A stretch of 64,000 nucleotides of DNA from Aminiphilus circumscriptus DSM 16581 (GTDB lineage: Bacteria; Synergistota; Synergistia; Synergistales; Aminiphilaceae). The translations under genes and the position numbers were made by a program. This document shows positions 1 through 64,000 of the stretch, piece after piece; positions within the stretch are counted from its first letter, which is position 1, and every line of letters begins with the position of its first letter. The notes under the pieces were generated by a model. The model searched no databases. It was given only the letters and a program-made list of their open reading frames with translations, and was not told the DNA's origin. The stretch covers positions 124,001 through 188,000 of the forward strand of contig NZ_JAFY01000005.1 of the NCBI RefSeq assembly GCF_000526375.1, read 5' to 3'.

Positions 1-1150
1 CGAACACTCTTCCTTCGAGGCTTTTGTTGATTTCCAGGGAGATCTCGCGCTGCAGCGCATTCACGACGCGAAGACGCTCCTGTTTCACTTCCTCCGAGAG
101 ATGGCCTTCCATGGACGCCGCCCGCGTACCTTCCCGGATCGAATAGGAGGCGGTGTGCACCATGTCGAAGCGGAACCGCTCGAGACATGCGCAGGACGCA
201 CGAAAATCCTCCTCGCGCTCCCCTGGAAAACCCACGATGAGATCGCTGGTGATCCCCGGAGCGACGAGGGTGCTTCGGAGCTTGTCGATGAGAAGGGCAT
301 ATCGCTCCACGGAATATCCCCGGTTCATGAGAGCGAGAATACGATCGCTTCCCGCCTGGAGAGGAAGGTTAAGGGACGGGCAGACGGCGGGTTCCTCCGC
401 CATGACGGCGATGACATCGTCGGTGAGATCCTTTGGATGGTTGGTGGCGAAGCGGAGGCGTTTCACGCCGGAAAGGCGTGCCGCCTGCCGCAACAGGAAC
501 GCGAACGTCCACCCTTCCGCGGCGCCGTCGGTGCCGTAGCTGTTGACGTTCTGTCCGAGAAGCGTTATTTCCTGGACGCCATCGTCCACGAGCGCCCGAA
601 TTTCATCGAGGATCTCCCCGGGAGAGCGGGACTGAAAACGCCCCCGCACATAGGGGACGATGCAGTAAGAACAGTAGTTGTCGCAGCCGTGGGCGATGGA
701 GACAAACCCTTTCCAGGGGTTGTCGCGTCTTGTCGGAGGCACGCAGAGATCACGCACCTCCCGGGGATCTTCGTCGAGGAGAAGGCGGAGCGCTCCGTCG
801 GCAAGGCTCTTCTCCAAAGCCTCGGGGAGATCTCCCAGATGACGGGGACCCACCACGACCCGAATCCAGGGAAAACGACGGGCCATGCGCTCGCCCACAC
901 GAGCAGCCATGCACCCCGCCACGGCAACAAGGGGGTATTCCGCACCCTTTCGTTCCGCACCAACCCTCCCCAGCTCGCTCCACACCTTCTGTTCCGCCTT
1001 GTCGCGGATGCTACAAGTGAGAAAGACGAGCACCCGTGCTTCCTCCTGCGACGTCTCGGTCCAGCCTCGTTCGACGAAGGCTGTGCGGAGACGGTCCGCG
1101 TCATAGACGTTCATCTGACATCCGAACACCCGCAGGGAAAAGGACGTCAC
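1..1150 (-). CDS. miaB: tRNA-2-methylthio-N6-dimethylallyladenosine synthase MiaB (3' end missing)
   Basis: MiaB is a radical-SAM methylthiotransferase that adds the 2-methylthio group to i6A37 of tRNAs reading UNN codons. The N-terminal domain carries the three cluster cysteines (FGCQMN, LTCSIRDKA, AGCMA). The radical-SAM motif CDNYCSYC follows at about residues 150-157, then LLGQNVNSYG. About 383 residues are visible; the C-terminal TRAM domain lies beyond the left edge. I chose GTG at 1150-1148 because a GGGAGGT ribosome site lies about 9 bases upstream. An intrinsic terminator lies just upstream, so the gene may depend partly on read-through from the rubredoxin gene. Family assignment is firm; the start is less certain. 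Confidence 0.93.
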   Translation of the reverse strand, partial: MTSFSLRVFGCQMNVYDADRLRTAFVERGWTETSQEEARVLVFLTCSIRDKAEQKVWSELGRVGAERKGAEYPLVAVAGCMAARVGERMARRFPWIRVVVGPRHLGDLPEALEKSLADGALRLLLDEDPREVRDLCVPPTRRDNPWKGFVSIAHGCDNYCSYCIVPYVRGRFQSRSPGEILDEIRALVDDGVQEITLLGQNVNSYGTDGAAEGWTFAFLLRQAARLSGVKRLRFATNHPKDLTDDVIAVMAEEPAVCPSLNLPLQAGSDRILALMNRGYSVERYALLIDKLRSTLVAPGITSDLIVGFPGEREEDFRASCACLERFRFDMVHTASYSIREGTRAASMEGHLSEEVKQERLRVVNALQREISLEINKSLEGRVF

Positions 1151-1165
1151 AGAAAACACACCTCC

Positions 1166-1197
1166 CAAAAAAGAAAGACGGAGGCCCGTAGGCCTCC
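1166..1197 (-). terminator. Intrinsic terminator after rubredoxin gene
   Basis: Read on the minus strand, GGAGGCC-TACG-GGCCTCC forms a 7 bp stem with a 4-base loop, followed by a T-rich tail (GTCTTTCTTTTTT). It sits between the rubredoxin stop and the miaB ribosome site, so the tail almost touches the miaB leader. Confidence 0.75.
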
Positions 1198-1227
1198 GGC
1201 GCGTCCGCCTTCAAACGACTCTCAAGC

Positions 1228-1389
1228 CTACTCCGCAGGTTCGAACATGTCCTTGGCAACACCGCAAACAGGGCAAACCCAATCCTCGGGAATATCTTCG
1301 AAGGCCGTTCCCGGTGCGATACCGGAATCGGGATCTCCGTTAGCAGGATCATACACGTACCCACATACCGTGCAAATGTACTTCTTCAT
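1228..1389 (-). CDS. Rubredoxin
   Basis: A 53-residue one-electron carrier with a single Fe(Cys)4 site, usual in anaerobes for peroxide/superoxide detoxification or electron shuttling. The two metal-binding knuckles are visible: CTVCGY near residues 6-11 and CPVCGV near residues 39-44. Length and acidity are typical. The ATG at 1389 has an AGAGGAGG ribosome site upstream. It is followed by a terminator and is probably its own transcription unit. No dedicated partner (rubrerythrin, desulfoferrodoxin) is adjacent, so the electron acceptor is unknown. Confidence 0.96.
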
Positions 1390-1512
1390 GCGTCAAGGCC
1401 TCCTCTCGGCTGAAAAAGTTGTACGCCTCCGGCAATTATAGAAGCCCCTGAGGTAAAACACAACCGAAGAGAAACTCGTCCGGCACGGAACGAACGGAAA
1501 GGGCACCTGCCG

Positions 1513-2613
1513 TCAGATCACGAAGAGTTCCCTGGACAGATACTCGGTAAGGCAGACCGCACCGCTCTCTTCCATGAGGTAGTTATCCTCGACGCGCACG
1601 CCGCCCCGTCCCTCAAGATAGACGCCCGGTTCCACCGTCACCACATCCCCCACCTCCAGGATCTCCTCCGACCGGAAGGAAAGACGCGGTGCCTCGTGGA
1701 CCGAAAGGCCGATGCCGTGTCCGAGGCCGTGGGAAAAACACTCGCCCATGCCCGCCGCAACGATGACGTTTCTCGCAGCCTCGTCCACCTCCCGCACGGC
1801 GGATCCCGTGCGGAGCGCCGCACTCCCTTTCGCCTGGGCCTCCAGGATCAGGGCATGCATGTTCCGCGCCCAGGGATCCGCTTCTCCCAGGGAAATAGTG
1901 CGGGTGATGTCGCACACGTACCCTTCGTAGCGAGCACCGAAGTCGACGGTGACCCATTCCCCACGCTCCATGGAGCGATCCGTGGGACGCCCGTGGGGCA
2001 AAGCACTTCTCGGACCCGAGGCCACGATGAAATCCATGGTTCCCCAGCCACCATCCGCTCCGGCTTCCCGGAGCAGAAACTCCAGAAGGGCCGCAACACG
2101 GCGTTCCGTCATTCCCGGCTCCAGCCGCTTGAGCATCTCGAGAAAAGCGAAGGATGCCCGCTTCGCCGCCTCCTCGATAAGACGACGCTCCTGTGCATCC
2201 TTGCGACGGCGGAGCCGGGGAAGCAGGTCCGACACGTCCTCCCACCACACCCCCATGTCCGCAAGCCTCCGGTACGTGGCGAAGCTGACCTTGTCTCCCT
2301 CGAATCCCACGGACTTGAGATGCCTACGCCGCAAAAGATCACCGAGGACATCCAGAAGCCCCTGTCCCTCCTGAGGCACCAGGGAGAAGGGGCTCTGACG
2401 GCGCGCCTGGGCGAGATATCTTCCGTCCGTCACGAGAACCGCATCGTCCCCGGTGACGAGAAGTGCGCCGCTCGTCCCCCGGAATCCCGAAAGGTAATAG
2501 ACGCTCTCCCAATTCACACCCTCTTGAAGCAGAAGAACGAGGGCATCCACGTTCCGTTCCGCGAGTAAAGCCTGCACCGCGATAACCCGACGCCACACAT
2601 GCTCTCCCGCCAT
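1513..2613 (-). CDS. M24 family Xaa-Pro aminopeptidase/dipeptidase
   Basis: A cytoplasmic metallopeptidase of about 366 residues that removes N-terminal residues preceding proline. It has a creatinase-like N-terminal domain (ends near residue 120) and a pita-bread catalytic domain. Metal-ligand motifs are visible: VTVDFGARYEGYVCDITRT (two Asp), GLGHGIGLSVHEAP (His), VTVEPGVY (Glu) and GGVRVEDNY (Glu). The frame is open further upstream, but the ATG at 2613 has a GGAGG site 9 bases before it and starts just before the conserved domain. PepP and PepQ types cannot be separated by reading alone. A peptidase fits a peptide-fermenting lifestyle. Confidence 0.9.
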   Translation of the reverse strand: MAGEHVWRRVIAVQALLAERNVDALVLLLQEGVNWESVYYLSGFRGTSGALLVTGDDAVLVTDGRYLAQARRQSPFSLVPQEGQGLLDVLGDLLRRRHLKSVGFEGDKVSFATYRRLADMGVWWEDVSDLLPRLRRRKDAQERRLIEEAAKRASFAFLEMLKRLEPGMTERRVAALLEFLLREAGADGGWGTMDFIVASGPRSALPHGRPTDRSMERGEWVTVDFGARYEGYVCDITRTISLGEADPWARNMHALILEAQAKGSAALRTGSAVREVDEAARNVIVAAGMGECFSHGLGHGIGLSVHEAPRLSFRSEEILEVGDVVTVEPGVYLEGRGGVRVEDNYLMEESGAVCLTEYLSRELFVI

Positions 2614-2725
2614 CAAAGATTGCCTCCGTCGCTCAAATCGCCCTCCCGAACCGTCGTCGCACTTTTCCCGCAACAGCGGGCGAGAAAGAAAAAGCACAGA
2701 GCGGAAGAAGGGAACAAAAGGCACA

Positions 2726-3718
2726 TCAACGAGGCACCTCCATAACCAGCAGTCTCCAGAGTTCCTCCCTCGCGTCGAAGGAAACGTTTCCTCCTGCCTC
2801 CACGAGATTTCCCACCACGGAAAAGGGAATGCCCACTCCGGAGAGGCAACGGCACGCCTCGTCCAGATGCTCCGGGGGCAGCACCGCGAGGAGCACACCG
2901 GAGGAGATGAGGTGCAGCGGATCGAAAGCGAGCGTTTGTGCACAGCGACGCGTGAGCGGATGCACAGTCACCGTTTCGGGCAGGAGCCGAACCTCGGCCC
3001 GGGAGAGGCGTGCAAGCTCTCCGAGTCCTCCGAGAAATCCCCCCTCCGTCGGATCGTGAAGAAAGCGTGCCCAGGGACGAAGAATCCTTGCCTCGGGCAA
3101 CACGGACAAAAAGTCGCCCCAGGAACGGATCTCCCGGATTTCTTCCTGGGTACAGCAGACGGCGAGAAGGTCCGGGCGGTCCGCGGCGAGAATGGACATC
3201 CCCTCCAGGCCGACGTGCTTGGTCATGAGGAGCACATCCCCAGGCCGCATCTCCTCTGCTCGAAGACAGCGCTCCGCATAGCCGAGAAGCGTTCCCGAGA
3301 GCACCGGCGCGGCATAGCGGTCGGAAAACTCCGTATGCCCCCCCACAATGGCGATGTTCAGTTCCAGGCAGGCCTCGTGCATCTCCTCCATGAACGCCGC
3401 CGCGTCGCGCTCGGTCATGTTGCGGGGGAGAATCATGGTCACCAGTAAATACGCCGGTTCACCCCCCTTGGAAGCCACGTCGTTGGCGTTCACATGCACG
3501 AGCAGTCGCCCCGCCCCTTTCGCGGCCCCCACCACCGGATCGGAGGCGACCACGAGAAACGGTCCTCCCGGAAGGGCGATGACCGCCGCATCCTCCCCAA
3601 CGGCGGGACCGACCAGTACATCCTTCCGGGGACTTCCCCGAAAGGCGAGGATATGCTCCTCCAGCGCCCGAGGAGCCATTTTCCCCGTCGGCGCCCTAGA
3701 ATCTCTCTCGATGGTCAT
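2726..3718 (-). CDS. AIR synthase-related protein (PurM/HypE/ThiL fold)
   Basis: A 330-residue member of the AIR-synthase-like ATP-binding superfamily. GPAVGEDAAVI near residue 41 matches the N-terminal metal/ATP segment, and VHVNANDVASKGGEPAYLLV is the equivalent of the PurM/ThiL NDL motif. HDPTEGGFLGGL is the C-terminal glycine-rich segment, close to HypE. It is not hypE itself, which lies at 25.7-26.7 kb with the conserved PRIC tail that is absent here. The ATG overlaps the stop of queH by four bases, so the two are co-transcribed. The substrate is unknown; proteins of this type are often annotated only as AIR synthase-related or hydrogenase-maturation-like. Confidence 0.82.
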   Translation of the reverse strand: MTIERDSRAPTGKMAPRALEEHILAFRGSPRKDVLVGPAVGEDAAVIALPGGPFLVVASDPVVGAAKGAGRLLVHVNANDVASKGGEPAYLLVTMILPRNMTERDAAAFMEEMHEACLELNIAIVGGHTEFSDRYAAPVLSGTLLGYAERCLRAEEMRPGDVLLMTKHVGLEGMSILAADRPDLLAVCCTQEEIREIRSWGDFLSVLPEARILRPWARFLHDPTEGGFLGGLGELARLSRAEVRLLPETVTVHPLTRRCAQTLAFDPLHLISSGVLLAVLPPEHLDEACRCLSGVGIPFSVVGNLVEAGGNVSFDAREELWRLLVMEVPR

Positions 3719-4497
3719 GAAAACTCAACTCCTCCGTTCCTCTCGTTGCGGCTGTACAGACATCCGCAATATCCCTGGCGGTAGAGACCGAGACGACGGC
3801 TTTCCTCCACGGAGCGTGCGAAACCGTTTCCCTTCCGCCAGATTCGATGAAGCCACCGAAGTCCGAACTGTTCCGCCACGGCGACTCCGATACGGTTGAT
3901 CTCGTCGGGGTTCTTGTGGGGACTGATGGTGAGAGTCGTGCAGAGAACGCGGCATCCCCGGCGCAGAGCCTCCCGGGCGGCGTTCTCAAGTTGAAGCCGA
4001 AAACAGCGCCGACAGCGCTCGCCTCCCTCCGGCTCCGCCTCAAAGGGAGCAAGAAGACGAAACCACTCCTCCGGCGCGTAGTGCTCCACCACAAGACGCC
4101 GATGTTCCGAGGCAAGGCGTCGCACTGCGGCGAGGCGCAAGAGGTATTCCTCTTCGGGATGGATGTTCCCTCCATAAAAATACCCCGTAACAGTGAAGGG
4201 TTCCTCCTCCAGCGTCGGCCAAGGAATCGTCCCATCGGGCGCACAGCAGAGATGCAGAAGAAGCCCTTCCGTCTCCTTCCGCAGTTCCCCCCCACTGTCC
4301 TTCGACAGCGGCAAACCCGGCACGCCCCCTTCCGGGAAGAGACGTCCCGCAGCCCCGTTCCACCTGATGTTCTCCCCCGTTCCCTCGCGAAGACGCTTCC
4401 GCACGGATCGACAGACCTCCATACCGGCAGAATTTTTCGAGCAGGAAGTATCCTGTCGGATGCGCCCCGCTCCCACCTGTGCTACTGTCTTTTTCAT
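3715..4497 (-). CDS. queH: Epoxyqueuosine reductase QueH
   Basis: QueH catalyses the last step of queuosine biosynthesis, reducing epoxyqueuosine to queuosine in tRNA; it is the cobalamin-independent alternative to QueG. Conserved features are HLCCAPDG (Cys84, Cys85), ERCRRCF (Cys162, Cys165) and CGC near the end (Cys244, Cys246), the iron-sulfur and metal ligands of the DUF208 family. The protein has about 70 extra residues before the first motif compared with typical homologues, so a later start (for example Met26) is possible. The gene is divergent from plsC, with an 84-base shared upstream region. Confidence 0.9.
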   Translation of the reverse strand: MKKTVAQVGAGRIRQDTSCSKNSAGMEVCRSVRKRLREGTGENIRWNGAAGRLFPEGGVPGLPLSKDSGGELRKETEGLLLHLCCAPDGTIPWPTLEEEPFTVTGYFYGGNIHPEEEYLLRLAAVRRLASEHRRLVVEHYAPEEWFRLLAPFEAEPEGGERCRRCFRLQLENAAREALRRGCRVLCTTLTISPHKNPDEINRIGVAVAEQFGLRWLHRIWRKGNGFARSVEESRRLGLYRQGYCGCLYSRNERNGGVEFS

Positions 4498-4581
4498 CCC
4501 GGTCCGGAAAGCGAACCGTCAGGAACATCAGAAGAAAAAACGCTTTCCGAACACGTTCTTTTCGTCAGGAGGTTTTCCACA

Positions 4582-5217
4582 ATGCTCTATTTCTTGGTGA
4601 AATGGTTCTGCCGTCTCGTCTTCACCGTCTACAACCGGCTCCAGGTGGAACAACGCGACCGGATTCCTCCCGGAAAGCCTCTCCTCCTCGCCTGTAACCA
4701 CTGCAGTTACCTCGATCCCCTCGTCGTAGGCGCCGTCTTTCCCTACAGGCTCTCCTACGTGGCCTGGGACGATCTTTTTCGAAGGCCCGTTCTGAAGTGG
4801 CTCATTCCCCATCTGGGAGCGATCCCCGTCTCGCAGGAGGACCACCAGAGCGCGGCGGCAATCCTCAAATTTCTCCTCGGACTTCTTGCCGAAGGCGAAC
4901 GGGTTCTCATCTTTCCCGAGGGAAAGCGATCCCTGGACGGACAGCTCCAGCCCCTCGAAGGAGGAGTGGCGCTTCTCGCCCTGAAGATGGGCGTACCCGT
5001 CCTTCCCCTCTTCGTGAAAGGTACCTTCGAGGCCATGGCTCCCACCATGAAGATTCCCCGTCCTAGGAAGATCCGCCTCCGCTACGGTGAGCCTCTCGAT
5101 CCCGCGATACTTCCTTCGGACATCCCCGAGCGGGAACGCCGCGCACAGTTTCTCAGGCTTCTGGAGCAGCGTTTTCGTGCCCTTGAGGCCGAAATGCAAA
5201 GCACCGCGAAACCATGA
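4582..5217 (+). CDS. plsC: 1-acyl-sn-glycerol-3-phosphate acyltransferase
   Basis: A 211-residue membrane-associated acyltransferase that converts lysophosphatidate to phosphatidate in phospholipid synthesis. The catalytic NHCSYLD (HX4D) motif is near residue 39 and the glycerophosphate-binding FPEGKRS near residue 112. The N-terminus is hydrophobic (FLVKWFCRLVFTVY), consistent with monotopic membrane attachment. An AGGAGG ribosome site lies before the ATG at 4582. Upstream reading frame is open but carries no recognisable domain. The gene is monocistronic and followed by an IS30 remnant. Confidence 0.93.
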   Translation: MLYFLVKWFCRLVFTVYNRLQVEQRDRIPPGKPLLLACNHCSYLDPLVVGAVFPYRLSYVAWDDLFRRPVLKWLIPHLGAIPVSQEDHQSAAAILKFLLGLLAEGERVLIFPEGKRSLDGQLQPLEGGVALLALKMGVPVLPLFVKGTFEAMAPTMKIPRPRKIRLRYGEPLDPAILPSDIPERERRAQFLRLLEQRFRALEAEMQSTAKP

Positions 5218-5230
5218 GCCCCTCCGCACA

Positions 5231-5412
5231 TGCACCGGCGGCCTCTCAGGAAGTCCCTTCTCAAAGGAAAGGGCTTTCGGAACGTGGGCCGAGAGGAGCC
5301 GGATCAGTACGCATCGCTCCTCAACACAACAGGTCACGAAAGTCCCTCGGATGGCGCACTCCGGCGAAGGTCGCCCGGGAGCCGGCTCCACCTCTGTCGC
5401 GGTTGGATCGAC
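5231..5412 (+). pseudogene. Decayed IS30-family transposase C-terminus (copy 1)
   Basis: The translated fragment LLKGKGFRNVGREEPDQYASLLN corresponds to the C-terminal block of IS30-type transposases (FPKG...V..EELD.....LN.RPRK.L...TP). After LLN the similarity continues in another frame (VTKVPRMAHSG, matching RPRKYLEWHTP at the DNA level), so there is at least one frameshift. It aligns base by base with the second remnant at 10.8 kb. No N-terminal HTH, no DDE residues and no inverted repeats were seen. The rest of the 5218-5578 gap shows nothing recognisable. Confidence 0.72.
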
Positions 5413-5578
5413 AATCCGAGCAGAAAAAAGGAACTCCTCCGCGGCACACGACAAAAGGCGAACCGTCTGTTCTTCGAGAACCGTCTCGGAAATGCCGCAA
5501 GAGGGAAACCAAAACAGTTTGCGGCTTCGAAGCACTCCAGATAAGAAGAATGCCTTTCCGGACATACGGACACGCTAC

Positions 5579-6865
5579 TCAGGAACTCTTCGAAGCCTCT
5601 TCCACAAGACACTCCTCCGTCGCGTTCTTTCTTTCGCGCATCGGCACCTCGACTTTCCGGAGCAGCACCATGCCCGTCAGAAAGAAAAGGACGAGAACGG
5701 GAGCACCCACACGAAGCGAGCCGAACAGATCCGCGAGAAGAGCAAACAGAAAGGGTCCCAAAATGCCCGCAAATTTGCTCGACATGTCGTAGAAACCAAA
5801 GTACTCCGCGCTCCGCTCGGGGGAAATGAGTTCCGCGTAGAGAGAGCGAGAGAGGGCCTGCGCCCCTCCCTGGACAACCCCGATGGAGAGGGCGAGAACC
5901 CAGAAGTGCCAGACCCCATGGACGAAGAGAATACCCAGGCTGATCACGCTATATCCCGCAAGACTCGTGAGCAGCGCCCTTTTCGTTCCCCAGACTTCCG
6001 CGAGCCTACCGAAGAGCATGGTGCAGGGAATGCCCACGAACTGGGTCGCCACAAGAGCGCCGAGCAGATGTCCTTCGGCGATCCCCAGAGAACTGCCGAA
6101 AATGACACCCATTTTCATGATCGTGCCGATACCGTCGTTATAAAGCCAGAAGGCGACGAGAAAACGCAACTGGTTGGGGTGTTCCCGCATGGACCGAAGC
6201 GTGTTCAGGGGACGGCGCCAGACGGCACTGATATCTGCATCCTCCGCCTCGGCGGGCGGCTCGGGCACCCGCCTCAGAAGCGGAAGCGTGAGAAGAGCCC
6301 ACCAGAGGGCGACACTCACGAAAGCGAGACGAAACCCCAACAGTCCGGGCAGGAGAAACACCATGGCGACATTTGCGACCAGCAGAACACCACCACCGAG
6401 ATATCCGAAGGCGTATCCGGCCGAGGAAAGTCCGGAGCGCTCCTCCGGGGGCGCGAGATACACGAGAAACGCATCGTAAAAGATGGATGCCAGGGAAAAG
6501 GACGCTATTCCCGCCGCCAGAAGCACCAGCCCTGGGCTCCAGGTCCCTTGGGAGAGAAAAGCCATTCCTCCCGTCGCCGCGACACCCGTGGCAGTGAAAA
6601 CTGCAAGCCCAAGCTTGCGCTTCCCCCGAAGATCTCCGAAGGATCCCGCGAAGGGAGCGATGACGGCGGAGAAAAGCAGCGCACCTCCCGCCACATATCC
6701 CCACAAAGCCGCCCCCCGGGCCTCCCCAAGGGGCACCGCGAGAATGCGGGCGTAGAAAAGCGGAAAAAGCACCGCCATGATCGTGGTGGCAAAAGCGGAA
6801 TTGCCGACATCGTAGAGCACCCAAGCTCTCTGGCAGGGGTTTCGCAGAAAACGTCTCCACTCCAT
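5579..6865 (-). CDS. MFS transporter, UMF1/Atg22-like family
   Basis: A 428-residue integral membrane protein with about 12 hydrophobic segments. The N-terminal RAWVLYDVGNSAFATTI is the hallmark of the UMF1 family (pfam ATG22/MFS_1). The MFS-type loop after helix 2 reads GSFGDLRGKRK, and the second half has FGRLAEVWGTKRA. The substrate is unknown; Atg22 homologues in vacuoles export amino acids, but bacterial members are poorly characterised. It lies 12 bases downstream of trmI and probably shares an operon with trmI and transketolase. Confidence 0.87.
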   Translation of the reverse strand: MEWRRFLRNPCQRAWVLYDVGNSAFATTIMAVLFPLFYARILAVPLGEARGAALWGYVAGGALLFSAVIAPFAGSFGDLRGKRKLGLAVFTATGVAATGGMAFLSQGTWSPGLVLLAAGIASFSLASIFYDAFLVYLAPPEERSGLSSAGYAFGYLGGGVLLVANVAMVFLLPGLLGFRLAFVSVALWWALLTLPLLRRVPEPPAEAEDADISAVWRRPLNTLRSMREHPNQLRFLVAFWLYNDGIGTIMKMGVIFGSSLGIAEGHLLGALVATQFVGIPCTMLFGRLAEVWGTKRALLTSLAGYSVISLGILFVHGVWHFWVLALSIGVVQGGAQALSRSLYAELISPERSAEYFGFYDMSSKFAGILGPFLFALLADLFGSLRVGAPVLVLFFLTGMVLLRKVEVPMRERKNATEECLVEEASKSS

Positions 6866-6877
6866 GAGAAACTCCGA

Positions 6878-7795
6878 TCACTCCCGAGACGCCGGGAGCA
6901 CCTCGCCGTCCTCTTCTCCGACATCCTCCGCCAGGGGAGCGACGTCGGAAGGCGTGCCGCACGCTTCATTCGATGCGGCATCGACAAGCACCTCCGGATG
7001 GGCACAGGTTACCGAGGAAGCGAAGATCAAGAATCCCGTATGCCCCACCATGAGATCCTCCGGGCGAATGCGCCGTGGATTCGTCTTGTATCCCCGGAGA
7101 AGGATCTCCACCACTTCGATCTGCACGAAGGCATTCGCCTCAAGCGCCTCCAGCGTCTGCTGGATCTGATTGAAAGTGGGCACCAGGATTCCCAGGCGAC
7201 GCCCCGGCGCAAGGGCACGCTTCGCCTCGGGAATGTACTCCCAGGGATTCTGGAGATCCAGAAAAACCGCGTCGGCTCCCTCCTCGTCGAATCCCTCTCC
7301 ACCGTCGAGATCGCGCACCTTGAAAACCACCCGGTCGGCGACACCGAATCGTTCGCAGTTGGACCGGGCAAGCTCCGAGAAGGGTTCCCGCCGCTCGTAG
7401 CTCACCACCCGCCCCGAAGGTCCCACAAAGGTGGCGAGGATGGTGGTGAAACTCCCGGAACCGCTGCCGCACTCCACCACCGTTGCTCCGGGAAACACGT
7501 CCAGGTGCAGCAACAAATATCCTGCTTCCTTGGGATAGATGATCTGGGTGTTTCGTTTGAGACGTCGGGTGTATTCCCCAAGACTCGGCTTGAGCACGAG
7601 AAAAGGACGTCCCAGATGCGTGTATATAGTCTCGCCGTAGCCGGAATCGAGGATCGTGTCGTGGGGAATCTTGCCGAGATGGCTTCCCTGGACCGCTCCG
7701 GGCTGGAGCCGCACAAGATAGGTCTCACCCTTCGCCGGAGAAAGAAGGAGCACGAGGTCGCCTTCCTTGAGGCGGGACGCGTCTCCAAGGGTCAT
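6878..7795 (-). CDS. trmI: tRNA (adenine-N1)-methyltransferase, TrmI type
   Basis: A class I SAM methyltransferase that makes m1A58 in the tRNA T-loop. The N-terminal beta domain is followed by TQIIYPKEAGYLLLHLDV and motif I VVECGSGSGSFT at about residues 110-121, then FLDLQNPWEY, the catalytic Asp region, and FNQIQQTLEAL. Length (305 residues) is slightly long because of an acidic C-terminal tail rich in Glu/Asp. The ATG overlaps the transketolase stop by four bases (ATGA), implying translational coupling. Confidence 0.9.
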   Translation of the reverse strand: MTLGDASRLKEGDLVLLLSPAKGETYLVRLQPGAVQGSHLGKIPHDTILDSGYGETIYTHLGRPFLVLKPSLGEYTRRLKRNTQIIYPKEAGYLLLHLDVFPGATVVECGSGSGSFTTILATFVGPSGRVVSYERREPFSELARSNCERFGVADRVVFKVRDLDGGEGFDEEGADAVFLDLQNPWEYIPEAKRALAPGRRLGILVPTFNQIQQTLEALEANAFVQIEVVEILLRGYKTNPRRIRPEDLMVGHTGFLIFASSVTCAHPEVLVDAASNEACGTPSDVAPLAEDVGEEDGEVLPASRE

Positions 7796-9738
7796 GAACG
7801 GGAACCCGCCAGGCGGCGCACGCCTTCGGCGATCTGTTCCGGAGCAAGCCCCATGGCCGCAAAGACATCCCCCGACGGGCCGGAATCACCGTAACGGTGC
7901 ACTCCGAAGGAGGCGAAACGCGGCGCGAGTCCGGCATGGAGCAGTCCGAGCCCCACCGAAGCGCCGAGGCCGCTCGCCACGTGATGGTCCTCGTAGGTCA
8001 CCACCAGTCCTGTGGCAGCCGCGTCACGAAGCATCTCCTCCTCGAGTGCGAGAGGACAGGAAACGACGAGGACCTTCACGGAAAACCCTTCGGCGGCGAG
8101 GAGTTCCCGCACCGCGAGAGCTCTCCAGGCCATATGGCCCATGCAGAGGATCGCCCCGTCCGTTCCATCCCGCAGGAGATCCGCTTTGCCGTAACGGAAA
8201 ACGTATCCGTCACCGTAAAAAGGGGTCCCGTCCTCCCGGAGCAGCACCGGGAGCTTGCTGCGCCCCATGGCGAGACACACGTTGCCTCGCTCGGAAAGAG
8301 CGTACCGGGTAGCCTTGTCGGTCTGGTTGGGATCCGCAGGCACGACGAGTTTCCAGCCGAAGGTGTTCCGAAGAAGCCCCACGTAGTCGATACACTGATG
8401 CGTCATGCCATCCTCGCCCACGTCAAGCCCCACGTGGGTGAGAACCAGCTTGAGATTCGTTCCGTTGATGTCGTTGAGGCGCTGTTGGTTGTAGACTTCG
8501 CAGATGCCGAAGACACCGAAGTCCGCCCAGAGGGGAACCACTCCGCCGAGACTCGCGGCACCCGCCGTGGCGGCGGTGGAATGCTCCTGGATACCCGCTT
8601 GAATGAACCAATCGGGACACTTTTTGGCAAAGCCGTCCACTTTCACCGAACCGGCAAGATCGCAGTCGAAGACGACGAGGGGCGTCCGCCCATCCCGCTT
8701 GTAGTTGCGCTCGCCCACGTCGGCGAGGGCCTTTCCGAAAGCGGAACGATTGTCTGTTTTGTCCGCCGCTCCGTAGCAAAAGGGCTCTCCCGAATCGAGC
8801 ACCACCGGGGGAAGCGGGGGGCGTTTCCCTTGCGGCGGCGGCGTGGTTCTACGCCGACGAGCCTCCGCAAGAAGTTCCGGATCCCCGCCCAGTTCTTCCA
8901 TGGCACGGACATAGAGTTCTCCCGTCGCAGCCTTGCCGTGATAGTCGGGGCGATCCTCCATGAAGCTCACACCATGCCCCATTTTCGTTCGACAGAACAG
9001 CACCGTGGGCAGGTCGTCCGTCGCCGCGTCCCGGAGCGACGCGTAGAGCTGCCGCACATCGTGACCATCGCACTCGAGAACGCGCCATCCATCGGCCTCC
9101 CAGAGGGACCGGAGGGACGCGGGCATGATCTCCCCCGTTCTCCCGGAAATCTGGATGTCGTTGCAATCGATCAGGGCCGTGAGATTGCTCAGCTTCTCCT
9201 TGGAGGCCATGCGCCGCGCCTCCGCGATCTGCCCCTTCACCTGCTCTCCATCACCCATAAGGACGAAAACACGGCCGTCCTTTCCCCGGATCCTCTGCGC
9301 CAGAGCGTAGCCGACGCCCGCGGAGAGCCCCTGACCGAGATTTCCGCTCCCCCAGTCAATGCCGGGGACATCCCGCTCCACATGTCCCTGGAAAGGGCTG
9401 CCGCAAGACCGGAAATGGGCCAGAACATCCCCGGACTCCACAAATCCCCAGGCAGCAAGAGCCGCATAAGCCCCCGGAGAGGTATGACCGTGACTCACCA
9501 CCACGAAATCCCTATCGATTTCTCCCCAGTTTTCGGGCGTCACCTTCGCAACACCGTACACAAGAAGATACATCTCCAGACTGGAGAGCGAGCCCGCGGG
9601 ATGTCCACTGTCGGCAAGGGTAGTCATGGTGACGATCCAGGAACGGCACCGTTTCGCCGCCGCCTCGATCCGGGATACCGTCGCCTCGTCCGGCTCCGGA
9701 ATGGGGAAATCTCGCAGGTTCACATCGTGCAGTATCAT
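7792..9738 (-). CDS. tkt: Transketolase
   Basis: A thiamine-diphosphate enzyme of 648 residues that transfers two-carbon ketol units in the non-oxidative pentose phosphate pathway. The TPP-binding motif GDGEQVKGQIAEARRMA...N lies near residues 160-185. SGHPAGSLSSLEMYL (substrate His) is near residue 45, and the pyrimidine domain has QAGIQEHSTAATAGAASLGG near residue 380. Both halves are on one chain, whereas many anaerobes have split N and C subunits. ATG at 9738 is preferred over an upstream open frame because GGAGGAG lies 10 bases before it. It is the first gene of the tkt-trmI-MFS unit. Confidence 0.93.
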   Translation of the reverse strand: MILHDVNLRDFPIPEPDEATVSRIEAAAKRCRSWIVTMTTLADSGHPAGSLSSLEMYLLVYGVAKVTPENWGEIDRDFVVVSHGHTSPGAYAALAAWGFVESGDVLAHFRSCGSPFQGHVERDVPGIDWGSGNLGQGLSAGVGYALAQRIRGKDGRVFVLMGDGEQVKGQIAEARRMASKEKLSNLTALIDCNDIQISGRTGEIMPASLRSLWEADGWRVLECDGHDVRQLYASLRDAATDDLPTVLFCRTKMGHGVSFMEDRPDYHGKAATGELYVRAMEELGGDPELLAEARRRRTTPPPQGKRPPLPPVVLDSGEPFCYGAADKTDNRSAFGKALADVGERNYKRDGRTPLVVFDCDLAGSVKVDGFAKKCPDWFIQAGIQEHSTAATAGAASLGGVVPLWADFGVFGICEVYNQQRLNDINGTNLKLVLTHVGLDVGEDGMTHQCIDYVGLLRNTFGWKLVVPADPNQTDKATRYALSERGNVCLAMGRSKLPVLLREDGTPFYGDGYVFRYGKADLLRDGTDGAILCMGHMAWRALAVRELLAAEGFSVKVLVVSCPLALEEEMLRDAAATGLVVTYEDHHVASGLGASVGLGLLHAGLAPRFASFGVHRYGDSGPSGDVFAAMGLAPEQIAEGVRRLAGSRS

Positions 9739-9814
9739 CGTTCCATCGCTCCTCCGCCACAATCGTTCCAAAACGCCCTTCATCCCCCGCGAGGGGGGTG
9801 CGACAATCGCGACC

Positions 9815-9820
9815 ATTATA
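9815..9820 (-). promoter_or_regulatory. -10 element upstream of transketolase
   Basis: On the minus strand a perfect TATAAT lies about 75 bases upstream of the tkt start. The matching -35 position (TGTACC, 17 bases away) is weak. It lies back to back with a plus-strand promoter-like pair, so this spot may hold divergent overlapping promoters. Confidence 0.4.
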
Positions 9821-9835
9821 GACGTCCCGCCCCGT

Positions 9836-9865
9836 TTGGTACACCGAGCACGAGCGGGTTATACT
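9836..9865 (+). promoter_or_regulatory. Candidate promoter for carbonic anhydrase
   Basis: TTGGTA and TATACT are separated by 18 bases on the plus strand, facing the carbonic anhydrase gene 230 bases away. Matches to the sigma-70 consensus are 4/6 and 5/6. A copy of the dispersed repeat lies between the promoter and the gene. Confidence 0.4.
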
Positions 9866-9967
9866 GAAAGAGAGGGAGGAAAACACCCGACATCCCGGTC
9901 TTTTCTCCGGAGATGCGATATCGAGAAACAAGATCTTCGTTCTTCAGGCCGTCCTCATTCATTCTTT

Positions 9968-10071
9968 GGGGAATCTCTGAATAAGACTACGTCAGCCCCG
10001 CAGGGCGCCTCGCAGAGCCTGACGCGACCCGAGTCAAGGGAAAGCGAAAGGTCTTTCTTCAGAGCTTCTTT
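9968..10071 (-). repeat. MITE-like ~105 bp inverted-repeat element, copy A
   Basis: This is the reverse-orientation copy of a family seen five times in the window. The ends are inverted repeats of the form AAGGAAGCTCTGAATAAAG, here partly degraded. The core contains CTTGACTCGGGTCGC and GAGGCGCCCTGCGGGGCTGACG. It lies just upstream of the carbonic anhydrase ribosome site, within a ~360-base gap between tkt and that gene. Confidence 0.85.
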
Positions 10072-10098
10072 ACTTTTCACAACAAGGAGGAACCACCG

Positions 10099-10665
10099 AT
10101 GAGAAGGTTACAGCAGGGCTACACCACGTTTCTCGCAAAAAACGAGACGGCTTTCTACGAAAAGATCGCCCAGGGACAGCATCCGCATAGCTTCATCATC
10201 TCCTGTTCGGACAGCAGGATCGTGCCGGAGCACATCTTCGGCGCCGCACCGGGAGAACTCTTCGTACTCCGCAACGTGGGCAATCTCGTCACCCCGGAAA
10301 ATCCCGCCTTCGCCGCGGCACTCACCTACGCCGTCTCCCACCTGAACGTGGAGAACGTGGTCGTCCTCTGTCACGGGGATTGCGGCGCCGTAAAAGGGTC
10401 AAAACATCCGGATCACCTTGAGACGGAACTGCAGGAATGGCTCGCGGAAGACCCTTATGACGGAGACACTCTGGAGGCTGCGATCAAGCGCAACGGCATC
10501 CGTCAGTTCGAACGGCTCCGGGAGCTTCCCCTCATCCGGCAGGGACAGGTCACGAGAGGGCTCCGCATTCTCCTCCTCTTCTTCGATATCGCCACACGGC
10601 GCCTGGAGCGGTTCGAGCATGGAGCATGGGAACCATTTCTGGAAGAACACTCCCCGGACGCATAG
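10099..10665 (+). CDS. Beta-class carbonic anhydrase
   Basis: A 188-residue zinc enzyme that interconverts CO2 and bicarbonate. The zinc ligands Cys36, His92 and Cys95 are visible in SCSDSR and CHGDCGAV, with the Asp38/Arg40 dyad in SDSR. The RNVGNLV segment is conserved. AAGGAGG precedes the ATG at 10099. In an amino-acid fermenter it may supply bicarbonate or handle CO2 released by decarboxylation; that role is inferred. It stands alone, bracketed by a repeat element and a transposase remnant. Confidence 0.95.
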   Translation: MRRLQQGYTTFLAKNETAFYEKIAQGQHPHSFIISCSDSRIVPEHIFGAAPGELFVLRNVGNLVTPENPAFAAALTYAVSHLNVENVVVLCHGDCGAVKGSKHPDHLETELQEWLAEDPYDGDTLEAAIKRNGIRQFERLRELPLIRQGQVTRGLRILLLFFDIATRRLERFEHGAWEPFLEEHSPDA

Positions 10666-10759
10666 ACGAAAAACCTTCCAAACCCCTTGCGACCCTTTCG
10701 TTGAGTGCAGTCCAGAAGCAAAGACAAGGTCTCGCGAAAGCAACGTCTCCCTGCCGGAA

Positions 10760-10955
10760 ACAGTGCGGAAACCAGACCACCAGCGGCATCCTCAGGGAGT
10801 TCCTGCCCAAGGGAAAGGATTTCCGGAGCGTGAGTCGAGAGGAGTTGGATCAGTACGTGTCGCTCCTCAACAACAGGCCGCGAAAGTACCTCGAGTGGCA
10901 CACTCCGACGGAGCCTCATCGGGAGCTGACTCCACCCCCGTTGCGTTTGCATTGA
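10760..10955 (+). pseudogene. Decayed IS30-family transposase C-terminus (copy 2)
   Basis: The frame reads GILREFLPKGKDFRSVSREELDQYVSLLN followed by RPRKYLEWHTP and a stop after LRLH, the classic C-terminal end of an IS30 transposase. It is better preserved than copy 1 at 5.2 kb. Upstream sequence back to the carbonic anhydrase stop contains no catalytic DDE core, so this is an orphan 3' fragment. From 10955 to the ald terminator I see nothing recognisable. Confidence 0.78.
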
Positions 10956-11084
10956 CGATCCAAACCCTGATTGAAGCGTACAGTCACATTCCGCCGTGGA
11001 AGCTGATGGTTTCGATCACTGACTTGTGTGACCGATCCCTCTCAGAGATGGCAGAAAGAAAATCGTGGAACAAGTAAAGGAGAA

Positions 11085-11130
11085 AATCCAAAAAAGCGGA
11101 AAGGGGTGTGATCGCCACACCCCTTCCGCT
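11085..11130 (-). terminator. Strong intrinsic terminator after ald
   Basis: On the minus strand AGCGGAAGGGGTGTGG-CGAT-CACACCCCTTTCCGCT forms a long near-perfect stem (about 16 bp), directly followed by TTTTTT. It lies about 115 bases after the ald stop. Confidence 0.88.
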
Positions 11131-11244
11131 GTTTCCATGAATTCTCTTCCCGCAACTCCCCGACCGCGTTTTTCCCAGGAAGAACCCCTCGCATCAGAAA
11201 ACGGATGCGGAGACAGTGGAAGAACTTCCCGACGGAAAACGTTC

Positions 11245-12369
11245 TCAGCAGCCGAGGACCTCCTTTGCGCACTTGTAGAGATTGTTCATGCCGAACGCCG
11301 CCGCCACGGGCTCGAAGGTGATGATCCCCTTGTACATGTTGAGTCCTTTGCACAAGGGAACACTTTCCTTGCACGCCTGTTCCACACCCTTATTGGCGAG
11401 CTGGAGACCGTACTTGATGGTGTAATTGTTGAGAGCGAAAGTGGAAGAACGGGCATAGGCGCCGGGCATGTTGGCCACACAGTAGTGCACCACGTTGTCC
11501 ACAACATAGATGGGGTCGCTGTGCGTAGTCGCCCGGGAGGTCTCGAAACAACCGCCCTGGTCGATGGCAACGTCCACCAGGACCGAGCCGGGCTTCATCA
11601 TCTTGAGATGTTCCCGCTTGACGAGCTTGGGAGCTTTCGCGCCAGGGATGAGCACCGCGCCGATGACGATATCCGCTTCCTTCAGGCCATCCTCGAGGGT
11701 GTGACTGTCGCTGTACACCGGGAAGACATTCGCGGGAAGCACGTTGCCGAGGTACTCGAGCCGGTTGGGATTCACGTCCAGAATGGTCACTTTCGCGCCG
11801 AGTCCCGCGGCGACTTTCGCGGCATTCATACCCACCACACCGCCACCGAGGACGAGCACGTTCGCCGGGGCGACGCCGGGCACGCCCGTGGGAAGCAGTC
11901 CCCTGCCACCCTGTGCCTTGGCAAGGTAAAACGCGCCCATAAGAGCGGACATGCGACCCGCGACTTCGCTCATGGGTTTGAGAAGGGGCAGAGAGCCGTC
12001 CGCTTCCTGTACCGTCTCGTAGGCAAGGGCGATGATCTTCTTGTTCAGGCACGCCTTGGTAAGTTCCTCGTCGGCGGCGAAGTGGAAATAAGTGTAAACA
12101 AGCTGCTCGGGCTTCATGAGGTCGTATTCCTGGGGAAGGGGCTCCTTGACCTTCACGATCATCTCCGCCGCATTCCAAACTTCCTGGGCAGTATCGAGAA
12201 TCTTGCCGCCCGCAGCGACGTATTCCTCGTTGGTGATGCCCGAACCGAGTCCGGCATCCTTCTGTACGAACACCTCATGCCCCGCCGACACGTAGGCCTT
12301 CACCGCAGCGGGAATCAATCCTACCCGATATTCGTGGTTCTTGATCTCCTTGGGGCACCCGATCTTCAT
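11245..12369 (-). CDS. ald: Alanine dehydrogenase
   Basis: NAD-dependent oxidative deamination of L-alanine to pyruvate and ammonia; 374 residues, the usual family length. MKIGCPKEIKNHEYRVGLIP is the signature N-terminus. The Rossmann motif VLGGGVVGMNAAKVAAGLGA is near residues 170-190, and DVAIDQGGCFETSRATTHSDP holds the conserved Asp and C-terminal signature. The ATG at 12369 follows a GGAGG site; an upstream open frame has no family similarity. With alr and the AGCS symporter upstream on the same strand it forms an alanine-use unit, feeding reducing equivalents to the glycine reductase encoded nearby. Confidence 0.97.
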   Translation of the reverse strand: MKIGCPKEIKNHEYRVGLIPAAVKAYVSAGHEVFVQKDAGLGSGITNEEYVAAGGKILDTAQEVWNAAEMIVKVKEPLPQEYDLMKPEQLVYTYFHFAADEELTKACLNKKIIALAYETVQEADGSLPLLKPMSEVAGRMSALMGAFYLAKAQGGRGLLPTGVPGVAPANVLVLGGGVVGMNAAKVAAGLGAKVTILDVNPNRLEYLGNVLPANVFPVYSDSHTLEDGLKEADIVIGAVLIPGAKAPKLVKREHLKMMKPGSVLVDVAIDQGGCFETSRATTHSDPIYVVDNVVHYCVANMPGAYARSSTFALNNYTIKYGLQLANKGVEQACKESVPLCKGLNMYKGIITFEPVAAAFGMNNLYKCAKEVLGC

Positions 12370-12430
12370 GAAAATACGCCTCCTTGAATTGGTGTTGAGT
12401 GGACATGCACCACGAATCCGCCGTTTTCCG

Positions 12431-12453
12431 AAAAAAACGCCCTTCGGAGAAGG
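12431..12453 (-). terminator. Possible weak terminator after alr
   Basis: On the minus strand CCTTC-TCC-GAAGG is followed by GCG and seven T residues, between the alr stop and the ald start. The stem is only 5 bp, so alr-ald read-through is likely. Confidence 0.4.
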
Positions 12454-12534
12454 CGGCTTTCGTTTCTCCGGTTCCGTTCCTCCGATCATTGTGCAGGAAA
12501 TACTCGAGATTCTCCGGGAGAAATGCCGTTCGCC

Positions 12535-13659
12535 TCACTGACCGTGCGAGTAATACCGCGGAACACGCGGCATGAACAGATTCGGAATCTCATAATTGAT
12601 CGTGCCGAGCAAAGCCGCCATTTCCTCGGGAGAAATGCGGTCGTCTCCCTGGCTTCCAAGGAGGACAACCTCATCCCCTACCCGTACGTTCGGAATGTGC
12701 GTCACGTTCACCATGATCTGGTCCATACAGATGCTTCCCACGAGGGGAGCGCGCTCACCCCGGATGAGGACCTGCGCTTTCATGGCAAGCGACCTCGGAT
12801 AACCGTCCGCGTATCCCAGAGGAAGCACGGCGATCCGCTCCGCTCCCCTCGTCATGTAGCGCAGACCGTACCCGACACCCCACCCCTGTGGCAGCTCACG
12901 GAGAGCCGCCACGGCAGTCTTCACGGAAAAAACCTCCTTCAACTCGAAGGGGTGTTCGCAAAAGTTCGACGGCCACATACCGTAAAGGATCAGCCCGGGG
13001 CGGACCGCGTCCAAATGCATCTCCGGGTAGTTGAGCGTTCCCGCGCTGTTGCACACATGGCGCAGCCGCACTCCCACTCCCGAAACCCGTAACTGCTCCA
13101 GGGCATCCCCATAGCGACGGAACTGTAAGTGAGTGTACTCACGATCACGTTCGTCGGCAACGGCAAAATGCGTAAACACCCCTTCACAGTCAAGCCCCGG
13201 AAGCCCTCGAAGTTGTTCCGCCACTCCAGCGATTTCTTCGGGAAGAAATCCGATACGCCCCATTCCTGTATCGATCTTCAGATGAACCAACGCGGATCGT
13301 CCGCTCTTTCGGGCTGCATCGGAGAGCGCCCGGGCGAATTCGAGATCCGTGACAGTCGCGGCGATGTTCCGCTGCACATATTCCTCCGCCACATCCCTGG
13401 GAGAAGGCCCCAGAACCAGAAGCGGATCCGCCATTCCCTTTTCGCGCAAGACGATGGCCTCGTCGGGGGTTGCCACGGCGAAACGCTGACACCCAACCTG
13501 TTGCAGGGCTTCCACGACGGCGAAAACACCCATCCCGTACCCGTCTGCCTTGACCACGCCCATGACCTGGGTTCCCGTTCCCACGTACTGACGTATGACA
13601 CGAAAGTTCTGCTGGAGATTGTCCAGACGGACATCCATTCTCGTAGGTCGATAGGCCAT
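12535..13659 (-). CDS. alr: Alanine racemase
   Basis: A PLP enzyme that interconverts L- and D-alanine, needed for peptidoglycan and for D-alanine catabolism; 374 residues, fold type III. The PLP lysine is Lys37 in VVKADGYGMG, which deviates from the usual VKADAYGHG at two positions. The opposite-face tyrosine lies in WGVGYGLRYMT, and GSICMDQIMVN is conserved near residue 310. The position between a sodium:alanine symporter gene and ald suggests that it funnels imported D-alanine to L-alanine for oxidation, besides any cell-wall role. Confidence 0.95.
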   Translation of the reverse strand: MAYRPTRMDVRLDNLQQNFRVIRQYVGTGTQVMGVVKADGYGMGVFAVVEALQQVGCQRFAVATPDEAIVLREKGMADPLLVLGPSPRDVAEEYVQRNIAATVTDLEFARALSDAARKSGRSALVHLKIDTGMGRIGFLPEEIAGVAEQLRGLPGLDCEGVFTHFAVADERDREYTHLQFRRYGDALEQLRVSGVGVRLRHVCNSAGTLNYPEMHLDAVRPGLILYGMWPSNFCEHPFELKEVFSVKTAVAALRELPQGWGVGYGLRYMTRGAERIAVLPLGYADGYPRSLAMKAQVLIRGERAPLVGSICMDQIMVNVTHIPNVRVGDEVVLLGSQGDDRISPEEMAALLGTINYEIPNLFMPRVPRYYSHGQ

Positions 13660-13676
13660 GACGCTTCTCCTTTCGT

Positions 13677-13707
13677 CCCGGACGGGGAGGCTCGTTCCCC
13701 GTCCGGG
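13677..13707. other. Perfect 12 bp hairpin between AGCS symporter and alr
   Basis: CCCGGACGGGGA and TCCCCGTCCGGG are perfect inverted repeats around a 7-base loop, 10 bases after the symporter stop. No T tract follows on the minus strand; the alr ribosome site comes next. It may be a factor-dependent pause, an mRNA stabiliser or a partial terminator. Confidence 0.6.
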
Positions 13708-13717
13708 CGAATCGTTC

Positions 13718-15094
13718 CTACTTCAGAAGACCGCCTCTGTGCTTGTCGTCGAAATCCTTCACCAGCTTTCGGAGTTCGCCGGAGAGCCAGAGAAGGGCAA
13801 TGAGGTTGGGAATGGCCATGAGACCGTTCATAGTATCCGCCATATCCCAGATGTGCTTGAGGAAGTTACCGCCGCCGCCGTAGGCGCCAATGATGATGAC
13901 AATGATCCAGAGAACCTTGTACACGGGAATGACCTTCACGCCGAAGATGTACTGGGCACCGGTCTCACCGTACCAGTACCAGCCGAGGATCGTGGAGAAG
14001 GCGAACATGGACAGCCCCAGGGAGAGAATCATGACTCCCGTGTCTCCGAGAACGATTTTGAAACCGGAAAGCGTGAGCTGGGCTCCCGTGAGATCCGGAT
14101 TCGCCGTGAGCACGCCCGTGGTGAGAATGGTGAGCGCCGTGAGGGTGCAGATGACGATGGTGTCGGTGAAGACCTCGAAGAGGCCGTACACGCCCTGGCG
14201 GACGGGATGGTCGACCTGGGCCGTGGCATGCACCAGCGGCGCGGAACCGAGCCCCGCCTCATTGGAGAAGACGCCCCGGGCAATTCCCTTGGTAAGGGCG
14301 ATCTTCACGCTCCATCCTGCCACGGCACCCGGCATGGCCATGGGATCACTGAAGGCGTACTTCACCGCATTAGCTAGGGCACCGGGGATTTGATCCATAT
14401 GATGGACAAGCACAAGAATAGCACCGATGATGTAGAAGATCGCCATGAAGGGAACGAGATAGGTGGTCACATCGGAGATGCGCTTCAAGCCGCCGACGAT
14501 GACGAGCCCCGTGAGAATCGCGATGGCGATGCCGGTGTAGAGATGGGGAATGCCGAAGCCGAGATTCAGGCCCTCGGCAGTGGAGTTGGCCTGAATGGCG
14601 TTGCCGATGCCGAAGGCGGCGAAGGTGGTGAAGAAGGCGAAAAGCCAGGCAAGCCACTTCTGTCCGACCGCTTTTTCAAGAATATACATGGTACCGCCGC
14701 GCCAGTTGCCGAGGGGATCCTTTTCACGGTACCGCACCGCCAGCGTCACTTCCGCGAACTTGGTGGTCATGCCGAAAATCGCGGAGATGAGCATCCAGAA
14801 AAGTGCACCCGGACCTCCCAGATGAAGTGCCGTGGCGACACCGGCGATGTTTCCGGTACCCACCGTGGAGGCCAGGGCCGTGGCGAGAGCGGCGAAGGAG
14901 GAAATGGATCCTTCGTTTTCTGTCTTCTTACCGAGTTTTCCGAAAACTTCCTTGAACATAAAACCGAAATAGCGAAGCTGGGGAAAGCCGAGGACAAAGG
15001 TCAGGTAAACGCCGGTGCCCACGAGAAGCGTGAGCATCCAGGGCCCCCATACGATTCCGTTGACAAGGTCGTTGATCCTCATGACCGATTCCAT
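13718..15094 (-). CDS. Sodium:alanine symporter, AGCS family
   Basis: A 458-residue inner-membrane transporter with about 11 hydrophobic helices that imports alanine or glycine with sodium. Family signatures are visible: ASTVGTGNIAGVATALHLGGPGALFW near residue 80, the WRGGTMYILE segment, and RGVFSNEAGLGSAPLVHATA. The N-terminus (INDLVNGIVWGPWMLTLLVGTG) is typical. A good ribosome site (AAGGAGG) precedes the ATG. As the first gene of agcS-alr-ald, it points to alanine (possibly also glycine) as an imported fermentation substrate. Confidence 0.95.
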   Translation of the reverse strand: MESVMRINDLVNGIVWGPWMLTLLVGTGVYLTFVLGFPQLRYFGFMFKEVFGKLGKKTENEGSISSFAALATALASTVGTGNIAGVATALHLGGPGALFWMLISAIFGMTTKFAEVTLAVRYREKDPLGNWRGGTMYILEKAVGQKWLAWLFAFFTTFAAFGIGNAIQANSTAEGLNLGFGIPHLYTGIAIAILTGLVIVGGLKRISDVTTYLVPFMAIFYIIGAILVLVHHMDQIPGALANAVKYAFSDPMAMPGAVAGWSVKIALTKGIARGVFSNEAGLGSAPLVHATAQVDHPVRQGVYGLFEVFTDTIVICTLTALTILTTGVLTANPDLTGAQLTLSGFKIVLGDTGVMILSLGLSMFAFSTILGWYWYGETGAQYIFGVKVIPVYKVLWIIVIIIGAYGGGGNFLKHIWDMADTMNGLMAIPNLIALLWLSGELRKLVKDFDDKHRGGLLK

Positions 15095-15348
15095 TTGTCA
15101 TCCTCCTTTTGTTCATCGGGATGCAAAATGACAGAACGACGCAGAAAAACTCCCATGAAAACGTGAGATGCGTTCCATGTCACCTTTCCTTCAAACGAAT
15201 CATCCTGGACCTCCGTGATCCGCTCTCCAGTCCGAACATGATCCACCCCCCTTCAGGGAAGTTGTGCCCCACTCCACAAAAAAGTATAGCTCTTTTCATC
15301 TGCGTATTCTATATGGAATAGACAATCTTCTCGTGCATCTCTCGTCGA

Positions 15349-16521
15349 TCAGCAATATCCTCCCCGCCGCAAAAGTTCCTCCGCCGTCTCCTTATGGCGC
15401 CCGGGAATCTTGACGACCGGTCCGGTACATCCCATGGCGGATTCCGCGTAGATACCCGCCTTCCACAGCTCCCGCACCGCCTCTTCGATGGAGAGCACGT
15501 CCAGACCGTGAATTTCTTCATCGGTGGGTTCGGCTGGAGGCGCAACCACCAGTTCGGCCACACCTTGCGCCCGCACGGCAAAATCTTCGAGAATCGCGTC
15601 GAGTCCGGCTTTACGGGCCGCGCTGAGTTCCTCCTGGACAAGACGGGGCAATGCTCCCCGAACCGTCCGGGCCGTGAGAGCGATGGCTCCGGCAATGACG
15701 GGAGCGCCGCTCGCCCGGGAGATGATGGAGACGATTCGATCCCATCCCTCTCCGCAGGAGGGACCGTATCCCCATCCAGTTGCCTCGTAGCCCCCACCGG
15801 TGGTGAAGGCGGCAAACATTTTCATGAGCACGTTTCCCGTGAGACTGTCCGCAACGCACACGTCCACGGCACCCGCCAGAATATCGTTTCCCCGGAGAAT
15901 CGCGCCGCCATCCCTGCGTACGCTGCTACCGAAAGTGAGCGCGTATCCCTTTTCCTGAAGTTTCTTCAGCGCCTTGAAAACCGTCTGGGCACCTTCCACG
16001 TTCAGAATGCCCACGGTGGGATCGGCAATACCCGACGCCTTCGCCGTGGCGATACCGTAAAACGTGTTGCGAAGCATGGCTTCCACGCGGTTCGCCGAGG
16101 CCGTTCCCGTGGTGGAGGCAAGAAACATCCCCTTTCCCCGCGCGGGCGTGAGAACCTTGCCGATGGTCGTCACACCCAGAGGAAAGGGATAGTGCAAGGC
16201 TACACAGCCCTGGATCTCTCCTTCGTCGAGGGCCTTCTCCATGGCCCGGGAGATGTCCTCTTCGCAGTCCGGCGTCTCGATCCACGAGAGTTCTTTCGCA
16301 CCTTCGCCGGCGCTCCGGGGACCGATCATGACCACCTGAACGGGCGAGGATTCCTGGGCGAGCAACGCTCCCCGGAGCAGTTCCTCCGGCCCGAGTTCGC
16401 TCCCCGACGCCAACAGACCGATCCGGACCTTGGGGCCTGTATCGCCCCGTTCCACTGCACGCGCAGCATCCACGATCTCCCTCAGGGCCGTTCCGAGGAG
16501 CCGTTTTGTGTCTTTCGTCAT
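15349..16521 (-). CDS. grdD: Glycine reductase component C, alpha subunit GrdD
   Basis: GrdD (390 residues) is the PlsX-like subunit of protein C, which takes the carboxymethyl group from the GrdA selenocysteine as a Cys-bound acetyl thioester and releases acetyl phosphate. Characteristic segments are KVRIGLLASGSELGPEELLRGA at the N-terminus, HYPFPLGVTTIGKVLTPARG near residue 110 and GNDILAGAVDVCVADSLTGNVLMKMFAAF near residue 215. The C-terminal GCTGPVVKI carries a conserved cysteine. It is the last gene of the grd operon, 16 bases after grdC. No clear terminator was found in the following 250 bases. Confidence 0.95.
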   Translation of the reverse strand: MTKDTKRLLGTALREIVDAARAVERGDTGPKVRIGLLASGSELGPEELLRGALLAQESSPVQVVMIGPRSAGEGAKELSWIETPDCEEDISRAMEKALDEGEIQGCVALHYPFPLGVTTIGKVLTPARGKGMFLASTTGTASANRVEAMLRNTFYGIATAKASGIADPTVGILNVEGAQTVFKALKKLQEKGYALTFGSSVRRDGGAILRGNDILAGAVDVCVADSLTGNVLMKMFAAFTTGGGYEATGWGYGPSCGEGWDRIVSIISRASGAPVIAGAIALTARTVRGALPRLVQEELSAARKAGLDAILEDFAVRAQGVAELVVAPPAEPTDEEIHGLDVLSIEEAVRELWKAGIYAESAMGCTGPVVKIPGRHKETAEELLRRGGYC

Positions 16522-16537
16522 AATAAAAAGCCCCTCC

Positions 16538-18082
16538 TTACGCCTCCTGCTTCCCGAGGGAAGCCGCGAGGTCGGACAGCGCCTCCAGAAGAAGCGCTTT
16601 CACATCCTCCTTCGTGAGCGACTCCACCGACGCCTTCTTCGCCTGGGGCGGTTCGAGGAGGAAGGACGCGCCGTCGGAAAGATTCGTGAGTCGGGCGAGG
16701 AAGAGACTCCCCTTGCCGATGATCATGGCCCTCCTGATTCGTCCTTCCTTGATCCAGTCGCAGGCGTGTCCCACAAAGGGAACCCCCGAGGGAATATGCC
16801 CCTGGGTGTGGGCGAATCCGGGAACGCCTCGTTTTTTGACGAAGTCGTTCATGTCCCCCTTTTCTAGCTGTTTCTTCATGACCGCCAGGGCGGCGATCAT
16901 TTTAAAATTCGCCTCGGGGACGTTTCCAGCTCCTGCGGGAACGGTGATTTCAGGAATCTGAAGCTCCGCCGCGTATTTGTCCACATCGGAAAAGCCGAGC
17001 CCGAGCTTCTCCAGGGGATCCCAGACGAGAGCCCCCGTGATGGCCTGAGGCGCCGCCCCTGCCGCGACCGTGTGTTTTCCCAGAGCATCCAGGCGGATCA
17101 CCGGACTGACACCGTCCTCGGGAGTGAGGAGCACGGCGAAATTGCCGAGACAGTCCTCCAGGGAAGGAAGACCTTTCTTTACGTGATCCCGGCTGTTCAT
17201 GCAAAGCTTCGGAACCGCACCACCCGCGAGGACGACACAGTTCTTCCGCGCTCCGGCGGCGACCTGGGATGCTCCGGCGATCATGGCGTTCACCGGACCG
17301 GCACAGAAGGCCCGCACGTCGAAGCCACTAGCGTTGACGCATCCCGCAATCTCCGCCACCGCCTTAGCGAAGTTTCCTCCGCCCCGCTGGTTCATGTCCC
17401 CCGCGGCTTCCTCGGAACACTCCACGACGAAATCCACGTCCTCCGGGGCGATATCCGCGTTCTTGAAAAGGTGCAGGAGGGCAAGCACGCCACCGGCCTT
17501 GCAGGCAAGATTCTCCAAGAGCACGTAGGCTTCGAGGCACTCGTCCACATCATGTCCCTGACGCACGCATCCCACGGGAACTCCTTCGGAATAGAGAAGC
17601 AACGCATGATGTGTCTCCGCCTCGCCCCGAATCTCCTCGGAGGTATGCCCTTTTTCCAGGCGGGCAAGAAGAGCGGGCGTCATCAAAGGATGCGCGGCCA
17701 GCTTCTCCCGAATCCTGGTGGCGAAGGATTCCTCGAGCCAAACCAAATCGAAGACATCGCACATGTCCAACAGTCCGAGAAATTCATCCTCGGGCATGAT
17801 CTCGCCGTATTTGCCGAACCGCGACGCACCTTCCAGGCGATGGGAGTACCAGGGCTGGGGATGCGCCTCCAGGGCGTTCAGATCCATGCCGCCGATGTAG
17901 GCCTGGTTGGCCGGATAGGCCAATGCTTCTTCGAAGCGCTGCAGCGTTCCGGGGAGTTGCTTCAGAAACTCCGATTCTCCCTTCGTTTTTCGTTCCACAT
18001 AAGGGGTATTGCCATAGTGCAGAGCGAGCTCAGGCACGTGGTTCAGGCAATAGGCGTATCCCTTGACGGCAACGTTGGACAT
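16538..18082 (-). CDS. grdC: Glycine reductase component C, beta subunit GrdC
   Basis: GrdC (514 residues) pairs with GrdD to form the acetyl-phosphate-generating protein C. It resembles beta-ketoacyl-ACP synthase III-type folds: VVECSEEAAGDMNQRGGGNFAKAVAE and FDVRAFCAGPVNAMIAGASQVAAGA contain the thiolase-like active-site region (Cys in AFCAGP). The N-terminus VKGYAYCLNHVPELALHYG is typical of GrdC. It begins 32 bases after a strong hairpin-plus-T6 terminator that separates it from grdB, so component C may be made at a different level from the selenoproteins. Confidence 0.95.
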   Translation of the reverse strand: MSNVAVKGYAYCLNHVPELALHYGNTPYVERKTKGESEFLKQLPGTLQRFEEALAYPANQAYIGGMDLNALEAHPQPWYSHRLEGASRFGKYGEIMPEDEFLGLLDMCDVFDLVWLEESFATRIREKLAAHPLMTPALLARLEKGHTSEEIRGEAETHHALLLYSEGVPVGCVRQGHDVDECLEAYVLLENLACKAGGVLALLHLFKNADIAPEDVDFVVECSEEAAGDMNQRGGGNFAKAVAEIAGCVNASGFDVRAFCAGPVNAMIAGASQVAAGARKNCVVLAGGAVPKLCMNSRDHVKKGLPSLEDCLGNFAVLLTPEDGVSPVIRLDALGKHTVAAGAAPQAITGALVWDPLEKLGLGFSDVDKYAAELQIPEITVPAGAGNVPEANFKMIAALAVMKKQLEKGDMNDFVKKRGVPGFAHTQGHIPSGVPFVGHACDWIKEGRIRRAMIIGKGSLFLARLTNLSDGASFLLEPPQAKKASVESLTKEDVKALLLEALSDLAASLGKQEA

Positions 18083-18107
18083 ACGAGTGCCTCCTCTTGA
18101 AAAGAGT

Positions 18108-18137
18108 AAAAAAGGGCCGGGGGGTATCCCCCGACCC
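18108..18137 (-). terminator. Internal terminator between grdB and grdC
   Basis: On the minus strand GGGTCGGGGG-ATAC-CCCCCGGCCC forms a 10 bp stem (one G-U pair), followed at once by TTTTTT. It lies in the 60-base gap between the grdB stop and the grdC start. The structure has every feature of an intrinsic terminator although the operon continues. Confidence 0.82.
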
Positions 18138-18142
18138 TCCGT

Positions 18143-19450
18143 TCATTCGGAGAAGACGGTCTGTTCCGAAATCTCCGTTTGAAGCGCCTTGAGTGCCTTT
18201 TCGACGAGTTTCCGGCGAATGATTTTTTCCTCCGCCGGTGTTTTCGTGGGATCCCCGAGCGGATGGGGAATGGCGACGGCGGGAACGATCCGGTTCGCGC
18301 CGACCGTGAGAGAGATGGGAACGATCGTACATACGTGAACAACGGGGAATCCTGCACGTTCGATTTCCTTGACCATCGTTGCGCCGCAACGAGTGCAGGT
18401 TCCTCAGGTGGAGGTGAGAATCACCGCGTCCACGCCGTCCTTCTTGAGCTTCGCCGCGATTTCAGCCCCGAAACGCTTGGCATTGGCCACGGGCGTTCCG
18501 TTGCCTACGGTGGTGAAGAATTTTCCGTAGAGCTTCTTGAAGACACCCTCTTTTTCCATCTCCCGCATCACATCAACGGGAAGCACCCGGTTCGGGTCGT
18601 TGTTGGCGTAGGTGGGGTCATAACCGCCGTGGGCCGTCTCGTGGCTGGACGCAGTGAGGCGGTCGAACTCCTCGAGACCGTATTCGCCGTACTTGGTCGC
18701 GCTGGAAGCCTCGATATGGTCGGGATTTCCCTTGGGGCAAATTCCTCCGGAAGTGACCAGCGCAATGGTGGCATTCGCCAGATCCTTCAGGGGCGGACTC
18801 GGGGGCACCCTGTCGAAGACCGGCATGGGGTACTCCGTGACGAAGGGCTTCCCCGCGAGCTTGTTCACCAACATTTCCACGGCACGCTCCGCACCTGTGA
18901 CATCGGTGAAGAAATTCTTCCGAAGCCCCTGCTCGAGGTACCCTTCCGCCTCCGGCGAGCCCAGCTCTTCCTTCCGGAGAAGCTTCAGCGTAAGACGAGC
19001 CATGGCGGGAACCGCATCCTTCATGCCCCGGGCACTGTCAGCGGTCTTCGCGATGATTACGCTCTTGCGGAACATGTCCACCCCCGGGTTCTCCGGGTAC
19101 ATACCGGTCACGGCGGGAATGCCGAGTTCCTTGGACACGGCCGCGCACACCGCACCCGCCGCAGTTCCATAACGCCCGGCGTTGAAGGCCGGTCCTGCAA
19201 CCACCGCGTCGGGATTGCAGCTCCGGATCATCTGGAGAATGTCCGCGGTGGCCTTCTCCATATTTTCCGCGAAATAGCCGTCACCGCAGATCACTGTGGC
19301 AACCACCTGGGCGTCGCTGCCGAGAGCGGCCGCAAGAGCCTGCCCAGGGCCGACCACACCCTGCCGCAGTTCCGGGGGAACATCCGCCTTGTCCTCTCCC
19401 CCGATACCGGCAAAGAACTGGTTGATATAATGCACTACACGGAAGGACAT
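18143..19450 (-). CDS. grdB: Glycine reductase component B selenoprotein subunit GrdB (Sec at UGA 18406-18404)
   Basis: GrdB is the substrate-activating selenoprotein of glycine (or sarcosine/betaine) reductase. The reading frame from ATG 19450 is interrupted only by a TGA at 18406-18404, then continues 86 codons to the real stop. The in-frame TGA gives STUGTCTRCGATMVKEIE, the conserved U-x-x-C-x-x-C motif, with Sec at residue 349; total 435 residues. GGICPKGNPDHIE lies about 90 residues upstream of Sec. grdE in the same operon encodes the matching pyruvoyl subunit and the riboswitch senses glycine, so glycine is the likely substrate, although GrdB variants for sarcosine or betaine look similar. 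Gene callers will truncate it to 348 residues. Confidence 0.96.
18376..18406 (-). promoter_or_regulatory. Bacterial SECIS candidate and Sec UGA of grdB
   Basis: On the minus strand the UGA is followed after exactly 11 bases by a 17-base hairpin TCGTTGC-GGC-GCAACGA (7 bp stem, 3-base loop). That spacing and size match the minimal E. coli fdhF SECIS upper stem-loop as I remember it. It lies within the coding sequence and also encodes the conserved CTRCGAT region. Confidence 0.65.
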
Positions 19451-19480
19451 GAGGTTCCCTCCTCCATTTCGTTCCCAAGA

Positions 19481-19957
19481 TTACAGGGGATATTTGGCGT
19501 ATTGTTCCCGCATGTTCTTGACGGCCTGGCCCAGTTTTTCCGTGTCGAGGACCATTTCCATCATGCTGATCTGTTCCTCCCAGGCAGCCTCGTCGGCCTC
19601 CTGGCGAATCTCCGGTTCGAAGACGTGATAGACCGCGAGCCCCAACGGGGCTCCAGCCAGAGGACCTGCATAGGTGGGATCGCCGTTGGTCACCGTTTCG
19701 GCATAGATCTCGGCACCCTCCGGGTCGGAAGAACCAAGAACGACCACAACGTTTTCCGCACCGAACTTTTCAGCGGCGTCCTTGACACGCTGCTGATTCT
19801 GCAGGTCCATGGCTCCCGCGGCGGTTCAGACGAAACACTCCGTCACCGAGAAGACGATGTCCGCACCACTCTTTTTCAAGCAGGCTTCCATGGCGGGTCC
19901 CGCCACGCCGTCCCGTTCGCCGAGAAGGATCAATTTCTTTCCGGCCAACGCTCCCAT
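19481..19957 (-). CDS. grdA: Glycine reductase component A selenoprotein GrdA (Sec at UGA 19828-19826)
   Basis: GrdA is the small selenoprotein common to all glycine/sarcosine/betaine reductases; it carries the carboxymethyl selenoether between components B and C and is re-reduced by thioredoxin. The frame from ATG 19957 (AGGAGG site upstream) runs through a TGA giving [15 protein letters not shown], the diagnostic GrdA motif, with Sec at residue 44. Total length is 158 residues. Ignoring the TGA leaves a 109-residue fragment starting at MDLQNQ, a common misannotation. A hairpin (ATGCGT-GCTCC...GGAGC-ACGCAT) lies between grdE and grdA and may help mRNA processing. Confidence 0.96.
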
Positions 19958-20052
19958 GGTTCCACCTCCTCATTTTTCCTTACTTCAATGCGTCGCTCCG
20001 AAGGAGCAAACGCATCGGGCCTCTTCCGCGCCGCCAGGCGACACCGGAATGA

Positions 20053-21339
20053 TCACTTCGTGCAGGCGCTGATCTTGGAGAATCCGAGTTCGCTCGTCGC
20101 CCCCGTGATGGCCTGCAGCTCCACGAGAACAGAGCCATCCTTCCGAAGAGCGCCCTCATATCCGCCGGCAATGACGTTGACGAAAGCGGGAAAACCGATG
20201 ACCTTCTCCATGGGAGGCAGGAGGATCATCTCGTTGGCGTTGCCCCCCGTAACCACCGCATCCGCCTCTTTACAGGCATCGGCCAGAGACTGGCTCGCAC
20301 CATCCCGACCGGCGTACTCGTCGGTGATGAGCACCGTCTTTATTCCCGCGTTCTCCGCCTTGCGGCAGTTCATGATGAGATCCGTGTCGGGATTGCCGAA
20401 TCCTTCTTCGCTGATGATCAGCCCTTCCACGCCGAGCATGGAGGCGAGCTTCACCGCGTAGGAGGAACTGCGTTTCTTATCCGCGAGCGTGACATTCTCG
20501 TTGGTGATGACGCATCCTACGAAGTTGATGTCCTTGCCGTGCCGTGCATAGAGCGCGCGAATTACGGGGTTGTTCTGGTGCGAGAAGGTACTGTTCTTGT
20601 CACAGGCGGAGACGCAGTTCCCGGAAACGATGGCCCCGTCCATCACCTCGTTGGGATGGATTAGCGTGGGAAGAATTTTTTTCGCGTCCACGCCGTACAC
20701 GTAGGTGTCGTGAAGCAATCCCTGGGACTGGAGCATATAGAGATAGGCGACCTTGGGCAGACCCGCGTGGGACGTCATGGCCACGCTGAAAGGCGGCAGC
20801 TCGTAGCTCTCCACTACATCCGCCCTGGCGGTCTTCACCGCCGAGGCAAGATAATGAGCGACCCGGAATCCCGCCATGCGACAGGCGTTCTCGTAATCGT
20901 GTTTCTCCAGACCCTCCACGGGGGTGAAGACCAACACCAAGTTGAATGTCTCGGAAAAGGGCGTGTAGGCAGCGCCCGGACCGGACATATCCACAATACC
21001 CTCCTGAAAGCCCACGATCTGTCCGCAGGTAACCACCGCGGCGCCGTCGAGCACAAGGGTTTTGCCGCTTCCGACGGTCTCCACGTCGCCGATGAAACCC
21101 GGGAACACTTCTCCAGGTCCCTCGAGTTTGCACCGAGGCTGCACCACATCCTTCACGGGCGTGATACGCGTCCGCTCTCCGGGACGAGCCACATCGACGG
21201 CAACCTCGGCAAACCGGGAATCCGTACGGAGCATTTCCAGAACAGTCTTTTCATCGACTGTGAGCACACCGCCCTTCAGGGCAGTGACGGATCCCAATTC
21301 CAATCCGGTAATGCTGATCTTGTGCAGTTCCAGTCTCAC
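20053..21339 (-). CDS. grdE: Glycine reductase component B proprotein GrdE
   Basis: GrdE is made as a proprotein that self-cleaves to give two subunits of protein B, with a pyruvoyl cofactor that forms a Schiff base with glycine. The expected cleavage site is visible in SGNCVSACDKN: Cys242, the same position as in the Eubacterium acidaminophilum protein. Conserved stretches include LDGAAVVTCGQIVGFQEGIVDMSGPG near residue 97 and GGNANEMILLPPMEKVIGFP near the end. Length is 428 residues. The start is GTG at 21339. It lies between trxA and grdA. Confidence 0.96.
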   Translation of the reverse strand: MRLELHKISITGLELGSVTALKGGVLTVDEKTVLEMLRTDSRFAEVAVDVARPGERTRITPVKDVVQPRCKLEGPGEVFPGFIGDVETVGSGKTLVLDGAAVVTCGQIVGFQEGIVDMSGPGAAYTPFSETFNLVLVFTPVEGLEKHDYENACRMAGFRVAHYLASAVKTARADVVESYELPPFSVAMTSHAGLPKVAYLYMLQSQGLLHDTYVYGVDAKKILPTLIHPNEVMDGAIVSGNCVSACDKNSTFSHQNNPVIRALYARHGKDINFVGCVITNENVTLADKKRSSSYAVKLASMLGVEGLIISEEGFGNPDTDLIMNCRKAENAGIKTVLITDEYAGRDGASQSLADACKEADAVVTGGNANEMILLPPMEKVIGFPAFVNVIAGGYEGALRKDGSVLVELQAITGATSELGFSKISACTK

Positions 21340-21362
21340 CGCTTGTCCCCCCCAACGGGATG

Positions 21363-21686
21363 TTACGCCTGCAGGAGTTTCTCCGTGTTCTCCCGAATCG
21401 ATTCGAGGGTCACCTCCCCCCCGGTGATACGGGATACGAGTTCTCCTGCCTTATAGAAAAGAAACGTGGGCACGCCCATGACCTTGAGGGAAATGACCAG
21501 CCGGCGATTTTCCGCCACATTCAGCTTGCAGAAGGTCACCCTCCCTTCGTACTCCTTCGCCAGTTCCTCCACCTGGGGCAAAAGAGCCAGACAGGGACCA
21601 CATTTCGGTCCCCACAAGTCCACCACCACCGGAATTTCACTCTGAAGCACGACGCTGTCGAACGACTCCTTGTCCACCTCGATCAC
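21363..21686 (-). CDS. trxA: Thioredoxin of the glycine reductase operon
   Basis: A 107-residue thioredoxin placed inside the grd operon, where it would recycle oxidised GrdA during each turnover. The active site reads WGPKCGPC (Cys29, Cys32): the CGPC pair is normal, but Lys replaces the usual Trp directly before it. GVPTFLFYKAGE contains the cis-proline. A frame continues upstream, but GTG at 21686 is preceded by GGAGGTGA, and the protein then has the usual length. No thioredoxin reductase gene is in the window, so the reductant comes from elsewhere. Confidence 0.92.
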   Translation of the reverse strand: MIEVDKESFDSVVLQSEIPVVVDLWGPKCGPCLALLPQVEELAKEYEGRVTFCKLNVAENRRLVISLKVMGVPTFLFYKAGELVSRITGGEVTLESIRENTEKLLQA

Positions 21687-21832
21687 TCTCGTCACCTCCT
21701 TTCCGCAAGCGCTCCTTCCACGTCGCTCCTTGCATTCGCGACAACGCGCCTCTCTCACCGCCGATGAAAGCTCCGCCTCCAGCCCTGCAGTTCCGTGCTC
21801 AGAGTTCCTTAACTAAGAAGAAAAATGTTTTC

Positions 21833-22237
21833 CTAGGGGATCCAAAGATGGTCCCGGAGAAGGCTTTCTTTCATGAGTTCCATATCGAGAAAGGCCAAGT
21901 CCTCCAGTGCCTCCGAAGAAAAACCGGAACCGGAACCCGTTGCCGGTACTTGCCTCGGAAGAGCATGGAGAACCAGAGCCTCCTCCAGCAACTTCAGGGA
22001 ATCCATGTCGACCGGTGCGGGAGAGATGGCGGGTTTCCGCAGAAGGACGGAACGGAACGGTTGTTGCGACGGACGGAAATTGCCGTAAAGAGGATGTGTG
22101 AGAAGGCGCCACCCCTGGTGGACGAGATCCCTCGCAGCGATAAAAACATCCTGCGCCACCCCCTCGATGAAACGAGAAGAGGATACATGTCCGACGATGC
22201 GGGCGTTATTGGTTATCAACACAACATCGACAGTCAT
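21833..22237 (-). CDS. grdX: GrdX family protein
   Basis: A 134-residue protein of unknown biochemical role that accompanies grd operons. Matching features are a short beta strand plus NN near the start (VDVVLITNNARIVG), FIEGVAQDVFIAARDLVHQGWRLLTHPLYGNFRPSQQPFRS, then DMDSLKLLEEAL and the late LEDLAFLDMELM. It is the first gene behind the glycine riboswitch, so the riboswitch expression platform must act on its leader or ribosome site. A regulatory or assembly role is often assumed, but nothing in the sequence shows it. Confidence 0.85.
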   Translation of the reverse strand: MTVDVVLITNNARIVGHVSSSRFIEGVAQDVFIAARDLVHQGWRLLTHPLYGNFRPSQQPFRSVLLRKPAISPAPVDMDSLKLLEEALVLHALPRQVPATGSGSGFSSEALEDLAFLDMELMKESLLRDHLWIP

Positions 22238-22261
22238 AGGTCATTCCCCCCTTACGGGACG

Positions 22262-22462
22262 ACGGCCTACTCTGTCCTGGTGCCCCGGAGATTCGCGCGG
22301 GCGCGCTTGCTCCTTAGGCGGGCGCGGGCGCACCCTTTCCAGAGATCCCTCCCGTCGCAATCCTTCCGCCTGAGAGATTCAGCCCGTGGGCTTTGCACCT
22401 TCGGCGCTCCGCATCCTTTTTCAATCCGATTTCCGGAATACGAAGACTCTCTTGCGACGCTC
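22262..22462 (-). promoter_or_regulatory. Tandem glycine riboswitch controlling the grd operon
   Basis: Two glycine aptamers lie in tandem on the minus strand. The first (22459-22353) is closed by TTGCGACG/CGTCGCAA and contains GCGCCGAAGGTGCAA and CTCTCAGGCGGAAGGA. The second (about 22350-22262) contains AAGGAGCAAG, CTCCGGGGCACCAGGACAGAG and a CTCTG/CAGAG closing stem. These match the glycine-riboswitch core (GCGCCGAAGG..GCAA, CUCUCAGGC, GGACAGAG). Grd consumes glycine, so glycine should switch expression on. I could not identify the expression platform: no T-tailed terminator is evident before grdX, so control of translation start or a hidden anti-terminator is possible. Confidence 0.93.
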
Positions 22463-22486
22463 TTCGGGATGAGCCATTCTGTATCA

Positions 22487-22514
22487 ATCATACCACTTGT
22501 TCACAAAAGGTCAA
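22487..22514 (-). promoter_or_regulatory. Sigma-70-type promoter of the grd operon
   Basis: On the minus strand TTGACC (22514-22509) and TATGAT (22492-22487) are separated by 16 bases. Transcription would begin near 22480, just upstream of the first riboswitch stem. Both hexamers match the consensus at 5/6. Confidence 0.8.
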
Positions 22515-22594
22515 CAAAAACCCCGTTTCGTTTCTTTATAATACATATTCATCATTGGAATGTTTTGATAACCTGACCTCTTCCCGATCACCTT

Positions 22595-22639
22595 GTCTCC
22601 GCGCCCTCGGAAATCATTGCGTTCCGAGGACGCGGAGAC
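22595..22639. terminator. Long hairpin between NSS symporter and grd promoter
   Basis: GTCTCCGCGCCCTCGGAA and TTCCGAGGACGCGGAGAC form an 18 bp stem with one mismatch around a 9-base loop, 47 bases after the symporter stop. The T run (GTTTTT) follows on the plus strand, not on the minus strand of the symporter. It may still end minus-strand transcripts or insulate the grd promoter. Confidence 0.6.
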
Positions 22640-22685
22640 GTTTTTCAGTACAGGCGCTTCTTTCCGGAAAAGTGGATCCCTCAGG

Positions 22686-24029
22686 CTACCACTTGAGGCC
22701 CGAGAAGAAGATGTAGGCGATCGCCACGGGAGCGACGATGCGGCAGATCCATACCCAGGCGGTCATGAAACCGAAAGGAATGGTGCCGTTGTTTGTGATT
22801 TCCTTCTCGGCTCCGTCAAGCCACACCCAGCCCACGAAGAGAGAGATAAAGATTCCACCGAGAGGCAGCAACACATTTGACGAAACAAAGTCCACCGCAT
22901 CCAGAAAATCCTTCCCCGCCACCTGGGGAATATGTCCTCCGAGGGAAAGCGCGGAGGGAACACCCAGAAGGAAAATGACCAGTCCCAGAATCCACGTCGC
23001 CTTGGGACGGCTCCAGCCGAGTTCGTCCTTGAAGTAGGCCACGCAGACCTCGAGGAGCGAGATAGCGGAGGTGATGGCCGCGAGGAAGAGCAGGAAGAAG
23101 AAGAGCGCCGACCAGATCATGCCACCGGGCATCTTGGCGAACACGCTGGGAAGGGTGATGAAGGTGAGACCCGGTCCCGCTCCGGGTTCGACGCCGAAGG
23201 CGAACACCGCGGGGAAAATGACGAGCCCTGCCAGAAAAGCGACGCACGTGTCGAGGAAGGACACCGTCACGGCTGCGGAGGGAAGCACTTCTTTCTTGGA
23301 CAGATAACTGCCGTAGGTGATCATGCATCCCATGCCGAGGGAGAGAGAGAAGAAGCCTTGTCCCAGCGCGGCGAGAAAGACGCCTCCATGCACCTTGGAG
23401 AAATCGGGCTTGAGATAGAACTCGAGCCCCTTGCCCGCACCCTCAAGCGTGACCGAACGAACGATGAGGATGAGGAGAATGAGGAAGAGTCCGGGCATCA
23501 TCCATTTGCAATATTGCTCGATGCCGCTTCCGATCCCTTTGTAGACGATCCAGATAGTCATGAGCATGAAGATGGCCTGCCAAAGGATCACCTGGGTGGG
23601 ATTGCTCACGAAGGCGCCGAAGGCGTCTCCCGCCTTCCCTTCGGCGGCAATGGCGATAAGCCCCGTGAAGGATTTAACCATGTAGGCGAGTGTCCACCCG
23701 GCCACCACACCGTAGAACGAAAGGATCAAGAATCCCGCGATAACGCCCATCCATCCCACGAGAGGCCAAGCCCCACCCTTGATCTTTTTGAAGGAACCGA
23801 CCGCGTTGAGCCCTGCGTTGCGTCCGATGGCGAACTCCGCCAGCATGACCGAGACTCCGATGGTGAAGACGATGGCGAGATAGATGACCACGAAGGCGCC
23901 ACCACCGTTGGCCCCGACCATATAGGGGAATTTCCAGATGTTGCCCAGCCCCACGGCGGATCCCGCCGCCGCAAAAATAAAGCCCATCCTGCTGCCCCAC
24001 TGTTCGCGCTGTTCGATCCCGTTGCTCAT
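22686..24029 (-). CDS. Sodium-dependent transporter, NSS (neurotransmitter:sodium symporter) family
   Basis: A 447-residue inner-membrane amino-acid symporter, LeuT/MhsT-like, with about 11-12 helices. The family signature GSAVGLGNIWKFPYMVGANGGGAF (helix 1) binds sodium and substrate; the EFAIGRNAGLNAVGSF loop and helix 6 LGQGFFSLSLGMGCMITYGSYL are also typical. The ATG at 24029 has a GAGGAGGGGG site. It is co-directional with and directly upstream of the grd operon, which suggests import of glycine or another amino acid; the substrate is not determined by sequence. Confidence 0.93.
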   Translation of the reverse strand: MSNGIEQREQWGSRMGFIFAAAGSAVGLGNIWKFPYMVGANGGGAFVVIYLAIVFTIGVSVMLAEFAIGRNAGLNAVGSFKKIKGGAWPLVGWMGVIAGFLILSFYGVVAGWTLAYMVKSFTGLIAIAAEGKAGDAFGAFVSNPTQVILWQAIFMLMTIWIVYKGIGSGIEQYCKWMMPGLFLILLILIVRSVTLEGAGKGLEFYLKPDFSKVHGGVFLAALGQGFFSLSLGMGCMITYGSYLSKKEVLPSAAVTVSFLDTCVAFLAGLVIFPAVFAFGVEPGAGPGLTFITLPSVFAKMPGGMIWSALFFFLLFLAAITSAISLLEVCVAYFKDELGWSRPKATWILGLVIFLLGVPSALSLGGHIPQVAGKDFLDAVDFVSSNVLLPLGGIFISLFVGWVWLDGAEKEITNNGTIPFGFMTAWVWICRIVAPVAIAYIFFSGLKW

Positions 24030-24168
24030 AATCCCCCTCCTCGACGTCTCAAAGTCGTGCATGTACGACGCGCAAACATCTCCCGTTTCAAGGATTCCGG
24101 TGCCGATGTCGTTCTTTCTCCCGCATCACCTCCCCTGCCTCCACTTTAAACCGCACATATTCCTCTGT

Positions 24169-24197
24169 ATTTTAGTACAAGCCAAAAGCCAAGACAA
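24169..24197 (-). promoter_or_regulatory. Candidate promoter of the NSS symporter gene
   Basis: TTGTCT and TAAAAT are spaced by exactly 17 bases on the minus strand, about 140 bases before the start codon, in the divergent gap with hypC. A matching plus-strand promoter for hypC was not clear. Confidence 0.5.
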
Positions 24198-24308
24198 TGG
24201 TTCCTTCAGGAGGTACAATACTTTCCGAAATATAAACAGCGGAAAGCCCCGTCAAAACACTGGCCCCGCCGGGACCACTCAATTTTGATCATCCAAGGAG
24301 AAAATTCC

Positions 24309-24614
24309 ATGTGCCTTGCAATTCCCCATCGAATCGTGGCCATTACGGACGGACGGACCTGTCGCGCCCGGGCGGGAAACGTGGAAGTCCTCGTTCGGAC
24401 CGACCTGCTTTCCTCCGTGCAGATCGGAGACAGCATTCTGGTCCATGCCGGCTTCGCCATCGAGAAACTCCAGGAAGAGGACGGGAGGGAACTGGAGTCT
24501 CTCTGGGAGGAGATCCGTGCGCTCGAAGCCACTCTTTCCCCGGAGCCAGCCTCCGATTCCGCCGGCATTTCCCTCGGCCTGTCCGACGACTCCGAACGCA
24601 TGAACAATGCCTGA
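24309..24614 (+). CDS. hypC: Hydrogenase maturation chaperone HypC
   Basis: A small chaperone that, with HypD, carries the Fe(CN)2CO moiety to the large subunit of [NiFe]-hydrogenase. The N-terminus MCLAIPHRI has the essential Cys2. IGDSILVHAGFAIEKL is the conserved core end. The 101-residue length includes an acidic tail longer than the usual ~80 residues. AAGGAG lies before the ATG. The 3' end overlaps hypD by eight bases. Confidence 0.95.
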   Translation: MCLAIPHRIVAITDGRTCRARAGNVEVLVRTDLLSSVQIGDSILVHAGFAIEKLQEEDGRELESLWEEIRALEATLSPEPASDSAGISLGLSDDSERMNNA

Positions 24615-25680
24615 ACGCACAGTTCCCTCCTTCGGCAAACTGCTGGCACATCTCGTCTCGCGTCCAACGATCCTCATGGAGGTCTGCGGTACCCACACGG
24701 TCTCCATTTTCCGAAGCGGCATCCGGTCCCTCCTCCCCGAAGGGCTCACGCTTCTCTCCGGCCCCGGATGCCCCGTGTGCGTCACCGATCAGAGCGAGAT
24801 CGACGCGGCTCTTTCTCTGGCGTCTCTTTCCGGAGTGACCGTCACCACCTTCGGAGACCTGTTGCGCGTTCCCGGGCGGGATGGCTCTCTCCTGGACACG
24901 AGGGGACGGAGCGCGGACGTGCGCATCGTCACCTCCGCCTTTCAAGCTCTGGAGACAGCCCTTCGGGAACCAGAACGGCAGGTGGTCTTTCTCGCGCCGG
25001 GCTTCGAGACCACCGCACCTTCCACGGCGGCGGTCGTCCTGGAGGCGGCGGAAAAGAAGACAGCCAATTTTTCCGTCCTCTCCCTCCACAAACTCGTTCC
25101 GCCGGTGCTGCGCGTCCTCGCGGCCGATCCCGAGCTGGCCGTGGATGGACTGCTTCTTCCCGGTCACGTGAGCGTCATCCTCGGCGAAGCGCCCTATTCC
25201 TTCCTTTCCGAGCGACACGGCATCGCCTGCGCCATCGCCGGCTTCGAGGCCGAAGAAATCCTGCTCGGCCTGACGGAGCTGCTTCGGCAGATCCGCACAA
25301 ACAGGCCCACAGTGCGCTCCCTCTACGGAAAAGCAGTGCGCCCTGAAGGAAACGCGAGAGCCCGGGAACTGATGGAGCGCGTCTTCCGCCCTGTGGACGC
25401 GCCGTGGCGGGGACTCGGCGTGATCCCATCCTCAGGACTCGCTCTGCGGGAAGAATTCCTTCCGTGGGACGCCGCGCAACGCTTTCCTCTTCCGACAAAC
25501 CCCGCACAGGTGGAGACGGGGTGCCGCTGCGGGGACATCCTCACGGGGAAATTGACTCCTCCGGAATGCCCGCTCTTCGACAATCCCTGCACTCCCGCAT
25601 CGCCGGTAGGTCCCTGCATGGTCTCCAGCGAAGGAAGCTGCGCCGCACACTATCGCTACGCCCTGCGAGGCACGCCATGA
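24607..25680 (+). CDS. hypD: Hydrogenase maturation protein HypD
   Basis: HypD is the iron-sulfur scaffold on which the Fe(CN)2CO group is assembled with HypC and HypE. Signature motifs are MEVCGTHTVSIFRSGI (Cys near residue 26), GPGCPVCVT near residue 53, and GFETTAPSTAA near residue 138. C-terminal cluster ligands lie in ETGCRCGDIL...CPLFDNPCTP...GPCMVSSEGSCAAHYRY. Length 357 residues is typical. Both ends overlap neighbours (ATGCCTGA with hypC, ATGA with hypE), so the three are translationally coupled. Confidence 0.96.
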   Translation: MPERTVPSFGKLLAHLVSRPTILMEVCGTHTVSIFRSGIRSLLPEGLTLLSGPGCPVCVTDQSEIDAALSLASLSGVTVTTFGDLLRVPGRDGSLLDTRGRSADVRIVTSAFQALETALREPERQVVFLAPGFETTAPSTAAVVLEAAEKKTANFSVLSLHKLVPPVLRVLAADPELAVDGLLLPGHVSVILGEAPYSFLSERHGIACAIAGFEAEEILLGLTELLRQIRTNRPTVRSLYGKAVRPEGNARARELMERVFRPVDAPWRGLGVIPSSGLALREEFLPWDAAQRFPLPTNPAQVETGCRCGDILTGKLTPPECPLFDNPCTPASPVGPCMVSSEGSCAAHYRYALRGTP

Positions 25681-26666
25681 GCCGCCTGACGCTCGGACAC
25701 GGCAGCGGCGGAAGACTGACCCAGCAGCTCGTGCACCGTATCGCCGAGTGCTTCCCCCTCACCGGACACGATATGGAAGATTGCGCCATCACACCGGACG
25801 GCTCGGGGGCGACCATGGACGGATTCACCGTCACACCCCGCTTCTTTCCGGGGGGCAACCTCGGCAAGCTCGCCGCCTGCGGCGTCGCGAACGACCTCGC
25901 CGTCCGCGGCGTTCGTCCGGAACAGCTTCTGCTCAGTGTCATCGCGGAGGAAGGATTCGACGAAGAGGAGCTTCTGGCGCATCTCCGAAGCGCCGGAGCC
26001 GTGTGCGGCGCCCTGGAGATGCGCCTCGTGGGCGGAGACACCAAAGTGGTTCCCCGAGGCGCCGTGGACGGGCTTTTTCTCTCCGCCTGCGCCTTGGGCA
26101 GAGAAGAGCCCCGCAGAGAAGAACGACTCGGAGCCGCCAGGCTGCAGCCCGGGGACACGATTCTCCTCACCGGTCCAGCCGGACGGCACGGTGCAGCCAT
26201 CGCCGCGGCACGCTACGAATTGGACGTCCCGGGGCTCGCCAGCGATTGCGCCGCCCTGTGGCCGTTGCTTGCTCCCCTGCTGTCGCTCCCCGGGCTCCGG
26301 GCCATGCGGGACTGCACTCGGGGAGGCGTGGGGACCGTCCTCTGCGAATGGGCGGAAAGCCGCCACCTCGGCATCTCCGTGGAGGAAAGGGCCTTTCCGG
26401 TCGATCCGGGGGTTGTCTCCGTCGCCGATCTTCTCGGTCTGGATTCCCTCTATCTCGCCTGTGAAGGAACCGCCGTCGTGGCAATCGCTCCCGGGGAGAC
26501 TGCCGAGGCTCTCCGCCTCCTTCGAAGCCACCCTCTCGGGGCGGAGGCTGCGGAAATCGGCGTCATCACGGAGGAGCATCCGAACCTGGTGAGCCTGACC
26601 ACCCGCATCGGAGGCCGGCGCCTCGTGGACATGCCCGTGGGTGAACTGCTTCCCCGCATTTGCTGA
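25677..26666 (+). CDS. hypE: Hydrogenase maturation protein HypE (carbamoyl dehydratase)
   Basis: HypE converts its own C-terminal thiocarbamate to thiocyanate, donating cyanide to the hydrogenase iron. The C-terminus ends PRIC, with the modified cysteine last. The N-terminal LTLGHGSGG, GGNLGKLAACGVANDLAVRGV and VGGDTKVV are ATP-binding features, and CTRGGVGTVLCEWAE is the late signature. Length 329 residues is normal. hypA, hypB and hypF and any hydrogenase structural genes are absent from the window. Confidence 0.96.
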   Translation: MSRLTLGHGSGGRLTQQLVHRIAECFPLTGHDMEDCAITPDGSGATMDGFTVTPRFFPGGNLGKLAACGVANDLAVRGVRPEQLLLSVIAEEGFDEEELLAHLRSAGAVCGALEMRLVGGDTKVVPRGAVDGLFLSACALGREEPRREERLGAARLQPGDTILLTGPAGRHGAAIAAARYELDVPGLASDCAALWPLLAPLLSLPGLRAMRDCTRGGVGTVLCEWAESRHLGISVEERAFPVDPGVVSVADLLGLDSLYLACEGTAVVAIAPGETAEALRLLRSHPLGAEAAEIGVITEEHPNLVSLTTRIGGRRLVDMPVGELLPRIC

Positions 26667-26694
26667 GTGAAAACGGCAGCGGACGCACGTAAAC

Positions 26695-26719
26695 GGGCCG
26701 GGCTGCTTCAGCCCGGCCC
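26695..26719 (+). terminator. GC-rich hairpin after hypE
   Basis: GGGCCGGGCTG and CAGCCCGGCCC form an 11 bp perfect stem 28 bases after the hypE stop. No T run follows (GCAACGTCTCT), so it may be a weak or factor-dependent terminator. In the rest of the 26667-27002 gap I see only a second imperfect hairpin (about 26818-26853, CCGCGCTTTTTC/GAGAAAAAGCGGG) and no gene. Confidence 0.55.
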
Positions 26720-27002
26720 GCAACGTCTCTACCGCCGCAATTACCACCTACGCATCTGATGTACTTTAGGGTGTACGCTCAACACGGCGAGGCTGTTCCC
26801 GCACGCCGCAAGAAGTTCCTCCGCGCTTTTTCCGTCGGAACGGAGAAAAAGCGGGCGCAAAAAAGAGTAAGGAAACCCTGATCAAGTAGGCATCGCCCTC
26901 TCTCGATTGTCGATTGCATCGCCTTTTTCCGAGATCGGCACGGCATTTTTCAGAGGCTCCGTAAAACTCTTTTCCCCACCCACGCTGTCATTTCTCCCGT
27001 CG

Positions 27003-28062
27003 TTATGCCGATGTCCCCATCGCTCCCTCGAGAGCACCGATCAATTCCTCCAGAAAGGTCCGGAGAGCCTGACGCAGGCCGTCCGAGGGCTCCGTCTCCA
27101 CGGGCGTCCAGCCCGCAAACCACTTCGGTGGCTCGATGGGCTCCAGAGTAGCGCCCTCCGTACCGCGCAAACGGAACCAGTCGCCCTCCTCGTTCATGTA
27201 GTAACGGCTGGTGCCGCCCTGAAGCGGCTCCGGGGGAACCACCTCCCGATAGGACACACCGTCGATCTCCGTCCACTCTCCCCACTGATAGGAGAGATTC
27301 GGCGTCCCACCCGTCACGGGCGTCTCCTCCTCCCTGTCGAGAGGCGGGGGACCACCCATCTCTGGGGAATACCACGCGGGAGCCTCGATGGGAGCGAGCA
27401 CCGCACCCGGACAGGACGCGAGGCTGTACCATCCTCCCGCCTCGTCCATGTAATACGCGGGGCCCCCTCGGGAAGTCCCCTCCGGCGGATAGGCCCGGCA
27501 ATACTTCGCTCCGTCCACTTCCACCCAGTCCCCCCATTGAAGAACCCCCTCCTCGCCCGGAGGAGTCAGCTCCCAGGATGGAACGGGCTTTGCGGTGAAA
27601 ACGGGCCCGTCCGTGATGGGAAACGGCGAGGATTTCGTCGAGGCGGCGAGAGCTTTCTCCACCAGGCTTTCAAACACCGGGGAGAGCGCTCCTGCTCCGC
27701 CGCTTCCGTCTCCCTTCAGAGACACTTCCTGGTCGCGCAGCTTCTGTCGTATCTCCGCGAGCCTCGCCACATGCTGTTCCGTCAACAAAGACTGCACGCC
27801 GCTCCATTTCGGATCGGACACGTCCCATTCCCCCGTTTCCTCGGCGCGTTGCGCCGGAAAAATCGTCCCTGTTCCACAAGGAATTCTCCACCACTCCGGT
27901 TTCCGTTTCGGTCGTGACGCAACCGGACTTGACGAACCAGTTCGCAGAGAATGTGGCAACGATCATCAAGAGCGGGCACCAAAGGGGCCAAAGGGGCCAC
28001 ATGGACCGTCGTTTCCAGGAAGACTTCCGCTGAGCGCTGGGTGGTCCGAGCTGCCGCGTCAC
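27003..28062 (-). pseudogene. Membrane-anchored protein with two ~58-residue repeats, apparently frameshifted
   Basis: No family recognised. The downstream frame has two tandem repeats, each beginning QWG[DE]W.E[VI]DG..Y and running through YYM[DN]E.G.W[FY].L to IE.P.W[FY] (residues 141-198 and 225-282 of the 318-residue frame). They are preceded by a polar segment (LLTEQHVARLAEIRQKLRDQE). In the adjacent frame just upstream, a basic N-terminus and a hydrophobic anchor (WPLWCPLLMIVATFSANWFV) lead into SGCVTTETETGVVENSLWNRDDF. The frames meet near 27860 at an A5/T5 run. Joined, they would give about 350 residues: a cytoplasmic tail, one membrane helix and external repeats. Start GTG at 28062 is tentative. 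It could be a true pseudogene, programmed frameshifting or an assembly error. Confidence 0.55.
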
Positions 28063-28148
28063 CTCGACTCGATGCGGCAATCGTACCTTTCTCAAGCGTA
28101 CCTCTATGAACAGAACAACTACCGGCGGGCAGTGCTTAGCGAACATCT

Positions 28149-28254
28149 AAGGAAGCTCTGCATAAAGGCCTTTCGCTTTCCCTTAACTCGGGTCGCGTCG
28201 GGATCTTCGAGGCGCCCTGCGGGGCTGACGCAGTCTTATTCAGAGGCTCTCTAA
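28149..28254 (+). repeat. MITE-like inverted-repeat element, copy B
   Basis: AAGGAAGCTCTG-CATAAAG at one end and CTTATTCAGAGGCTCTCT at the other, with the shared core CTTAACTCGGGTCGCGTCGGG and GAGGCGCCCTGCGGGGCTGACG. It is the most divergent plus-strand copy. It lies directly upstream of the frameshifted repeat-protein gene, in a spot where it could carry that gene's promoter region. Confidence 0.85.
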
Positions 28255-28318
28255 AAATTTAATTCCTCCCTTCCCTGACCTGCCGTTTCGACCTCGAAAA
28301 ATGAAAATCTTTGATAGG

Positions 28319-28360
28319 ACAAAAAATGGAAAGCCGCCTCGAACACTGCGGCGGCTTTCC
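28319..28360 (-). terminator. Intrinsic terminator after the subtilase gene
   Basis: On the minus strand GGAAAGCCGCC...GGCGGCTTTCC forms an 11 bp perfect stem followed by ATTTTTTG. It lies about 85 bases past the protease stop. Confidence 0.88.
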
Positions 28361-28445
28361 GGGACAGTACAGATGTTTTTCCGCGGCGCTCTCCCACGAG
28401 AAAAGGACGGGAGCCTGCGGCGCTCTCTCCGAAGAGCGTCCCGCG

Positions 28446-29927
28446 CTAGCGTTTTCCGCTCAACAGGAGCAACGGAACCAGAAGCAGAAGCATGCCGGGC
28501 ACGACACCCACGGAACAACCGCCACCACCGCCACCACCGGACGAAGGAGTGGGAGGGACAGTAGGCGTCAGAGTACCTGTGGGCGCACTACTCATCGCCG
28601 CAGCAACGTTCAAATCGCCCCCCGTGGCAACCTTTCCTGCCAGTTCGGGGTTAACGTTCACTGCACCGAGAATGCGAGCCTTGATCTGTGCCGCTGTCTC
28701 CGCAGGATATCGGGCCGCCAGAAGCGCCGCCGCACCGACCACATGGGGCGTCGCCATGGATGTTCCGCCTTTAAGACCGTATCCACCGTCGAAAGTGGTG
28801 CTGAGAATAGCAACACCCGGAGCGGCGAGATGCACAAAGGTCGGGCTATAGTTGGAAAAGTCGCCTTTCTCGCCGAAGCGATCGATGGCCGCAACGGTGA
28901 TCATTCCATCGAACTGGAAACAGGCCGGATAGGGACGCTCTCCTCGATAGTCATAGTCGGGGTCGTCTGGGTTCGACCCGGGGCCGCCGGGATTGTCGAT
29001 ATCCTGGTATTCGTTTCCAGCGGCGACCACGACGAGAACGCCCGCGTCACAGACCGCCTGGATCGCATGGCCGTAAGGACTCGCAGAGGGATTCGTCACG
29101 ATAGGAGCCCATCCTCCTAGAGACATGTTGACCACGCGGACATTCAGCCCACCGTTTTTCTGCCCAAGCACGTAGTTGAGTCCGGCGATGATCGCGTCGG
29201 TCGTACCGCTGCCCTCGGAGTTCAGAGCTTTGACCGCCAACAGTTTGACGTTCCAGTTCACGCCCGCCACACCTACACCATTGTTCCCTACAGCGCCGAT
29301 GGTGCCCGCCACGTGGGTTCCGTGTCCTTGGTCATCCCGCGGATCCGTGGGATCGGGCGCTCCTTCGACGTAGTTCCGCCCATAAAACCCCTCCAGATCG
29401 CGTCCCATGTTCGCCGCGAGATCTTCGTGATCGTACGCGATTCCAGTGTCGATCACCACCACGTAGACCGCGTCGCTTCCCGTCGTGGCGTCCCACGCCG
29501 AGGGGGCGTCGATGCGCGCCATTCCCCAAAGTTCCCCGTAGCGCGGATCATTGGGTTCCACCGTGGCATGGACGATGTAGTTGGGACTCGCTCCGAGCAC
29601 TGCGTCGTTTTCCTCGACCGCCGCAAGGAGCTCCTCCGTGCTTTTTACGTCAGAGCGGAGCAACAGGATGCTTTTTCCCGTCACCGCTGCCAGAGAGGAA
29701 TAGGTGCGCACCGCCCGGGCTCCGACGGACTCCGCAAAGGCGGACGCCTGAGCGGCGAGGGCAGCTTCGAAGGAAACACCGTTCGCCTGGATGTTCGCGG
29801 AAGGAGCCTCTCGGAGGAGAACAAGAACCTCACCGGGGACATAGTCCGGAGAGGCTGCAGCACTCACCGATCCGACACAAAAAACGAGGAGCAACAGGCA
29901 GAAAAAGGCAACTCCGATCTTCTTCAC
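28446..29927 (-). CDS. Secreted S8 (subtilisin-like) serine protease with C-terminal sorting tail
   Basis: A 493-residue exported protease. Residues 1-24 are a signal peptide (KK, hydrophobic core, VSAAA). Residues about 30-125 look like an I9-type propeptide (PGEVLVLLRE...AVRTYSSL...). The catalytic triad is Asp160 (VVVIDTGIA), His202 (GHGTHVAG) and Ser390 (GGTSMATPHV), with oxyanion Asn305 (AAGNEY). A Pro/Thr linker leads to seven glycines, then Cys471, a hydrophobic stretch and GKR at the end, matching the Synergist-CTERM sorting signal. Peptide breakdown outside the cell would feed amino-acid fermentation. The start is GTG. It is downstream of a stand-alone propeptide-like gene on the same strand. 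Confidence 0.95.
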   Translation of the reverse strand: MKKIGVAFFCLLLLVFCVGSVSAAASPDYVPGEVLVLLREAPSANIQANGVSFEAALAAQASAFAESVGARAVRTYSSLAAVTGKSILLLRSDVKSTEELLAAVEENDAVLGASPNYIVHATVEPNDPRYGELWGMARIDAPSAWDATTGSDAVYVVVIDTGIAYDHEDLAANMGRDLEGFYGRNYVEGAPDPTDPRDDQGHGTHVAGTIGAVGNNGVGVAGVNWNVKLLAVKALNSEGSGTTDAIIAGLNYVLGQKNGGLNVRVVNMSLGGWAPIVTNPSASPYGHAIQAVCDAGVLVVVAAGNEYQDIDNPGGPGSNPDDPDYDYRGERPYPACFQFDGMITVAAIDRFGEKGDFSNYSPTFVHLAAPGVAILSTTFDGGYGLKGGTSMATPHVVGAAALLAARYPAETAAQIKARILGAVNVNPELAGKVATGGDLNVAAAMSSAPTGTLTPTVPPTPSSGGGGGGGCSVGVVPGMLLLLVPLLLLSGKR

Positions 29928-29986
29928 GGCACATCACCACTTTCGTCGGTTTTTTGGAAGAAATCCGTTGTGTTTCCAGAAAAAGA

Positions 29987-30460
29987 TCAGGGCGTAGAGA
30001 TCAACTTCTGTTCCCGGTTCGGCGTCACGGACTCAATGAGCAGATCCTGCTCGAGAAGAGACCGTAACTTCTCCTCTATCCTCTGATCCTTCGCCGCCAA
30101 ATCACTTCGGACGTGGAACATGCCCTTTCCCGTCGTTTCCGCGATCGCATCGTACGTGCGTAGAACCACAAGGCCGTAGCGATTCGCCAGATATTCCCCC
30201 TGCATTTCGAGCATCAACGCCGCAAGAGCGCGCCGCGTTTCGCCAGTGCTCGTGGTTATTCGGGATTTGGCGTGAAACAGAACGATGTATTCTCCGGCGA
30301 CCGTCTTCTCCTGGGACCCTGAACCGACAACGACGGCGGAAGTTTCCGCCTGCCCCTCAAAAGGCACGGAGACAACCACCCCCAATGCAATCAACAGAAG
30401 CATAAAGAGGAGATATCCTCTCCCGACTCTCGATCCACGACATTCATGTCTTCGCATCAC
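29987..30460 (-). CDS. Stand-alone subtilase-propeptide-like secreted protein
   Basis: 157 residues. A signal-peptide-like segment (LLFMLLLIALGVVVSVPFEGQAE) is followed by a region resembling the propeptide of the protease encoded just downstream. GEYIVLFHAKS aligns with GEVLVLLREAP, VVLRTYDAIAETTGKGMFHVRSD with AVRTYSSLAAVTGKSILLLRSD, and LIESVTPNREQ with LGASPNYIV. There is no protease domain. It may be an I9-family inhibitor or intermolecular chaperone of the protease, or a truncated protease relic. The frame is intact and has a GGAGGG ribosome site, which favours a functional gene. The gap to the protease start is only 59 bases. Confidence 0.72.
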   Translation of the reverse strand: MMRRHECRGSRVGRGYLLFMLLLIALGVVVSVPFEGQAETSAVVVGSGSQEKTVAGEYIVLFHAKSRITTSTGETRRALAALMLEMQGEYLANRYGLVVLRTYDAIAETTGKGMFHVRSDLAAKDQRIEEKLRSLLEQDLLIESVTPNREQKLISTP

Positions 30461-30595
30461 TTCATTCCCTCCTCCTTTTTCTCTTCTCGTCCTTTTTTCT
30501 TCCTCCTTTCTCGAAATGGTTTTTCCGAGCTGCCGCGCAAAGAGAGAAATCCATCCCTCTCGGAGAAATAAGAGAGATGGTGCGAAAGAATATTT

Positions 30596-30699
30596 AGGGA
30601 AGTTCTGAACAAAGATCTTTCGCTTTTCCTTGACTCGGGTCGCATCAGGCTCTGCGAGGCGCCCTGCGGGGCTGACGTAGCCTTATTCAGAGATTCCTT
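30596..30699 (+). repeat. MITE-like inverted-repeat element, copy C
   Basis: AGGGAAGTTCTGAACAAAG ... CTTATTCAGAGATTCCTT, with the family core CCTTGACTCGGGTCGCATCAGGCTCTGCGAGGC. It is one of two direct copies separated by about 91 bases. The spacer contains AGGATACTCGA twice (near 30718 and 30778). This pair occupies most of the 30461-31011 gap; no gene is visible there. Confidence 0.9.
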
Positions 30700-30790
30700 A
30701 GAGCAACTCTTTTGATAGGATACTCGAAACGACAATCCCTGACCAGGTGACGCAAGGTCGAATTCGCTCTCGAAACAGGATACTCGAGTT

Positions 30791-30894
30791 AAGGAAGCCC
30801 TGAATAAAGACCTTTCGCTTTCCCTTGACTCGGGTCGCATCGGGCTCTGCGAGGCGCCCTGCGGGGCTGACGTAGCCTTATTCAGAGATTCCTT
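30791..30894 (+). repeat. MITE-like inverted-repeat element, copy D
   Basis: The best-preserved copy. AAGGAAGCCCTGAATAAAG faces CTTATTCAGAGATTCCTT, and both ends are flanked by TTAA when one counts TTAAGG at the start and CCTTAA at the end, possibly a duplicated target or part of the repeat. It is in the same orientation as copy C. Confidence 0.92.
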
Positions 30895-31011
30895 AAGAAG
30901 AGAAGGTACGAAGCCCCTCCTCTCACCCTACCGCACATACCGTTCGGTATACGGCGGCTCGCAGAAGCAACGGAATGTTTGATACACGGAACTCAAGCTC
31001 ACCAGCTCCCG

Positions 31012-31052
31012 CAAAGAAAAAGAGAGGGGCTCCCCCGTGGGGAGCCCCTCTC
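31012..31052 (-). terminator. Intrinsic terminator after spoVS
   Basis: On the minus strand GAGAGGGGCTCCCC-ACG-GGGGAGCCCCTCTC forms a 14 bp perfect stem followed by TTTTTCTTT. It lies 120 bases downstream of the spoVS stop and ends the rny-ymdB-spoVS unit. Confidence 0.9.
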
Positions 31053-31173
31053 GCTTGCAGAAACAAATCCTCTTTACAGATCCTCTTTCTCGGTCGGACC
31101 CATGTCGCCCGCGCCGTTTTTCGGCCGTCACGGCCAAACGCAGACACGCTCTCCGAAAAGTGTGTCTCTCTTT

Positions 31174-31440
31174 CTATCTGTTTCGGATCATAAGCTTCAC
31201 GGCGGTGCGGCTCTGGCCGTCGATTTCGATGTCCGCAAACGCGGGAACGCAACAGATGTCCAGCCCGTTCGGCGCGAGATAGCCCCGCGCGATGGCGATG
31301 GATTTGACGCCCTGATTCACCGCTCCCGCACCTATGGCCTGAATCTCCACTTCCTTGCCAGCCCGGACGATGGAGGCAATCGCACCCGCTACTGCGTTGG
31401 GATTGCTGTTGGCACTGACCTTAAGCATTTCTACCGTCAT
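31174..31440 (-). CDS. spoVS: Stage V sporulation protein S (SpoVS)
   Basis: An 88-residue Alba-like-fold protein. EMLKVSANSNPNAVAGAIAS at the start, GAGAVNQGVKSIAIARGYLAPNGLDICCVPAF in the middle and SRTAVKLMI at the end are highly conserved. In Bacillus it affects spore coat and septation; homologues are common in non-sporulating bacteria, including Synergistota, where the role is unknown. It follows ymdB and rny, a gene order also found in Firmicutes and Thermotogales. ATG 31440 is chosen because of the GGGAGGT site; a start four codons later (MLKVSA) is also possible. Confidence 0.95.
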   Translation of the reverse strand: MTVEMLKVSANSNPNAVAGAIASIVRAGKEVEIQAIGAGAVNQGVKSIAIARGYLAPNGLDICCVPAFADIEIDGQSRTAVKLMIRNR

Positions 31441-31632
31441 GACTCCGGCACCTCCCTGAGGGCTCGCTTTTTTCCTGTGACAGCCTCTGGAACTCCTCCG
31501 CCCCGCGTACTCGATTTCGACAGCAGCTTCGAGCCTGGTTCATCCATGTGGATCGGCTCCGGCATCGTCTTCCCGAGAGCCTTTGCACGGTCCCCCGTCA
31601 AACATTCGAGGCGCTGCAACAGAGGAAGACCG

Positions 31633-32406
31633 TCACAGACGGATCTGCAAGCGCCGTATATGGAGAGCCCTTCCCGTCTCCTCATCGATGTCAACCACCA
31701 CGCCGCAGAGGCGAAGGTCGCTCTCGCAGACGGAAAATTTGGAGGGCAGACCCGTCAGAAACCGAGAGAGCGTCGTCTCTTTCTCCATGCCGATGACGCC
31801 GCCGTGTCCTCCCGTCATGCCCACGTCCGAGAGAATCGCCGTACCACCGGGAAGAACATCTTCGTCGGCGGTCTGTACGTGCGTATGAGTCCCCACTACC
31901 GCCGAAACGCGCCCCTCGAGATACCGAAAAAGAGCATATTTCTCGGATGTGGCCTCGGCGTGAAAATCGACGAAGACCGCCTGCTCGGAAATTCGCCCGA
32001 GCAGGAGATCCGCCGTCCGAAAAGGACAATCAAGGGGAGGCATGAATGTCCTGCCCTGCAGGTTCAGCACCGCCATGCGGGCGCCGCCCCGCTCGAGAAC
32101 GGTCCACCCCTGACCGGGGCAACCCTCGGGATAGTTCGCGGGCCGCAACACTCGGTTTTCTCCCGCGAGAACGGGAAGAAACTCCTTCTTGTCCCAGATG
32201 TGGTTTCCTCCGGTAAGACAATCGACCCCCAGAGCGAACAGTTCCTCCATCACCTTCTCGGTGAGGCCGAAACCGGCCGCCGCGTTCTCGCCGTTGGCGA
32301 GGACGAACGTGAAGGGACCGTCTTCCTCTCGAATGCGTGGAAGGAGTTCCCGCACGAGATCCCTTCCGGGCCTGCCCACCACGTCACCGATAAAAAGAAT
32401 GCGCAT
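31633..32406 (-). CDS. ymdB: YmdB-type metallophosphoesterase (TIGR00282 family)
   Basis: A 257-residue cytoplasmic dimetal phosphodiesterase; the Bacillus homologue acts on 2',3'-cyclic nucleotides and affects biofilm and RNA-decay pathways. Metal-ligand motifs are FIGDVVGRPGR (Asp8), LANGENAAAGFG, GGNHIWDKKE and VDFHAEATSEK, followed by VVGTHTHVQTADE and LSDVGMTG. It starts two bases after the rny stop, so it is co-translated with RNase Y. The 191-base gap to spoVS contains no convincing gene. Confidence 0.95.
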   Translation of the reverse strand: MRILFIGDVVGRPGRDLVRELLPRIREEDGPFTFVLANGENAAAGFGLTEKVMEELFALGVDCLTGGNHIWDKKEFLPVLAGENRVLRPANYPEGCPGQGWTVLERGGARMAVLNLQGRTFMPPLDCPFRTADLLLGRISEQAVFVDFHAEATSEKYALFRYLEGRVSAVVGTHTHVQTADEDVLPGGTAILSDVGMTGGHGGVIGMEKETTLSRFLTGLPSKFSVCESDLRLCGVVVDIDEETGRALHIRRLQIRL

Positions 32407-32408
32407 GA

Positions 32409-33947
32409 TTATTTCGCGTACTCCACTGCCCGGGTTTCCCGAACCACCGTGATCTTGATCTGTCCTGGATATTTCATCTCGTCCTCGATCTTCCTCGCCA
32501 CATCGAAGGCAATTTTCTGGATCGACCCATCGTCGGTGAGGTTGGGAACGACCATGACCCGCACCTCGCGCCCCGCCTGGATGGCAAAGGCCTTGGAGAC
32601 ACCCTGAAATGTCTTGGCCAGGCTTTCCAATTTCTCCAGGCGTTTGATATAGGCATCCAGGCTCTCCCGGCGCGCTCCCGGCCGGGAGGCACTCACCGCG
32701 TCGGCGGCGGCGACGAGAACCGCATACACCGTCTGGGGCTCCTCGTCCTCGTGATGGGAGGCAATGGCGTTCACCACCTCCTGCGGTTCGCCGGCCTTAC
32801 GGGCGAGTTCCGCTCCGATGACTGCATGGGGACCTTCCACCTGATGGTCCACGGCCTTGCCGATGTCGTGGAGCAGACCCGCCCTGCGGGCGAGGGATTC
32901 ATCGAGCCCCAGTTCGGCGGCCATCATGCCCGTGAGGTGCGCCACCTCCAGACTGTGCAGGAGGGAATTTTGTCCGTAGCTCGTCCGGAATCTGAGCTGC
33001 CCCACGAGACGCACCAGATCCTGGTGCATGTTCTTGACTCCCGTGTCGAGAAGGGCCTCTTCGCCGGCTTCGAGGATTTGCTCCTCTACCTCGCGCTGGG
33101 CCTTCTCCACAAGCTCCTCGATCCGGGCAGGGTGTATCCGGCCATCCACGATGAGCCTTTCGAGGGAACGCCGGGCAACTTCCCGGCGGACGGGGTCGAA
33201 ACTGCTCACGGTGACCGCTTCGGGCGTGTCGTCCACAATGAGATCCACGCCGGTGAGGGTTTCGAAGGCGCGGATGTTGCGTCCCTCTCTGCCGATGATG
33301 CGCCCCTTCATTTCGTCGGAGGGAAGGTTCACCACGCTCACGGCCACCTCCGACGTGTGTTCCACCGCACAGCGCTGAATCGCGGTGGAGATGATCTCCG
33401 CGGCCTTCTTGTCGGCTTCGCGCTTGGCCTTCTCCTCAAGCTCCTTGAGGCGAAGTCCGATGATGTGATCGGCCTCCCGCTCCACCTCCGCAAGGAGAAC
33501 CTGCTGCGCCTGCTCCCTCGTCATCCCCGCCACTTCTTCGAGTCGGCGCACCTGCTCCATCTTGATCGTCTCGATCTCCTCCATGCGGGACTTCAGCGTG
33601 TCCTGACTGATTTTGAGCTCTTCTTCCTTGCGGGCAAGGGCATCGAGCTTGCGGTCGAGATTCTCTTCCTTCTGTTCCAGGCGACGCTCCACTCGCTGCT
33701 GTTCGTTCCGCCGGTCCTTGATTTCCTTCTCGACGTCCTGGCGAAGCCGAAGGGCTTCCTCCTTCGCTTCCGTGAGGATTTCCCTCTTCCGTTGCTCCGC
33801 CTGTGATTCCGCGTCCTTGAGCATCCGTTCAGTCTGGGCTCGCGCTCCGTCGAGACGTTTCTCTTCGAAGGCCTTGCGAAGGAAATATCCCGCCGCAAAG
33901 CCGACTGCGACACCCGCCGCAATCAACAACATCTGCATCAGTTGCAT
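32409..33947 (-). CDS. rny: Ribonuclease Y
   Basis: A 512-residue membrane-anchored endoribonuclease that starts mRNA decay. It has an N-terminal helix ([21 protein letters not shown]) and a long charged coiled coil (about residues 25-190). The KH domain follows with [22 protein letters not shown], then the HD domain with [12 protein letters not shown] and [10 protein letters not shown]. The C-terminus [20 protein letters not shown] is the standard ending. RNase Y rather than RNase E is a trait shared with Firmicutes. The gene has its own upstream promoter candidate. Confidence 0.97.
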
Positions 33948-34030
33948 CGATGTCTCACCCCTTATGGAATTGTCAAAGTTCGGCCTCTCTATGGAATCAA
34001 TGGTCCATATCCTCTGGAAGCCATTGGTCT

Positions 34031-34059
34031 ATTGTACTGGTTCGGACGCATCGTCACAA
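34031..34059 (-). promoter_or_regulatory. Candidate promoter of rny
   Basis: TTGTGA and TACAAT with a 17-base spacer on the minus strand, about 85 bases before the rny start. Consensus matches are 4/6 and 5/6. It sits in the short gap between divIVA and rny. Confidence 0.5.
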
Positions 34060-34098
34060 GTGCGGCAAGAGGAAGACGAGTGAGGAAATGCCTCTCTC

Positions 34099-34599
34099 TC
34101 AAGGTTCGGACAGGGAAGATGTTCCTCCCTCCGAATCGGCATCCTCGTTTTGTGTTTCAAGGAGGGAATCAAACCGGGAAAGAAGCGCCCGCAGCTCGCC
34201 CACGAGATCCCGACGCACGTCCCGGACGCGGGCGAGTTCTCTCCGGGCTGTCTCCACCTGGTTGCGGGCTTCGCCGATCAGATGTTCGGCCCTGGCCTGG
34301 GCCTCGGCGATGACGGCATCGGCCTGTCGTTCCGCCGCACGGACCCGCTCCTCCGCGCTCCTCTGCGCCATGAGAAGCGCCTCCTGCAGCGACTCCTTGA
34401 GTCCCCGATATTCCTTCATCTGCTCTTCAAGCTGCTGGATGCGCCGCTGCTGTTCCCTGTACTGCTCCGCATAGGCGTGAATACTTCCCGCCACCTGGTC
34501 GAGAAAGGAATCCACCTCGCTCTGGTCGTATCCCCGAAGCGCACGTTTGAACTCCTGATTGGCCACGTCCATGGCGGAAAGCAGTTCCTTCTCGCTCAC
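34099..34599 (-). CDS. divIVA: DivIVA domain protein
   Basis: A 166-residue coiled-coil protein that senses curved membranes and organises division sites or poles in Gram-positive bacteria. The N-terminal block DVANQEFKRALRGYDQSEVDSFLDQVA is the DivIVA signature (F.RA.RGYD..EVD.FLD). Residues about 38-145 are a Glu/Arg/Gln-rich coiled coil. GTG at 34599 is chosen because of the GGAGGAGG site; it overlaps the sepF stop by four bases. Confidence 0.93.
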   Translation of the reverse strand: MSEKELLSAMDVANQEFKRALRGYDQSEVDSFLDQVAGSIHAYAEQYREQQRRIQQLEEQMKEYRGLKESLQEALLMAQRSAEERVRAAERQADAVIAEAQARAEHLIGEARNQVETARRELARVRDVRRDLVGELRALLSRFDSLLETQNEDADSEGGTSSLSEP

Positions 34600-35042
34600 G
34601 GTTCCTCCTCCCCTCTGGGTCCAACCTGCACCTGCGATCGTCCCTCGTCGTTTTCCGCCCCTTCGTCTTTTTTCTCCGTGCGGGCCGTGTCCCACTCCTC
34701 CAAAACCGTCACATCCGAAAGCGCAAGAAAGACTCCGGGAGCGATCCGCCGCACGTCCCCTTTTTCCGCGTAGGCAACGCTGCAGACGAAGTCGAGAATG
34801 TTCTGTCCGACGCCGCGTTCGCAGGTGCGAAGATCCATCAGGACGAGACGCCCCTGCCGGAGCGCTTCACCGAGGGCCTCCCGGCGTTCGATGCAGGCGG
34901 ACCCCCTGCAGAGGATCAGCGTGGCTCCGGAAGGCGACGGTTCGAGCACGCGCCGCTTTCGTTCCTGAAGAACATCGTCCTCCACGGCGAGATCCTCCAC
35001 TTCTTCGAGAATGCCCAGTCGAACGAGAAGTCGCTCAAACAT
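34596..35042 (-). CDS. sepF: Cell division protein SepF
   Basis: A 148-residue SepF/YlmF-like protein that bundles FtsZ and tethers it to the membrane. The conserved core is visible: ALRQGRLVLMDLRTCERGVGQNILDFVCSVAYAEKGDVRRIAPGVFLALS. The N-terminus MFERLLVRLGI could form the membrane-binding helix. The C-terminal 35 residues are acidic and disordered. The ATG overlaps the yggS stop by eight bases. The yggS-sepF-divIVA order matches the Firmicutes division cluster. Confidence 0.9.
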   Translation of the reverse strand: MFERLLVRLGILEEVEDLAVEDDVLQERKRRVLEPSPSGATLILCRGSACIERREALGEALRQGRLVLMDLRTCERGVGQNILDFVCSVAYAEKGDVRRIAPGVFLALSDVTVLEEWDTARTEKKDEGAENDEGRSQVQVGPRGEEEP

Positions 35043-35787
35043 CCTCCGTCCCTCCTCTCGGGCCAAAAATCGCGCTGCCGATTCGCACCATCGTGCTCCC
35101 CTCCCGAATGGCCAAAGCGAAATCGCCACTCATGCCCATGGAAAGCTCCGGAAAGGGGTGTCCGAAACGGCGGGCCAGATCGTCCCGAAGCGTCCGTAAG
35201 CGGACAAAGGCCGCTGCCGTCTCGCGTTCGCCTCCCTCCAGGGGACCGACGGTCATGAGCCCCTCCACGGAAAGGAAGGGACACTTTTCGAGGAGATGCT
35301 CCGTCAGCGCCGGAGCCGCCTCAGGGGGAACACCATGTTTGCTCGCCTCTCCCGAAGTGTTCACTTCGAGCAGCACCGAAAGCGTCCTCCCATCCTCGCC
35401 GGCGATTCGGGAGAGATCTTCGCCGAGCCGGGCGGAATCGACACTCTGGATGCACGAAAAGAGTTCCATCGCCTTTCTGGCCTTGTTTCGCTGAAGATGG
35501 CCCACCAGATGCCATGGAATCCATGGCTGCGGCACGCCACGATGACGGAGTTCCGCCTCCCAGGCCGGCCGTTTTGCCAACGCCTCCTGAACGCGGCTTT
35601 CCCCCAGGACATCCGCTCCTCCCAGAGCCGCGGCGATCATGGCGGAAACGGGGTGATACTTCGATACGGCCACAAGACGTATCGAGGCGACATCCCGGCA
35701 GGCCTGTTCGGCCGCTTCGGCCATGCACTCCCGGACCTCCCGGATGCGGCGCCGCACCATTGTTGCAACATCCTCGTTCCGAATCAT
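35035..35787 (-). CDS. yggS: YggS family pyridoxal phosphate homeostasis protein
   Basis: A 250-residue PLP-binding, non-enzymatic TIM-barrel protein that buffers vitamin B6. The PLP lysine is in LVAVSKYHP (near residue 43). LGESRVQEA, WHLVGHLQRNKARKA, VLLEVNTSGEASKHG and LSMGMSGDFALAIREGSTMVRIGSAIFG are all family hallmarks. It is transcribed directly ahead of sepF. Confidence 0.96.
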   Translation of the reverse strand: MIRNEDVATMVRRRIREVRECMAEAAEQACRDVASIRLVAVSKYHPVSAMIAAALGGADVLGESRVQEALAKRPAWEAELRHRGVPQPWIPWHLVGHLQRNKARKAMELFSCIQSVDSARLGEDLSRIAGEDGRTLSVLLEVNTSGEASKHGVPPEAAPALTEHLLEKCPFLSVEGLMTVGPLEGGERETAAAFVRLRTLRDDLARRFGHPFPELSMGMSGDFALAIREGSTMVRIGSAIFGPRGGTEDV

Positions 35788-35878
35788 CCTCGGATCCTCC
35801 CGAAATTCCTCTCTTCCAGAGCACAGGCAACGCCCCAGGAGACGGCCTCTCTCCCGACATGCTCCGTTCCTCTAGAAT

Positions 35879-36814
35879 CTACCACAGTTTCACCCGTCCT
35901 TCCCGGGCGTCTTCAGCAGAGAGAAGAACCAGCGCCCCGGGAACAAGCCCTTCCGTGACGAGGAAACGGCGCTCAGAAATGGGAAGCCCCGTAACTTCCT
36001 GGAAGCGCACGCTCGATCCCGTCACGAGAAACACGCCTTCCCGCATGTTCCGGACGGTCACCGCCCCCTGGGGAATCACCACGCCCGTCATGGCCGCTCC
36101 CTCGAGAATCCACTGCGCGTTCCGACGGGGCAAGAGTTCCAGCGGAAACACAGGAAGGGAGCAATAGACCTTTGTCCGCACGCCGAAATGCTTCGCCGTC
36201 CGTATCACGGCCACGATCGGCGAGACGTCCTTCCCTGTCCGGACGGAGAGAACGTTACGCCGCACATCACGGTCCACTGCGGGAGTCCGCGTCACATAGG
36301 CCACGAAACGGAGATCCTGGGGCATCGGAAGAAATTTGCCCAGGGGGTCGCCTTTTTTGATCCGGGATCCGGAAGAAATGAACCTGACCTGCGGCGCTGA
36401 AGGAATCGGTCCATCTCCTTCCCAGATGGCACCGAAAAACCACGAATTCTCCTTGCCGTCCAGAGCGGGAACAAAATACCCCGCGCCGGGAGCCCGGAAC
36501 GCCTTTCCTCCGATCATCGCCAGAACCTCTCCCTTGGCGGCCCGAAAAGGAGCGTTTCCACGGGGAAAATGTACCTCCCCGTCCCGATCCGCCCGAAGAA
36601 CTTCCTCCCGCCAAAGGAGCGCCACCTCGAGGGGGTGTTCCTCCACGTGCATCCACGGCTGTGCCCAGGCAACCCGGGGATGCATGTCCTGATAGTGACG
36701 CCACCACGCGAGATACAGGGCAACGGCCCCAGCCACGAGAATCGCCACGATAAACCACCAGGTCCATCGTCGCAACGTCTCACGAAGATTCCGACGTGGC
36801 GTGGCATCGCTCAC
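35879..36814 (-). CDS. HlyD-like membrane protein of the yggS-sepF cluster
   Basis: A 311-residue protein with a short basic cytoplasmic N-terminus, one membrane helix (WWFIVAILVAGAVALYLAW, about residues 17-36) and an extracytoplasmic region rich in beta strands. Its layout (short hydrophobic anchor, lipoyl-like segments FRAAKGEVLAMIGGKAF and GSRIKKGDPLGKFLP, then a beta-barrel-like end) resembles HlyD/biotin-lipoyl-like adaptor proteins often found beside yggS-sepF in Clostridia. No partner ABC transporter is adjacent. The GTG start overlaps the phosphatase stop (GTGA). The function is unknown; a division-linked envelope role is inferred only from position. Confidence 0.65.
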   Translation of the reverse strand: MSDATPRRNLRETLRRWTWWFIVAILVAGAVALYLAWWRHYQDMHPRVAWAQPWMHVEEHPLEVALLWREEVLRADRDGEVHFPRGNAPFRAAKGEVLAMIGGKAFRAPGAGYFVPALDGKENSWFFGAIWEGDGPIPSAPQVRFISSGSRIKKGDPLGKFLPMPQDLRFVAYVTRTPAVDRDVRRNVLSVRTGKDVSPIVAVIRTAKHFGVRTKVYCSLPVFPLELLPRRNAQWILEGAAMTGVVIPQGAVTVRNMREGVFLVTGSSVRFQEVTGLPISERRFLVTEGLVPGALVLLSAEDAREGRVKLW

Positions 36815-37434
36815 GGCAGGTCCGTCACCTCCTGGAGGCGGTCCACCGTGCACCACGCACCGGCGGCGAGAAGCTCCGGCGCCCCGAAGTTACCCGTGGT
36901 GATCCCCACGCCACGGACTCCTGCAGCGGCAGCGGCCTGCATGTCCACATCCGTGTCACCCACATAAAGAGTTTCTTCCGCGGCACTGCCGAGGATGGAC
37001 AGGGCGCGTTCCAGCGCATCGGGAAAGGGTTTCGGCCTCGCGATGTCCTCGAGCCCGACGACGACATCGCAAAGAGCGTCCAGAGAAACACACTCCACCA
37101 CCCGGCGGGCGAAACGACGGTTCGAGACGACCCCGGTGCGGCACCCCCGCTCCCGCAATGTCCGAAGCGTGGGAACGGCATCGTCGAACACCCGCAGTCC
37201 CGCGTACTCCTCCTCCCGGCAACGCTCCCGGTAAATGTCGAGCCACCGAGGCTCGTAGCTTCCCCAAAGACGCACCAGAGCATCTTCCATGGGAAGACCG
37301 ATGGTCGCGAGGACCTCCTCTTCCGTGACGGCACGTAAATTTCCTTCCAGGGCAACCATGTTCAGACAGCGGGTGATGGCAGGAGCACTGTTCACGAGGG
37401 TCATGTCGAAATCGAAAAGCACCGTGGTCGTCAC
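36811..37434 (-). CDS. HAD-superfamily hydrolase (phosphoglycolate phosphatase-like)
   Basis: A 207-residue HAD subfamily IA phosphatase. Motif I is LFDFDMTLVNS (nucleophile Asp8, Asp10). Motif II lies in TGVVSNRRFA, the motif III lysine in ARPKPFPDALERAL, and motif IV in YVGDTDVDMQAA. The cap domain lies between residues 15 and 80. The actual substrate is not evident; phosphoglycolate or pyrophosphate are common for relatives. GTG at 37434 overlaps the rlmI stop and follows a GGAGGTGA site. An upstream open frame was rejected. Confidence 0.88.
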   Translation of the reverse strand: MTTTVLFDFDMTLVNSAPAITRCLNMVALEGNLRAVTEEEVLATIGLPMEDALVRLWGSYEPRWLDIYRERCREEEYAGLRVFDDAVPTLRTLRERGCRTGVVSNRRFARRVVECVSLDALCDVVVGLEDIARPKPFPDALERALSILGSAAEETLYVGDTDVDMQAAAAAGVRGVGITTGNFGAPELLAAGAWCTVDRLQEVTDLP

Positions 37435-38606
37435 GGCGTCACCTCCAGTACGAAGCCTTTCAGGTATCCCGTCTCCGGCACCTGGGCAAGAACGGGATGA
37501 TCCGCTCCCTGGCGCAGCTCCGCCAGGATGCAAAGTTCCCTTCCCGCATCCCGCGCCGCATCGTCCAGCGTGGCGCGGAGCATTTCCCCGCTGAATGCGG
37601 CGCTGCAGGAGAAGAAAAAGAGCGTCCCTCCAGGCGTCAGCATCTTGAGTGTCCGCAAGGCGAGTTCTTTGTATCCCCGGCGGGCCGCTTCAATCTGATT
37701 CTTTCCCGGTGCGAAGGGGGGTGGATCCACCACAGCGACATCAAAGCGCTCTCCGGCCCGCTCCAGATTCCGGAGCACCTCGAAGGCATTGCCGCACATC
37801 CGCCGCAGCCTGTCCGGAAGCCCGTTGCGAAGGCGATCCTCCTCAGCCGCAGCCAATGCCTCTTCGGACTGGTCCAGCGCCACCACTTCCGCCGCACCGA
37901 AGGAAAGGGCGTGGAGGCCGAAAGCTCCCTGGTAGCAGAAGGCATCGAGAACACGAGCACCCGGAGCGAGTCCGCGGAGGAGACGCGGAAAGGCCCGCAC
38001 GTCCAGATACGCTCCTGTTTTCTGTCCTCCCAGCGGACGCACGCCTGCCAGAAGATCTCCGTACCGCACGGGAATCACCGCATCCTCCGAGAGGGTGCCT
38101 TCAAGGACGCACCGTTCCCGGGGGAAACCCTCCCTTTCGGCAACGCGCACATCGTTGCGCAGCACCACCGCCTCGGGAGCGAGAGACTCCCGCAGCACAT
38201 CCAGCAGAAGCCCCTTGTTTCTGTGCCATCCCGCGGAGAGCATCTGTACCACCGCCACGGGACCGTAGACATCCACCACGAGCCCGGGCAATCCGTCGCC
38301 TTCGCCGGAGATGAGGCGATAGGCATCCTCCCCGGCACACCAGATCCGACGCCGTCGGCGTGCCGCCGCAAACCGTTTCCGAAGAAGCTCTTCCAAAACC
38401 GGACGAGCCTCGGTCCAGGCAAGAACACGACAACACAGAGAGGCCCCGGGATTCCAGAATCCCCATCCCAGCACGTGCCGACGATCTCCGAATGCAAGCA
38501 GCTCTCCCGAAGGCGCCTCGGGAAAACCCGCCGCATGGCCACGAAAAAGCCAGGGATGCCTTGCAAGAACACGATCCATTCCCTTGGCGTTCAGGACAAG
38601 GCGCAT
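37431..38606 (-). CDS. rlmI: 23S rRNA (cytosine-C5)-methyltransferase RlmI-like
   Basis: A 391-residue class I SAM methyltransferase. The N-terminal PUA domain (LNAKGMDRVLARHPWLFRG...) is followed by an EEHEE-like middle and the catalytic domain with LGGQKTGAYLDVRAFPRLL, motif I VLDAFCYQGAFGLHAL and the DPPPFAPGKNQIEAARRGYKEL segment. The family methylates C1962 of 23S rRNA in E. coli. I chose ATG 38606, which begins the PUA domain; an upstream ATG at 38678 would overlap the DUF72 gene. Confidence 0.88.
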   Translation of the reverse strand: MRLVLNAKGMDRVLARHPWLFRGHAAGFPEAPSGELLAFGDRRHVLGWGFWNPGASLCCRVLAWTEARPVLEELLRKRFAAARRRRRIWCAGEDAYRLISGEGDGLPGLVVDVYGPVAVVQMLSAGWHRNKGLLLDVLRESLAPEAVVLRNDVRVAEREGFPRERCVLEGTLSEDAVIPVRYGDLLAGVRPLGGQKTGAYLDVRAFPRLLRGLAPGARVLDAFCYQGAFGLHALSFGAAEVVALDQSEEALAAAEEDRLRNGLPDRLRRMCGNAFEVLRNLERAGERFDVAVVDPPPFAPGKNQIEAARRGYKELALRTLKMLTPGGTLFFFSCSAAFSGEMLRATLDDAARDAGRELCILAELRQGADHPVLAQVPETGYLKGFVLEVTP

Positions 38607-38649
38607 GGCCCCTCGTGCCTCCCTCCGTTTTCCACACCATGTTGGAGCG

Positions 38650-39666
38650 TCACGAAACCGGTCCTGAAGAGACTTCATCCTCCTCCATACCCTCGAACCG
38701 CATCTGCTCTCCCGCCGAAGTCGCCGGAAGAAGCCCGAGCAGGACTTTCATCGACAGGGCGTTCCGTACCGCAAAATCCGCGGCACAATTGTTGAAGAGC
38801 ACGAAAACCCGCCCTTCACTCCCCAGCTCCGAGAGGATTCGCTCCTTCCAGGAACGAAGCTCCTCCATGGAATAATTGTAGCCGAAGCGCTCCGCAACGG
38901 AAGCCCCCGGCTTTTTCCACGCTTCGACATTACGCCCATGGAAACGAAGGACCGTTCCCCATGAAGCGGTGCGAAACCAGTGGGGCGGCACCGTCCAGGA
39001 AAGCTCCGGCTCGTCCACGGCCACATAGGCGAGATTCTCCTGCCGAAGAACATCGAGAAAGGACTCCCGCGCCGCCTCTTCGATCCACGAGCGATGCCGC
39101 ACTTCCACCGCCGCTTTCATGGGACGACAGACCTCGGCGACGCGCCGCAGATACGCGAGGCGTCGTTCCTCGAAACGAAACCAGGGAGGAAGCTGAAAAA
39201 GCAGGTACCCGAGCCGCCCCAAAGAATGCAGCGGCAGCACCGCCCGGTGAAAACGCTCCCAGAGTGCGCTCCGGAGCGCCAGGGGAAGGTCCTCCAGGCT
39301 CGGGCGCTCCACCGAGACGGGAACGGCTTCTCTTGCCCAGGGAGGAAAGTGCGCCCGGGGAACGCGATGATACGTGAAGAGCCCGAACACCTTGATATTG
39401 AACAGAAAATTCCGGGGCGTCCTCGCCACCCAGCGATAGGCCGCATCTTCCCGGGGAATCGCATAATAAGAGCTGTCCACCTCCACGGTGTCGAAACGGG
39501 ACGCGTAATATCCCAACCGCCCCCGGGCATCCCGGATACCCTCGGGATACCAGCCGCTTCCGACGAGTCCCTTGTCCGTCCAGGAACACGTTCCCACGCG
39601 CAGCTCTCCCACGGATGCCCGCCCCCTCCGCACTTTTTTCGCTTTCTGCCGAAGCAAGACCGGCAT
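38650..39666 (-). CDS. DUF72 domain protein (YecE-like)
   Basis: A 338-residue TIM-barrel protein of unknown function. Characteristic features are LRVGTCSWTDKGLVGSGWYPEG, YYASRFDTVEVDSSYYAIP, NFLFNIKVFGLFTYHR, LLFQLPPWF, VEVRHRSWIEE, LAYVAVDEPEL and VFVLFNNCAADFAVRNA. A short basic N-terminal extension is unusual and the true start may be a few codons later. It is probably the first gene of the run that continues to divIVA. Confidence 0.92.
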   Translation of the reverse strand: MPVLLRQKAKKVRRGRASVGELRVGTCSWTDKGLVGSGWYPEGIRDARGRLGYYASRFDTVEVDSSYYAIPREDAAYRWVARTPRNFLFNIKVFGLFTYHRVPRAHFPPWAREAVPVSVERPSLEDLPLALRSALWERFHRAVLPLHSLGRLGYLLFQLPPWFRFEERRLAYLRRVAEVCRPMKAAVEVRHRSWIEEAARESFLDVLRQENLAYVAVDEPELSWTVPPHWFRTASWGTVLRFHGRNVEAWKKPGASVAERFGYNYSMEELRSWKERILSELGSEGRVFVLFNNCAADFAVRNALSMKVLLGLLPATSAGEQMRFEGMEEDEVSSGPVS

Positions 39667-39752
39667 CGTTTGATTATAGTGGTTGCGTACTGCTTCTCAA
39701 ACCCGTTTCTTCTCCGGGTTCACCTCCTTCCGGACATTCAGGCAGAAGTCTT

Positions 39753-39856
39753 GAGGAAGCTCTGAATAAAGACCTTTCGCTTTTCCTTGACTCGGGTCGC
39801 ATCAGGCTCTGCGAGGCGCCCTGCGGGGCTGACACAGCCTTATTCAGAGACTCCTT
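39753..39856 (+). repeat. MITE-like inverted-repeat element, copy E
   Basis: GAGGAAGCTCTGAATAAAG ... CTTATTCAGAGACTCCTT around the family core. Nearly identical to copies C and D through the central 60 bases. It lies in the ~430-base divergent gap between the DUF72 gene and the type III glutamine synthetase. The remaining gap is AT-rich (TATACT, TTATAGCATATTTT) and probably contains the glutamine synthetase promoter, but no clear -35/-10 pair stands out. Confidence 0.9.
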
Positions 39857-40095
39857 GAAAAATATCGCCTCCGTCGTTTCGAACCGAACAAATGTCCTCT
39901 TTCGCACCCACCACACACAGAGAAACTCGCTTTCGCATAAAGACGAATGTATACTATTATTTGCTTTTTTCGGACCGATTTATAGCATATTTTCTGGGGT
40001 CCTTATTGCAAGCAAGTCAGTTTTATGGTACATTTCCGGCCATTGAGAAAAAGATACGGACACTCACCATCCAGATGATCGAGGGGGTTTTACGG

Positions 40096-42207
40096 ATGAA
40101 AGACAAAAGGCCGTCGGAAATGTTCGGAGAACTCGTTTTCTCTCGGCGGGTCATGGCAGGCAGAATACCAAAGGATGTGAACGAAAAACTCCAGGCCGCC
40201 ATCGAAGGGCGGGAGAAACTCGACAACTCCGTCGCGGGGATCGTCGCCGCCGCGATGAAGGAATGGGCGCTCTCGAAAGGCGCCACCCACTACACGCACT
40301 GGTTCCACCCCCGAACGGACCTCACGGCGGAAAAGCACATGGCTTTTCTCAATGTGGACAACGAAGGACTTCCCCTCGAATCCTTCTCGGGAGGCGAACT
40401 CATCCAGAGCGAGCCCGACGCCTCCTCTCTCCCCTCGGGGGGAATGCGCTCCACCTTCGAGGCCAGGGGATACACCGCCTGGGATCCCACCAGCCCCGCC
40501 TTCGTCGTCGGCAATGGAGACGGCGCCACGCTCTGCATTCCCTCAGTGTTCTTTTCCTATGACGGAACCCCCCTGGACATGAAGACTCCCCTCCTGCGGG
40601 CCATCAACGCCATCGAAGAACGGGCGCTTCGCCTGCTTCGGCTCTTCGGCAACCGGGGAGTCAAATGGGTGCACGCCACGGTGGGAGCGGAACAGGAGTT
40701 CTTTCTCGTCGACGAGGAACTCGCAAGAAAACGCCCGGATCTGCTTTTCTGCGGCCGCACGCTTTTGGGCAATCTGCCGCCCAAAGGACAACAGATGGAG
40801 GATCACTACTTCGGATCCATCCATCCCCGCGTTCTCGCCTGCATGGAAGAGATGGAGGACGAGCTCGCGAGGCTCGGCATCGTCATCCGGACAAGGCACA
40901 ACGAAGTAGGTCCCGGACAGTTCGAGTTCGCGCCCCAGTTTTCCGAGGCCAATCTCGCCGCCGACCAGAACCAGATCATGATGGACATCATGCGCAAGAC
41001 AGCTCGCAAGCATGGCTTTCGGCTTCTTCTCCACGAGAAGCCCTTCGCGGGGCTCAACGGAAGCGGCAAACACACGAATTTCTCCCTTCAGGACAGCGAA
41101 GGGCGCAATCTTCTGAATCCTTCCGTGAGCAATCAGAAGCGGGGACTCCAGTTCCTCGCCTTCCTGGGGGCACTTCTGCTCGGCGCCTCCAAACACGGCG
41201 GTCTTCTCAGGGCTTGCATCGCCTCTCCCGGAAACATGCATCGTCTCGGAGGCAATGAAGCTCCTCCGGCAATCATGAGCGTCTACCTCGGCGATTTTCT
41301 GAACCGCCTTCTGGAGGACATCGAAGAAGGTCTGCCCGAATTCGGAAACGTCAAGGGAGAGATCGATCTCGGTCTGAGCAGACTCCCCGCCATCCGTTCC
41401 GACAACTCGGACCGCAACCGAACCGCTCCCATCGCCTTCACGGGGAACAAGTTCGAATTCCGCGCCCCCGGCGCACCTCAGTCCCTCGGAGGGCCCCTGA
41501 CGGCACTCTTCTCCCTCTGGGCATGGGGCATCGAAGAGGTCGCGAATCGGCTCGAAGCGAACCTGAACGCAGGAAAGGAACTTCCCGACGCCGCGCTTGA
41601 CGTGATCCGCCATGCCGCCGCGACAAGCCGCAACGTGCGTTTCGAAGGAAACTGCTACACCCAGGAATGGGCCGAGGAAGCACAACGCAGGGGACTCCCC
41701 GTGGCTCACAGCACTCCCGAAGCGCTGCGCCTCTTCCTCACGCCCGAGAACCGCTCCCTGCTGGCCGATCTCGGCGTCATGAGCGAGCGGGAGATTCACG
41801 CCTACTACGAGACGCGACTTCACCAGTTCAACACGACCATGAACATCGACATGGGCGTTCTCGCCTCCATGGTCCGCGAGGGCGTGCTTCCCGCGCTGGC
41901 AAAACAGATCGCCCTCGAGGGAAACGCCCTTTCCCACCTTCCCGCCGCTGCGGCGGAAGGCCCCTGCGGTGTCGTCCTCGAAAAACTGGGACGTCTCAAG
42001 GCGGATCTCCACGAGGCAGTACAGCGTCTCGAAGCGCTGCAGGCGGACCTGGACACGCTCCCTCTCGAGGAAGAGGCGGAGGGAATGGTCCGCAAGGCAC
42101 TTCCCCTTCTGGAGGGCATCCGCGGCCTGTGCAACGAAGTGGAGCGCAACGTGGCGCTGGAGTTTTGGCCCTACCCACGCTATCGGGAACTCGCCACCCT
42201 CAAATAG
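40096..42207 (+). CDS. glnN: Type III glutamine synthetase (GlnN)
   Basis: A 703-residue GSIII, the large dodecameric glutamine synthetase found in Bacteroides, cyanobacteria and some anaerobes; it makes glutamine from glutamate, ammonia and ATP. Diagnostic motifs are THYTHWFHP near residue 67, ESFSGGELIQSEPDASSLPSGG near residue 97, GAEQEFFLVDEE (metal ligands), GPGQFEFAP, LNGSGKHTNFS, GNMHRLGGNEAPPAI and RNRTAPIAFTGNKFEFRAPG. I prefer ATG 40096 (GAGGGGGT upstream); an in-frame ATG seven codons earlier is possible. It assimilates the ammonia that amino-acid fermentation releases, or serves when ammonia is scarce. Confidence 0.95.
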   Translation: MKDKRPSEMFGELVFSRRVMAGRIPKDVNEKLQAAIEGREKLDNSVAGIVAAAMKEWALSKGATHYTHWFHPRTDLTAEKHMAFLNVDNEGLPLESFSGGELIQSEPDASSLPSGGMRSTFEARGYTAWDPTSPAFVVGNGDGATLCIPSVFFSYDGTPLDMKTPLLRAINAIEERALRLLRLFGNRGVKWVHATVGAEQEFFLVDEELARKRPDLLFCGRTLLGNLPPKGQQMEDHYFGSIHPRVLACMEEMEDELARLGIVIRTRHNEVGPGQFEFAPQFSEANLAADQNQIMMDIMRKTARKHGFRLLLHEKPFAGLNGSGKHTNFSLQDSEGRNLLNPSVSNQKRGLQFLAFLGALLLGASKHGGLLRACIASPGNMHRLGGNEAPPAIMSVYLGDFLNRLLEDIEEGLPEFGNVKGEIDLGLSRLPAIRSDNSDRNRTAPIAFTGNKFEFRAPGAPQSLGGPLTALFSLWAWGIEEVANRLEANLNAGKELPDAALDVIRHAAATSRNVRFEGNCYTQEWAEEAQRRGLPVAHSTPEALRLFLTPENRSLLADLGVMSEREIHAYYETRLHQFNTTMNIDMGVLASMVREGVLPALAKQIALEGNALSHLPAAAAEGPCGVVLEKLGRLKADLHEAVQRLEALQADLDTLPLEEEAEGMVRKALPLLEGIRGLCNEVERNVALEFWPYPRYRELATLK

Positions 42208-42264
42208 CCCAACTTCCCGGACGGCGGGCTTACCCCACCTGTCGTCCACTACCCCCATACCCCA

Positions 42265-42312
42265 CAGCGCAGCGGCAAGGCCGGGCAATTGCCCGGCCTT
42301 GCCGCTGCGCTG
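42265..42312. repeat. 48 bp perfect palindrome downstream of glnN
   Basis: The 48 bases are exactly self-complementary with no loop: 24-base arms centred on AATT at 42287-42290 (GGGCAATTGCCC core). It begins 58 bases after the glnN stop. No T tract follows on the plus strand. It can form a long hairpin in RNA or a cruciform in DNA; a terminator-like or mRNA-stabilising role is a guess. Confidence 0.9.
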
Positions 42313-42444
42313 CGTAGACGACACACACGACTCGCCGTTCTTTCTCCGTTTCTTCAGCCTAATCCACTGGGAGGAAAGAACAGTGAGGAAACACCACCAT
42401 TCCTCCATGTTCCTCCACCCCACCGGGGAATGAAACGGAATCCC

Positions 42445-42473
42445 GAAAAAACGGAAGAGCCCCGAAGGGCTCT
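42445..42473 (-). terminator. Intrinsic terminator after the 917-residue secreted protein gene
   Basis: On the minus strand AGAGCCC-TTCG-GGGCTCT is followed by TCCGTTTTTT. A 7 bp stem with a stable UUCG tetraloop, 45 bases after the stop. The rest of the 42208-42517 gap holds only the palindrome. Confidence 0.82.
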
Positions 42474-42517
42474 CCCGTGGTGTTACAAGGTATAACGTGT
42501 TGCCGGTTCGCGGACTA

Positions 42518-45271
42518 CTACTTCTTCAGCAGAACCGCGAGAGGCGCCAGAAGCAACAGGGCCAGAGGCGCGAAGCCCGTGTTGCAACCGCTGCTACCGC
42601 CGCCACCGCCAGTGGTGGGCGTGGGCGCGTCGGCCAGCTTGCAGACAGCAACCTTGAACTCCACCTTGCCTTCCTCGTCGCTGAGGTCGAAGTCGCCACC
42701 GTCGGCGATTTCATACTCGTCAACCGCTGCAAGGGCGAAGTCGCTGGCGGTGGGAAGTTCGAGGGTCTCCCACGTGCCGTCCGTTTTCTGGGCGACAATA
42801 AGGTACTCCGAGTAGGCAGTCACTTCGATGATGGCGCCCTTCGTGCTGTCCTCGGGATGTCCAGTAACGGTATCCGCTGCGAGTTCAACGGAGCACACCT
42901 TACCCTCGGGGACGAGTTTCTCGGCTTCGGCCTTCTCCTCATCGGAGAGATCTTCCGTCGTGTAACCCTCCTGGAGGTTCTTGTACGCAACACCCTCTTC
43001 GGGAGTGGGCGTCACGGTGGGCTCGGAAGCGCACTTCGTCATGAGCGCGAAGGGATCGACGAAGGTGCGATCCGCAACGCCGTCGTAGATCACGAAGTAA
43101 CCGTTCTTGGCGATGACGGACTCAGAACCGGCAGGTGCGGGACCGTCAACGAGAACGACATAGAAGGAAAGCTCCAGGGTCAGACCCGCATTCCACGCCG
43201 CCTTCACAGAGTAGGTCTTGTCCTCCATGGGGAAGAGGCGGAAGAAGTTGTTGATACCCATGGGAGTCCCCGCCGCTTTCGCCTTCTCAACCAGGTCGGT
43301 GACGACAGTGCCTGCCCGGTCGGAGAACTTGGCGATCGTGAGAACGTCGAAGAGCTTGTTCACAGGGCCAGCGTCGATGGCGGGCAGCGCGGCAAACGCC
43401 TCGGTGATCGCCGTCGCAGTCGCTGCGGACTTCGTCTGAATTTCGTTCTTCGTAAAGACGGCAGCTACCCGGAAGGGAGTGATGACCGTCTTCTCAGGAT
43501 GCGTGTCGGTAAAGGTGACGGTGATCTCGCCTTCCTTGAAGATGACGTTGTTACAGGGAGGCGTCAGGCCGATGACACAATCCGTCGTCGCCTGGGGCTT
43601 GCAGCCCTCTTCACAGATGTCCATCATGTCGGCTACTTCGACACCCAGAGTCTCGGCAACAGCTTCGTACACAGGATCGGACAGCGTCTTTCCGTAGAAC
43701 GTAAAGTGCTTGTTCTGGCAGGGATCGCTGACGATATTGTTCTCAAGGCACACGGAGTCGTACCAAATCTGGGGCTGCATCTTTGTTTCCTGGCAGAAGT
43801 TCGGGGCAACCTGCTCCCAGTCACCAGAGACAACCCAACCGCCGTCTTCAATATTCCCCGCAGGCTTCCACGCCTTATAAATCATGTGCACCGGCAGGAA
43901 CTCCCCGTCGTCGTCCATGAATGCATCCGCAGGAACACCGAAATAGGTGGCGAACTTGGGAGTGATGTCCTTGCTCAGAGAATGAGCCGTCATCGTCGTT
44001 CCCTTGCCATAGAACTTTTCCAGCAAGGAAGCAGGCGCCGAATCCGTGTTGACAACAAACGCGGGGCGATCGATCTTCGTAGACCAAGCCAGCGTGTTGC
44101 CGGATGTCTTGTCCTTCCGCGTGTTGCCATACAGGTACTGATAGGGCGTTGCAGTAGCGGAATCAAAATCACCAATCTGCAGATCGTACTTCTTCGCATT
44201 ATCCCATTCGAAGTAGTTCATCTCGTCCTTCAGGAGGAAGCGGTTCTTGTAACCAGCAGCCGCATCCGTACCTTCGCGAACGAGGGACCAACCGTGATGG
44301 GGAAGGCCATCATCGTATACGTCGTTATCCGCCTGCATGTAATAGGTTGTCCGATTCCAGATGGACTCGACGACCCAATCCCGGTTGTACTCCTCTTTCG
44401 TGTCGGGATGGACGAACTTCTCCACGACGAAGGGACCGAGATTAAGCACGTGGGTTCCCCACTGAGTCCAATCCTGATAACTCTTCGTCCCCCAGATGAT
44501 CATGTCGTCGCGATGAGCGAACGTCGCATAGGGGTCATACGTGGAGGGAAGGAACTGCCACGCCTTCTCGATGCCGCAGTCAAGAATGCCGACAAAAAGG
44601 TCGAAACTGAAAAGATCCGCGGAGAGAACGGTGGTCTGATCACTGGAGAGCGTGCTCACGTAGACCGTCGTTTTGTAGACGTCGCTGCACTCGACGGGGC
44701 AGCACCCCTGCCAATAAACGGCAACATCCGCAGAATCCTGGGACACGATAGACGTAGTGGTCACATAGGGCGTACCGGGCTTCCAAGAGAACTCATCGGC
44801 GTATTTGCTCGCGTAGTCCTTCTCTTTTCCGGACACATACGCCTTCTCGAAACGAAGCTGAACACCGTAAATAGGACCCATACTGGCATCAGCACTCACA
44901 ACAACATTGAACTCCTGGAAGCGACCAGGGTCATTGTTTTTTGTGGTCTGCGTTCCCCGAATCAACATGAAATCAAAGTCCTCATCGGGAGAAACGGCAA
45001 TAAACTGCGGAGAATCCGCACTCAGATTCACCAGCAGCATCGGCTTCGTGTCGTCGGTATACTTCTCCAATGTCACGAAATTACGCGAGGAGTCATAAGT
45101 CCCCACCGTAACATCCGTGTTCCTGCCATTCGTTGCAGGATCCTGATTCACCGCAAAGGGACCGGGCTTCACGTGTGCATCCGGACCATCAAACCATGCA
45201 GCGCTTGCGGGTCCGACGAGCAATGCAAGGCAAAGAGCTACTGCCATGAAGATTGCCTGCGTCCTTTTCAC
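42518..45271 (-). CDS. Large secreted protein of unknown function with Synergist-CTERM-type sorting tail
   Basis: 917 residues; no domain recognised. The N-terminal signal peptide (KRTQAIFMAVALCLALLVGPASAA) has an A-x-A cleavage site. The mature part is acidic, rich in aromatic and hydroxyl residues, and contains at least a dozen cysteines, including CCPVEC, ICEEGC and PPCNN, suggesting disulfides or metal sites. Residues about 765-860 form an acidic region. The end is a Thr/Pro linker, GGGGGSSG, Cys896, a hydrophobic stretch and KK. The same tail type occurs on the subtilase at 28.4 kb. The GTG start has a GGAAGGAG site. It lies immediately downstream of the T2SS operon on the same strand, separated by about 260 bases that presumably hold its promoter, so it is a candidate T2SS cargo or surface layer component. 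Confidence 0.85.
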   Translation of the reverse strand: MKRTQAIFMAVALCLALLVGPASAAWFDGPDAHVKPGPFAVNQDPATNGRNTDVTVGTYDSSRNFVTLEKYTDDTKPMLLVNLSADSPQFIAVSPDEDFDFMLIRGTQTTKNNDPGRFQEFNVVVSADASMGPIYGVQLRFEKAYVSGKEKDYASKYADEFSWKPGTPYVTTTSIVSQDSADVAVYWQGCCPVECSDVYKTTVYVSTLSSDQTTVLSADLFSFDLFVGILDCGIEKAWQFLPSTYDPYATFAHRDDMIIWGTKSYQDWTQWGTHVLNLGPFVVEKFVHPDTKEEYNRDWVVESIWNRTTYYMQADNDVYDDGLPHHGWSLVREGTDAAAGYKNRFLLKDEMNYFEWDNAKKYDLQIGDFDSATATPYQYLYGNTRKDKTSGNTLAWSTKIDRPAFVVNTDSAPASLLEKFYGKGTTMTAHSLSKDITPKFATYFGVPADAFMDDDGEFLPVHMIYKAWKPAGNIEDGGWVVSGDWEQVAPNFCQETKMQPQIWYDSVCLENNIVSDPCQNKHFTFYGKTLSDPVYEAVAETLGVEVADMMDICEEGCKPQATTDCVIGLTPPCNNVIFKEGEITVTFTDTHPEKTVITPFRVAAVFTKNEIQTKSAATATAITEAFAALPAIDAGPVNKLFDVLTIAKFSDRAGTVVTDLVEKAKAAGTPMGINNFFRLFPMEDKTYSVKAAWNAGLTLELSFYVVLVDGPAPAGSESVIAKNGYFVIYDGVADRTFVDPFALMTKCASEPTVTPTPEEGVAYKNLQEGYTTEDLSDEEKAEAEKLVPEGKVCSVELAADTVTGHPEDSTKGAIIEVTAYSEYLIVAQKTDGTWETLELPTASDFALAAVDEYEIADGGDFDLSDEEGKVEFKVAVCKLADAPTPTTGGGGGSSGCNTGFAPLALLLLAPLAVLLKK

Positions 45272-45533
45272 TCACTACCACTCCTTCCATGTTCTTGCCC
45301 TAAAGACGATTCCGCTGCGTTCCGTAAAACCGCCTTGCCTTACCCAGTTCTTCGCTCCGCACCACCCCCTCGGAAGCTATAAGGCCATTTCCTGCTGTGC
45401 TGTCCTGTCCGTTTTCTCTCCACGCAAGCTCCGAGCCTGAGGGAGCGTGGATTTTGCGTGGATTCTACCATCATCCTTTGGGCCGATCAAGCCCGAAAGC
45501 ACCTCCAGATACTACCTTTTCTTGCGCTTTTCG

Positions 45534-46058
45534 TCAATTCTTTCCGGTGTTTCCCTCCTGCAACACAAGTCCTGTCACGGCAACGAGCCAGCTTCTTCTT
45601 TCCCGATCCTGCCCCCTCTCGATCCGCCAGGGCGAGGCACTTCCGTCCGGGGCGACATAACAGGAGGCGGGCTCCGCCCGCCAATCCGCGCCTTCGGGGA
45701 TCCACTGCATCGAAAGCGGTCGCCACTCTTCTTCCCTGCCGCTCCCGCCCCCGGCGGAAATCGCCGCCGTGATGCGTCCACTCTCGACGGAAAGCCGCAC
45801 CACCCGAAATTCGCCGGCGCGGTCCGCCGCCTCCCAGAGCAAGCGCTGCAGCAGGCGGGCGTCCGGTTCGGTACGGGCAAGGACGCGGGGAATCACCACC
45901 AGCGCGAGAACCGACAGAATGCCCAGCACCACCGCAAGTTCGAGGAGAGTGAATCCCCGGGACGACAGGTTACCAGTTCGTAATGTCCGCGTTGCTTCCC
46001 TCTCCTCCCTCCACGCCGTCGGGCCCCAGGGAGAGCAGGTCGATCTCACCGTGATCAC
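45534..46058 (-). CDS. gspH: GspH-like minor pseudopilin
   Basis: The last gene of the T2SS operon. A prepilin cleavage/methylation motif SSRGFTLLELAVVLGILSVLALVVIPRVLA is followed by a short periplasmic domain ending in GLVLQEGNTGKN. Length is up to 174 residues, but the long N-terminal leader overlaps gspG by 89 bases, and no ATG/GTG/TTG lies closer to the motif in this frame. The real start is therefore unsettled (an unusual codon near the GGAGGGAGGAG stretch is possible). Assignment as GspH rests on position after gspG and on the type IV pilin-like N-terminus. Confidence 0.72.
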   Translation of the reverse strand: MITVRSTCSPWGPTAWREEREATRTLRTGNLSSRGFTLLELAVVLGILSVLALVVIPRVLARTEPDARLLQRLLWEAADRAGEFRVVRLSVESGRITAAISAGGGSGREEEWRPLSMQWIPEGADWRAEPASCYVAPDGSASPWRIERGQDRERRSWLVAVTGLVLQEGNTGKN

Positions 46059-46398
46059 CGGGATTGCGATAGAGGTAGGGATTGCCCCAGGGGTCTACGG
46101 GAACCTTCTTGAGATAGCCGCCGGAACGCCAGTTTTTGGGCTCCGGGGCGAGGGTCGGCTTGGTCACAAGGGCGGCGATGCCCTGTTCCGTGGTGGGATA
46201 AAAACCGTTGTCGAGACGGAAGAGATCCAGAGCCTGCTCGATCTCCTTGATCTGCACGCTCGCGGCGGTGCGCCGGGCCTGTTCGCCCTGCCCCATCACG
46301 CGGGGCACCACCAATGTGGCGAGCAGTCCCAGAATGACCACCACGACCATGACCTCCACCAGGGTGAACCCCGGCCTGCGCGCGCGTCGATGCGCCAA
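45970..46398 (-). CDS. gspG: Major pseudopilin GspG
   Basis: The main subunit of the T2SS pseudopilus in the periplasm. RRPGFTLVEVMVVVVILGLLATLVVPRVMG is the prepilin-peptidase site (cleavage after Gly, Phe+1, Glu+5) and hydrophobic helix. The GspG hallmark QIKEIEQALDLFRLDNGFYPTTEQGIAALV and the late WGNPYLYRNPGDHGEIDLLSLGPDG (calcium-binding loop) are present. TTG at 46398 gives 142 residues and has a GGAGGTG site; the longer open frame has no similarity. The processing peptidase GspO is not in the window. Confidence 0.94.
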   Translation of the reverse strand: MAHRRARRPGFTLVEVMVVVVILGLLATLVVPRVMGQGEQARRTAASVQIKEIEQALDLFRLDNGFYPTTEQGIAALVTKPTLAPEPKNWRSGGYLKKVPVDPWGNPYLYRNPGDHGEIDLLSLGPDGVEGGEGSNADITNW

Positions 46399-46464
46399 AG
46401 CAAAGCACCTCCAAGATAGTGGTCTCGGGGCATTGTACCACAGGAGCGTATCCAATGCCACTCT

Positions 46465-47616
46465 TCATTTAACAAAGGTGGAAATATCGAAAATAGGAAG
46501 CAGAACGGCGACGACGACAAAACCCACCATGCCCCCCATGACAACGACCATAATCGGTTCGAGGAGGTTCGTCAAGCGCTCCATCTGCTCTTCCGCGATC
46601 TCCCAGGCGTTCTCTCCCGTGCGGCGCAACGCCTCGGCGAGTTCACCCCCCATTTCGCCCACCCGGACCATGTAGACGACTTCTTCCGCAAAGGCACCGC
46701 TCTTCTCGAGCGCCGCGGCAAAACGCAGTCCTCCCTTGACGAGGTCCGCCACGGTGCGCCATCGTTCGCTGTTCCGGTCCATGGAGGCGGCGAGCTGGAG
46801 CCCCTGCACGAGGGGAATTCCCGCATCGCACAGCGTCGCCAGATGGGAGAAGACCAGGGAGAGGGCGATACGCTCCTGCAAGCCTCTCAGAAACGGCACG
46901 GGAATGCGGGCCAGGCGGCGCCGAAAGAGAAAACCCAAGAGCGCTCCCGCCAGCGCAAGGGGAAGAAACCACTCCCGGGCGAAGCCGGAGATGGCGAGAA
47001 GAATCCGCGTGGGCAGGGGAAGGGTCTGTCCGATCTCGGCGAAGAGTTCGGTCATCTTGGGCACCACGTAGGAAAGGAGAAAGGTCACGACGGCCCCGCC
47101 CACCAGGAGCATCACCAGCGGATAGGTGAGCGCCCCCCGAACCTTGCGGCGGAGGGAGAGTTCCAGCCGATAGAGCGACGCGGCCTTGTCGAGCACCGTG
47201 GGAAGGGCACCCCCGTTCTCGCCGGATTCGACGATGCCCACGAGCCCCTCCCGGAAAACGCCGAGATCGCGCATGCCCGCGGAAACCTTGCGCCCCGCCT
47301 GGACGCTCTCCAGCAGCTCGCCGTACACGGCGGCCACGGCCCGGTCCGGAGACTGGCGGGAAAGAAGTTTCAGCGCGTCCGTGAGGGTGAGCCCTCCTTT
47401 CAAATAGGAAGCGAGACTCTTGCAGAAGAAGACGTGTCCTTCCAGGGAAAGGCGCCGGAGACGCTTTTTTTTCGTGGCCCGTTCCTGGGCGATGGAGACC
47501 ACCACAAGCCCCCGCCCCTCGAGCTGGAACACCGCCCCGGCCTGGGAAGAGGCCTCCAGTGTGCCCTGTTTGGACCTGCCGGCGCCGTCGTAGGCGGTGT
47601 AGCGAAAGACGGGCAC
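46465..47616 (-). CDS. gspF: T2SS inner-membrane platform protein GspF
   Basis: A 383-residue polytopic membrane protein that transmits force from the GspE ATPase. Two T2SF domains are visible (FFCKSLASYLKGGLTLTDALKLLSRQ near residue 65, and FSHLATLCDAGIPLVQGLQLAAS near residue 265). Three membrane helices are at about 165-190, 215-235 and 355-380. The N-terminus VPVFRYTAYDGAGRSKQGTLEA is typical. GTG 47616 begins five bases before the gspE stop region and follows GGGGAGG. Confidence 0.94.
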   Translation of the reverse strand: MPVFRYTAYDGAGRSKQGTLEASSQAGAVFQLEGRGLVVVSIAQERATKKKRLRRLSLEGHVFFCKSLASYLKGGLTLTDALKLLSRQSPDRAVAAVYGELLESVQAGRKVSAGMRDLGVFREGLVGIVESGENGGALPTVLDKAASLYRLELSLRRKVRGALTYPLVMLLVGGAVVTFLLSYVVPKMTELFAEIGQTLPLPTRILLAISGFAREWFLPLALAGALLGFLFRRRLARIPVPFLRGLQERIALSLVFSHLATLCDAGIPLVQGLQLAASMDRNSERWRTVADLVKGGLRFAAALEKSGAFAEEVVYMVRVGEMGGELAEALRRTGENAWEIAEEQMERLTNLLEPIMVVVMGGMVGFVVVAVLLPIFDISTFVK

Positions 47617-47621
47617 GACGC

Positions 47622-49178
47622 TCAGCCCTCCCCTGCCACCCGGAGCAGTTCCTCCGGTGTGGTCAGTCCCGCGCTCACCTTGGCGAAGCCCAGTTCCCAG
47701 AGAGTGCGCAATCCCTTTTCCCTGGCCAGTGTCCGCAGCGCTCCGCCCGGGCGCGACGCGGCGATGGCCTCCTGCATCTCGCCGTCCACCACGAATTGCT
47801 CGTAAAGGCCGACGCGCCCGCGATATCCCGTGTTCCGGCAATGGTCACATCCGTGCCCCCTCCAGGCCTTTTCGAGCCCTCGCCGGGCAAGCAGGGATGG
47901 CACGGCGGCCTCCTCGCGGCACTTGGGACAGATGCGCCGCACAAGGCGCTGGGCCACCACCCCGATGAGCGATCCCGAGACCAGGTAGGGCTCGATGCCC
48001 ATGTCGGTGAGACGCGTGACGGCGCTGGTGCTGTCGTTGGTGTGCAGTGTGGAGAGCACCAGGTGTCCCGTGAGGGATGCCTGGACGCCGATGTGGGCGG
48101 TCTCGAAATCCCGCATCTCTCCCACCATGACGATATCCGGGTCCTGGCGCAGAATGGAGCGCAGCGCCGAGGCAAAGGTGACTCCCGCCTTCTCGTTGAC
48201 CTGGATCTGGGCCACGCCGGGGAGATCGTACTCCACGGGGTCCTCCACGGTGATGACGTTCACCTCGGGACGGGCCAGGGTCCGGAGCATGGCGTAGAGC
48301 GTGGTGGTCTTTCCCGACCCCGTGGGGCCGGTGAGGAGGATCATGCCGTAGGGGCGGGCGATGAGCGATTCCAGAGAGGTGCGTTCTTCCTCCGCCATGC
48401 CGAGATCCTCCAGGGAGAGAAGCCCCTGGGCCTTGTCGAGGATGCGGAGAGCCAGGCGTTCCCCGTGCTGGGTAGGGACACTTCCCACGCGGATGTCCAC
48501 GTCCCTGTCTCCCAGAGAGATGCCGATGCGCCCGTCCTGGGGAACAAAGCGCTCGGCGATGTCCATGCGGGCCATGACCTTGATCCGGCTCGTCAGGGGA
48601 GCCTGATGCCCCTTGGGAAGGCGGAGTTTTTCCAGGAGCACTCCGTCGATGCGGTAGCGGATGACCAGACTGTCCTCAAAGGGTTCGATATGGATGTCCG
48701 TGGCCCTTTCGCGGATCGCCTCCTGGATCACGCCGTTCACGAGCCGGATGACCGGCGCGTCCACGGAATCGGAGAGCACGTCCTCCCGGACGAGGTCCGA
48801 CAGATCCTCCACGGCCTCGATGGCGCCGGTGGTCTCCTCGCCGAGGGAACTCCGCATGTCGTAGAGCGCCCGGATCAGCTCGGCGATGCGTTCCTGGGGG
48901 TGAAGTTCCACCTCCACGGAGCGGTTGAGGAACGCCCCGAGGATCTGGGCCGTGGCGTACTGCTCCAGCGAGGAGATGGCCACGACGAGAAGATCTCCGG
49001 AGGTGCGGATGGGCAAAATACCGAACTGGCGAAGCGAATCCAGGCTCAAAGACGGCGGCAGCAGCGCCCGGATCTGCTCTGGCCCGGGAAGGGACATCGG
49101 TGCGGAGGACGCGGCCGACGCACCTTCCGCCGTTACGGCGCGTTTCTCTTGCGAAAAGGTTTTCGTCGTCTCCGTCAC
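47622..49178 (-). CDS. gspE: T2SS assembly ATPase GspE
   Basis: A 518-residue hexameric cytoplasmic ATPase. The N-terminal N1E-like domain includes LLPPSLSLDSLRQFGILPI. Walker A is GPTGSGKTTT (near residue 288); the Asp box is TVEDPVEYDL, Walker B GEMRDFETA and the His box STLHTNDS. The zinc-binding tetracysteine CPKC...CDHC is near residues 430-455, a GspE trait shared with PilB. The GTG start overlaps the gspD stop (GTGA). Confidence 0.96.
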   Translation of the reverse strand: MTETTKTFSQEKRAVTAEGASAASSAPMSLPGPEQIRALLPPSLSLDSLRQFGILPIRTSGDLLVVAISSLEQYATAQILGAFLNRSVEVELHPQERIAELIRALYDMRSSLGEETTGAIEAVEDLSDLVREDVLSDSVDAPVIRLVNGVIQEAIRERATDIHIEPFEDSLVIRYRIDGVLLEKLRLPKGHQAPLTSRIKVMARMDIAERFVPQDGRIGISLGDRDVDIRVGSVPTQHGERLALRILDKAQGLLSLEDLGMAEEERTSLESLIARPYGMILLTGPTGSGKTTTLYAMLRTLARPEVNVITVEDPVEYDLPGVAQIQVNEKAGVTFASALRSILRQDPDIVMVGEMRDFETAHIGVQASLTGHLVLSTLHTNDSTSAVTRLTDMGIEPYLVSGSLIGVVAQRLVRRICPKCREEAAVPSLLARRGLEKAWRGHGCDHCRNTGYRGRVGLYEQFVVDGEMQEAIAASRPGGALRTLAREKGLRTLWELGFAKVSAGLTTPEELLRVAGEG

Positions 49179-51187
49179 TGCTTCTTCACCGCTTCCCGAT
49201 AGAGCTGTTCGAACCGTTTCTGCACCGCATCCTCGTGGGGAGAGAGCTGCAGGTCCCCCGATTCGGCCACTTCCCGGGTGATAGTGCTCAGTTCGCCGGG
49301 CTCCTCCACGATGTAGGGGGTGAGAAAGACCATGAGATCCACCTTTTCCTTCTGCTTCACCGTGCGCTGAAAGAGATTACCGACCAGCGGAATGTAGGAT
49401 AGGCCGGGAACGCGCTGGCGCAGCGATTTCTCCGCCTCCTTCATCAATCCGCCCAGGATGACCGTCTGCCCGTCCTCCACGGTGATGGAGGTCTTGATCT
49501 CCCGTTTGGTCGTCACGGGACGCTCCGAGGCCATGGAGGTGAGCACGTCCTCCACGATCTGCTCGATTTCGAGCACCACCAGGTTGTTGCTTCGGACTCT
49601 GGGCGTGACCTTCAGGATAAGCCCCGTGTCCTTGTACTCGTAGCTGTTCTGCACCGCCGACGGATTGGAGGTGTCGGAGGTCTTGGATTTGAGCTGGGGG
49701 ATGACCTGTCCCACCTGCAGGGAGGCGGGAACACTGTCGGTGCACAGCACCCGAGGCATGGAGAGAACATTGATGGCGTCGAACTTCTTGAGGAGATTCA
49801 CGTAGGCGAAGACGAGCCCCTTGCCCTCGTAGGAGGTGATCACATGATCGTTGCCGCTGCTGTCGGTGTAGATACTCTCCACCTTGGTGAGGTTCTGGAA
49901 CCACTCCAGGAAGGTGTCCGGAATGGCCGTCTCGCCCATGCTGAGCTGTCCGCCGAGAATGGCGTCTCCCGTGACGGAGCCGCCCCAGGTAGCCCAGTCA
50001 ACGCCGGCGTTGTCCAGCTTGGTCATGTTCACCTCCGCCACGAGACCGCGGATGAGCACCTGCTTGGGACGCCGGTCGAGCTGGTCCAGAATTTTCACGA
50101 TGGATTCGTACCGCTGGGAGGATGCGGCAAAGATGACCGTGTTGTTGGGCTCGTCCGCCACGGCCACGGTGGGAAGCTTGCCCTGCTGGTCCGCCTGCAT
50201 GCCCGCGGCCATGGCGAGGAGCTGACTGAGTTTCTCCGCCACGTCCTTGGCTCCGGCGTTCCGGAGCTGGTACACGTGGAACTCGCCTTCCACACTGGGC
50301 ACGTCGAGACGGGCCACAAGGTCGTCAAGCTCCTTCGCTCCCTTGGGATCGTGGACCACGACGAGGGTTTTTCGGGCATCGTCCGCCACGGCCACCACGC
50401 CGAAGAGAGCGGAATTGGCCTGCTGGGAGAGGGTGTTCAGGTAATTGACGAGCGTGCTGGGAGGAATGTGCCCCAAGGAAATCACCCGGGTGATTCGGGA
50501 GCTGTCCGCGACATCGAGCGCATGAATGATGCCGATGGCTTTCTGCACGTCCGTGGCACGCCCCACGAGCACGATGCCCGTGCCGGAATCGAGGGGCGTC
50601 ACGGTGACGGTGGGGATATTGGGCTGAATGGCCTTGAGGACGAACCCCGCCGAGACATAGTCGAGGGGAACCACCTGGGTGACGCTCTGTTCTCCTAGGC
50701 CGGGACCGACCCGCCCCTTGCGGACGACGGGATCCGCCGTGGCACCTGCCTTCTGAGAGCTGGCCACCCTCGTATACCCCGGCTGAGGAACGAGGGACAA
50801 GCCGTACATCTCCAAAACGGAGATCATCACCTGCCGCGCTTCCTTGAGAGAGACGGGGCGCTGGGAGAGAAGCGTGACGTTCCCCTTGAGGTTGGGGTCC
50901 ACGACGATGTTCTCCTCCAGAAGCTCCGACATGAACCGGAGAAACTTCACCAATTCCAGATCCTTGAAGTTGAACTGCACCCGGCCGCTTTCCCGCATCA
51001 TTCGCGCCGCCTCGACAAGGTTCAGCTCGTCCTGGGGGTTGGCGCCGTTTCCGTTCGGCGCGGGCTGGGTCGCCTGTGCGAAGGCACCGCTGAAACAAAG
51101 CATGGACAGCACCCCCGCCAGAAGCACCCCCGCGACGATGCGGCGCAGCAGGTCTTTCGTGTCGCAATGTCTCTCTCGGTTCGTCAT
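49175..51187 (-). CDS. gspD: T2SS outer-membrane secretin GspD
   Basis: A 670-residue secretin that forms the outer-membrane channel and so implies a diderm envelope. It has a signal peptide (residues 1-38, GVLSMLCFSGAFAQ), then an N0 domain (VQFNFKDLELVKFLRFMSELLEENIVVDP) and N1-N3 repeats (VVPLDYVSAGFVLKAIQPN; RVISLGHIPPSTLVNYLNTL; FHVYQLRNAGAKDVAEKLSQLL). The secretin core follows with VLSMPRVLCTDSVPASLQVGQVIP and VEDGQTVILGGLM...VPGLSYIPLVGNLFQ. No S-domain or pilotin gene is evident. It lies between gspI and gspE. Confidence 0.96.
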   Translation of the reverse strand: MTNRERHCDTKDLLRRIVAGVLLAGVLSMLCFSGAFAQATQPAPNGNGANPQDELNLVEAARMMRESGRVQFNFKDLELVKFLRFMSELLEENIVVDPNLKGNVTLLSQRPVSLKEARQVMISVLEMYGLSLVPQPGYTRVASSQKAGATADPVVRKGRVGPGLGEQSVTQVVPLDYVSAGFVLKAIQPNIPTVTVTPLDSGTGIVLVGRATDVQKAIGIIHALDVADSSRITRVISLGHIPPSTLVNYLNTLSQQANSALFGVVAVADDARKTLVVVHDPKGAKELDDLVARLDVPSVEGEFHVYQLRNAGAKDVAEKLSQLLAMAAGMQADQQGKLPTVAVADEPNNTVIFAASSQRYESIVKILDQLDRRPKQVLIRGLVAEVNMTKLDNAGVDWATWGGSVTGDAILGGQLSMGETAIPDTFLEWFQNLTKVESIYTDSSGNDHVITSYEGKGLVFAYVNLLKKFDAINVLSMPRVLCTDSVPASLQVGQVIPQLKSKTSDTSNPSAVQNSYEYKDTGLILKVTPRVRSNNLVVLEIEQIVEDVLTSMASERPVTTKREIKTSITVEDGQTVILGGLMKEAEKSLRQRVPGLSYIPLVGNLFQRTVKQKEKVDLMVFLTPYIVEEPGELSTITREVAESGDLQLSPHEDAVQKRFEQLYREAVKKQ

Positions 51188-51204
51188 TGTTTTCCCCCCG
51201 CTGG

Positions 51205-51531
51205 TTACGGCAGATAGAACAGAACGGATCTGTCCTTGTAGGTCACGTAAAGCTTTCGGAACTGAATCGTCGTCAGGTCGTTCATCACGCTCTGGTCAAC
51301 CTTCTCGATCCGCCAGGAAAGGTCGCCGCTGACGCTCTCGTCGGGGACGCTCGCACCGCCCAAGAAAAGGATCTGGAGCGCCCTGGCCTGGTCGAGAAGT
51401 TCCCGCTGGAACACCACCTCCGCGATGGCCTTCTGGGAGATCATGGCGAGGCGGAGGGCTCCCGTGGCGGCGAGCCCCAGGATGGTCACCGCGACAAGGA
51501 CCTCCAGCAGCGTGAACCCCCTCCGTCTCAT
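51205..51531 (-). CDS. gspI: Minor pseudopilin GspI-like
   Basis: 108 residues starting MRRRGFTLLEVLVAVTILGLAATGALRLA, a complete prepilin signal with a very short leader. The periplasmic part is about 80 residues with no distinctive motif. Assignment to GspI rests on size, the EVLVAVTILG helix usual for GspI and the presence of H, G, J and K elsewhere in the operon. Its separation from gspJ-gspK by L, M, N and C is unusual. The stop overlaps no gene; gspD begins 17 bases on. Confidence 0.78.
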   Translation of the reverse strand: MRRRGFTLLEVLVAVTILGLAATGALRLAMISQKAIAEVVFQRELLDQARALQILFLGGASVPDESVSGDLSWRIEKVDQSVMNDLTTIQFRKLYVTYKDRSVLFYLP

Positions 51532-52523
51532 CGGACCACGTAGTTGAGCTGCACCGGCTCGTCCTTGCGGACCACGCTCACCTCGAACCGCTCGCCTCCC
51601 ATGAGGGAATTGATGGCGTTGGCCACGTCGCCCATGTTGCTGATGGGAATGCCGTTCACTCCCTGAATGACGTCACCGGGGCGAACCCCCAGGGCAAAGA
51701 GGATGCTGTTCTTCTCGATGTTCCGGACCTCTATCCCCGCGGCGACGCCGTCGGTGATCTTCGGAACCAGCCGGACCTTCTTCAATTCGTCGAAAGGGTT
51801 GAGCAGAAGCTCGTTCACCGTATCCCGGGCGATGACTCCCTCCTGCCCCGGCGCGGCGGGCGTGAGGTTTTCCGCAGCGGAAGAGGATTCCGCCGGAGGA
51901 GGCGTCGGAGTGTCCGCCGCCCGCTCTTTCGATGTCGGCTTAGCGGGAATCTGCCCACCCCCGTCGAGCACGCGAAAGAAGAGTTCGTGTTCCTCCTCGC
52001 CTGCGGCAAGCAGAACGCTGTTCTTGGCGACGCGCCGCAGAAGCCATCCCTCCACGCGCTGTCCCTGAAGCACGAGGGACGTTCCTCCGGGACCGGCGAG
52101 CCAGGCCGCCACGGGAGGCATGGTCCCGACAAGAGAAAGTTTCCCGATGTCCGCGACCGGCGCCGCTTCCTTCTCCACGGGCGTTTCCGGCGACGTCCCT
52201 TTGTCCTCGGAAAGCGCACAGCCTGAAGCGACACCGAAGGGAGAGCGGGCGACGAAGAGGCGCATTCCTTCCGGAACGGAAACAACGCCACTTCCGGGGG
52301 CCGATGCCGAAGCGGCACGGATCACCGTGGCTATGCGGCTTTCCATCACCTGGTGCTGCAGAAAGAGCCCCAGCAGGGTAGCGCAAAACCAACCGATGAT
52401 CCAGGCGCAGAGCACCCCCAGCACCCAGGGCAGAGTTTTTTCCAGAATGCCCACGGTACGGGGGGAGACGACGAGATCTCCGCCACCGAAGGAAAGAAAC
52501 CGATCCCGCAGCAGGGCCTTCAT
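51528..52523 (-). CDS. gspC: T2SS inner-membrane protein GspC (PDZ type)
   Basis: A 331-residue bitopic protein that links the inner-membrane platform to the secretin. It has one membrane helix (LPWVLGVLCAWIIGWFCATLLGLFL, about residues 32-56), an HR-like domain (LVGTMPPVAAWLAGPGGTSLVLQGQRVEGWLLRRV) and a Pro/Ser linker. A C-terminal PDZ domain ends in IEVRNIEKNSILFALGVRPGDVIQGVNGIPISNMGD and FEVSVVRKDEPVQLNYVVR. ATG 52523 follows GGAGGG and overlaps the gspN stop by four bases. The architecture is that of classical GspC. Confidence 0.93.
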   Translation of the reverse strand: MKALLRDRFLSFGGGDLVVSPRTVGILEKTLPWVLGVLCAWIIGWFCATLLGLFLQHQVMESRIATVIRAASASAPGSGVVSVPEGMRLFVARSPFGVASGCALSEDKGTSPETPVEKEAAPVADIGKLSLVGTMPPVAAWLAGPGGTSLVLQGQRVEGWLLRRVAKNSVLLAAGEEEHELFFRVLDGGGQIPAKPTSKERAADTPTPPPAESSSAAENLTPAAPGQEGVIARDTVNELLLNPFDELKKVRLVPKITDGVAAGIEVRNIEKNSILFALGVRPGDVIQGVNGIPISNMGDVANAINSLMGGERFEVSVVRKDEPVQLNYVVR

Positions 52524-53119
52524 CGGCGCACCCTCCATTCTCCCGCCGAGCCATCCCGGGCAAGGGGAAGAATCGACGTGAGCGCATTCAGGGCGGAATC
52601 CAGCTCCGCCGGAACCTTGAGGCGCAGATCCGCCCCGGTGATTTTTGCCGTCGCGGGAGAAACGGCAATGTACCCGGAGGCCGCGAAATCACCCTTGATG
52701 TCCACTTGCTCCAGCGCAATCCCACCACTTCCCGCGACAAGGCGGAAAGAACCGCCGCGCCAGGAGGCCCCTTTGCCGCCGAGCATGCGCATGTCACCTC
52801 CCGAAAGAGAGACGGCACAGACACCCCGCCGCTCCAGGAGCGACGCCATTGGGTGAGGCGTCACGTCCAGCCTTCCCTCACGAAGAGTCAGGAGCGGCGA
52901 TGCAAGGGAAAGGTTGACGAAGGTGAAGCGAGGGAACATTCTTCCCTCCACGGCAATATCGTCGTAAAGAAGCGCGAACCCCTGTTCGGCCAACCGAGGC
53001 GCGGTACGAGCCAGGGCATATCGGGCCGCTCCCTCCCAGGGGAAGTGCACCCAGAGAGCGAGGAGAACGACGAGAAACAAAACCGCCCCGTAAAGAACGG
53101 AAGAGAGCCGACGGGTCAT
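52520..53119 (-). CDS. gspN: GspN-like T2SS protein
   Basis: A 199-residue protein with an N-terminal membrane helix (LYGAVLFLVVLLALWVHFPW), then an extracytoplasmic, beta-rich domain (LYDDIAVEGRMFPRFTFVNLSLASPLLTLREGRLDVTP), in line with GspN proteins of the AsmA-like type. GspN is accessory in other species. The position between gspM and gspC supports the call; sequence similarity is only moderate by eye. Both ends overlap neighbours by four bases. Confidence 0.72.
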   Translation of the reverse strand: MTRRLSSVLYGAVLFLVVLLALWVHFPWEGAARYALARTAPRLAEQGFALLYDDIAVEGRMFPRFTFVNLSLASPLLTLREGRLDVTPHPMASLLERRGVCAVSLSGGDMRMLGGKGASWRGGSFRLVAGSGGIALEQVDIKGDFAASGYIAVSPATAKITGADLRLKVPAELDSALNALTSILPLARDGSAGEWRVRR

Positions 53120-53610
53120 TGCCCCACCCCCACGAGCAGGGAAAGAAGATAGAGCTTCTCCCCTCCGGAGGGAAGCACTTTCAGTTCCGCGGAGCGAACG
53201 GAGAATCCTTCCGCGCCGAGTTCCTGGAGCAGACGTCCCAGCTCTTCCCCGTAAAGGCGTTCCACCTGCACGGCGATGCCCGTTCCGGAGGAGGCGAACT
53301 GAGCGACGCGATCCCGCAGGGCAAGGCGGTCGAGCATCCGGGAGAGCACCCCCAGGGCATCCACGGCGGAAAGCTCCTTTGTCTCCTCTTTACGAGGAAG
53401 GGCCTGATACTGGGAAAGCGTGCGCATGAGTTGAAGAAAACGCCCCTCCTGCACCGCCACACGGGCATCCACGCTCCTTGCGTCGGCACGCCACAGAAAC
53501 CCGGCGCTCCACACGAGAAGACAGAGAAGGGCAAGCAACAGGGAAACACGGGAATCTTTGAACCCCTCGCCGAACCGGGCCGGAAGATTCCCGAAGCTCA
53601 TCCCCTTCAT
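53116..53610 (-). CDS. gspM: GspM-like T2SS platform protein
   Basis: A 164-residue bitopic protein. A short cytoplasmic N-terminus and one helix (VSLLLALLCLLVWSAGFLW, residues about 22-40) precede a periplasmic ferredoxin-like domain rich in Leu/Glu/Arg, ending LLSLLVGVGQ. This is the usual GspM/PilO layout. Start ATG 53610 overlaps the gspL stop (ATGA). The identification depends on size, topology and its place after gspL. Confidence 0.75.
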   Translation of the reverse strand: MKGMSFGNLPARFGEGFKDSRVSLLLALLCLLVWSAGFLWRADARSVDARVAVQEGRFLQLMRTLSQYQALPRKEETKELSAVDALGVLSRMLDRLALRDRVAQFASSGTGIAVQVERLYGEELGRLLQELGAEGFSVRSAELKVLPSGGEKLYLLSLLVGVGQ

Positions 53611-54815
53611 GATGTGGACCACCTCACTGTCATGGTGAAACGAAGACCGCCTCCCGGCGCCTGGGAAATGTCCCCGAGTTGTGCCTCCATCCTCGACGAG
53701 GCGTTCTTCGCACCGAGGAGGGCACACTGCCGCTGAAAGGCCTGAATCGCCTCCACCGTCGCGGCGGAACCGATGATCTCCGCTCCGTCTTCTCCGTAAC
53801 GCAACGTCTCGAGAAGGATGTCCTTTCCTTCCGTCGCCTCCCAGGCCTCGCCGAGGAGGGCGATGAGATCCGCCAACTGCACGCTCTTCCCCGTTCCCTG
53901 GGCCTGCATGAGCCGGGCTCTTGCCTGGCTGAGCGGATCGTTCACGGGACCGTCTCCGAAAACAGAGCGGTAGGCTGTAACGGCGCTGGTACGGAGCCTG
54001 TCGAGATAGAGTTCTCCCTCCCGCAGGGAAAGCCTGGCTCCGGCGGCGAAGAGGAGCCCCAGGAGGGTCGCCGCGAGCAGCGCCCGTCTCCAGAGAACCA
54101 GCAGACGATCCGTGACGAGGGCCGCATCGACTCCTCGAGAGGACACACTGAACTCCGCCAGGGACGGAAACGCCGCGAGAGTGCGTTCCGCGGCGGCGAA
54201 AAGGGCACCCGCCGCTTCCTCCGGCTGTTCCTGGGCGTCGAAACGGATCAGTCGCGGTATCTCGCGCCCTGCGGCACCGCAGTACTTCCGGAGCCACTCC
54301 TCTTCTTCATTCGGGGTGTGCCCTTCCCGGGGACGCCAGCGATAGAGAACGGGAATTCCTTCCTGAAAGAGGAGAGAACAGAGGTTTTCCTCGTCGGCCC
54401 ATACCACGGCGCCGTCCTCTCCCGCATCGGCGGCGAAGGCGAGGGGAACGGGCCAGACCGTGACGGACTGGTTCCGGTCAACCCGTTCTCCGAGACGCAC
54501 GAAATCCTTTCGGGAAAGAATCCACGCCACACCGCGAGCCCCCTTCCCGCCTCCCTCGACAACGAGGGGAAGGATTTCCACGTCACCGAGCCCACTCCGG
54601 AGAGGCTGCACCTGAAGGCGCAGCGCCTCGCGGATTCGCGTCACATTTGAAAAGGGAAAGGCGAAAGGACGCAGCGACAGGGTCTGCATTCCCGAGACGA
54701 GAAGCAGTGTGGGACGGGACAGATCGGGCTCCGATACGGCACGGAAGCGCCCACCTTCGGGAAGAAGGTAGCCTTTTCCCGTTCGGAGACAAGGTATCAG
54801 GGCACGTCGCTTCAT
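53607..54815 (-). CDS. gspL: GspL-like T2SS platform protein
   Basis: A 402-residue protein with an actin-like cytoplasmic domain (about residues 1-240), one membrane helix (LWRRALLAATLLGLLFAAGARLSL, about 245-270) and a periplasmic ferredoxin-like domain ending FTMTVRWSTS. GspL recruits GspE to the membrane through the cytoplasmic part. Matches are weak at the residue level; topology and position between gspK and gspM support the call. ATG 54815 is preferred over an upstream frame because of the GGAAGGAAGAG site. Confidence 0.78.
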   Translation of the reverse strand: MKRRALIPCLRTGKGYLLPEGGRFRAVSEPDLSRPTLLLVSGMQTLSLRPFAFPFSNVTRIREALRLQVQPLRSGLGDVEILPLVVEGGGKGARGVAWILSRKDFVRLGERVDRNQSVTVWPVPLAFAADAGEDGAVVWADEENLCSLLFQEGIPVLYRWRPREGHTPNEEEEWLRKYCGAAGREIPRLIRFDAQEQPEEAAGALFAAAERTLAAFPSLAEFSVSSRGVDAALVTDRLLVLWRRALLAATLLGLLFAAGARLSLREGELYLDRLRTSAVTAYRSVFGDGPVNDPLSQARARLMQAQGTGKSVQLADLIALLGEAWEATEGKDILLETLRYGEDGAEIIGSAATVEAIQAFQRQCALLGAKNASSRMEAQLGDISQAPGGGLRFTMTVRWSTS

Positions 54816-54926
54816 AGAGCGCTCTTCCTTCCCTCGATCATTGGTCTCTTTCGTTTCCTCCTCCGCCCGAGAGACAAACCGGAACACCTCGGCCCGAAAA
54901 GGACGAGGTTTGCGGAAAGGAGGTCT

Positions 54927-55910
54927 TCAGTTCCGGAGATCGGACCCGCTCGAAAGAGCAGTCCGCTCCTTCCAGAGAACGACGCGGCATTCCTTCTGGG
55001 CCCGCCGGAGGACTCCCTGGTACAACGCGGCGTGACCACTTCCGCCCGCTTCCTGTACGCGAATGTCCACCTGGAAATACTCGCTCGATACGCCGAGCAA
55101 TCCCGCCAGCCTGGGAATCGCGCCCTTGGGGAGCATCTTGTTGACATCACTCATGTTTTTGAAAGGCGCGTCCTTTCTTGCGGCGACGATCCGCGCCGCC
55201 GCCCCGTCGTCCATCTCGGAGTCGAGGAGTTCCAGCACGCGCCGGGGAGCCATGTTGACGTTGATTTTCGCTCCTCCCCAGATGTCGCAGTAATCCCGGA
55301 ACCCGAGCCGCCCCAGAGCACGGTTCCCTTCCAGGAACACCTCGTCCACGCCGGGGCAGTTTCGCAGCTCCGAAAGATCCGCCAGCGCACGGTTCGGAAA
55401 ATCTCCCCGCTCCGCCCCTCCGAGACGGGGGGATTTGTCCGCGTCGAGGAAATCGAGGAGCAGTGATTCCAGATCGGAACGCCCCAGTGTGACGAGCACC
55501 TGCGTCCAGGGATATTTGAGTTCCCGCCGGAGCGTCCTTCGATCCGGAAGAAAGAGGGCGTTCACCGGAATCTTCCCATCCAGAGGCGTAATGGTCACGG
55601 AGAAGACCTTGCCGTCGTCGGTGGGAAAGACATACTCCGAAAACCAAGGTTCATGAAGCGAGTCATAGGCGTTCGGGTCCTGCAGAAGTCCCAGAGCGAC
55701 TTTGTGTAGCAGCACATAGGCGATGCTCCGGGACTCCTGGGTGAACCGCTCATAGAACACGGCACGCATCTGTGTTCGTGCGAACCAGGCGAAGGCGGTC
55801 ACTCCCGAGAGCAACGCCATGACCACGAGGAGCACCGCCACGAGCACGAAACCGCGATTTGCCCGGCGGAAGGACGCGGAAGCACTACAGTTGGGGAAGC
55901 CAGTCCTCAT
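54927..55910 (-). CDS. gspK: GspK-like minor pseudopilin
   Basis: 327 residues. A pseudopilin N-terminus (RRANRGFVLVAVLLVVMALLSGVTAFAWFARTQ) lacks Glu at +5, which is typical of tip pseudopilin GspK. The large alpha domain includes ITPLDGKIPVNAL, LLLDFLDADKSPRLGGAERGDFPNRALADLSELRNCPGVDEVFL and INVNMAPRRVLELL, the T2SSK helix-hairpin-helix region. It overlaps the end of gspJ by 26 bases. GspK caps the pseudopilus with GspI and GspJ. Confidence 0.9.
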   Translation of the reverse strand: MRTGFPNCSASASFRRANRGFVLVAVLLVVMALLSGVTAFAWFARTQMRAVFYERFTQESRSIAYVLLHKVALGLLQDPNAYDSLHEPWFSEYVFPTDDGKVFSVTITPLDGKIPVNALFLPDRRTLRRELKYPWTQVLVTLGRSDLESLLLDFLDADKSPRLGGAERGDFPNRALADLSELRNCPGVDEVFLEGNRALGRLGFRDYCDIWGGAKINVNMAPRRVLELLDSEMDDGAAARIVAARKDAPFKNMSDVNKMLPKGAIPRLAGLLGVSSEYFQVDIRVQEAGGSGHAALYQGVLRRAQKECRVVLWKERTALSSGSDLRN

Positions 55911-56481
55911 AGGTGACGCTCTTTTCCTGCCTGCCGATGGTCACTCGAAGCGCGAAGGGATATCGCCCCGCGTAGGAATCCACCCACTTTCCCCGATCGT
56001 AGGCAGCAACGCGGAAGCTGTCCACACCGGGCAGGACCAGTTGGGCCCTTCCAGGGTCGAGGTTCGCCGGATCCACCTCGTTGGCGGACACGTAGGGGAG
56101 AATCCATCGGTACAGTCCCGGCAGAGCCGTACTGCCGATATCCGCACGAACGACTCTGTAGACGATGGTCCCGATGGGACTTCCGTAGAGAAGCGGTGCC
56201 GCGGAACGAAAGAGCACCGCATCGTCGGGAACGCCACCGAGGCGCTCCCGGGAGGCAATCCGGAACAACACGTCCCCCGTGGCGGGAAGCATCTCCCGCA
56301 GATCCCCCGCGATGGCCGCCGCCGCCATCCGCAAAGCCCGCTTCTGGCCGTATTCTTCCTCCAGGTCTCCCAGATTTCGCAGCACGTGGAAGAGCGGCGC
56401 CCCGGCAAGGGTGAACACGACCGCCACGAGGGCAACCACGGTGAGCACCTCGAAGAGTGTGAACCCCCGCCGCCGGGCCAT
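55885..56481 (-). CDS. gspJ: GspJ-like minor pseudopilin
   Basis: 198 residues, first gene of the T2SS operon. MARRRGFTLFEVLTVVALVAVVFTLAGAPLFHVLR is a full prepilin signal; the EVLTVVALVA helix and a globular part of about 165 residues (LPATGDVLFRIASRERLGG...GTIVYRVV...) fit GspJ. ATG 56481 lies only eight bases after the parB stop, so the operon is probably read through from parB or has a promoter inside it. No separate promoter was seen. Confidence 0.85.
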   Translation of the reverse strand: MARRRGFTLFEVLTVVALVAVVFTLAGAPLFHVLRNLGDLEEEYGQKRALRMAAAAIAGDLREMLPATGDVLFRIASRERLGGVPDDAVLFRSAAPLLYGSPIGTIVYRVVRADIGSTALPGLYRWILPYVSANEVDPANLDPGRAQLVLPGVDSFRVAAYDRGKWVDSYAGRYPFALRVTIGRQEKSVTYEDWLPQL

Positions 56482-56489
56482 CTTTTCGT

Positions 56490-57575
56490 TCACTCCACCC
56501 TGGAAGGCACGAAACGCATTCGGAGTTCCACCACAAGACTGCGCTGATCGAGTTCGTGGACCTTCCACGTCACGGCGACACCTTTTTTCTTCTGGTATTC
56601 CACGATTTCGCCCAACTGGCGCAACACCTCTCCTCCAGGACCGGTCGAAGCCGGCTCTCCGGGAAGAGAGACTTGCTCCGCCGTCGCGGGCGGGCATTCC
56701 TCTTCGATCTCGCCATCTTCGACATGCCCCGAGAACGAAGGGCGATCCGGAGAAGCGAAGGATGCCGTTCCCAAAGTTCTTTTGCGCCGTTCCATCTCCC
56801 GGGCGGTCACGCCTTCGTTCACCGCCTCTCCGGCAAGACGGATCTGGTCCTCCTCGTCGAGCCCCACAAGTGCTCTGGCTTGGCGTTCACCGAGCTTTCC
56901 CTCTTCGATCAGCTTCTGGACGGGGGAAGCGAGCTTCAGAAGGCGAAGTTTGTTCGCCACCGCCGCCTGGGAGCGCCCGATGCGCCGGGCAAGTTCCACC
57001 TGGGTCATGCCGCTTTGCTCCAGAAGCTCCGCAAGGGAACGGGCTTCCTCCACGGGAGAGAGATCCTGGCGCTGCAGGTTCTCCACCAGGGCGAGCACGT
57101 GCTGATCCTGGGGAGTCACCTCCACCACCCGGGCTGGGATGGTGCTCCTTCCGGCCATTCTCGATGCGCGAAGCCGTCGTTCACCCGCGACAAGTTCATA
57201 GCCTTCCGGTGTCTCCCGGACGAGAACGGGCTGAAGAACCCCCACCTCGCGGATGGAGGAGGCAAGTTCCTCCAATCCGTCGGGATCAAAATGACGACGG
57301 GGCTGCCTCGGGTTCGGCAGCACCGCATCGAGTTCGAGAAGAAGCAGGCGTTCATCCTGGACGGCACTCTCTTCGCCCTGTTCCGCCTCGGAAGTCGGAG
57401 GAGTGGGTTCGGAAGGAATTTCGGAGGCGGAAAGGTCAGCGGAAAGATCAAGGGGCTGATCCACGGGGAACAGAATGCTCCGGCCTTCGTCGTGACGAAT
57501 CTCCGAGGGAGTCTTGTCCGATCCCTCGACAACGGTTTCGCCCTGCCTGTTCTTGAGAAAACGGACTACGTCCAT
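56490..57575 (-). CDS. parB: ParB/Spo0J family partition protein
   Basis: 361 residues. An N-terminal acidic region of about 100 residues lacks the usual ParA-activating basic peptide at the very start and may be lineage-specific. The ParB core follows: LLLLELDAVLPNPRQPRRHFDPDGLEELASSIREVGVLQPVLVRE, GYELVAGERRLRASRMAG (CTP-binding GERR motif), VENLQRQDLSPVEEA, then the HTH GMTQVELARRIGRSQAAVANKLRLL. ATG 57575 has AAGGAGG before it. No parA is adjacent, and no parS-like 16-mer was noticed. It could be a nucleoid-occlusion-type or chromosomal ParB. Confidence 0.92.
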   Translation of the reverse strand: MDVVRFLKNRQGETVVEGSDKTPSEIRHDEGRSILFPVDQPLDLSADLSASEIPSEPTPPTSEAEQGEESAVQDERLLLLELDAVLPNPRQPRRHFDPDGLEELASSIREVGVLQPVLVRETPEGYELVAGERRLRASRMAGRSTIPARVVEVTPQDQHVLALVENLQRQDLSPVEEARSLAELLEQSGMTQVELARRIGRSQAAVANKLRLLKLASPVQKLIEEGKLGERQARALVGLDEEDQIRLAGEAVNEGVTAREMERRKRTLGTASFASPDRPSFSGHVEDGEIEEECPPATAEQVSLPGEPASTGPGGEVLRQLGEIVEYQKKKGVAVTWKVHELDQRSLVVELRMRFVPSRVE

Positions 57576-57671
57576 GGAGAGCCTCCTTTTCCGCTTCGCC
57601 GGCATTCTCCCACTCTGCACAAGTCGGGGTCAACCGTAAAGTGGCCGACCCTCGCAAAGGACACCCTTTCC

Positions 57672-59018
57672 TCAGAAGAGACGCTCCGCGTTGACGAAAC
57701 GGGCGTATTCCTTGAGGAAGACGAGGTGCACACTCCCCGTGGGTCCGTTACGATGTTTGGCCACGATGATCTCCGCCCGGTTGTCCTCGAGGTCGGGATT
57801 CGCGGTGGCCTCGTAGTAGCCGGGGCGGAAAAGGAGCACCACGAGGTCCGCGTCCTGCTCGATGGCGCCGCTGTCCCGAAGGTCCGAGAGCTGGGGTCGC
57901 TTGTCCTGGCGCTGCTCCACCGCCCGGGAGAGCTGCGAGAGAGCCACTACGGGCACATCCAGTTCCCGGGCGATACCCTTGAGCGCCCGGGAGATCTCGG
58001 ACACTTCCTGCTGTTTGCTCTCCGCGGGACGAGGGGTGCGCATGAGCTGCAGGTAGTCCACGACGACAAGTCCCACCTCCTGGACCATGGCCTTGAAACG
58101 GCGGCACCGGGCGCGCAGTTCCAGCGTGGAGAGATCGGAACTGTCGTCGATATAGATTGGGGCCTGAGCAAGGCGGCCCGCGGCCTCGGCGAGACTGTCC
58201 CAGGCACTCTCGTGAAAGGTTCCCGTGCGGAGATCGTGGATGTTGATCCGCGCCTCGGCACCGAGCATTCGCTGCACGAGCTGCTCCGCCCCCATCTCCA
58301 GGCTGAAGAGGAGGACGGGGCGCTTTCCGTTCACGGCAGCTCCCTGGGCGACGTTGAGGGCAAAGGCGGTCTTACCCATGGAGGGGCGGGCCGCGACGAT
58401 GTTGAGGCTCCCCGGCTGGAGACCGCCGGTGATGCGGTCGAAGTCGACAAAGCTCGTGGCCGTCCCCGTGACGGGCTGCCCCCTGTGAAAGTTCTCCTCG
58501 ATCTGCTGGAAGGCGGTGCTCAGCACATCTCCCACATGTTTGAAGGGTGTACCGCCGCCACGCTGGGACAGTTCGAAGACGGAACGCTCCGCCTCGTCCA
58601 GGATGTCCCCCAGTTCGCGGTCCTCCGCATAGGCCAGGCGCACAATGGCCCCTCCCGCCTGGATGAGGCGACGTCGTACCGCTTTGTCCCGCACGATCTC
58701 CGCGTGCCAGGCCACGTTCGCCGTGGTGGGAACACCGTCCACGAGGGCCGCCATGAAAGACTGCCCGCCCAGCTTTTCCGCGAGGTCGCGCCGTCCCACC
58801 TCTTCCCAGAACGTGAGGAGATCCACCGGGCGGTCCTTCCGGGACATGGTTTCCATGATCTCGAAGCCCATGCGGTGATGCAGGTCGTAGAAATCCTCGG
58901 GAGTGAGCATCTCCGTTGCGGTAAGGAGTGCATCCCTGTCGAGGAGGCACGCACCAAGCACGGCCCGTTCCGCCTCCAGGCTATGGGGCGGAACACGATC
59001 GAAAAGGGAATCCGCCAC
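57672..59018 (-). CDS. dnaB: Replicative DNA helicase DnaB
   Basis: A 448-residue hexameric helicase. The N-terminal domain begins VPPHSLEAERAVLGACLLD. The RecA-like core has Walker A ARPSMGKTAFALN (near residue 210), LFSLEMGAEQLVQRML, Walker B VGLVVVDYLQLM and QLSRAVEQRQDKRPQLSDLRDSGAIEQDADLV. The GTG start directly follows the rplI TAA stop. No intein is present. It belongs to the rpsF-ssb-rpsR-DUF2232-rplI-dnaB cluster typical of Firmicutes and Synergistota. Confidence 0.97.
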   Translation of the reverse strand: MADSLFDRVPPHSLEAERAVLGACLLDRDALLTATEMLTPEDFYDLHHRMGFEIMETMSRKDRPVDLLTFWEEVGRRDLAEKLGGQSFMAALVDGVPTTANVAWHAEIVRDKAVRRRLIQAGGAIVRLAYAEDRELGDILDEAERSVFELSQRGGGTPFKHVGDVLSTAFQQIEENFHRGQPVTGTATSFVDFDRITGGLQPGSLNIVAARPSMGKTAFALNVAQGAAVNGKRPVLLFSLEMGAEQLVQRMLGAEARINIHDLRTGTFHESAWDSLAEAAGRLAQAPIYIDDSSDLSTLELRARCRRFKAMVQEVGLVVVDYLQLMRTPRPAESKQQEVSEISRALKGIARELDVPVVALSQLSRAVEQRQDKRPQLSDLRDSGAIEQDADLVVLLFRPGYYEATANPDLEDNRAEIIVAKHRNGPTGSVHLVFLKEYARFVNAERLF

Positions 59019-59465
59019 TTATTCCGCCTCCACCAGGACCGTCATGGCCACGTCGATGCCCGGGTGCAGATGAATCGAAAAAGGGAAGGTGCCGCAGGAC
59101 CGAATGGGCTCTCCGAGACGCACATCCTTCTTGTCCACCTCCTGGCCGAGCTGAGTAGACACAGCCTGGGCGATCTGGGCCGAGGTGACACTTCCGAAGA
59201 GTTTGCCACCTTCACCCGCGCTGACCTTCACCGAGACCCGTTTGCCCTGGAGATGGCGCTGACGTTCGAGAGCCTGTTGCTCCTGCTTCTTTGCCTTGTT
59301 TTTCCTGGTTTCCTGGCGTTGCTCCCATTCTCTGATTTTTCCAGCGTCGGCTTCCTCCGCAAGTCCCCTGGGAATGAGATAGTTCCTGCCATAGCCGTCG
59401 GCCACGTCAGCCAGATCTCCCGACTTCCCCACACCGGACACATCTTTGGTAAGTATGACTTTCAT
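59019..59465 (-). CDS. rplI: Ribosomal protein bL9
   Basis: 148 residues: MKVILTKDVSGVGKSGDLADVADGYGRNYLIPRGLA is the N-terminal rRNA-binding domain. A long connecting helix (residues about 42-76) leads to the C-terminal domain with VKVSAGEGGKLFGSVTSAQIAQAV. Full length. The stop codon touches the dnaB start, so the two are translationally coupled. Confidence 0.98.
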   Translation of the reverse strand: MKVILTKDVSGVGKSGDLADVADGYGRNYLIPRGLAEEADAGKIREWEQRQETRKNKAKKQEQQALERQRHLQGKRVSVKVSAGEGGKLFGSVTSAQIAQAVSTQLGQEVDKKDVRLGEPIRSCGTFPFSIHLHPGIDVAMTVLVEAE

Positions 59466-59472
59466 CGTTGCG

Positions 59473-60444
59473 TCACCTCCGAAACCGAGTTCGCACGTCC
59501 AGCCACATGTCGGCCATGCCGAGGAGCAAACAGAGCTGCGACAGGAAGGGGACGAAGAGAAGCAGCGCGAGAAGCCCGTAACGGAGAAGCCCCACTCCCT
59601 TGTGATGCAGCCATGCCATGGCTACCGACGCACCCTGGACGAAAAAGAGCATGCTCACCAACACCCGCAGATTGAGCCCCATTCGGAACGCAACCTGCCG
59701 CACTCCCTCGGAGGCGAATCCGTTCTGTTCTGCGGCCTTCGAAAGAAAGAGCAGCAGTACCGAGGCGAGAAGCGCCCAGAAAATGCTCCGGGGAAAACGC
59801 CACTCCGAAAAGGACGGGAGTTCGGGCATGCCGGGCATCCCCAGGCGGCGCACCACCAAATTGCTCACCACGTAGCTGAGCCAGCAGTCCATGCCCGCCG
59901 CCACGACAAGAAGCGAGGGAAAGACCAGGGGCAGTATGCCCAGGGTCTGTTCCATCTGGGCACGAAACGCGGCGACCGCCTCGGAAGATGCAGCCCAACC
60001 CCCGGCGGAGGCGAGCATTCTGTCCAGCACCTGCTGCATCTCTCCGGGGTCCACCGAAAAAGGGTTCAACCCGGTGATCTTCGTGATGAGCAGCATGAGA
60101 AGCAGCTTGCTGCCCAGGGAGACGAGAATACCGTAGAGCATGATTTCCACGCCGCTCCGGTAGCGGCGTGCGAGCCATCCGATGCCGACGCCGAGGACAC
60201 CGAAACCGAGCGCGAAGAAAAGAGCGCTCACCGGGCCCAAAAAAGCCGCGACAAGAAACGCCGCCACCCCCATGCCGGCGAGCGCTCTCCGAAGATTGTG
60301 CCGCAATCCGAGAATGACGAGCGGCGCAGGACAGAGCAGCGTCACCACCACACCCAGAAAGGGAAGGAGATGGCTCGCCAGAAAGAGCACCACTGCCAGC
60401 GCCACGAGAAGTGCCGATTCGACCAGGGCCCGGGTGGGATTCAT
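59473..60444 (-). CDS. DUF2232 (YybS-like) membrane protein
   Basis: A 323-residue protein with about eight to nine hydrophobic helices (ALLVALAVVLFLASHLLPFLGVVVTLLCPAPLVILGLRH at the start). DUF2232/YybS proteins occupy this place between rpsR and rplI in Firmicutes and their relatives; the function is unknown. A loop includes NPFSVDPGEMQQVLDRMLASAGG. It lies seven bases before rplI and 68 bases after rpsR. Confidence 0.82.
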   Translation of the reverse strand: MNPTRALVESALLVALAVVLFLASHLLPFLGVVVTLLCPAPLVILGLRHNLRRALAGMGVAAFLVAAFLGPVSALFFALGFGVLGVGIGWLARRYRSGVEIMLYGILVSLGSKLLLMLLITKITGLNPFSVDPGEMQQVLDRMLASAGGWAASSEAVAAFRAQMEQTLGILPLVFPSLLVVAAGMDCWLSYVVSNLVVRRLGMPGMPELPSFSEWRFPRSIFWALLASVLLLFLSKAAEQNGFASEGVRQVAFRMGLNLRVLVSMLFFVQGASVAMAWLHHKGVGLLRYGLLALLLFVPFLSQLCLLLGMADMWLDVRTRFRR

Positions 60445-60512
60445 GGATCACCTCCGGATAGAGAAATGGGGGAGGAGCACATGCCCCTCCCCCACGGACT
60501 CGCGCATGCCGC

Positions 60513-60749
60513 CTAATCGGCGGTGAAGGGCACGAGAGCCATCATGCGGGCCCGCTTGATGGCCATGGTGAGCTGCCGCTGATGCTTCGCGCAGTTTCCC
60601 GTGACTCTCCGGGGAAGGATCTTTCCGCGCTCGGAAATGTATTTCCGCAGCCGTTCCACATCCTTGTAATCCGCGGAGTCAAGCTTGTCCACGCAGAAGA
60701 AGCATACCTTGGGACGACGCTTGTTGCGCTTTCTGTTGGCAAAGGCCAT
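60513..60749 (-). CDS. rpsR: Ribosomal protein bS18
   Basis: 78 residues. [63 protein letters not shown] is the complete S18 signature. The cysteines CFFC and C near NCAKH suggest a zinc-binding (C+) version, usual in anaerobes and Gram-positives. Confidence 0.98.
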
Positions 60750-60767
60750 GTGCCTTCCCTCCTTCGT

Positions 60768-61271
60768 TTAAAAGGGGATGTCCGCCTCTTCCCCGCCTCC
60801 GGTTCCGTCGATCTCGGCGAAGTCCATGGGGAAATCTCCCTCCATCTCTCCGCCGAAACCGCTTTCGCGAAGGCTCGCCACCTGCCCGGAACGGAAGGAA
60901 CCCGAGGGGGCGCCGTAGGACTCCTGTCCTTCCTCACGGCGGGGGCTTCCGAGAAATTGCACGTTTCGGGAAACGATCTCCGTGAAGGTGCGTTTCTGAC
61001 CGTCTTTTTCGTAGCTGCTGACGCGAATGCGCCCCTCCACAAGCACGGCACTGCCCTTTCGGAGATATTTCTCGCAGTTTTCCGCCTGGGCGCCCCAGGC
61101 GCTCACGGGAATGAAATCCACCTCTTCGTGAATTTCCCCGTTCTGCCCCTTCCACTTCCGGTTCACCGCCACCGCGAACTTGGCGACGGCTTGTTTTGAG
61201 GCGGTGTAGCGAACTTCCGGATCCCTCGCCACATTGCCCACGATAACCGCCAGGTTGAATCCGCGAGCCAT
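60768..61271 (-). CDS. ssb: Single-stranded DNA-binding protein
   Basis: 167 residues. OB-fold N-terminus: GFNLAVIVGNVARDPEVRYTASKQAVAKFAVAVNRKWK, then FIPVSAWGAQAENCEKYLRKGSAVLVEGRIRVSSYEKDGQKR. The acidic tip ends ADIPF, the docking peptide for partner proteins. It lies between rpsF and rpsR, as in the standard cluster. Confidence 0.97.
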   Translation of the reverse strand: MARGFNLAVIVGNVARDPEVRYTASKQAVAKFAVAVNRKWKGQNGEIHEEVDFIPVSAWGAQAENCEKYLRKGSAVLVEGRIRVSSYEKDGQKRTFTEIVSRNVQFLGSPRREEGQESYGAPSGSFRSGQVASLRESGFGGEMEGDFPMDFAEIDGTGGGEEADIPF

Positions 61272-61281
61272 GGGGAACCTC

Positions 61282-61569
61282 CTATTTTTCCTGGAGCACC
61301 ACGATGTGACGCATCACCTGGCTCTTGAGCCGAGTAATACGCTCCAGCTCCTTCACCTGAACCGGATCGAGAGTGAACGAATAGATCGCGTAGAGTCCCT
61401 CGGTCTTCTTCTGGACGGGATAGGCAAGACGCCTCTTCCCCCATCTGTCGATCTTGGATATTGTTCCTCCAAGGCCGCGCACCATTTCCGCAACTTCCTC
61501 CACCGACGCGTTGTAATCCTCCACGTCGGGGTGGAGCAGCACCATCATCTCGTAGGGCCGCACCACCAC
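61282..61569 (-). CDS. rpsF: Ribosomal protein bS6
   Basis: 95 residues: RPYEMMVLLHPDVEDYNASVEEVAEMVRGLGG, IDRWGKRRLAYPVQKKTEGLYAIYSF and the late LKSQVMRHIVVLQ are conserved. The start GTG at 61569 has a GGAGGAGGTGA site. It is the first gene of rpsF-ssb-rpsR; a promoter in the 72-base gap before it was not recognised. Confidence 0.97.
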   Translation of the reverse strand: MVVRPYEMMVLLHPDVEDYNASVEEVAEMVRGLGGTISKIDRWGKRRLAYPVQKKTEGLYAIYSFTLDPVQVKELERITRLKSQVMRHIVVLQEK

Positions 61570-61641
61570 TCACCTCCTCCCTTTGGGCTGACGGCCTCTC
61601 CTTCGAGGGAGAGGCAGGGAAACACAGCAAGTTATTATACG

Positions 61642-61956
61642 TTACGGGTCGGTTCTGGGCAAGACCTTGGGGGGTTCGCCGGAAACCACGACCAATTTGT
61701 AGATCCGTTCATCCGGATAGGCCAGGTTGAACTGCTCCCGGGCAAGTCGCGCCATGCCCTCCGTGGTCTTGTAATAGGCGATGGAATCCCGGAGGCGTTC
61801 GAGTTCCCTGTTCATGCGCACAATCGTGTCCATGCGCTGATCCACCTGCTGGGAGAGCCGGGCGATGCGGGCCGCCTCGAAGGTATAGGCCGTGAGGAGC
61901 ACCGCCGATGCAAGTCCGAAGGCAGTGGCCAGGAGAATCCAGCGCAATCGCGGCAT
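61642..61956 (-). CDS. Septum formation initiator, FtsB/DivIC-like
   Basis: A 104-residue bitopic protein: helix ILLATAFGLASAVLLTAYTF (about residues 6-25), then a coiled coil (ARLSQQVDQRMDTIVRMNRELERLRDSIAYYKT) and EGMARLAREQFNLAYPDERIYKLV, which is the DivIC/FtsB signature (E..AR..l....p.E..y.l). It starts one base after the argS stop region (ATG 61956), so it is probably coupled with argS. Confidence 0.85.
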   Translation of the reverse strand: MPRLRWILLATAFGLASAVLLTAYTFEAARIARLSQQVDQRMDTIVRMNRELERLRDSIAYYKTTEGMARLAREQFNLAYPDERIYKLVVVSGEPPKVLPRTDP

Positions 61957-61957
61957 G

Positions 61958-63640
61958 TCACATTTTTTCCGGCGCACTCACACCCAGGAGCCTCAGGGCG
62001 TTTGCCAGAACGAGGCGAACAGCCTGACCGAGGAGAAGGCGTCCCTCCTGCAGCGGCGACTCCTCGCCGAGAATCCGGTGCGCGTTGTAGAAGGCGTGGA
62101 AGGCCGTGGCGAGGTCGTGGATGTAGTAGACGATCCGGTGAGGAGCGAACTCCCGGGCCGCCTTATCCACCTCCTCTGGAAAGAGCGCGAGCTTGCGCAG
62201 AACCTGGTCCTCTTCGGGGGTCGCGAGGATGTTCACGTCGAACTCCTCCGGCCTCGGCAGAACCACTCCCCTGGACTCGGCTTCCCGGAAGATGCTGCAG
62301 ATCCGCGCATGGGCGTACTGGACGTAGTAGACGGGATTTTCGGCACGGGCGCTCCGGGCGAGCTGGAGGTCGAAATCCAGGTGACTGTCGCTCCGGCGCA
62401 TGAGGAAGAAATAGCGCGTGGCATCCACGCCAACTTCCTCGAGAATCTCGCTGAGCGTGACGAACTGCCCAGAACGCTTGGACATGGTGACCTGCTCGCC
62501 GCCGCTCAGAAGGTTCACCATCTGGATGAGCAGCACCTGCAGGTCGTTGGGATCACGTCCGAGAGCCTCCACGGCGGCGCGCATGCGGGGAATGTACCCG
62601 TGGTGATCGGCACCCCAGACATTGATGACGAGGTCAAATCCTCGGTCGTATTTGTCCTTGTGATAGGCCACGTCCGAGGCGAAATAAGTGGGTGCGCCGT
62701 TGCTCCGGATGAGGACGCGGTCCTTTTCGTCTCCGAAGGCCGTGGCACGGAACCACACCGCTCCGTCCGCGTCGTAGGCGAATCCCCGCTCACGAAGACG
62801 TTCGATCATACGGGGCACGGCATCGTTGGTGTAGAGGCTCTTCTCGGAGAACCACACGTCAAAACGCACCCCGAACTCTTCGAGACAGGCCCGAATAGAG
62901 TCGAGGATCACTCGACAGGCATATTCCCGAAAAAAGGCGAGGCTCTCGTCGAGAGGAACGGAAAGAAAACGTGCCCCTTCTTCCTCGACGATCCTCGCCG
63001 CAAGCTCCTTGACGTACTCGCCGTGGTAGCCGTCCTCGGGAAAAGGTGCGAGATCGCCCCTGCCGAGGAGTTCGAAATACCTGGACTGAGCGGAACGTCC
63101 GAGGTTGTCCACCTGGAGCCCCGCGTCGTTGATGTAGTATTCGCGCTCCACGGTCCAGCCGGAAAACTCGAGAATGGCCGCCATGGCATCTCCCACGGCG
63201 GCGCCGCGGCCATGCCCCACATGGAGCGGTCCCGTTGGGTTGGCGCTGACAAACTCCACCTGGACCCTTTTCCCCATTCCACGCTGGTTTCTTCCGTAGT
63301 TCTCGTTTTTCTCGAAGATCTCCACCAGGACATCCTTCTGCCACCGCCGGTTGAGAAAAAAGTTCACGAAACCGGGACCGGCGACCTCGGCCCGCTCCAC
63401 GTAACTGTTTTCTTCCTCGGCCAGGGTGTCCACAAGGCGCTGCGCAAGATCACGAGGCTTTTCACCAAAGAGCTTCGCCGCCTGCATGGCCGCGTTGGTC
63501 GCCCAATCCCCCTGCCCTTCCCGTTTCGGGCGTTCGAGGGCGACCCGAGGCAAGTCCTCGGGAGAAACTCCTTTTTCGCCGGCGAGCCGACACAGCGCCT
63601 CGGTGATCTGTTCCGCAAGTACCTGGGATAGTTCCTTCAC
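61958..63640 (-). CDS. argS: Arginyl-tRNA synthetase
   Basis: 560 residues, class I. The HIGH-type motif is in VEFVSANPTGPLHVGHGRGAAVGD (near residue 125), and NVWGADHHGYIPRM and SKRSGQFVTLSEILEEVGVDATRYFFLMR (KMSKS-like) follow. The N-terminal Add-1 domain and the C-terminal DALR anticodon domain (FYNAHRILGEES...RLVLANALRLLGV) are both complete. Confidence 0.97.
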   Translation of the reverse strand: MKELSQVLAEQITEALCRLAGEKGVSPEDLPRVALERPKREGQGDWATNAAMQAAKLFGEKPRDLAQRLVDTLAEEENSYVERAEVAGPGFVNFFLNRRWQKDVLVEIFEKNENYGRNQRGMGKRVQVEFVSANPTGPLHVGHGRGAAVGDAMAAILEFSGWTVEREYYINDAGLQVDNLGRSAQSRYFELLGRGDLAPFPEDGYHGEYVKELAARIVEEEGARFLSVPLDESLAFFREYACRVILDSIRACLEEFGVRFDVWFSEKSLYTNDAVPRMIERLRERGFAYDADGAVWFRATAFGDEKDRVLIRSNGAPTYFASDVAYHKDKYDRGFDLVINVWGADHHGYIPRMRAAVEALGRDPNDLQVLLIQMVNLLSGGEQVTMSKRSGQFVTLSEILEEVGVDATRYFFLMRRSDSHLDFDLQLARSARAENPVYYVQYAHARICSIFREAESRGVVLPRPEEFDVNILATPEEDQVLRKLALFPEEVDKAAREFAPHRIVYYIHDLATAFHAFYNAHRILGEESPLQEGRLLLGQAVRLVLANALRLLGVSAPEKM

Positions 63641-63694
63641 GTGTTCGCCACCTCCACCACGCGACGTGCGCGTCTCTTTTCTATGGTTTCGACA

Positions 63695-64000
63695 TCATCT
63701 GGCCCGAACGGGAAGCGTCTTGTTCCCCCACGAGGCCCACGCCGCGACAAGCTGCCTCAACGTCTCGCCCATGGAGGCATCTATCTGTTCGGCCTTCACC
63801 ACAAGCTTCGTCTCCCCCAGCACGGCATTACGCTTCTCGGAGAAACGGAGCGTTTCCCTCAGGGCGATCCGTCCCTCCCCTTCCCGGCTCGGAGGAAAGG
63901 AAAGCACCCGGTATCCCTCCGGAAGGGAGAGATCCAGCTTCTGCTCCACCACGAAGGGGAAACGAATCCGCTGGGGAAATTGCTCCTGCTCCAGGGCGCG
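63695..64000 (-). CDS. C-terminal end of an unidentified protein (5' end beyond window)
   Basis: The last 101 residues of a gene running in from the right edge, ending NKTLPVRAR. The visible part is beta-rich: FPQRIRFPFVVEQKLDLSLPEGYRVLSFPPSREGEGRIALRETLRFSEKRNAVLGETKLVVKAEQ. Such an end resembles the beta-sandwich C-terminus of DUF3857/transglutaminase-like proteins, but that is only a guess. It lies 54 bases upstream of argS on the same strand. Confidence 0.55.
   Translation of the reverse strand, partial: RALEQEQFPQRIRFPFVVEQKLDLSLPEGYRVLSFPPSREGEGRIALRETLRFSEKRNAVLGETKLVVKAEQIDASMGETLRQLVAAWASWGNKTLPVRAR

Follow-up and report, generated by a model that had tools for sequence, protein, structure and literature searches.

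A probable glycine-activated translational riboswitch in the leader of the Synergistota glycine reductase genes

Introduction

The tandem glycine riboswitch of Bacillus subtilis gcvT has an intrinsic terminator as its output. A translational tandem glycine ON switch, in which sequestration is mediated by aptamer 2, has been characterized experimentally in N. gonorrhoeae (PMC13104608). As for glycine reductase, PMC11477304 and PMC10880999, citing earlier work, state that the C. difficile grd genes are induced by glycine and carry a glycine riboswitch.

The present analysis concerns a 64,000-nucleotide stretch of the Aminiphilus circumscriptus DSM 16581 genome (the window). Here the leader of the grd genes most probably acts as a glycine-activated translational ON riboswitch on the Synergistota glycine reductase operon, a reading to which a probability of roughly 0.78 is assigned. 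A grd riboswitch had already been reported for C. difficile, and this one is a further member of that kind; its use lies in a platform that can be read and in an output that changes between phyla.

Results

The glycine reductase genes

Profile models recover the complete selenoprotein glycine reductase gene set that a sequence-only reading of the window had described, in the order grdX-trxA-grdE-grdA-grdB-grdC-grdD behind a promoter and aptamers. Two in-frame selenocysteine (Sec) TGA codons and a SECIS element are also present.

22686..24062, (-): flanking sodium:neurotransmitter-symporter family transporter (PF00209)
21833..22237, (-): grdX (NF038093, 96.5 bits)
21363..21686, (-): trxA-like thioredoxin with CGPC (best model NF047697, a clostridial TrxA model; 117.5 bits, below its cut-off of 140)
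20053..21339, (-): grdE, component B alpha/gamma proprotein (PF09338, 680 bits)
19481..19957, (-): grdA selenoprotein (PF04723, 252 bits, match running through the TGA)
18143..19450, (-): grdB selenoprotein (TIGR01917, 679.5 bits, cut-off 602)
18366..18403, (-): bacterial SECIS of grdB, SECIS_4 (RF01990, 58.4 bits)
18111..18140, (-): intrinsic-terminator-like hairpin between grdB and grdC (-25 kcal/mol, T tract)
16538..18082, (-): grdC, component C beta (NF040746, 738 bits)
15349..16521, (-): grdD, component C alpha (NF040747, 543 bits)

GrdA, GrdB, GrdE and GrdC/D are all present; the Sec codons lie at 19828-19826 in grdA (codon 44) and at 18406-18404 in grdB (codon 349), and the genome encodes tRNA-Sec (79 bits), SelB and SelD. 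Component B is of the glycine type, as GrdB passes TIGR01917. The sarcosine type was rejected, with GrdB failing the GrdF model (700.5, cut-off 800) and GrdE failing the GrdG model, and so was the betaine type, with GrdB failing the GrdH model (546, cut-off 775). Judging from the sequence, the thioredoxin likely starts at the GTG at 21686, after AAGGAGG. No trxB is found in the grd operon, where trxA directly follows grdX; the gene sits elsewhere in the genome, at G000:C7:626212. The symporter-family gene is likewise found upstream of many Synergistota grd operons. The strong hairpin between grdB and grdC, also present in the sister species L059, makes a single seven-gene transcript only putative.

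Promoter and aptamers of the grdX leader

22487..22514, (-): sigma-70-like promoter TTGACC-16-TATGAT (10/12 consensus matches)
22466..22470, (-): P0 5′ strand AUCCC of the leader-linker helix, pairing with 22349-22345 (minimum-energy fold)
22348..22464, (-): glycine aptamer 1 (RF00504, 62.0 bits, E 1.9e-10)
22345..22349, (-): P0 3′ strand GGGAU in the inter-aptamer linker (minimum-energy fold)
22262..22352, (-): glycine aptamer 2, degenerate (RF00504, 32.7-36.8 bits)
22229..22276, (-): predicted expression platform, OFF hairpin (folding and comparison with relatives)
22246..22253, (-): Shine-Dalgarno sequence AAGGGGGG of grdX

The promoter is present where it had been proposed, with the -35 hexamer at 22514-22509, the -10 hexamer at 22492-22487 and a 16-nt spacer, and both hexamers and the spacer are identical in the sister species L039. 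Two glycine aptamers had been proposed, and the covariance search agrees: the RF00504 matches sit in the 5′ UTR on the coding strand, between the promoter and grdX, and a whole-genome scan found no glycine aptamers besides these two. The ligand-binding core of aptamer 1 is intact (GCCGAAGG, CUCUCAGG). Aptamer 2 was matched at 22344-22270(-) in the search of the window, with 32.7 bits, the gathering score being 32, and over the longer interval 22352-22262 in the scan of its own genome, with 36.8 bits; its core positions read GCCUAAGG and CUCCGGGG. Both core motifs kept by aptamer 1 are missing from it, as it has neither CCGAAGG nor CUCUCAGG, and aptamer 2 is therefore probably a scaffold that may no longer bind glycine. 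The count of two aptamers is thus right structurally, although the second may not be a glycine sensor. The variant glycine-GGAnGA family (RF03166) was rejected, since L001 scores 74.8 bits, well under the gathering score of 110 bits.

The leader is predicted to pair with the inter-aptamer linker in a kink-turn-like P0 junction (AUCCC-GAAGAG / GGA-GGGAU), the GAAGAG following the P0 5′ strand, and L039 retains both aptamer 1 and P0. The leader RNA presumably binds glycine.

The expression platform

The expression platform, previously described as not obvious and its mechanism as possibly new, is in the model a recognizable helix sequestering the start codon and the Shine-Dalgarno sequence in competition with aptamer-2 P1, which fills the earlier gap with an output of an already known type. 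Two mutually exclusive pairings involve the same aptamer strand. In aptamer-2 P1, CUCUG (22344-22340) pairs with CAGAG (22274-22270), whose strand also provides GACAG (22276-22272); the latter forms the outer helix of the OFF hairpin with CUGUC in grdX codons 2-3 (22233-22229). The inner helices of the hairpin surround the Shine-Dalgarno sequence and AUG of grdX. No intrinsic terminator was found on the (-) strand of the window leader between the aptamer and grdX.

The hairpin has a z-score of -2.0 in the window, with equally good folds in 8 of 200 shuffles. The full leader in the OFF state, with aptamer 1 and P0 formed, folds at -109.2 kcal/mol vs -101.4 kcal/mol with aptamer-2 P1 enforced, and the unpaired probabilities of the start codon A/U/G change from 0.0/0.0/1.0 to 0.18/0.68/0.52. 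Once P1 captures the strand, the cost of opening the ribosome site drops from 19.3 to 13.3 kcal/mol. The inner helices (UAGG/CCUA and UCCC/GGGG) persist in the modelled ON state, where the Shine-Dalgarno sequence is still mostly paired and about 13 kcal/mol is still required to open the site; the switch in the window may hence be partial in this model, or depend on a further rearrangement beyond it. Taken alone, the outer helix of the window ranks 8 of 19 against swapped arms, which is no better than these, and support for the pairing comes from relatives.

Conservation of the pairing among relatives

Most Synergistota relatives have a type-1 singleton form upstream of grdX. The P1 3′ strand, whether it belongs to aptamer 2 or to its ghost, is paired in most Synergistota leaders with the start codon of grdX and with codons 2-5, so that the Shine-Dalgarno sequence is enclosed. 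Among 49 grdX leaders, the P1 3′ strand and the start region share on average 7.15 expected pairs vs 2.80 in shuffles; roughly one leader in four lacks the exact pairing (L003, L022, L033, L047, L048; L004, L005, L007, L019; L029, L051). For 25 platform segments aligned with plain MAFFT, RNAalifold found no consensus structure because the hairpins vary in length and their arms fall out of register; alignment-free arm-swap permutation tests were used in its place. In 19 non-redundant leaders, own arms pair at -12.7 vs -8.9 kcal/mol for swapped arms (P = 5e-5), and an anchor-based test of the outward columns gives P = 6e-4 across four columns. P1 capture lowers the mean cost of opening the ribosome site from 20.9 to 14.6 kcal/mol (43 leaders). 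The alternative pairing is under a covariation-like constraint across the phylum.

A different output in Firmicutes

Of 80 grdE loci, 71 have a glycine aptamer upstream, so the suggestion that the regulated product is unusual is not supported; among the grd operons of Synergistota, Desulfovibrio and Firmicutes, control by glycine is the norm and not an oddity. The outputs differ: terminator candidates were found in 18 of 25 Firmicutes leaders vs a single, weak one among 46 leaders of Synergistota, Desulfovibrio and their relatives. In the Firmicutes leaders examined, all from species other than C. difficile, the P1 3′ strand is one arm of the intrinsic terminator (P = 2e-4), its pairing with the grdX start is not supported (P = 0.07), and the aptamer-2 core is kept.

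Discussion

The likely mode of action can be outlined as follows. When glycine is absent, the P1 3′ strand of aptamer 2 would pair with grdX codons 2-3 and thereby close a long hairpin holding the Shine-Dalgarno sequence and the start codon. Glycine bound to aptamer 1 would cause the aptamer pair to dock via the P0 kink-turn and P1-mediated contacts; aptamer-2 P1 would then form, the outer half of the hairpin would be lost, and the opened hairpin would permit translation of grdX and the genes behind it. Glycine reductase would then convert glycine to acetyl phosphate. The output is proposed to be translational and not coupled to Rho, and induction by glycine of its own reduction, as the sequence-only reading had it, is the most likely sense of the switch by analogy with C. 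difficile grd (PMC11477304, PMC10880999).

The same leader could in principle act on transcription, so that the mRNA level and not translation initiation follows glycine, either because start-codon sequestration exposes untranslated mRNA to Rho or through an unrecognized terminator. Translational riboswitches that are coupled to Rho are known, as PMC13104608 discusses, the C. difficile grd response is at the transcript level (PMC11477304), a short U tract ends some Synergistota hairpins (L023 and L045 type), and the very same strand builds the Firmicutes terminator. That such an output operates here is nevertheless unlikely, given that the window leader lacks a terminator-like site, that candidates are nearly absent from the 46 related leaders, and that the conserved pairing extends as far as the start codon and into the coding sequence, a reach that would be superfluous for a terminator.

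A switch lowering grd expression upon glycine binding has its precedent in the glycine riboswitches of AGCS transporters, which are OFF switches (PMC11477304), and both directions thus exist. In the grdX leader, the OFF helix and aptamer-2 P1 use the same bases, so a stabilized P1 must weaken the helix; conservation of aptamer 1 next to a degenerate second aptamer is, moreover, the pattern reported for ON-type gcv riboswitches (PMC6944388), and repression by glycine of a glycine catabolic operon would make little sense, which renders this direction very improbable. gcvP was searched for in the genome and not found. The slimmest chance is given to a decayed, silent riboswitch in which the hairpin only fixes a constant low rate of translation: the lost aptamer-2 core and a score just above the gathering threshold would fit, yet aptamer 1 is intact and is retained with P0 in L039, type-1 singletons keep only aptamer 1 and are considered functional (PMC6944388), and the alternative pairing shows a covariation-like constraint across the phylum.

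Beyond the translational ON switch itself, it is about an even bet that one glycine-sensing module has stayed with this operon in different phyla but had its output swapped: in Firmicutes it feeds a terminator, in Synergistota a clamp on the start codon that extends into the coding sequence of grdX. Synergistota aptamer 2 would then have given up ligand binding to serve only as a scaffold and switching strand, and the first grdX codons would consequently be constrained by RNA pairing. One sensor with two outputs at the same operon offers a natural series for studying the exchange of output modules, and also the decay of tandem aptamers to singletons.

Among the described systems, C. difficile likewise has a glycine riboswitch immediately preceding its selenoprotein grd operon (PMC11477304, PMC10880999), although trxB lies inside that operon and is lacking from the one in the window. 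Firmicutes grd leaders share the sensor, and differ in forming a terminator with the P1 3′ strand and keeping the aptamer-2 core, where the window has a predicted sequestering helix and a lost core. The N. gonorrhoeae gcvT riboswitch (PMC13104608) is similar in that, without glycine, bases of aptamer 2 pair with the region of translation initiation, as is modelled for the window, in having no intrinsic terminator and in the better conservation of aptamer 1; however, it regulates gcvT instead of grd, and its pairing involves P3a/P3/P1 bases just upstream of the start codon, unlike the P1 3′ strand that in the window reaches into grdX codons 2-3. As in the type-1 singletons, which consist of aptamer 1 and a 3′ ghost aptamer (PMC6944388), aptamer 1 is conserved and the non-consensus second domain retains P1, but in the window and the sister species this domain is full length, with P2 and P3. 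Finally, the B. subtilis gcvT riboswitch (PMC5666159) resembles the model proposed for the grdX leader in its tandem aptamers, leader-linker kink-turn and ON direction, whereas the genes regulated there are gcv.

The grd locus and its genome

The glycine reductase genes are flanked by two families of sodium-coupled amino-acid transporters, NSS and AGCS.

24062-22686, minus strand: NSS-family transporter, first in order, 5′ of the grd promoter
22664-22590: long inverted repeat separating the NSS transporter from the grd promoter
22514-22487, minus strand: promoter TTGACC-16-TATGAT
22464-22348, minus strand: aptamer 1, RF00504 match, 62 bits
22344-22270 (32.7 bits) or 22352-22262 (36.8 bits), minus strand: aptamer 2, RF00504 match
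18140-18111, minus strand: terminator-like hairpin of the intrinsic type between grdB and grdC, -25 kcal/mol with a T tract
13718-15094, minus strand: AGCS transporter

The aptamers are followed on the minus strand by grdX, trxA (most likely starting at GTG 21686, preceded by AAGGAGG), grdE, grdA, grdB, grdC and grdD. Protein-model matches read through the TGA codons inside grdA (codon 44) and grdB (codon 349), a bacterial SECIS directly follows the latter, and GrdB is of the glycine type by NCBIfam cut-offs. These observations bear out the sequence-only reading of seven genes behind a promoter and tandem glycine riboswitch; its claim of a complete operon holds for gene content, order and direction, and given the grdB-grdC hairpin the seven genes plausibly, but not certainly, form one operon. 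The sister species (L059) has a hairpin of changed sequence at the same position, and a terminator-like hairpin is likewise seen between grdB and grdC in 20 of 52 gaps from other genomes; it could set a different dose of GrdC and GrdD.

The 3.2 Mb genome also encodes tRNA-Sec, SelB and SelD, the last probably itself a selenoprotein since an in-frame TGA lies within selD (G000:C7:751162-752091 in the window's own genome). A single strong TrxB gene is found elsewhere, outside the grd operon. No gcvP was detected in the genome, and glycine reduction may therefore be its main dedicated glycine outlet. Judged by GrdE, the nearest relative with a name is Synergistaceae bacterium UBA5560, at 96% identity (G001, same genus). 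An NSS gene precedes grd in many Synergistota. The T tract after the inverted repeat is present on the plus strand only, with the genes on either side on the minus strand. Glycine riboswitch matches also occur near AGCS transporters, rather than grd, at loci of related genomes (L009, L013, L028, L041, L057).

A predicted expression platform at the grdX start

Riboswitch core motifs had been read from the sequence. Aptamer 1 shares the family's GCCGAAGG and CUCUCAGG; at these places aptamer 2 carries GCCUAAGG and CUCCGGGG instead. Both motifs are kept in 16/16 Synergistota first domains and neither in the 16/16 second domains checked, while among ten Firmicutes second aptamers CUCUCAGG is kept in all and CCGAAGG in nine. 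In gcv contexts, a conserved aptamer 1 with an aptamer 2 decayed into a type-1 singleton has been described (PMC6944388).

The platform, previously considered not obvious, can now be resolved as a helix over the grdX start region that rivals the closing helix (P1) of aptamer 2. In the predicted leader fold, aptamer 1 is accompanied by a leader-linker helix P0, in which AUCCC pairs with GGGAU and GAAGAG/GGA makes up a kink-turn-like junction, and by a long hairpin spanning 22276-22229. This hairpin encloses AAGGGGGG and the AUG; in its outer helix GACAG, the 3′ strand of aptamer-2 P1, pairs with CUGUC in grdX codons 2-3. This sequestering OFF form has a computed energy of -109.2 kcal/mol versus -101.4 with aptamer-2 P1 enforced, and in folds of a stepwise-lengthened transcript it becomes the favoured form only when the RNA extends about 10 nt into the coding sequence. 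As P1 (CUCUG/CAGAG) and the outer helix compete for the same bases, the direction would be ON: formation of P1 would take bases of the outer helix and open the start codon. A translational ON switch is the best explanation of the modelled leader (probability about 0.78), although it is weakened by the inner hairpin, which persists in the ON model even as the start codon opens, and by the outer helix of the window itself, whose strength does not stand out against swapped arms; a Rho-coupled variant of the switch is a less probable alternative.

Conservation of the start-region helix

Of 61 genomes, the window's own and 60 others from its order, 51 have a glycine aptamer. For the 49 leaders directly upstream of grdX, the positions of the start codon and the P1 3′ strand were determined. 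On average 7.15 pairs are expected to link this strand to the start region, versus 2.80 in dinucleotide shuffles, and same-leader arms bind better than swapped ones (-12.7 versus -8.9 kcal/mol, P = 5e-5, 19 non-redundant leaders). A stricter test, with the register fixed on GAC/GUC and only columns outside it scored, gives P = 6e-4 over four columns, and opening the ribosome site costs about 6 kcal/mol less on average once the P1 3′ strand is removed. Two lineages (L003/L022/L033/L047/L048 and L004/L005/L007/L019) and a few single leaders have other layouts or no such helix.

A glycine aptamer pointing the same way lies upstream of 71 of 80 organism-named GrdE loci, and at each of the other nine the upstream DNA spans less than 1.8 kb. 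An intrinsic terminator with its 5′ arm starting in the P1 3′ strand is found in 18 of 25 Firmicutes leaders (as in Tissierella pigra, CAGAGUAAGUAGGCC...GACCUAUUUAUUCUGUUUUUU), and the other 46 leaders contain one weak candidate. The partner of the Firmicutes P1 3′ strand is the terminator (P = 2e-4) rather than the grdX start (P = 0.07). One sensor strand would thus drive two output modules, the terminator in Firmicutes and a start-region helix in Synergistota. The grd operons of Desulfovibrio and other Deltaproteobacteria (L071, L072, L082, L084, L085, L089, L103) also come with a glycine aptamer, in short, Synergistota-like leaders that lack a terminator; horizontal transfer is possible.

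Comparison with known systems

The literature search found no paper describing glycine riboswitches in Synergistota. The suggestion that the mechanism may be new is not supported: grd-linked glycine riboswitches were already known in C. difficile, and N. gonorrhoeae has an established translational tandem glycine ON switch in which sequestration is mediated by aptamer 2 (PMC13104608). What is added here is the resolved expression platform, whose proposed ON direction agrees with the induction of C. difficile grd by glycine reported in PMC11477304 and mentioned in PMC10880999 as well.
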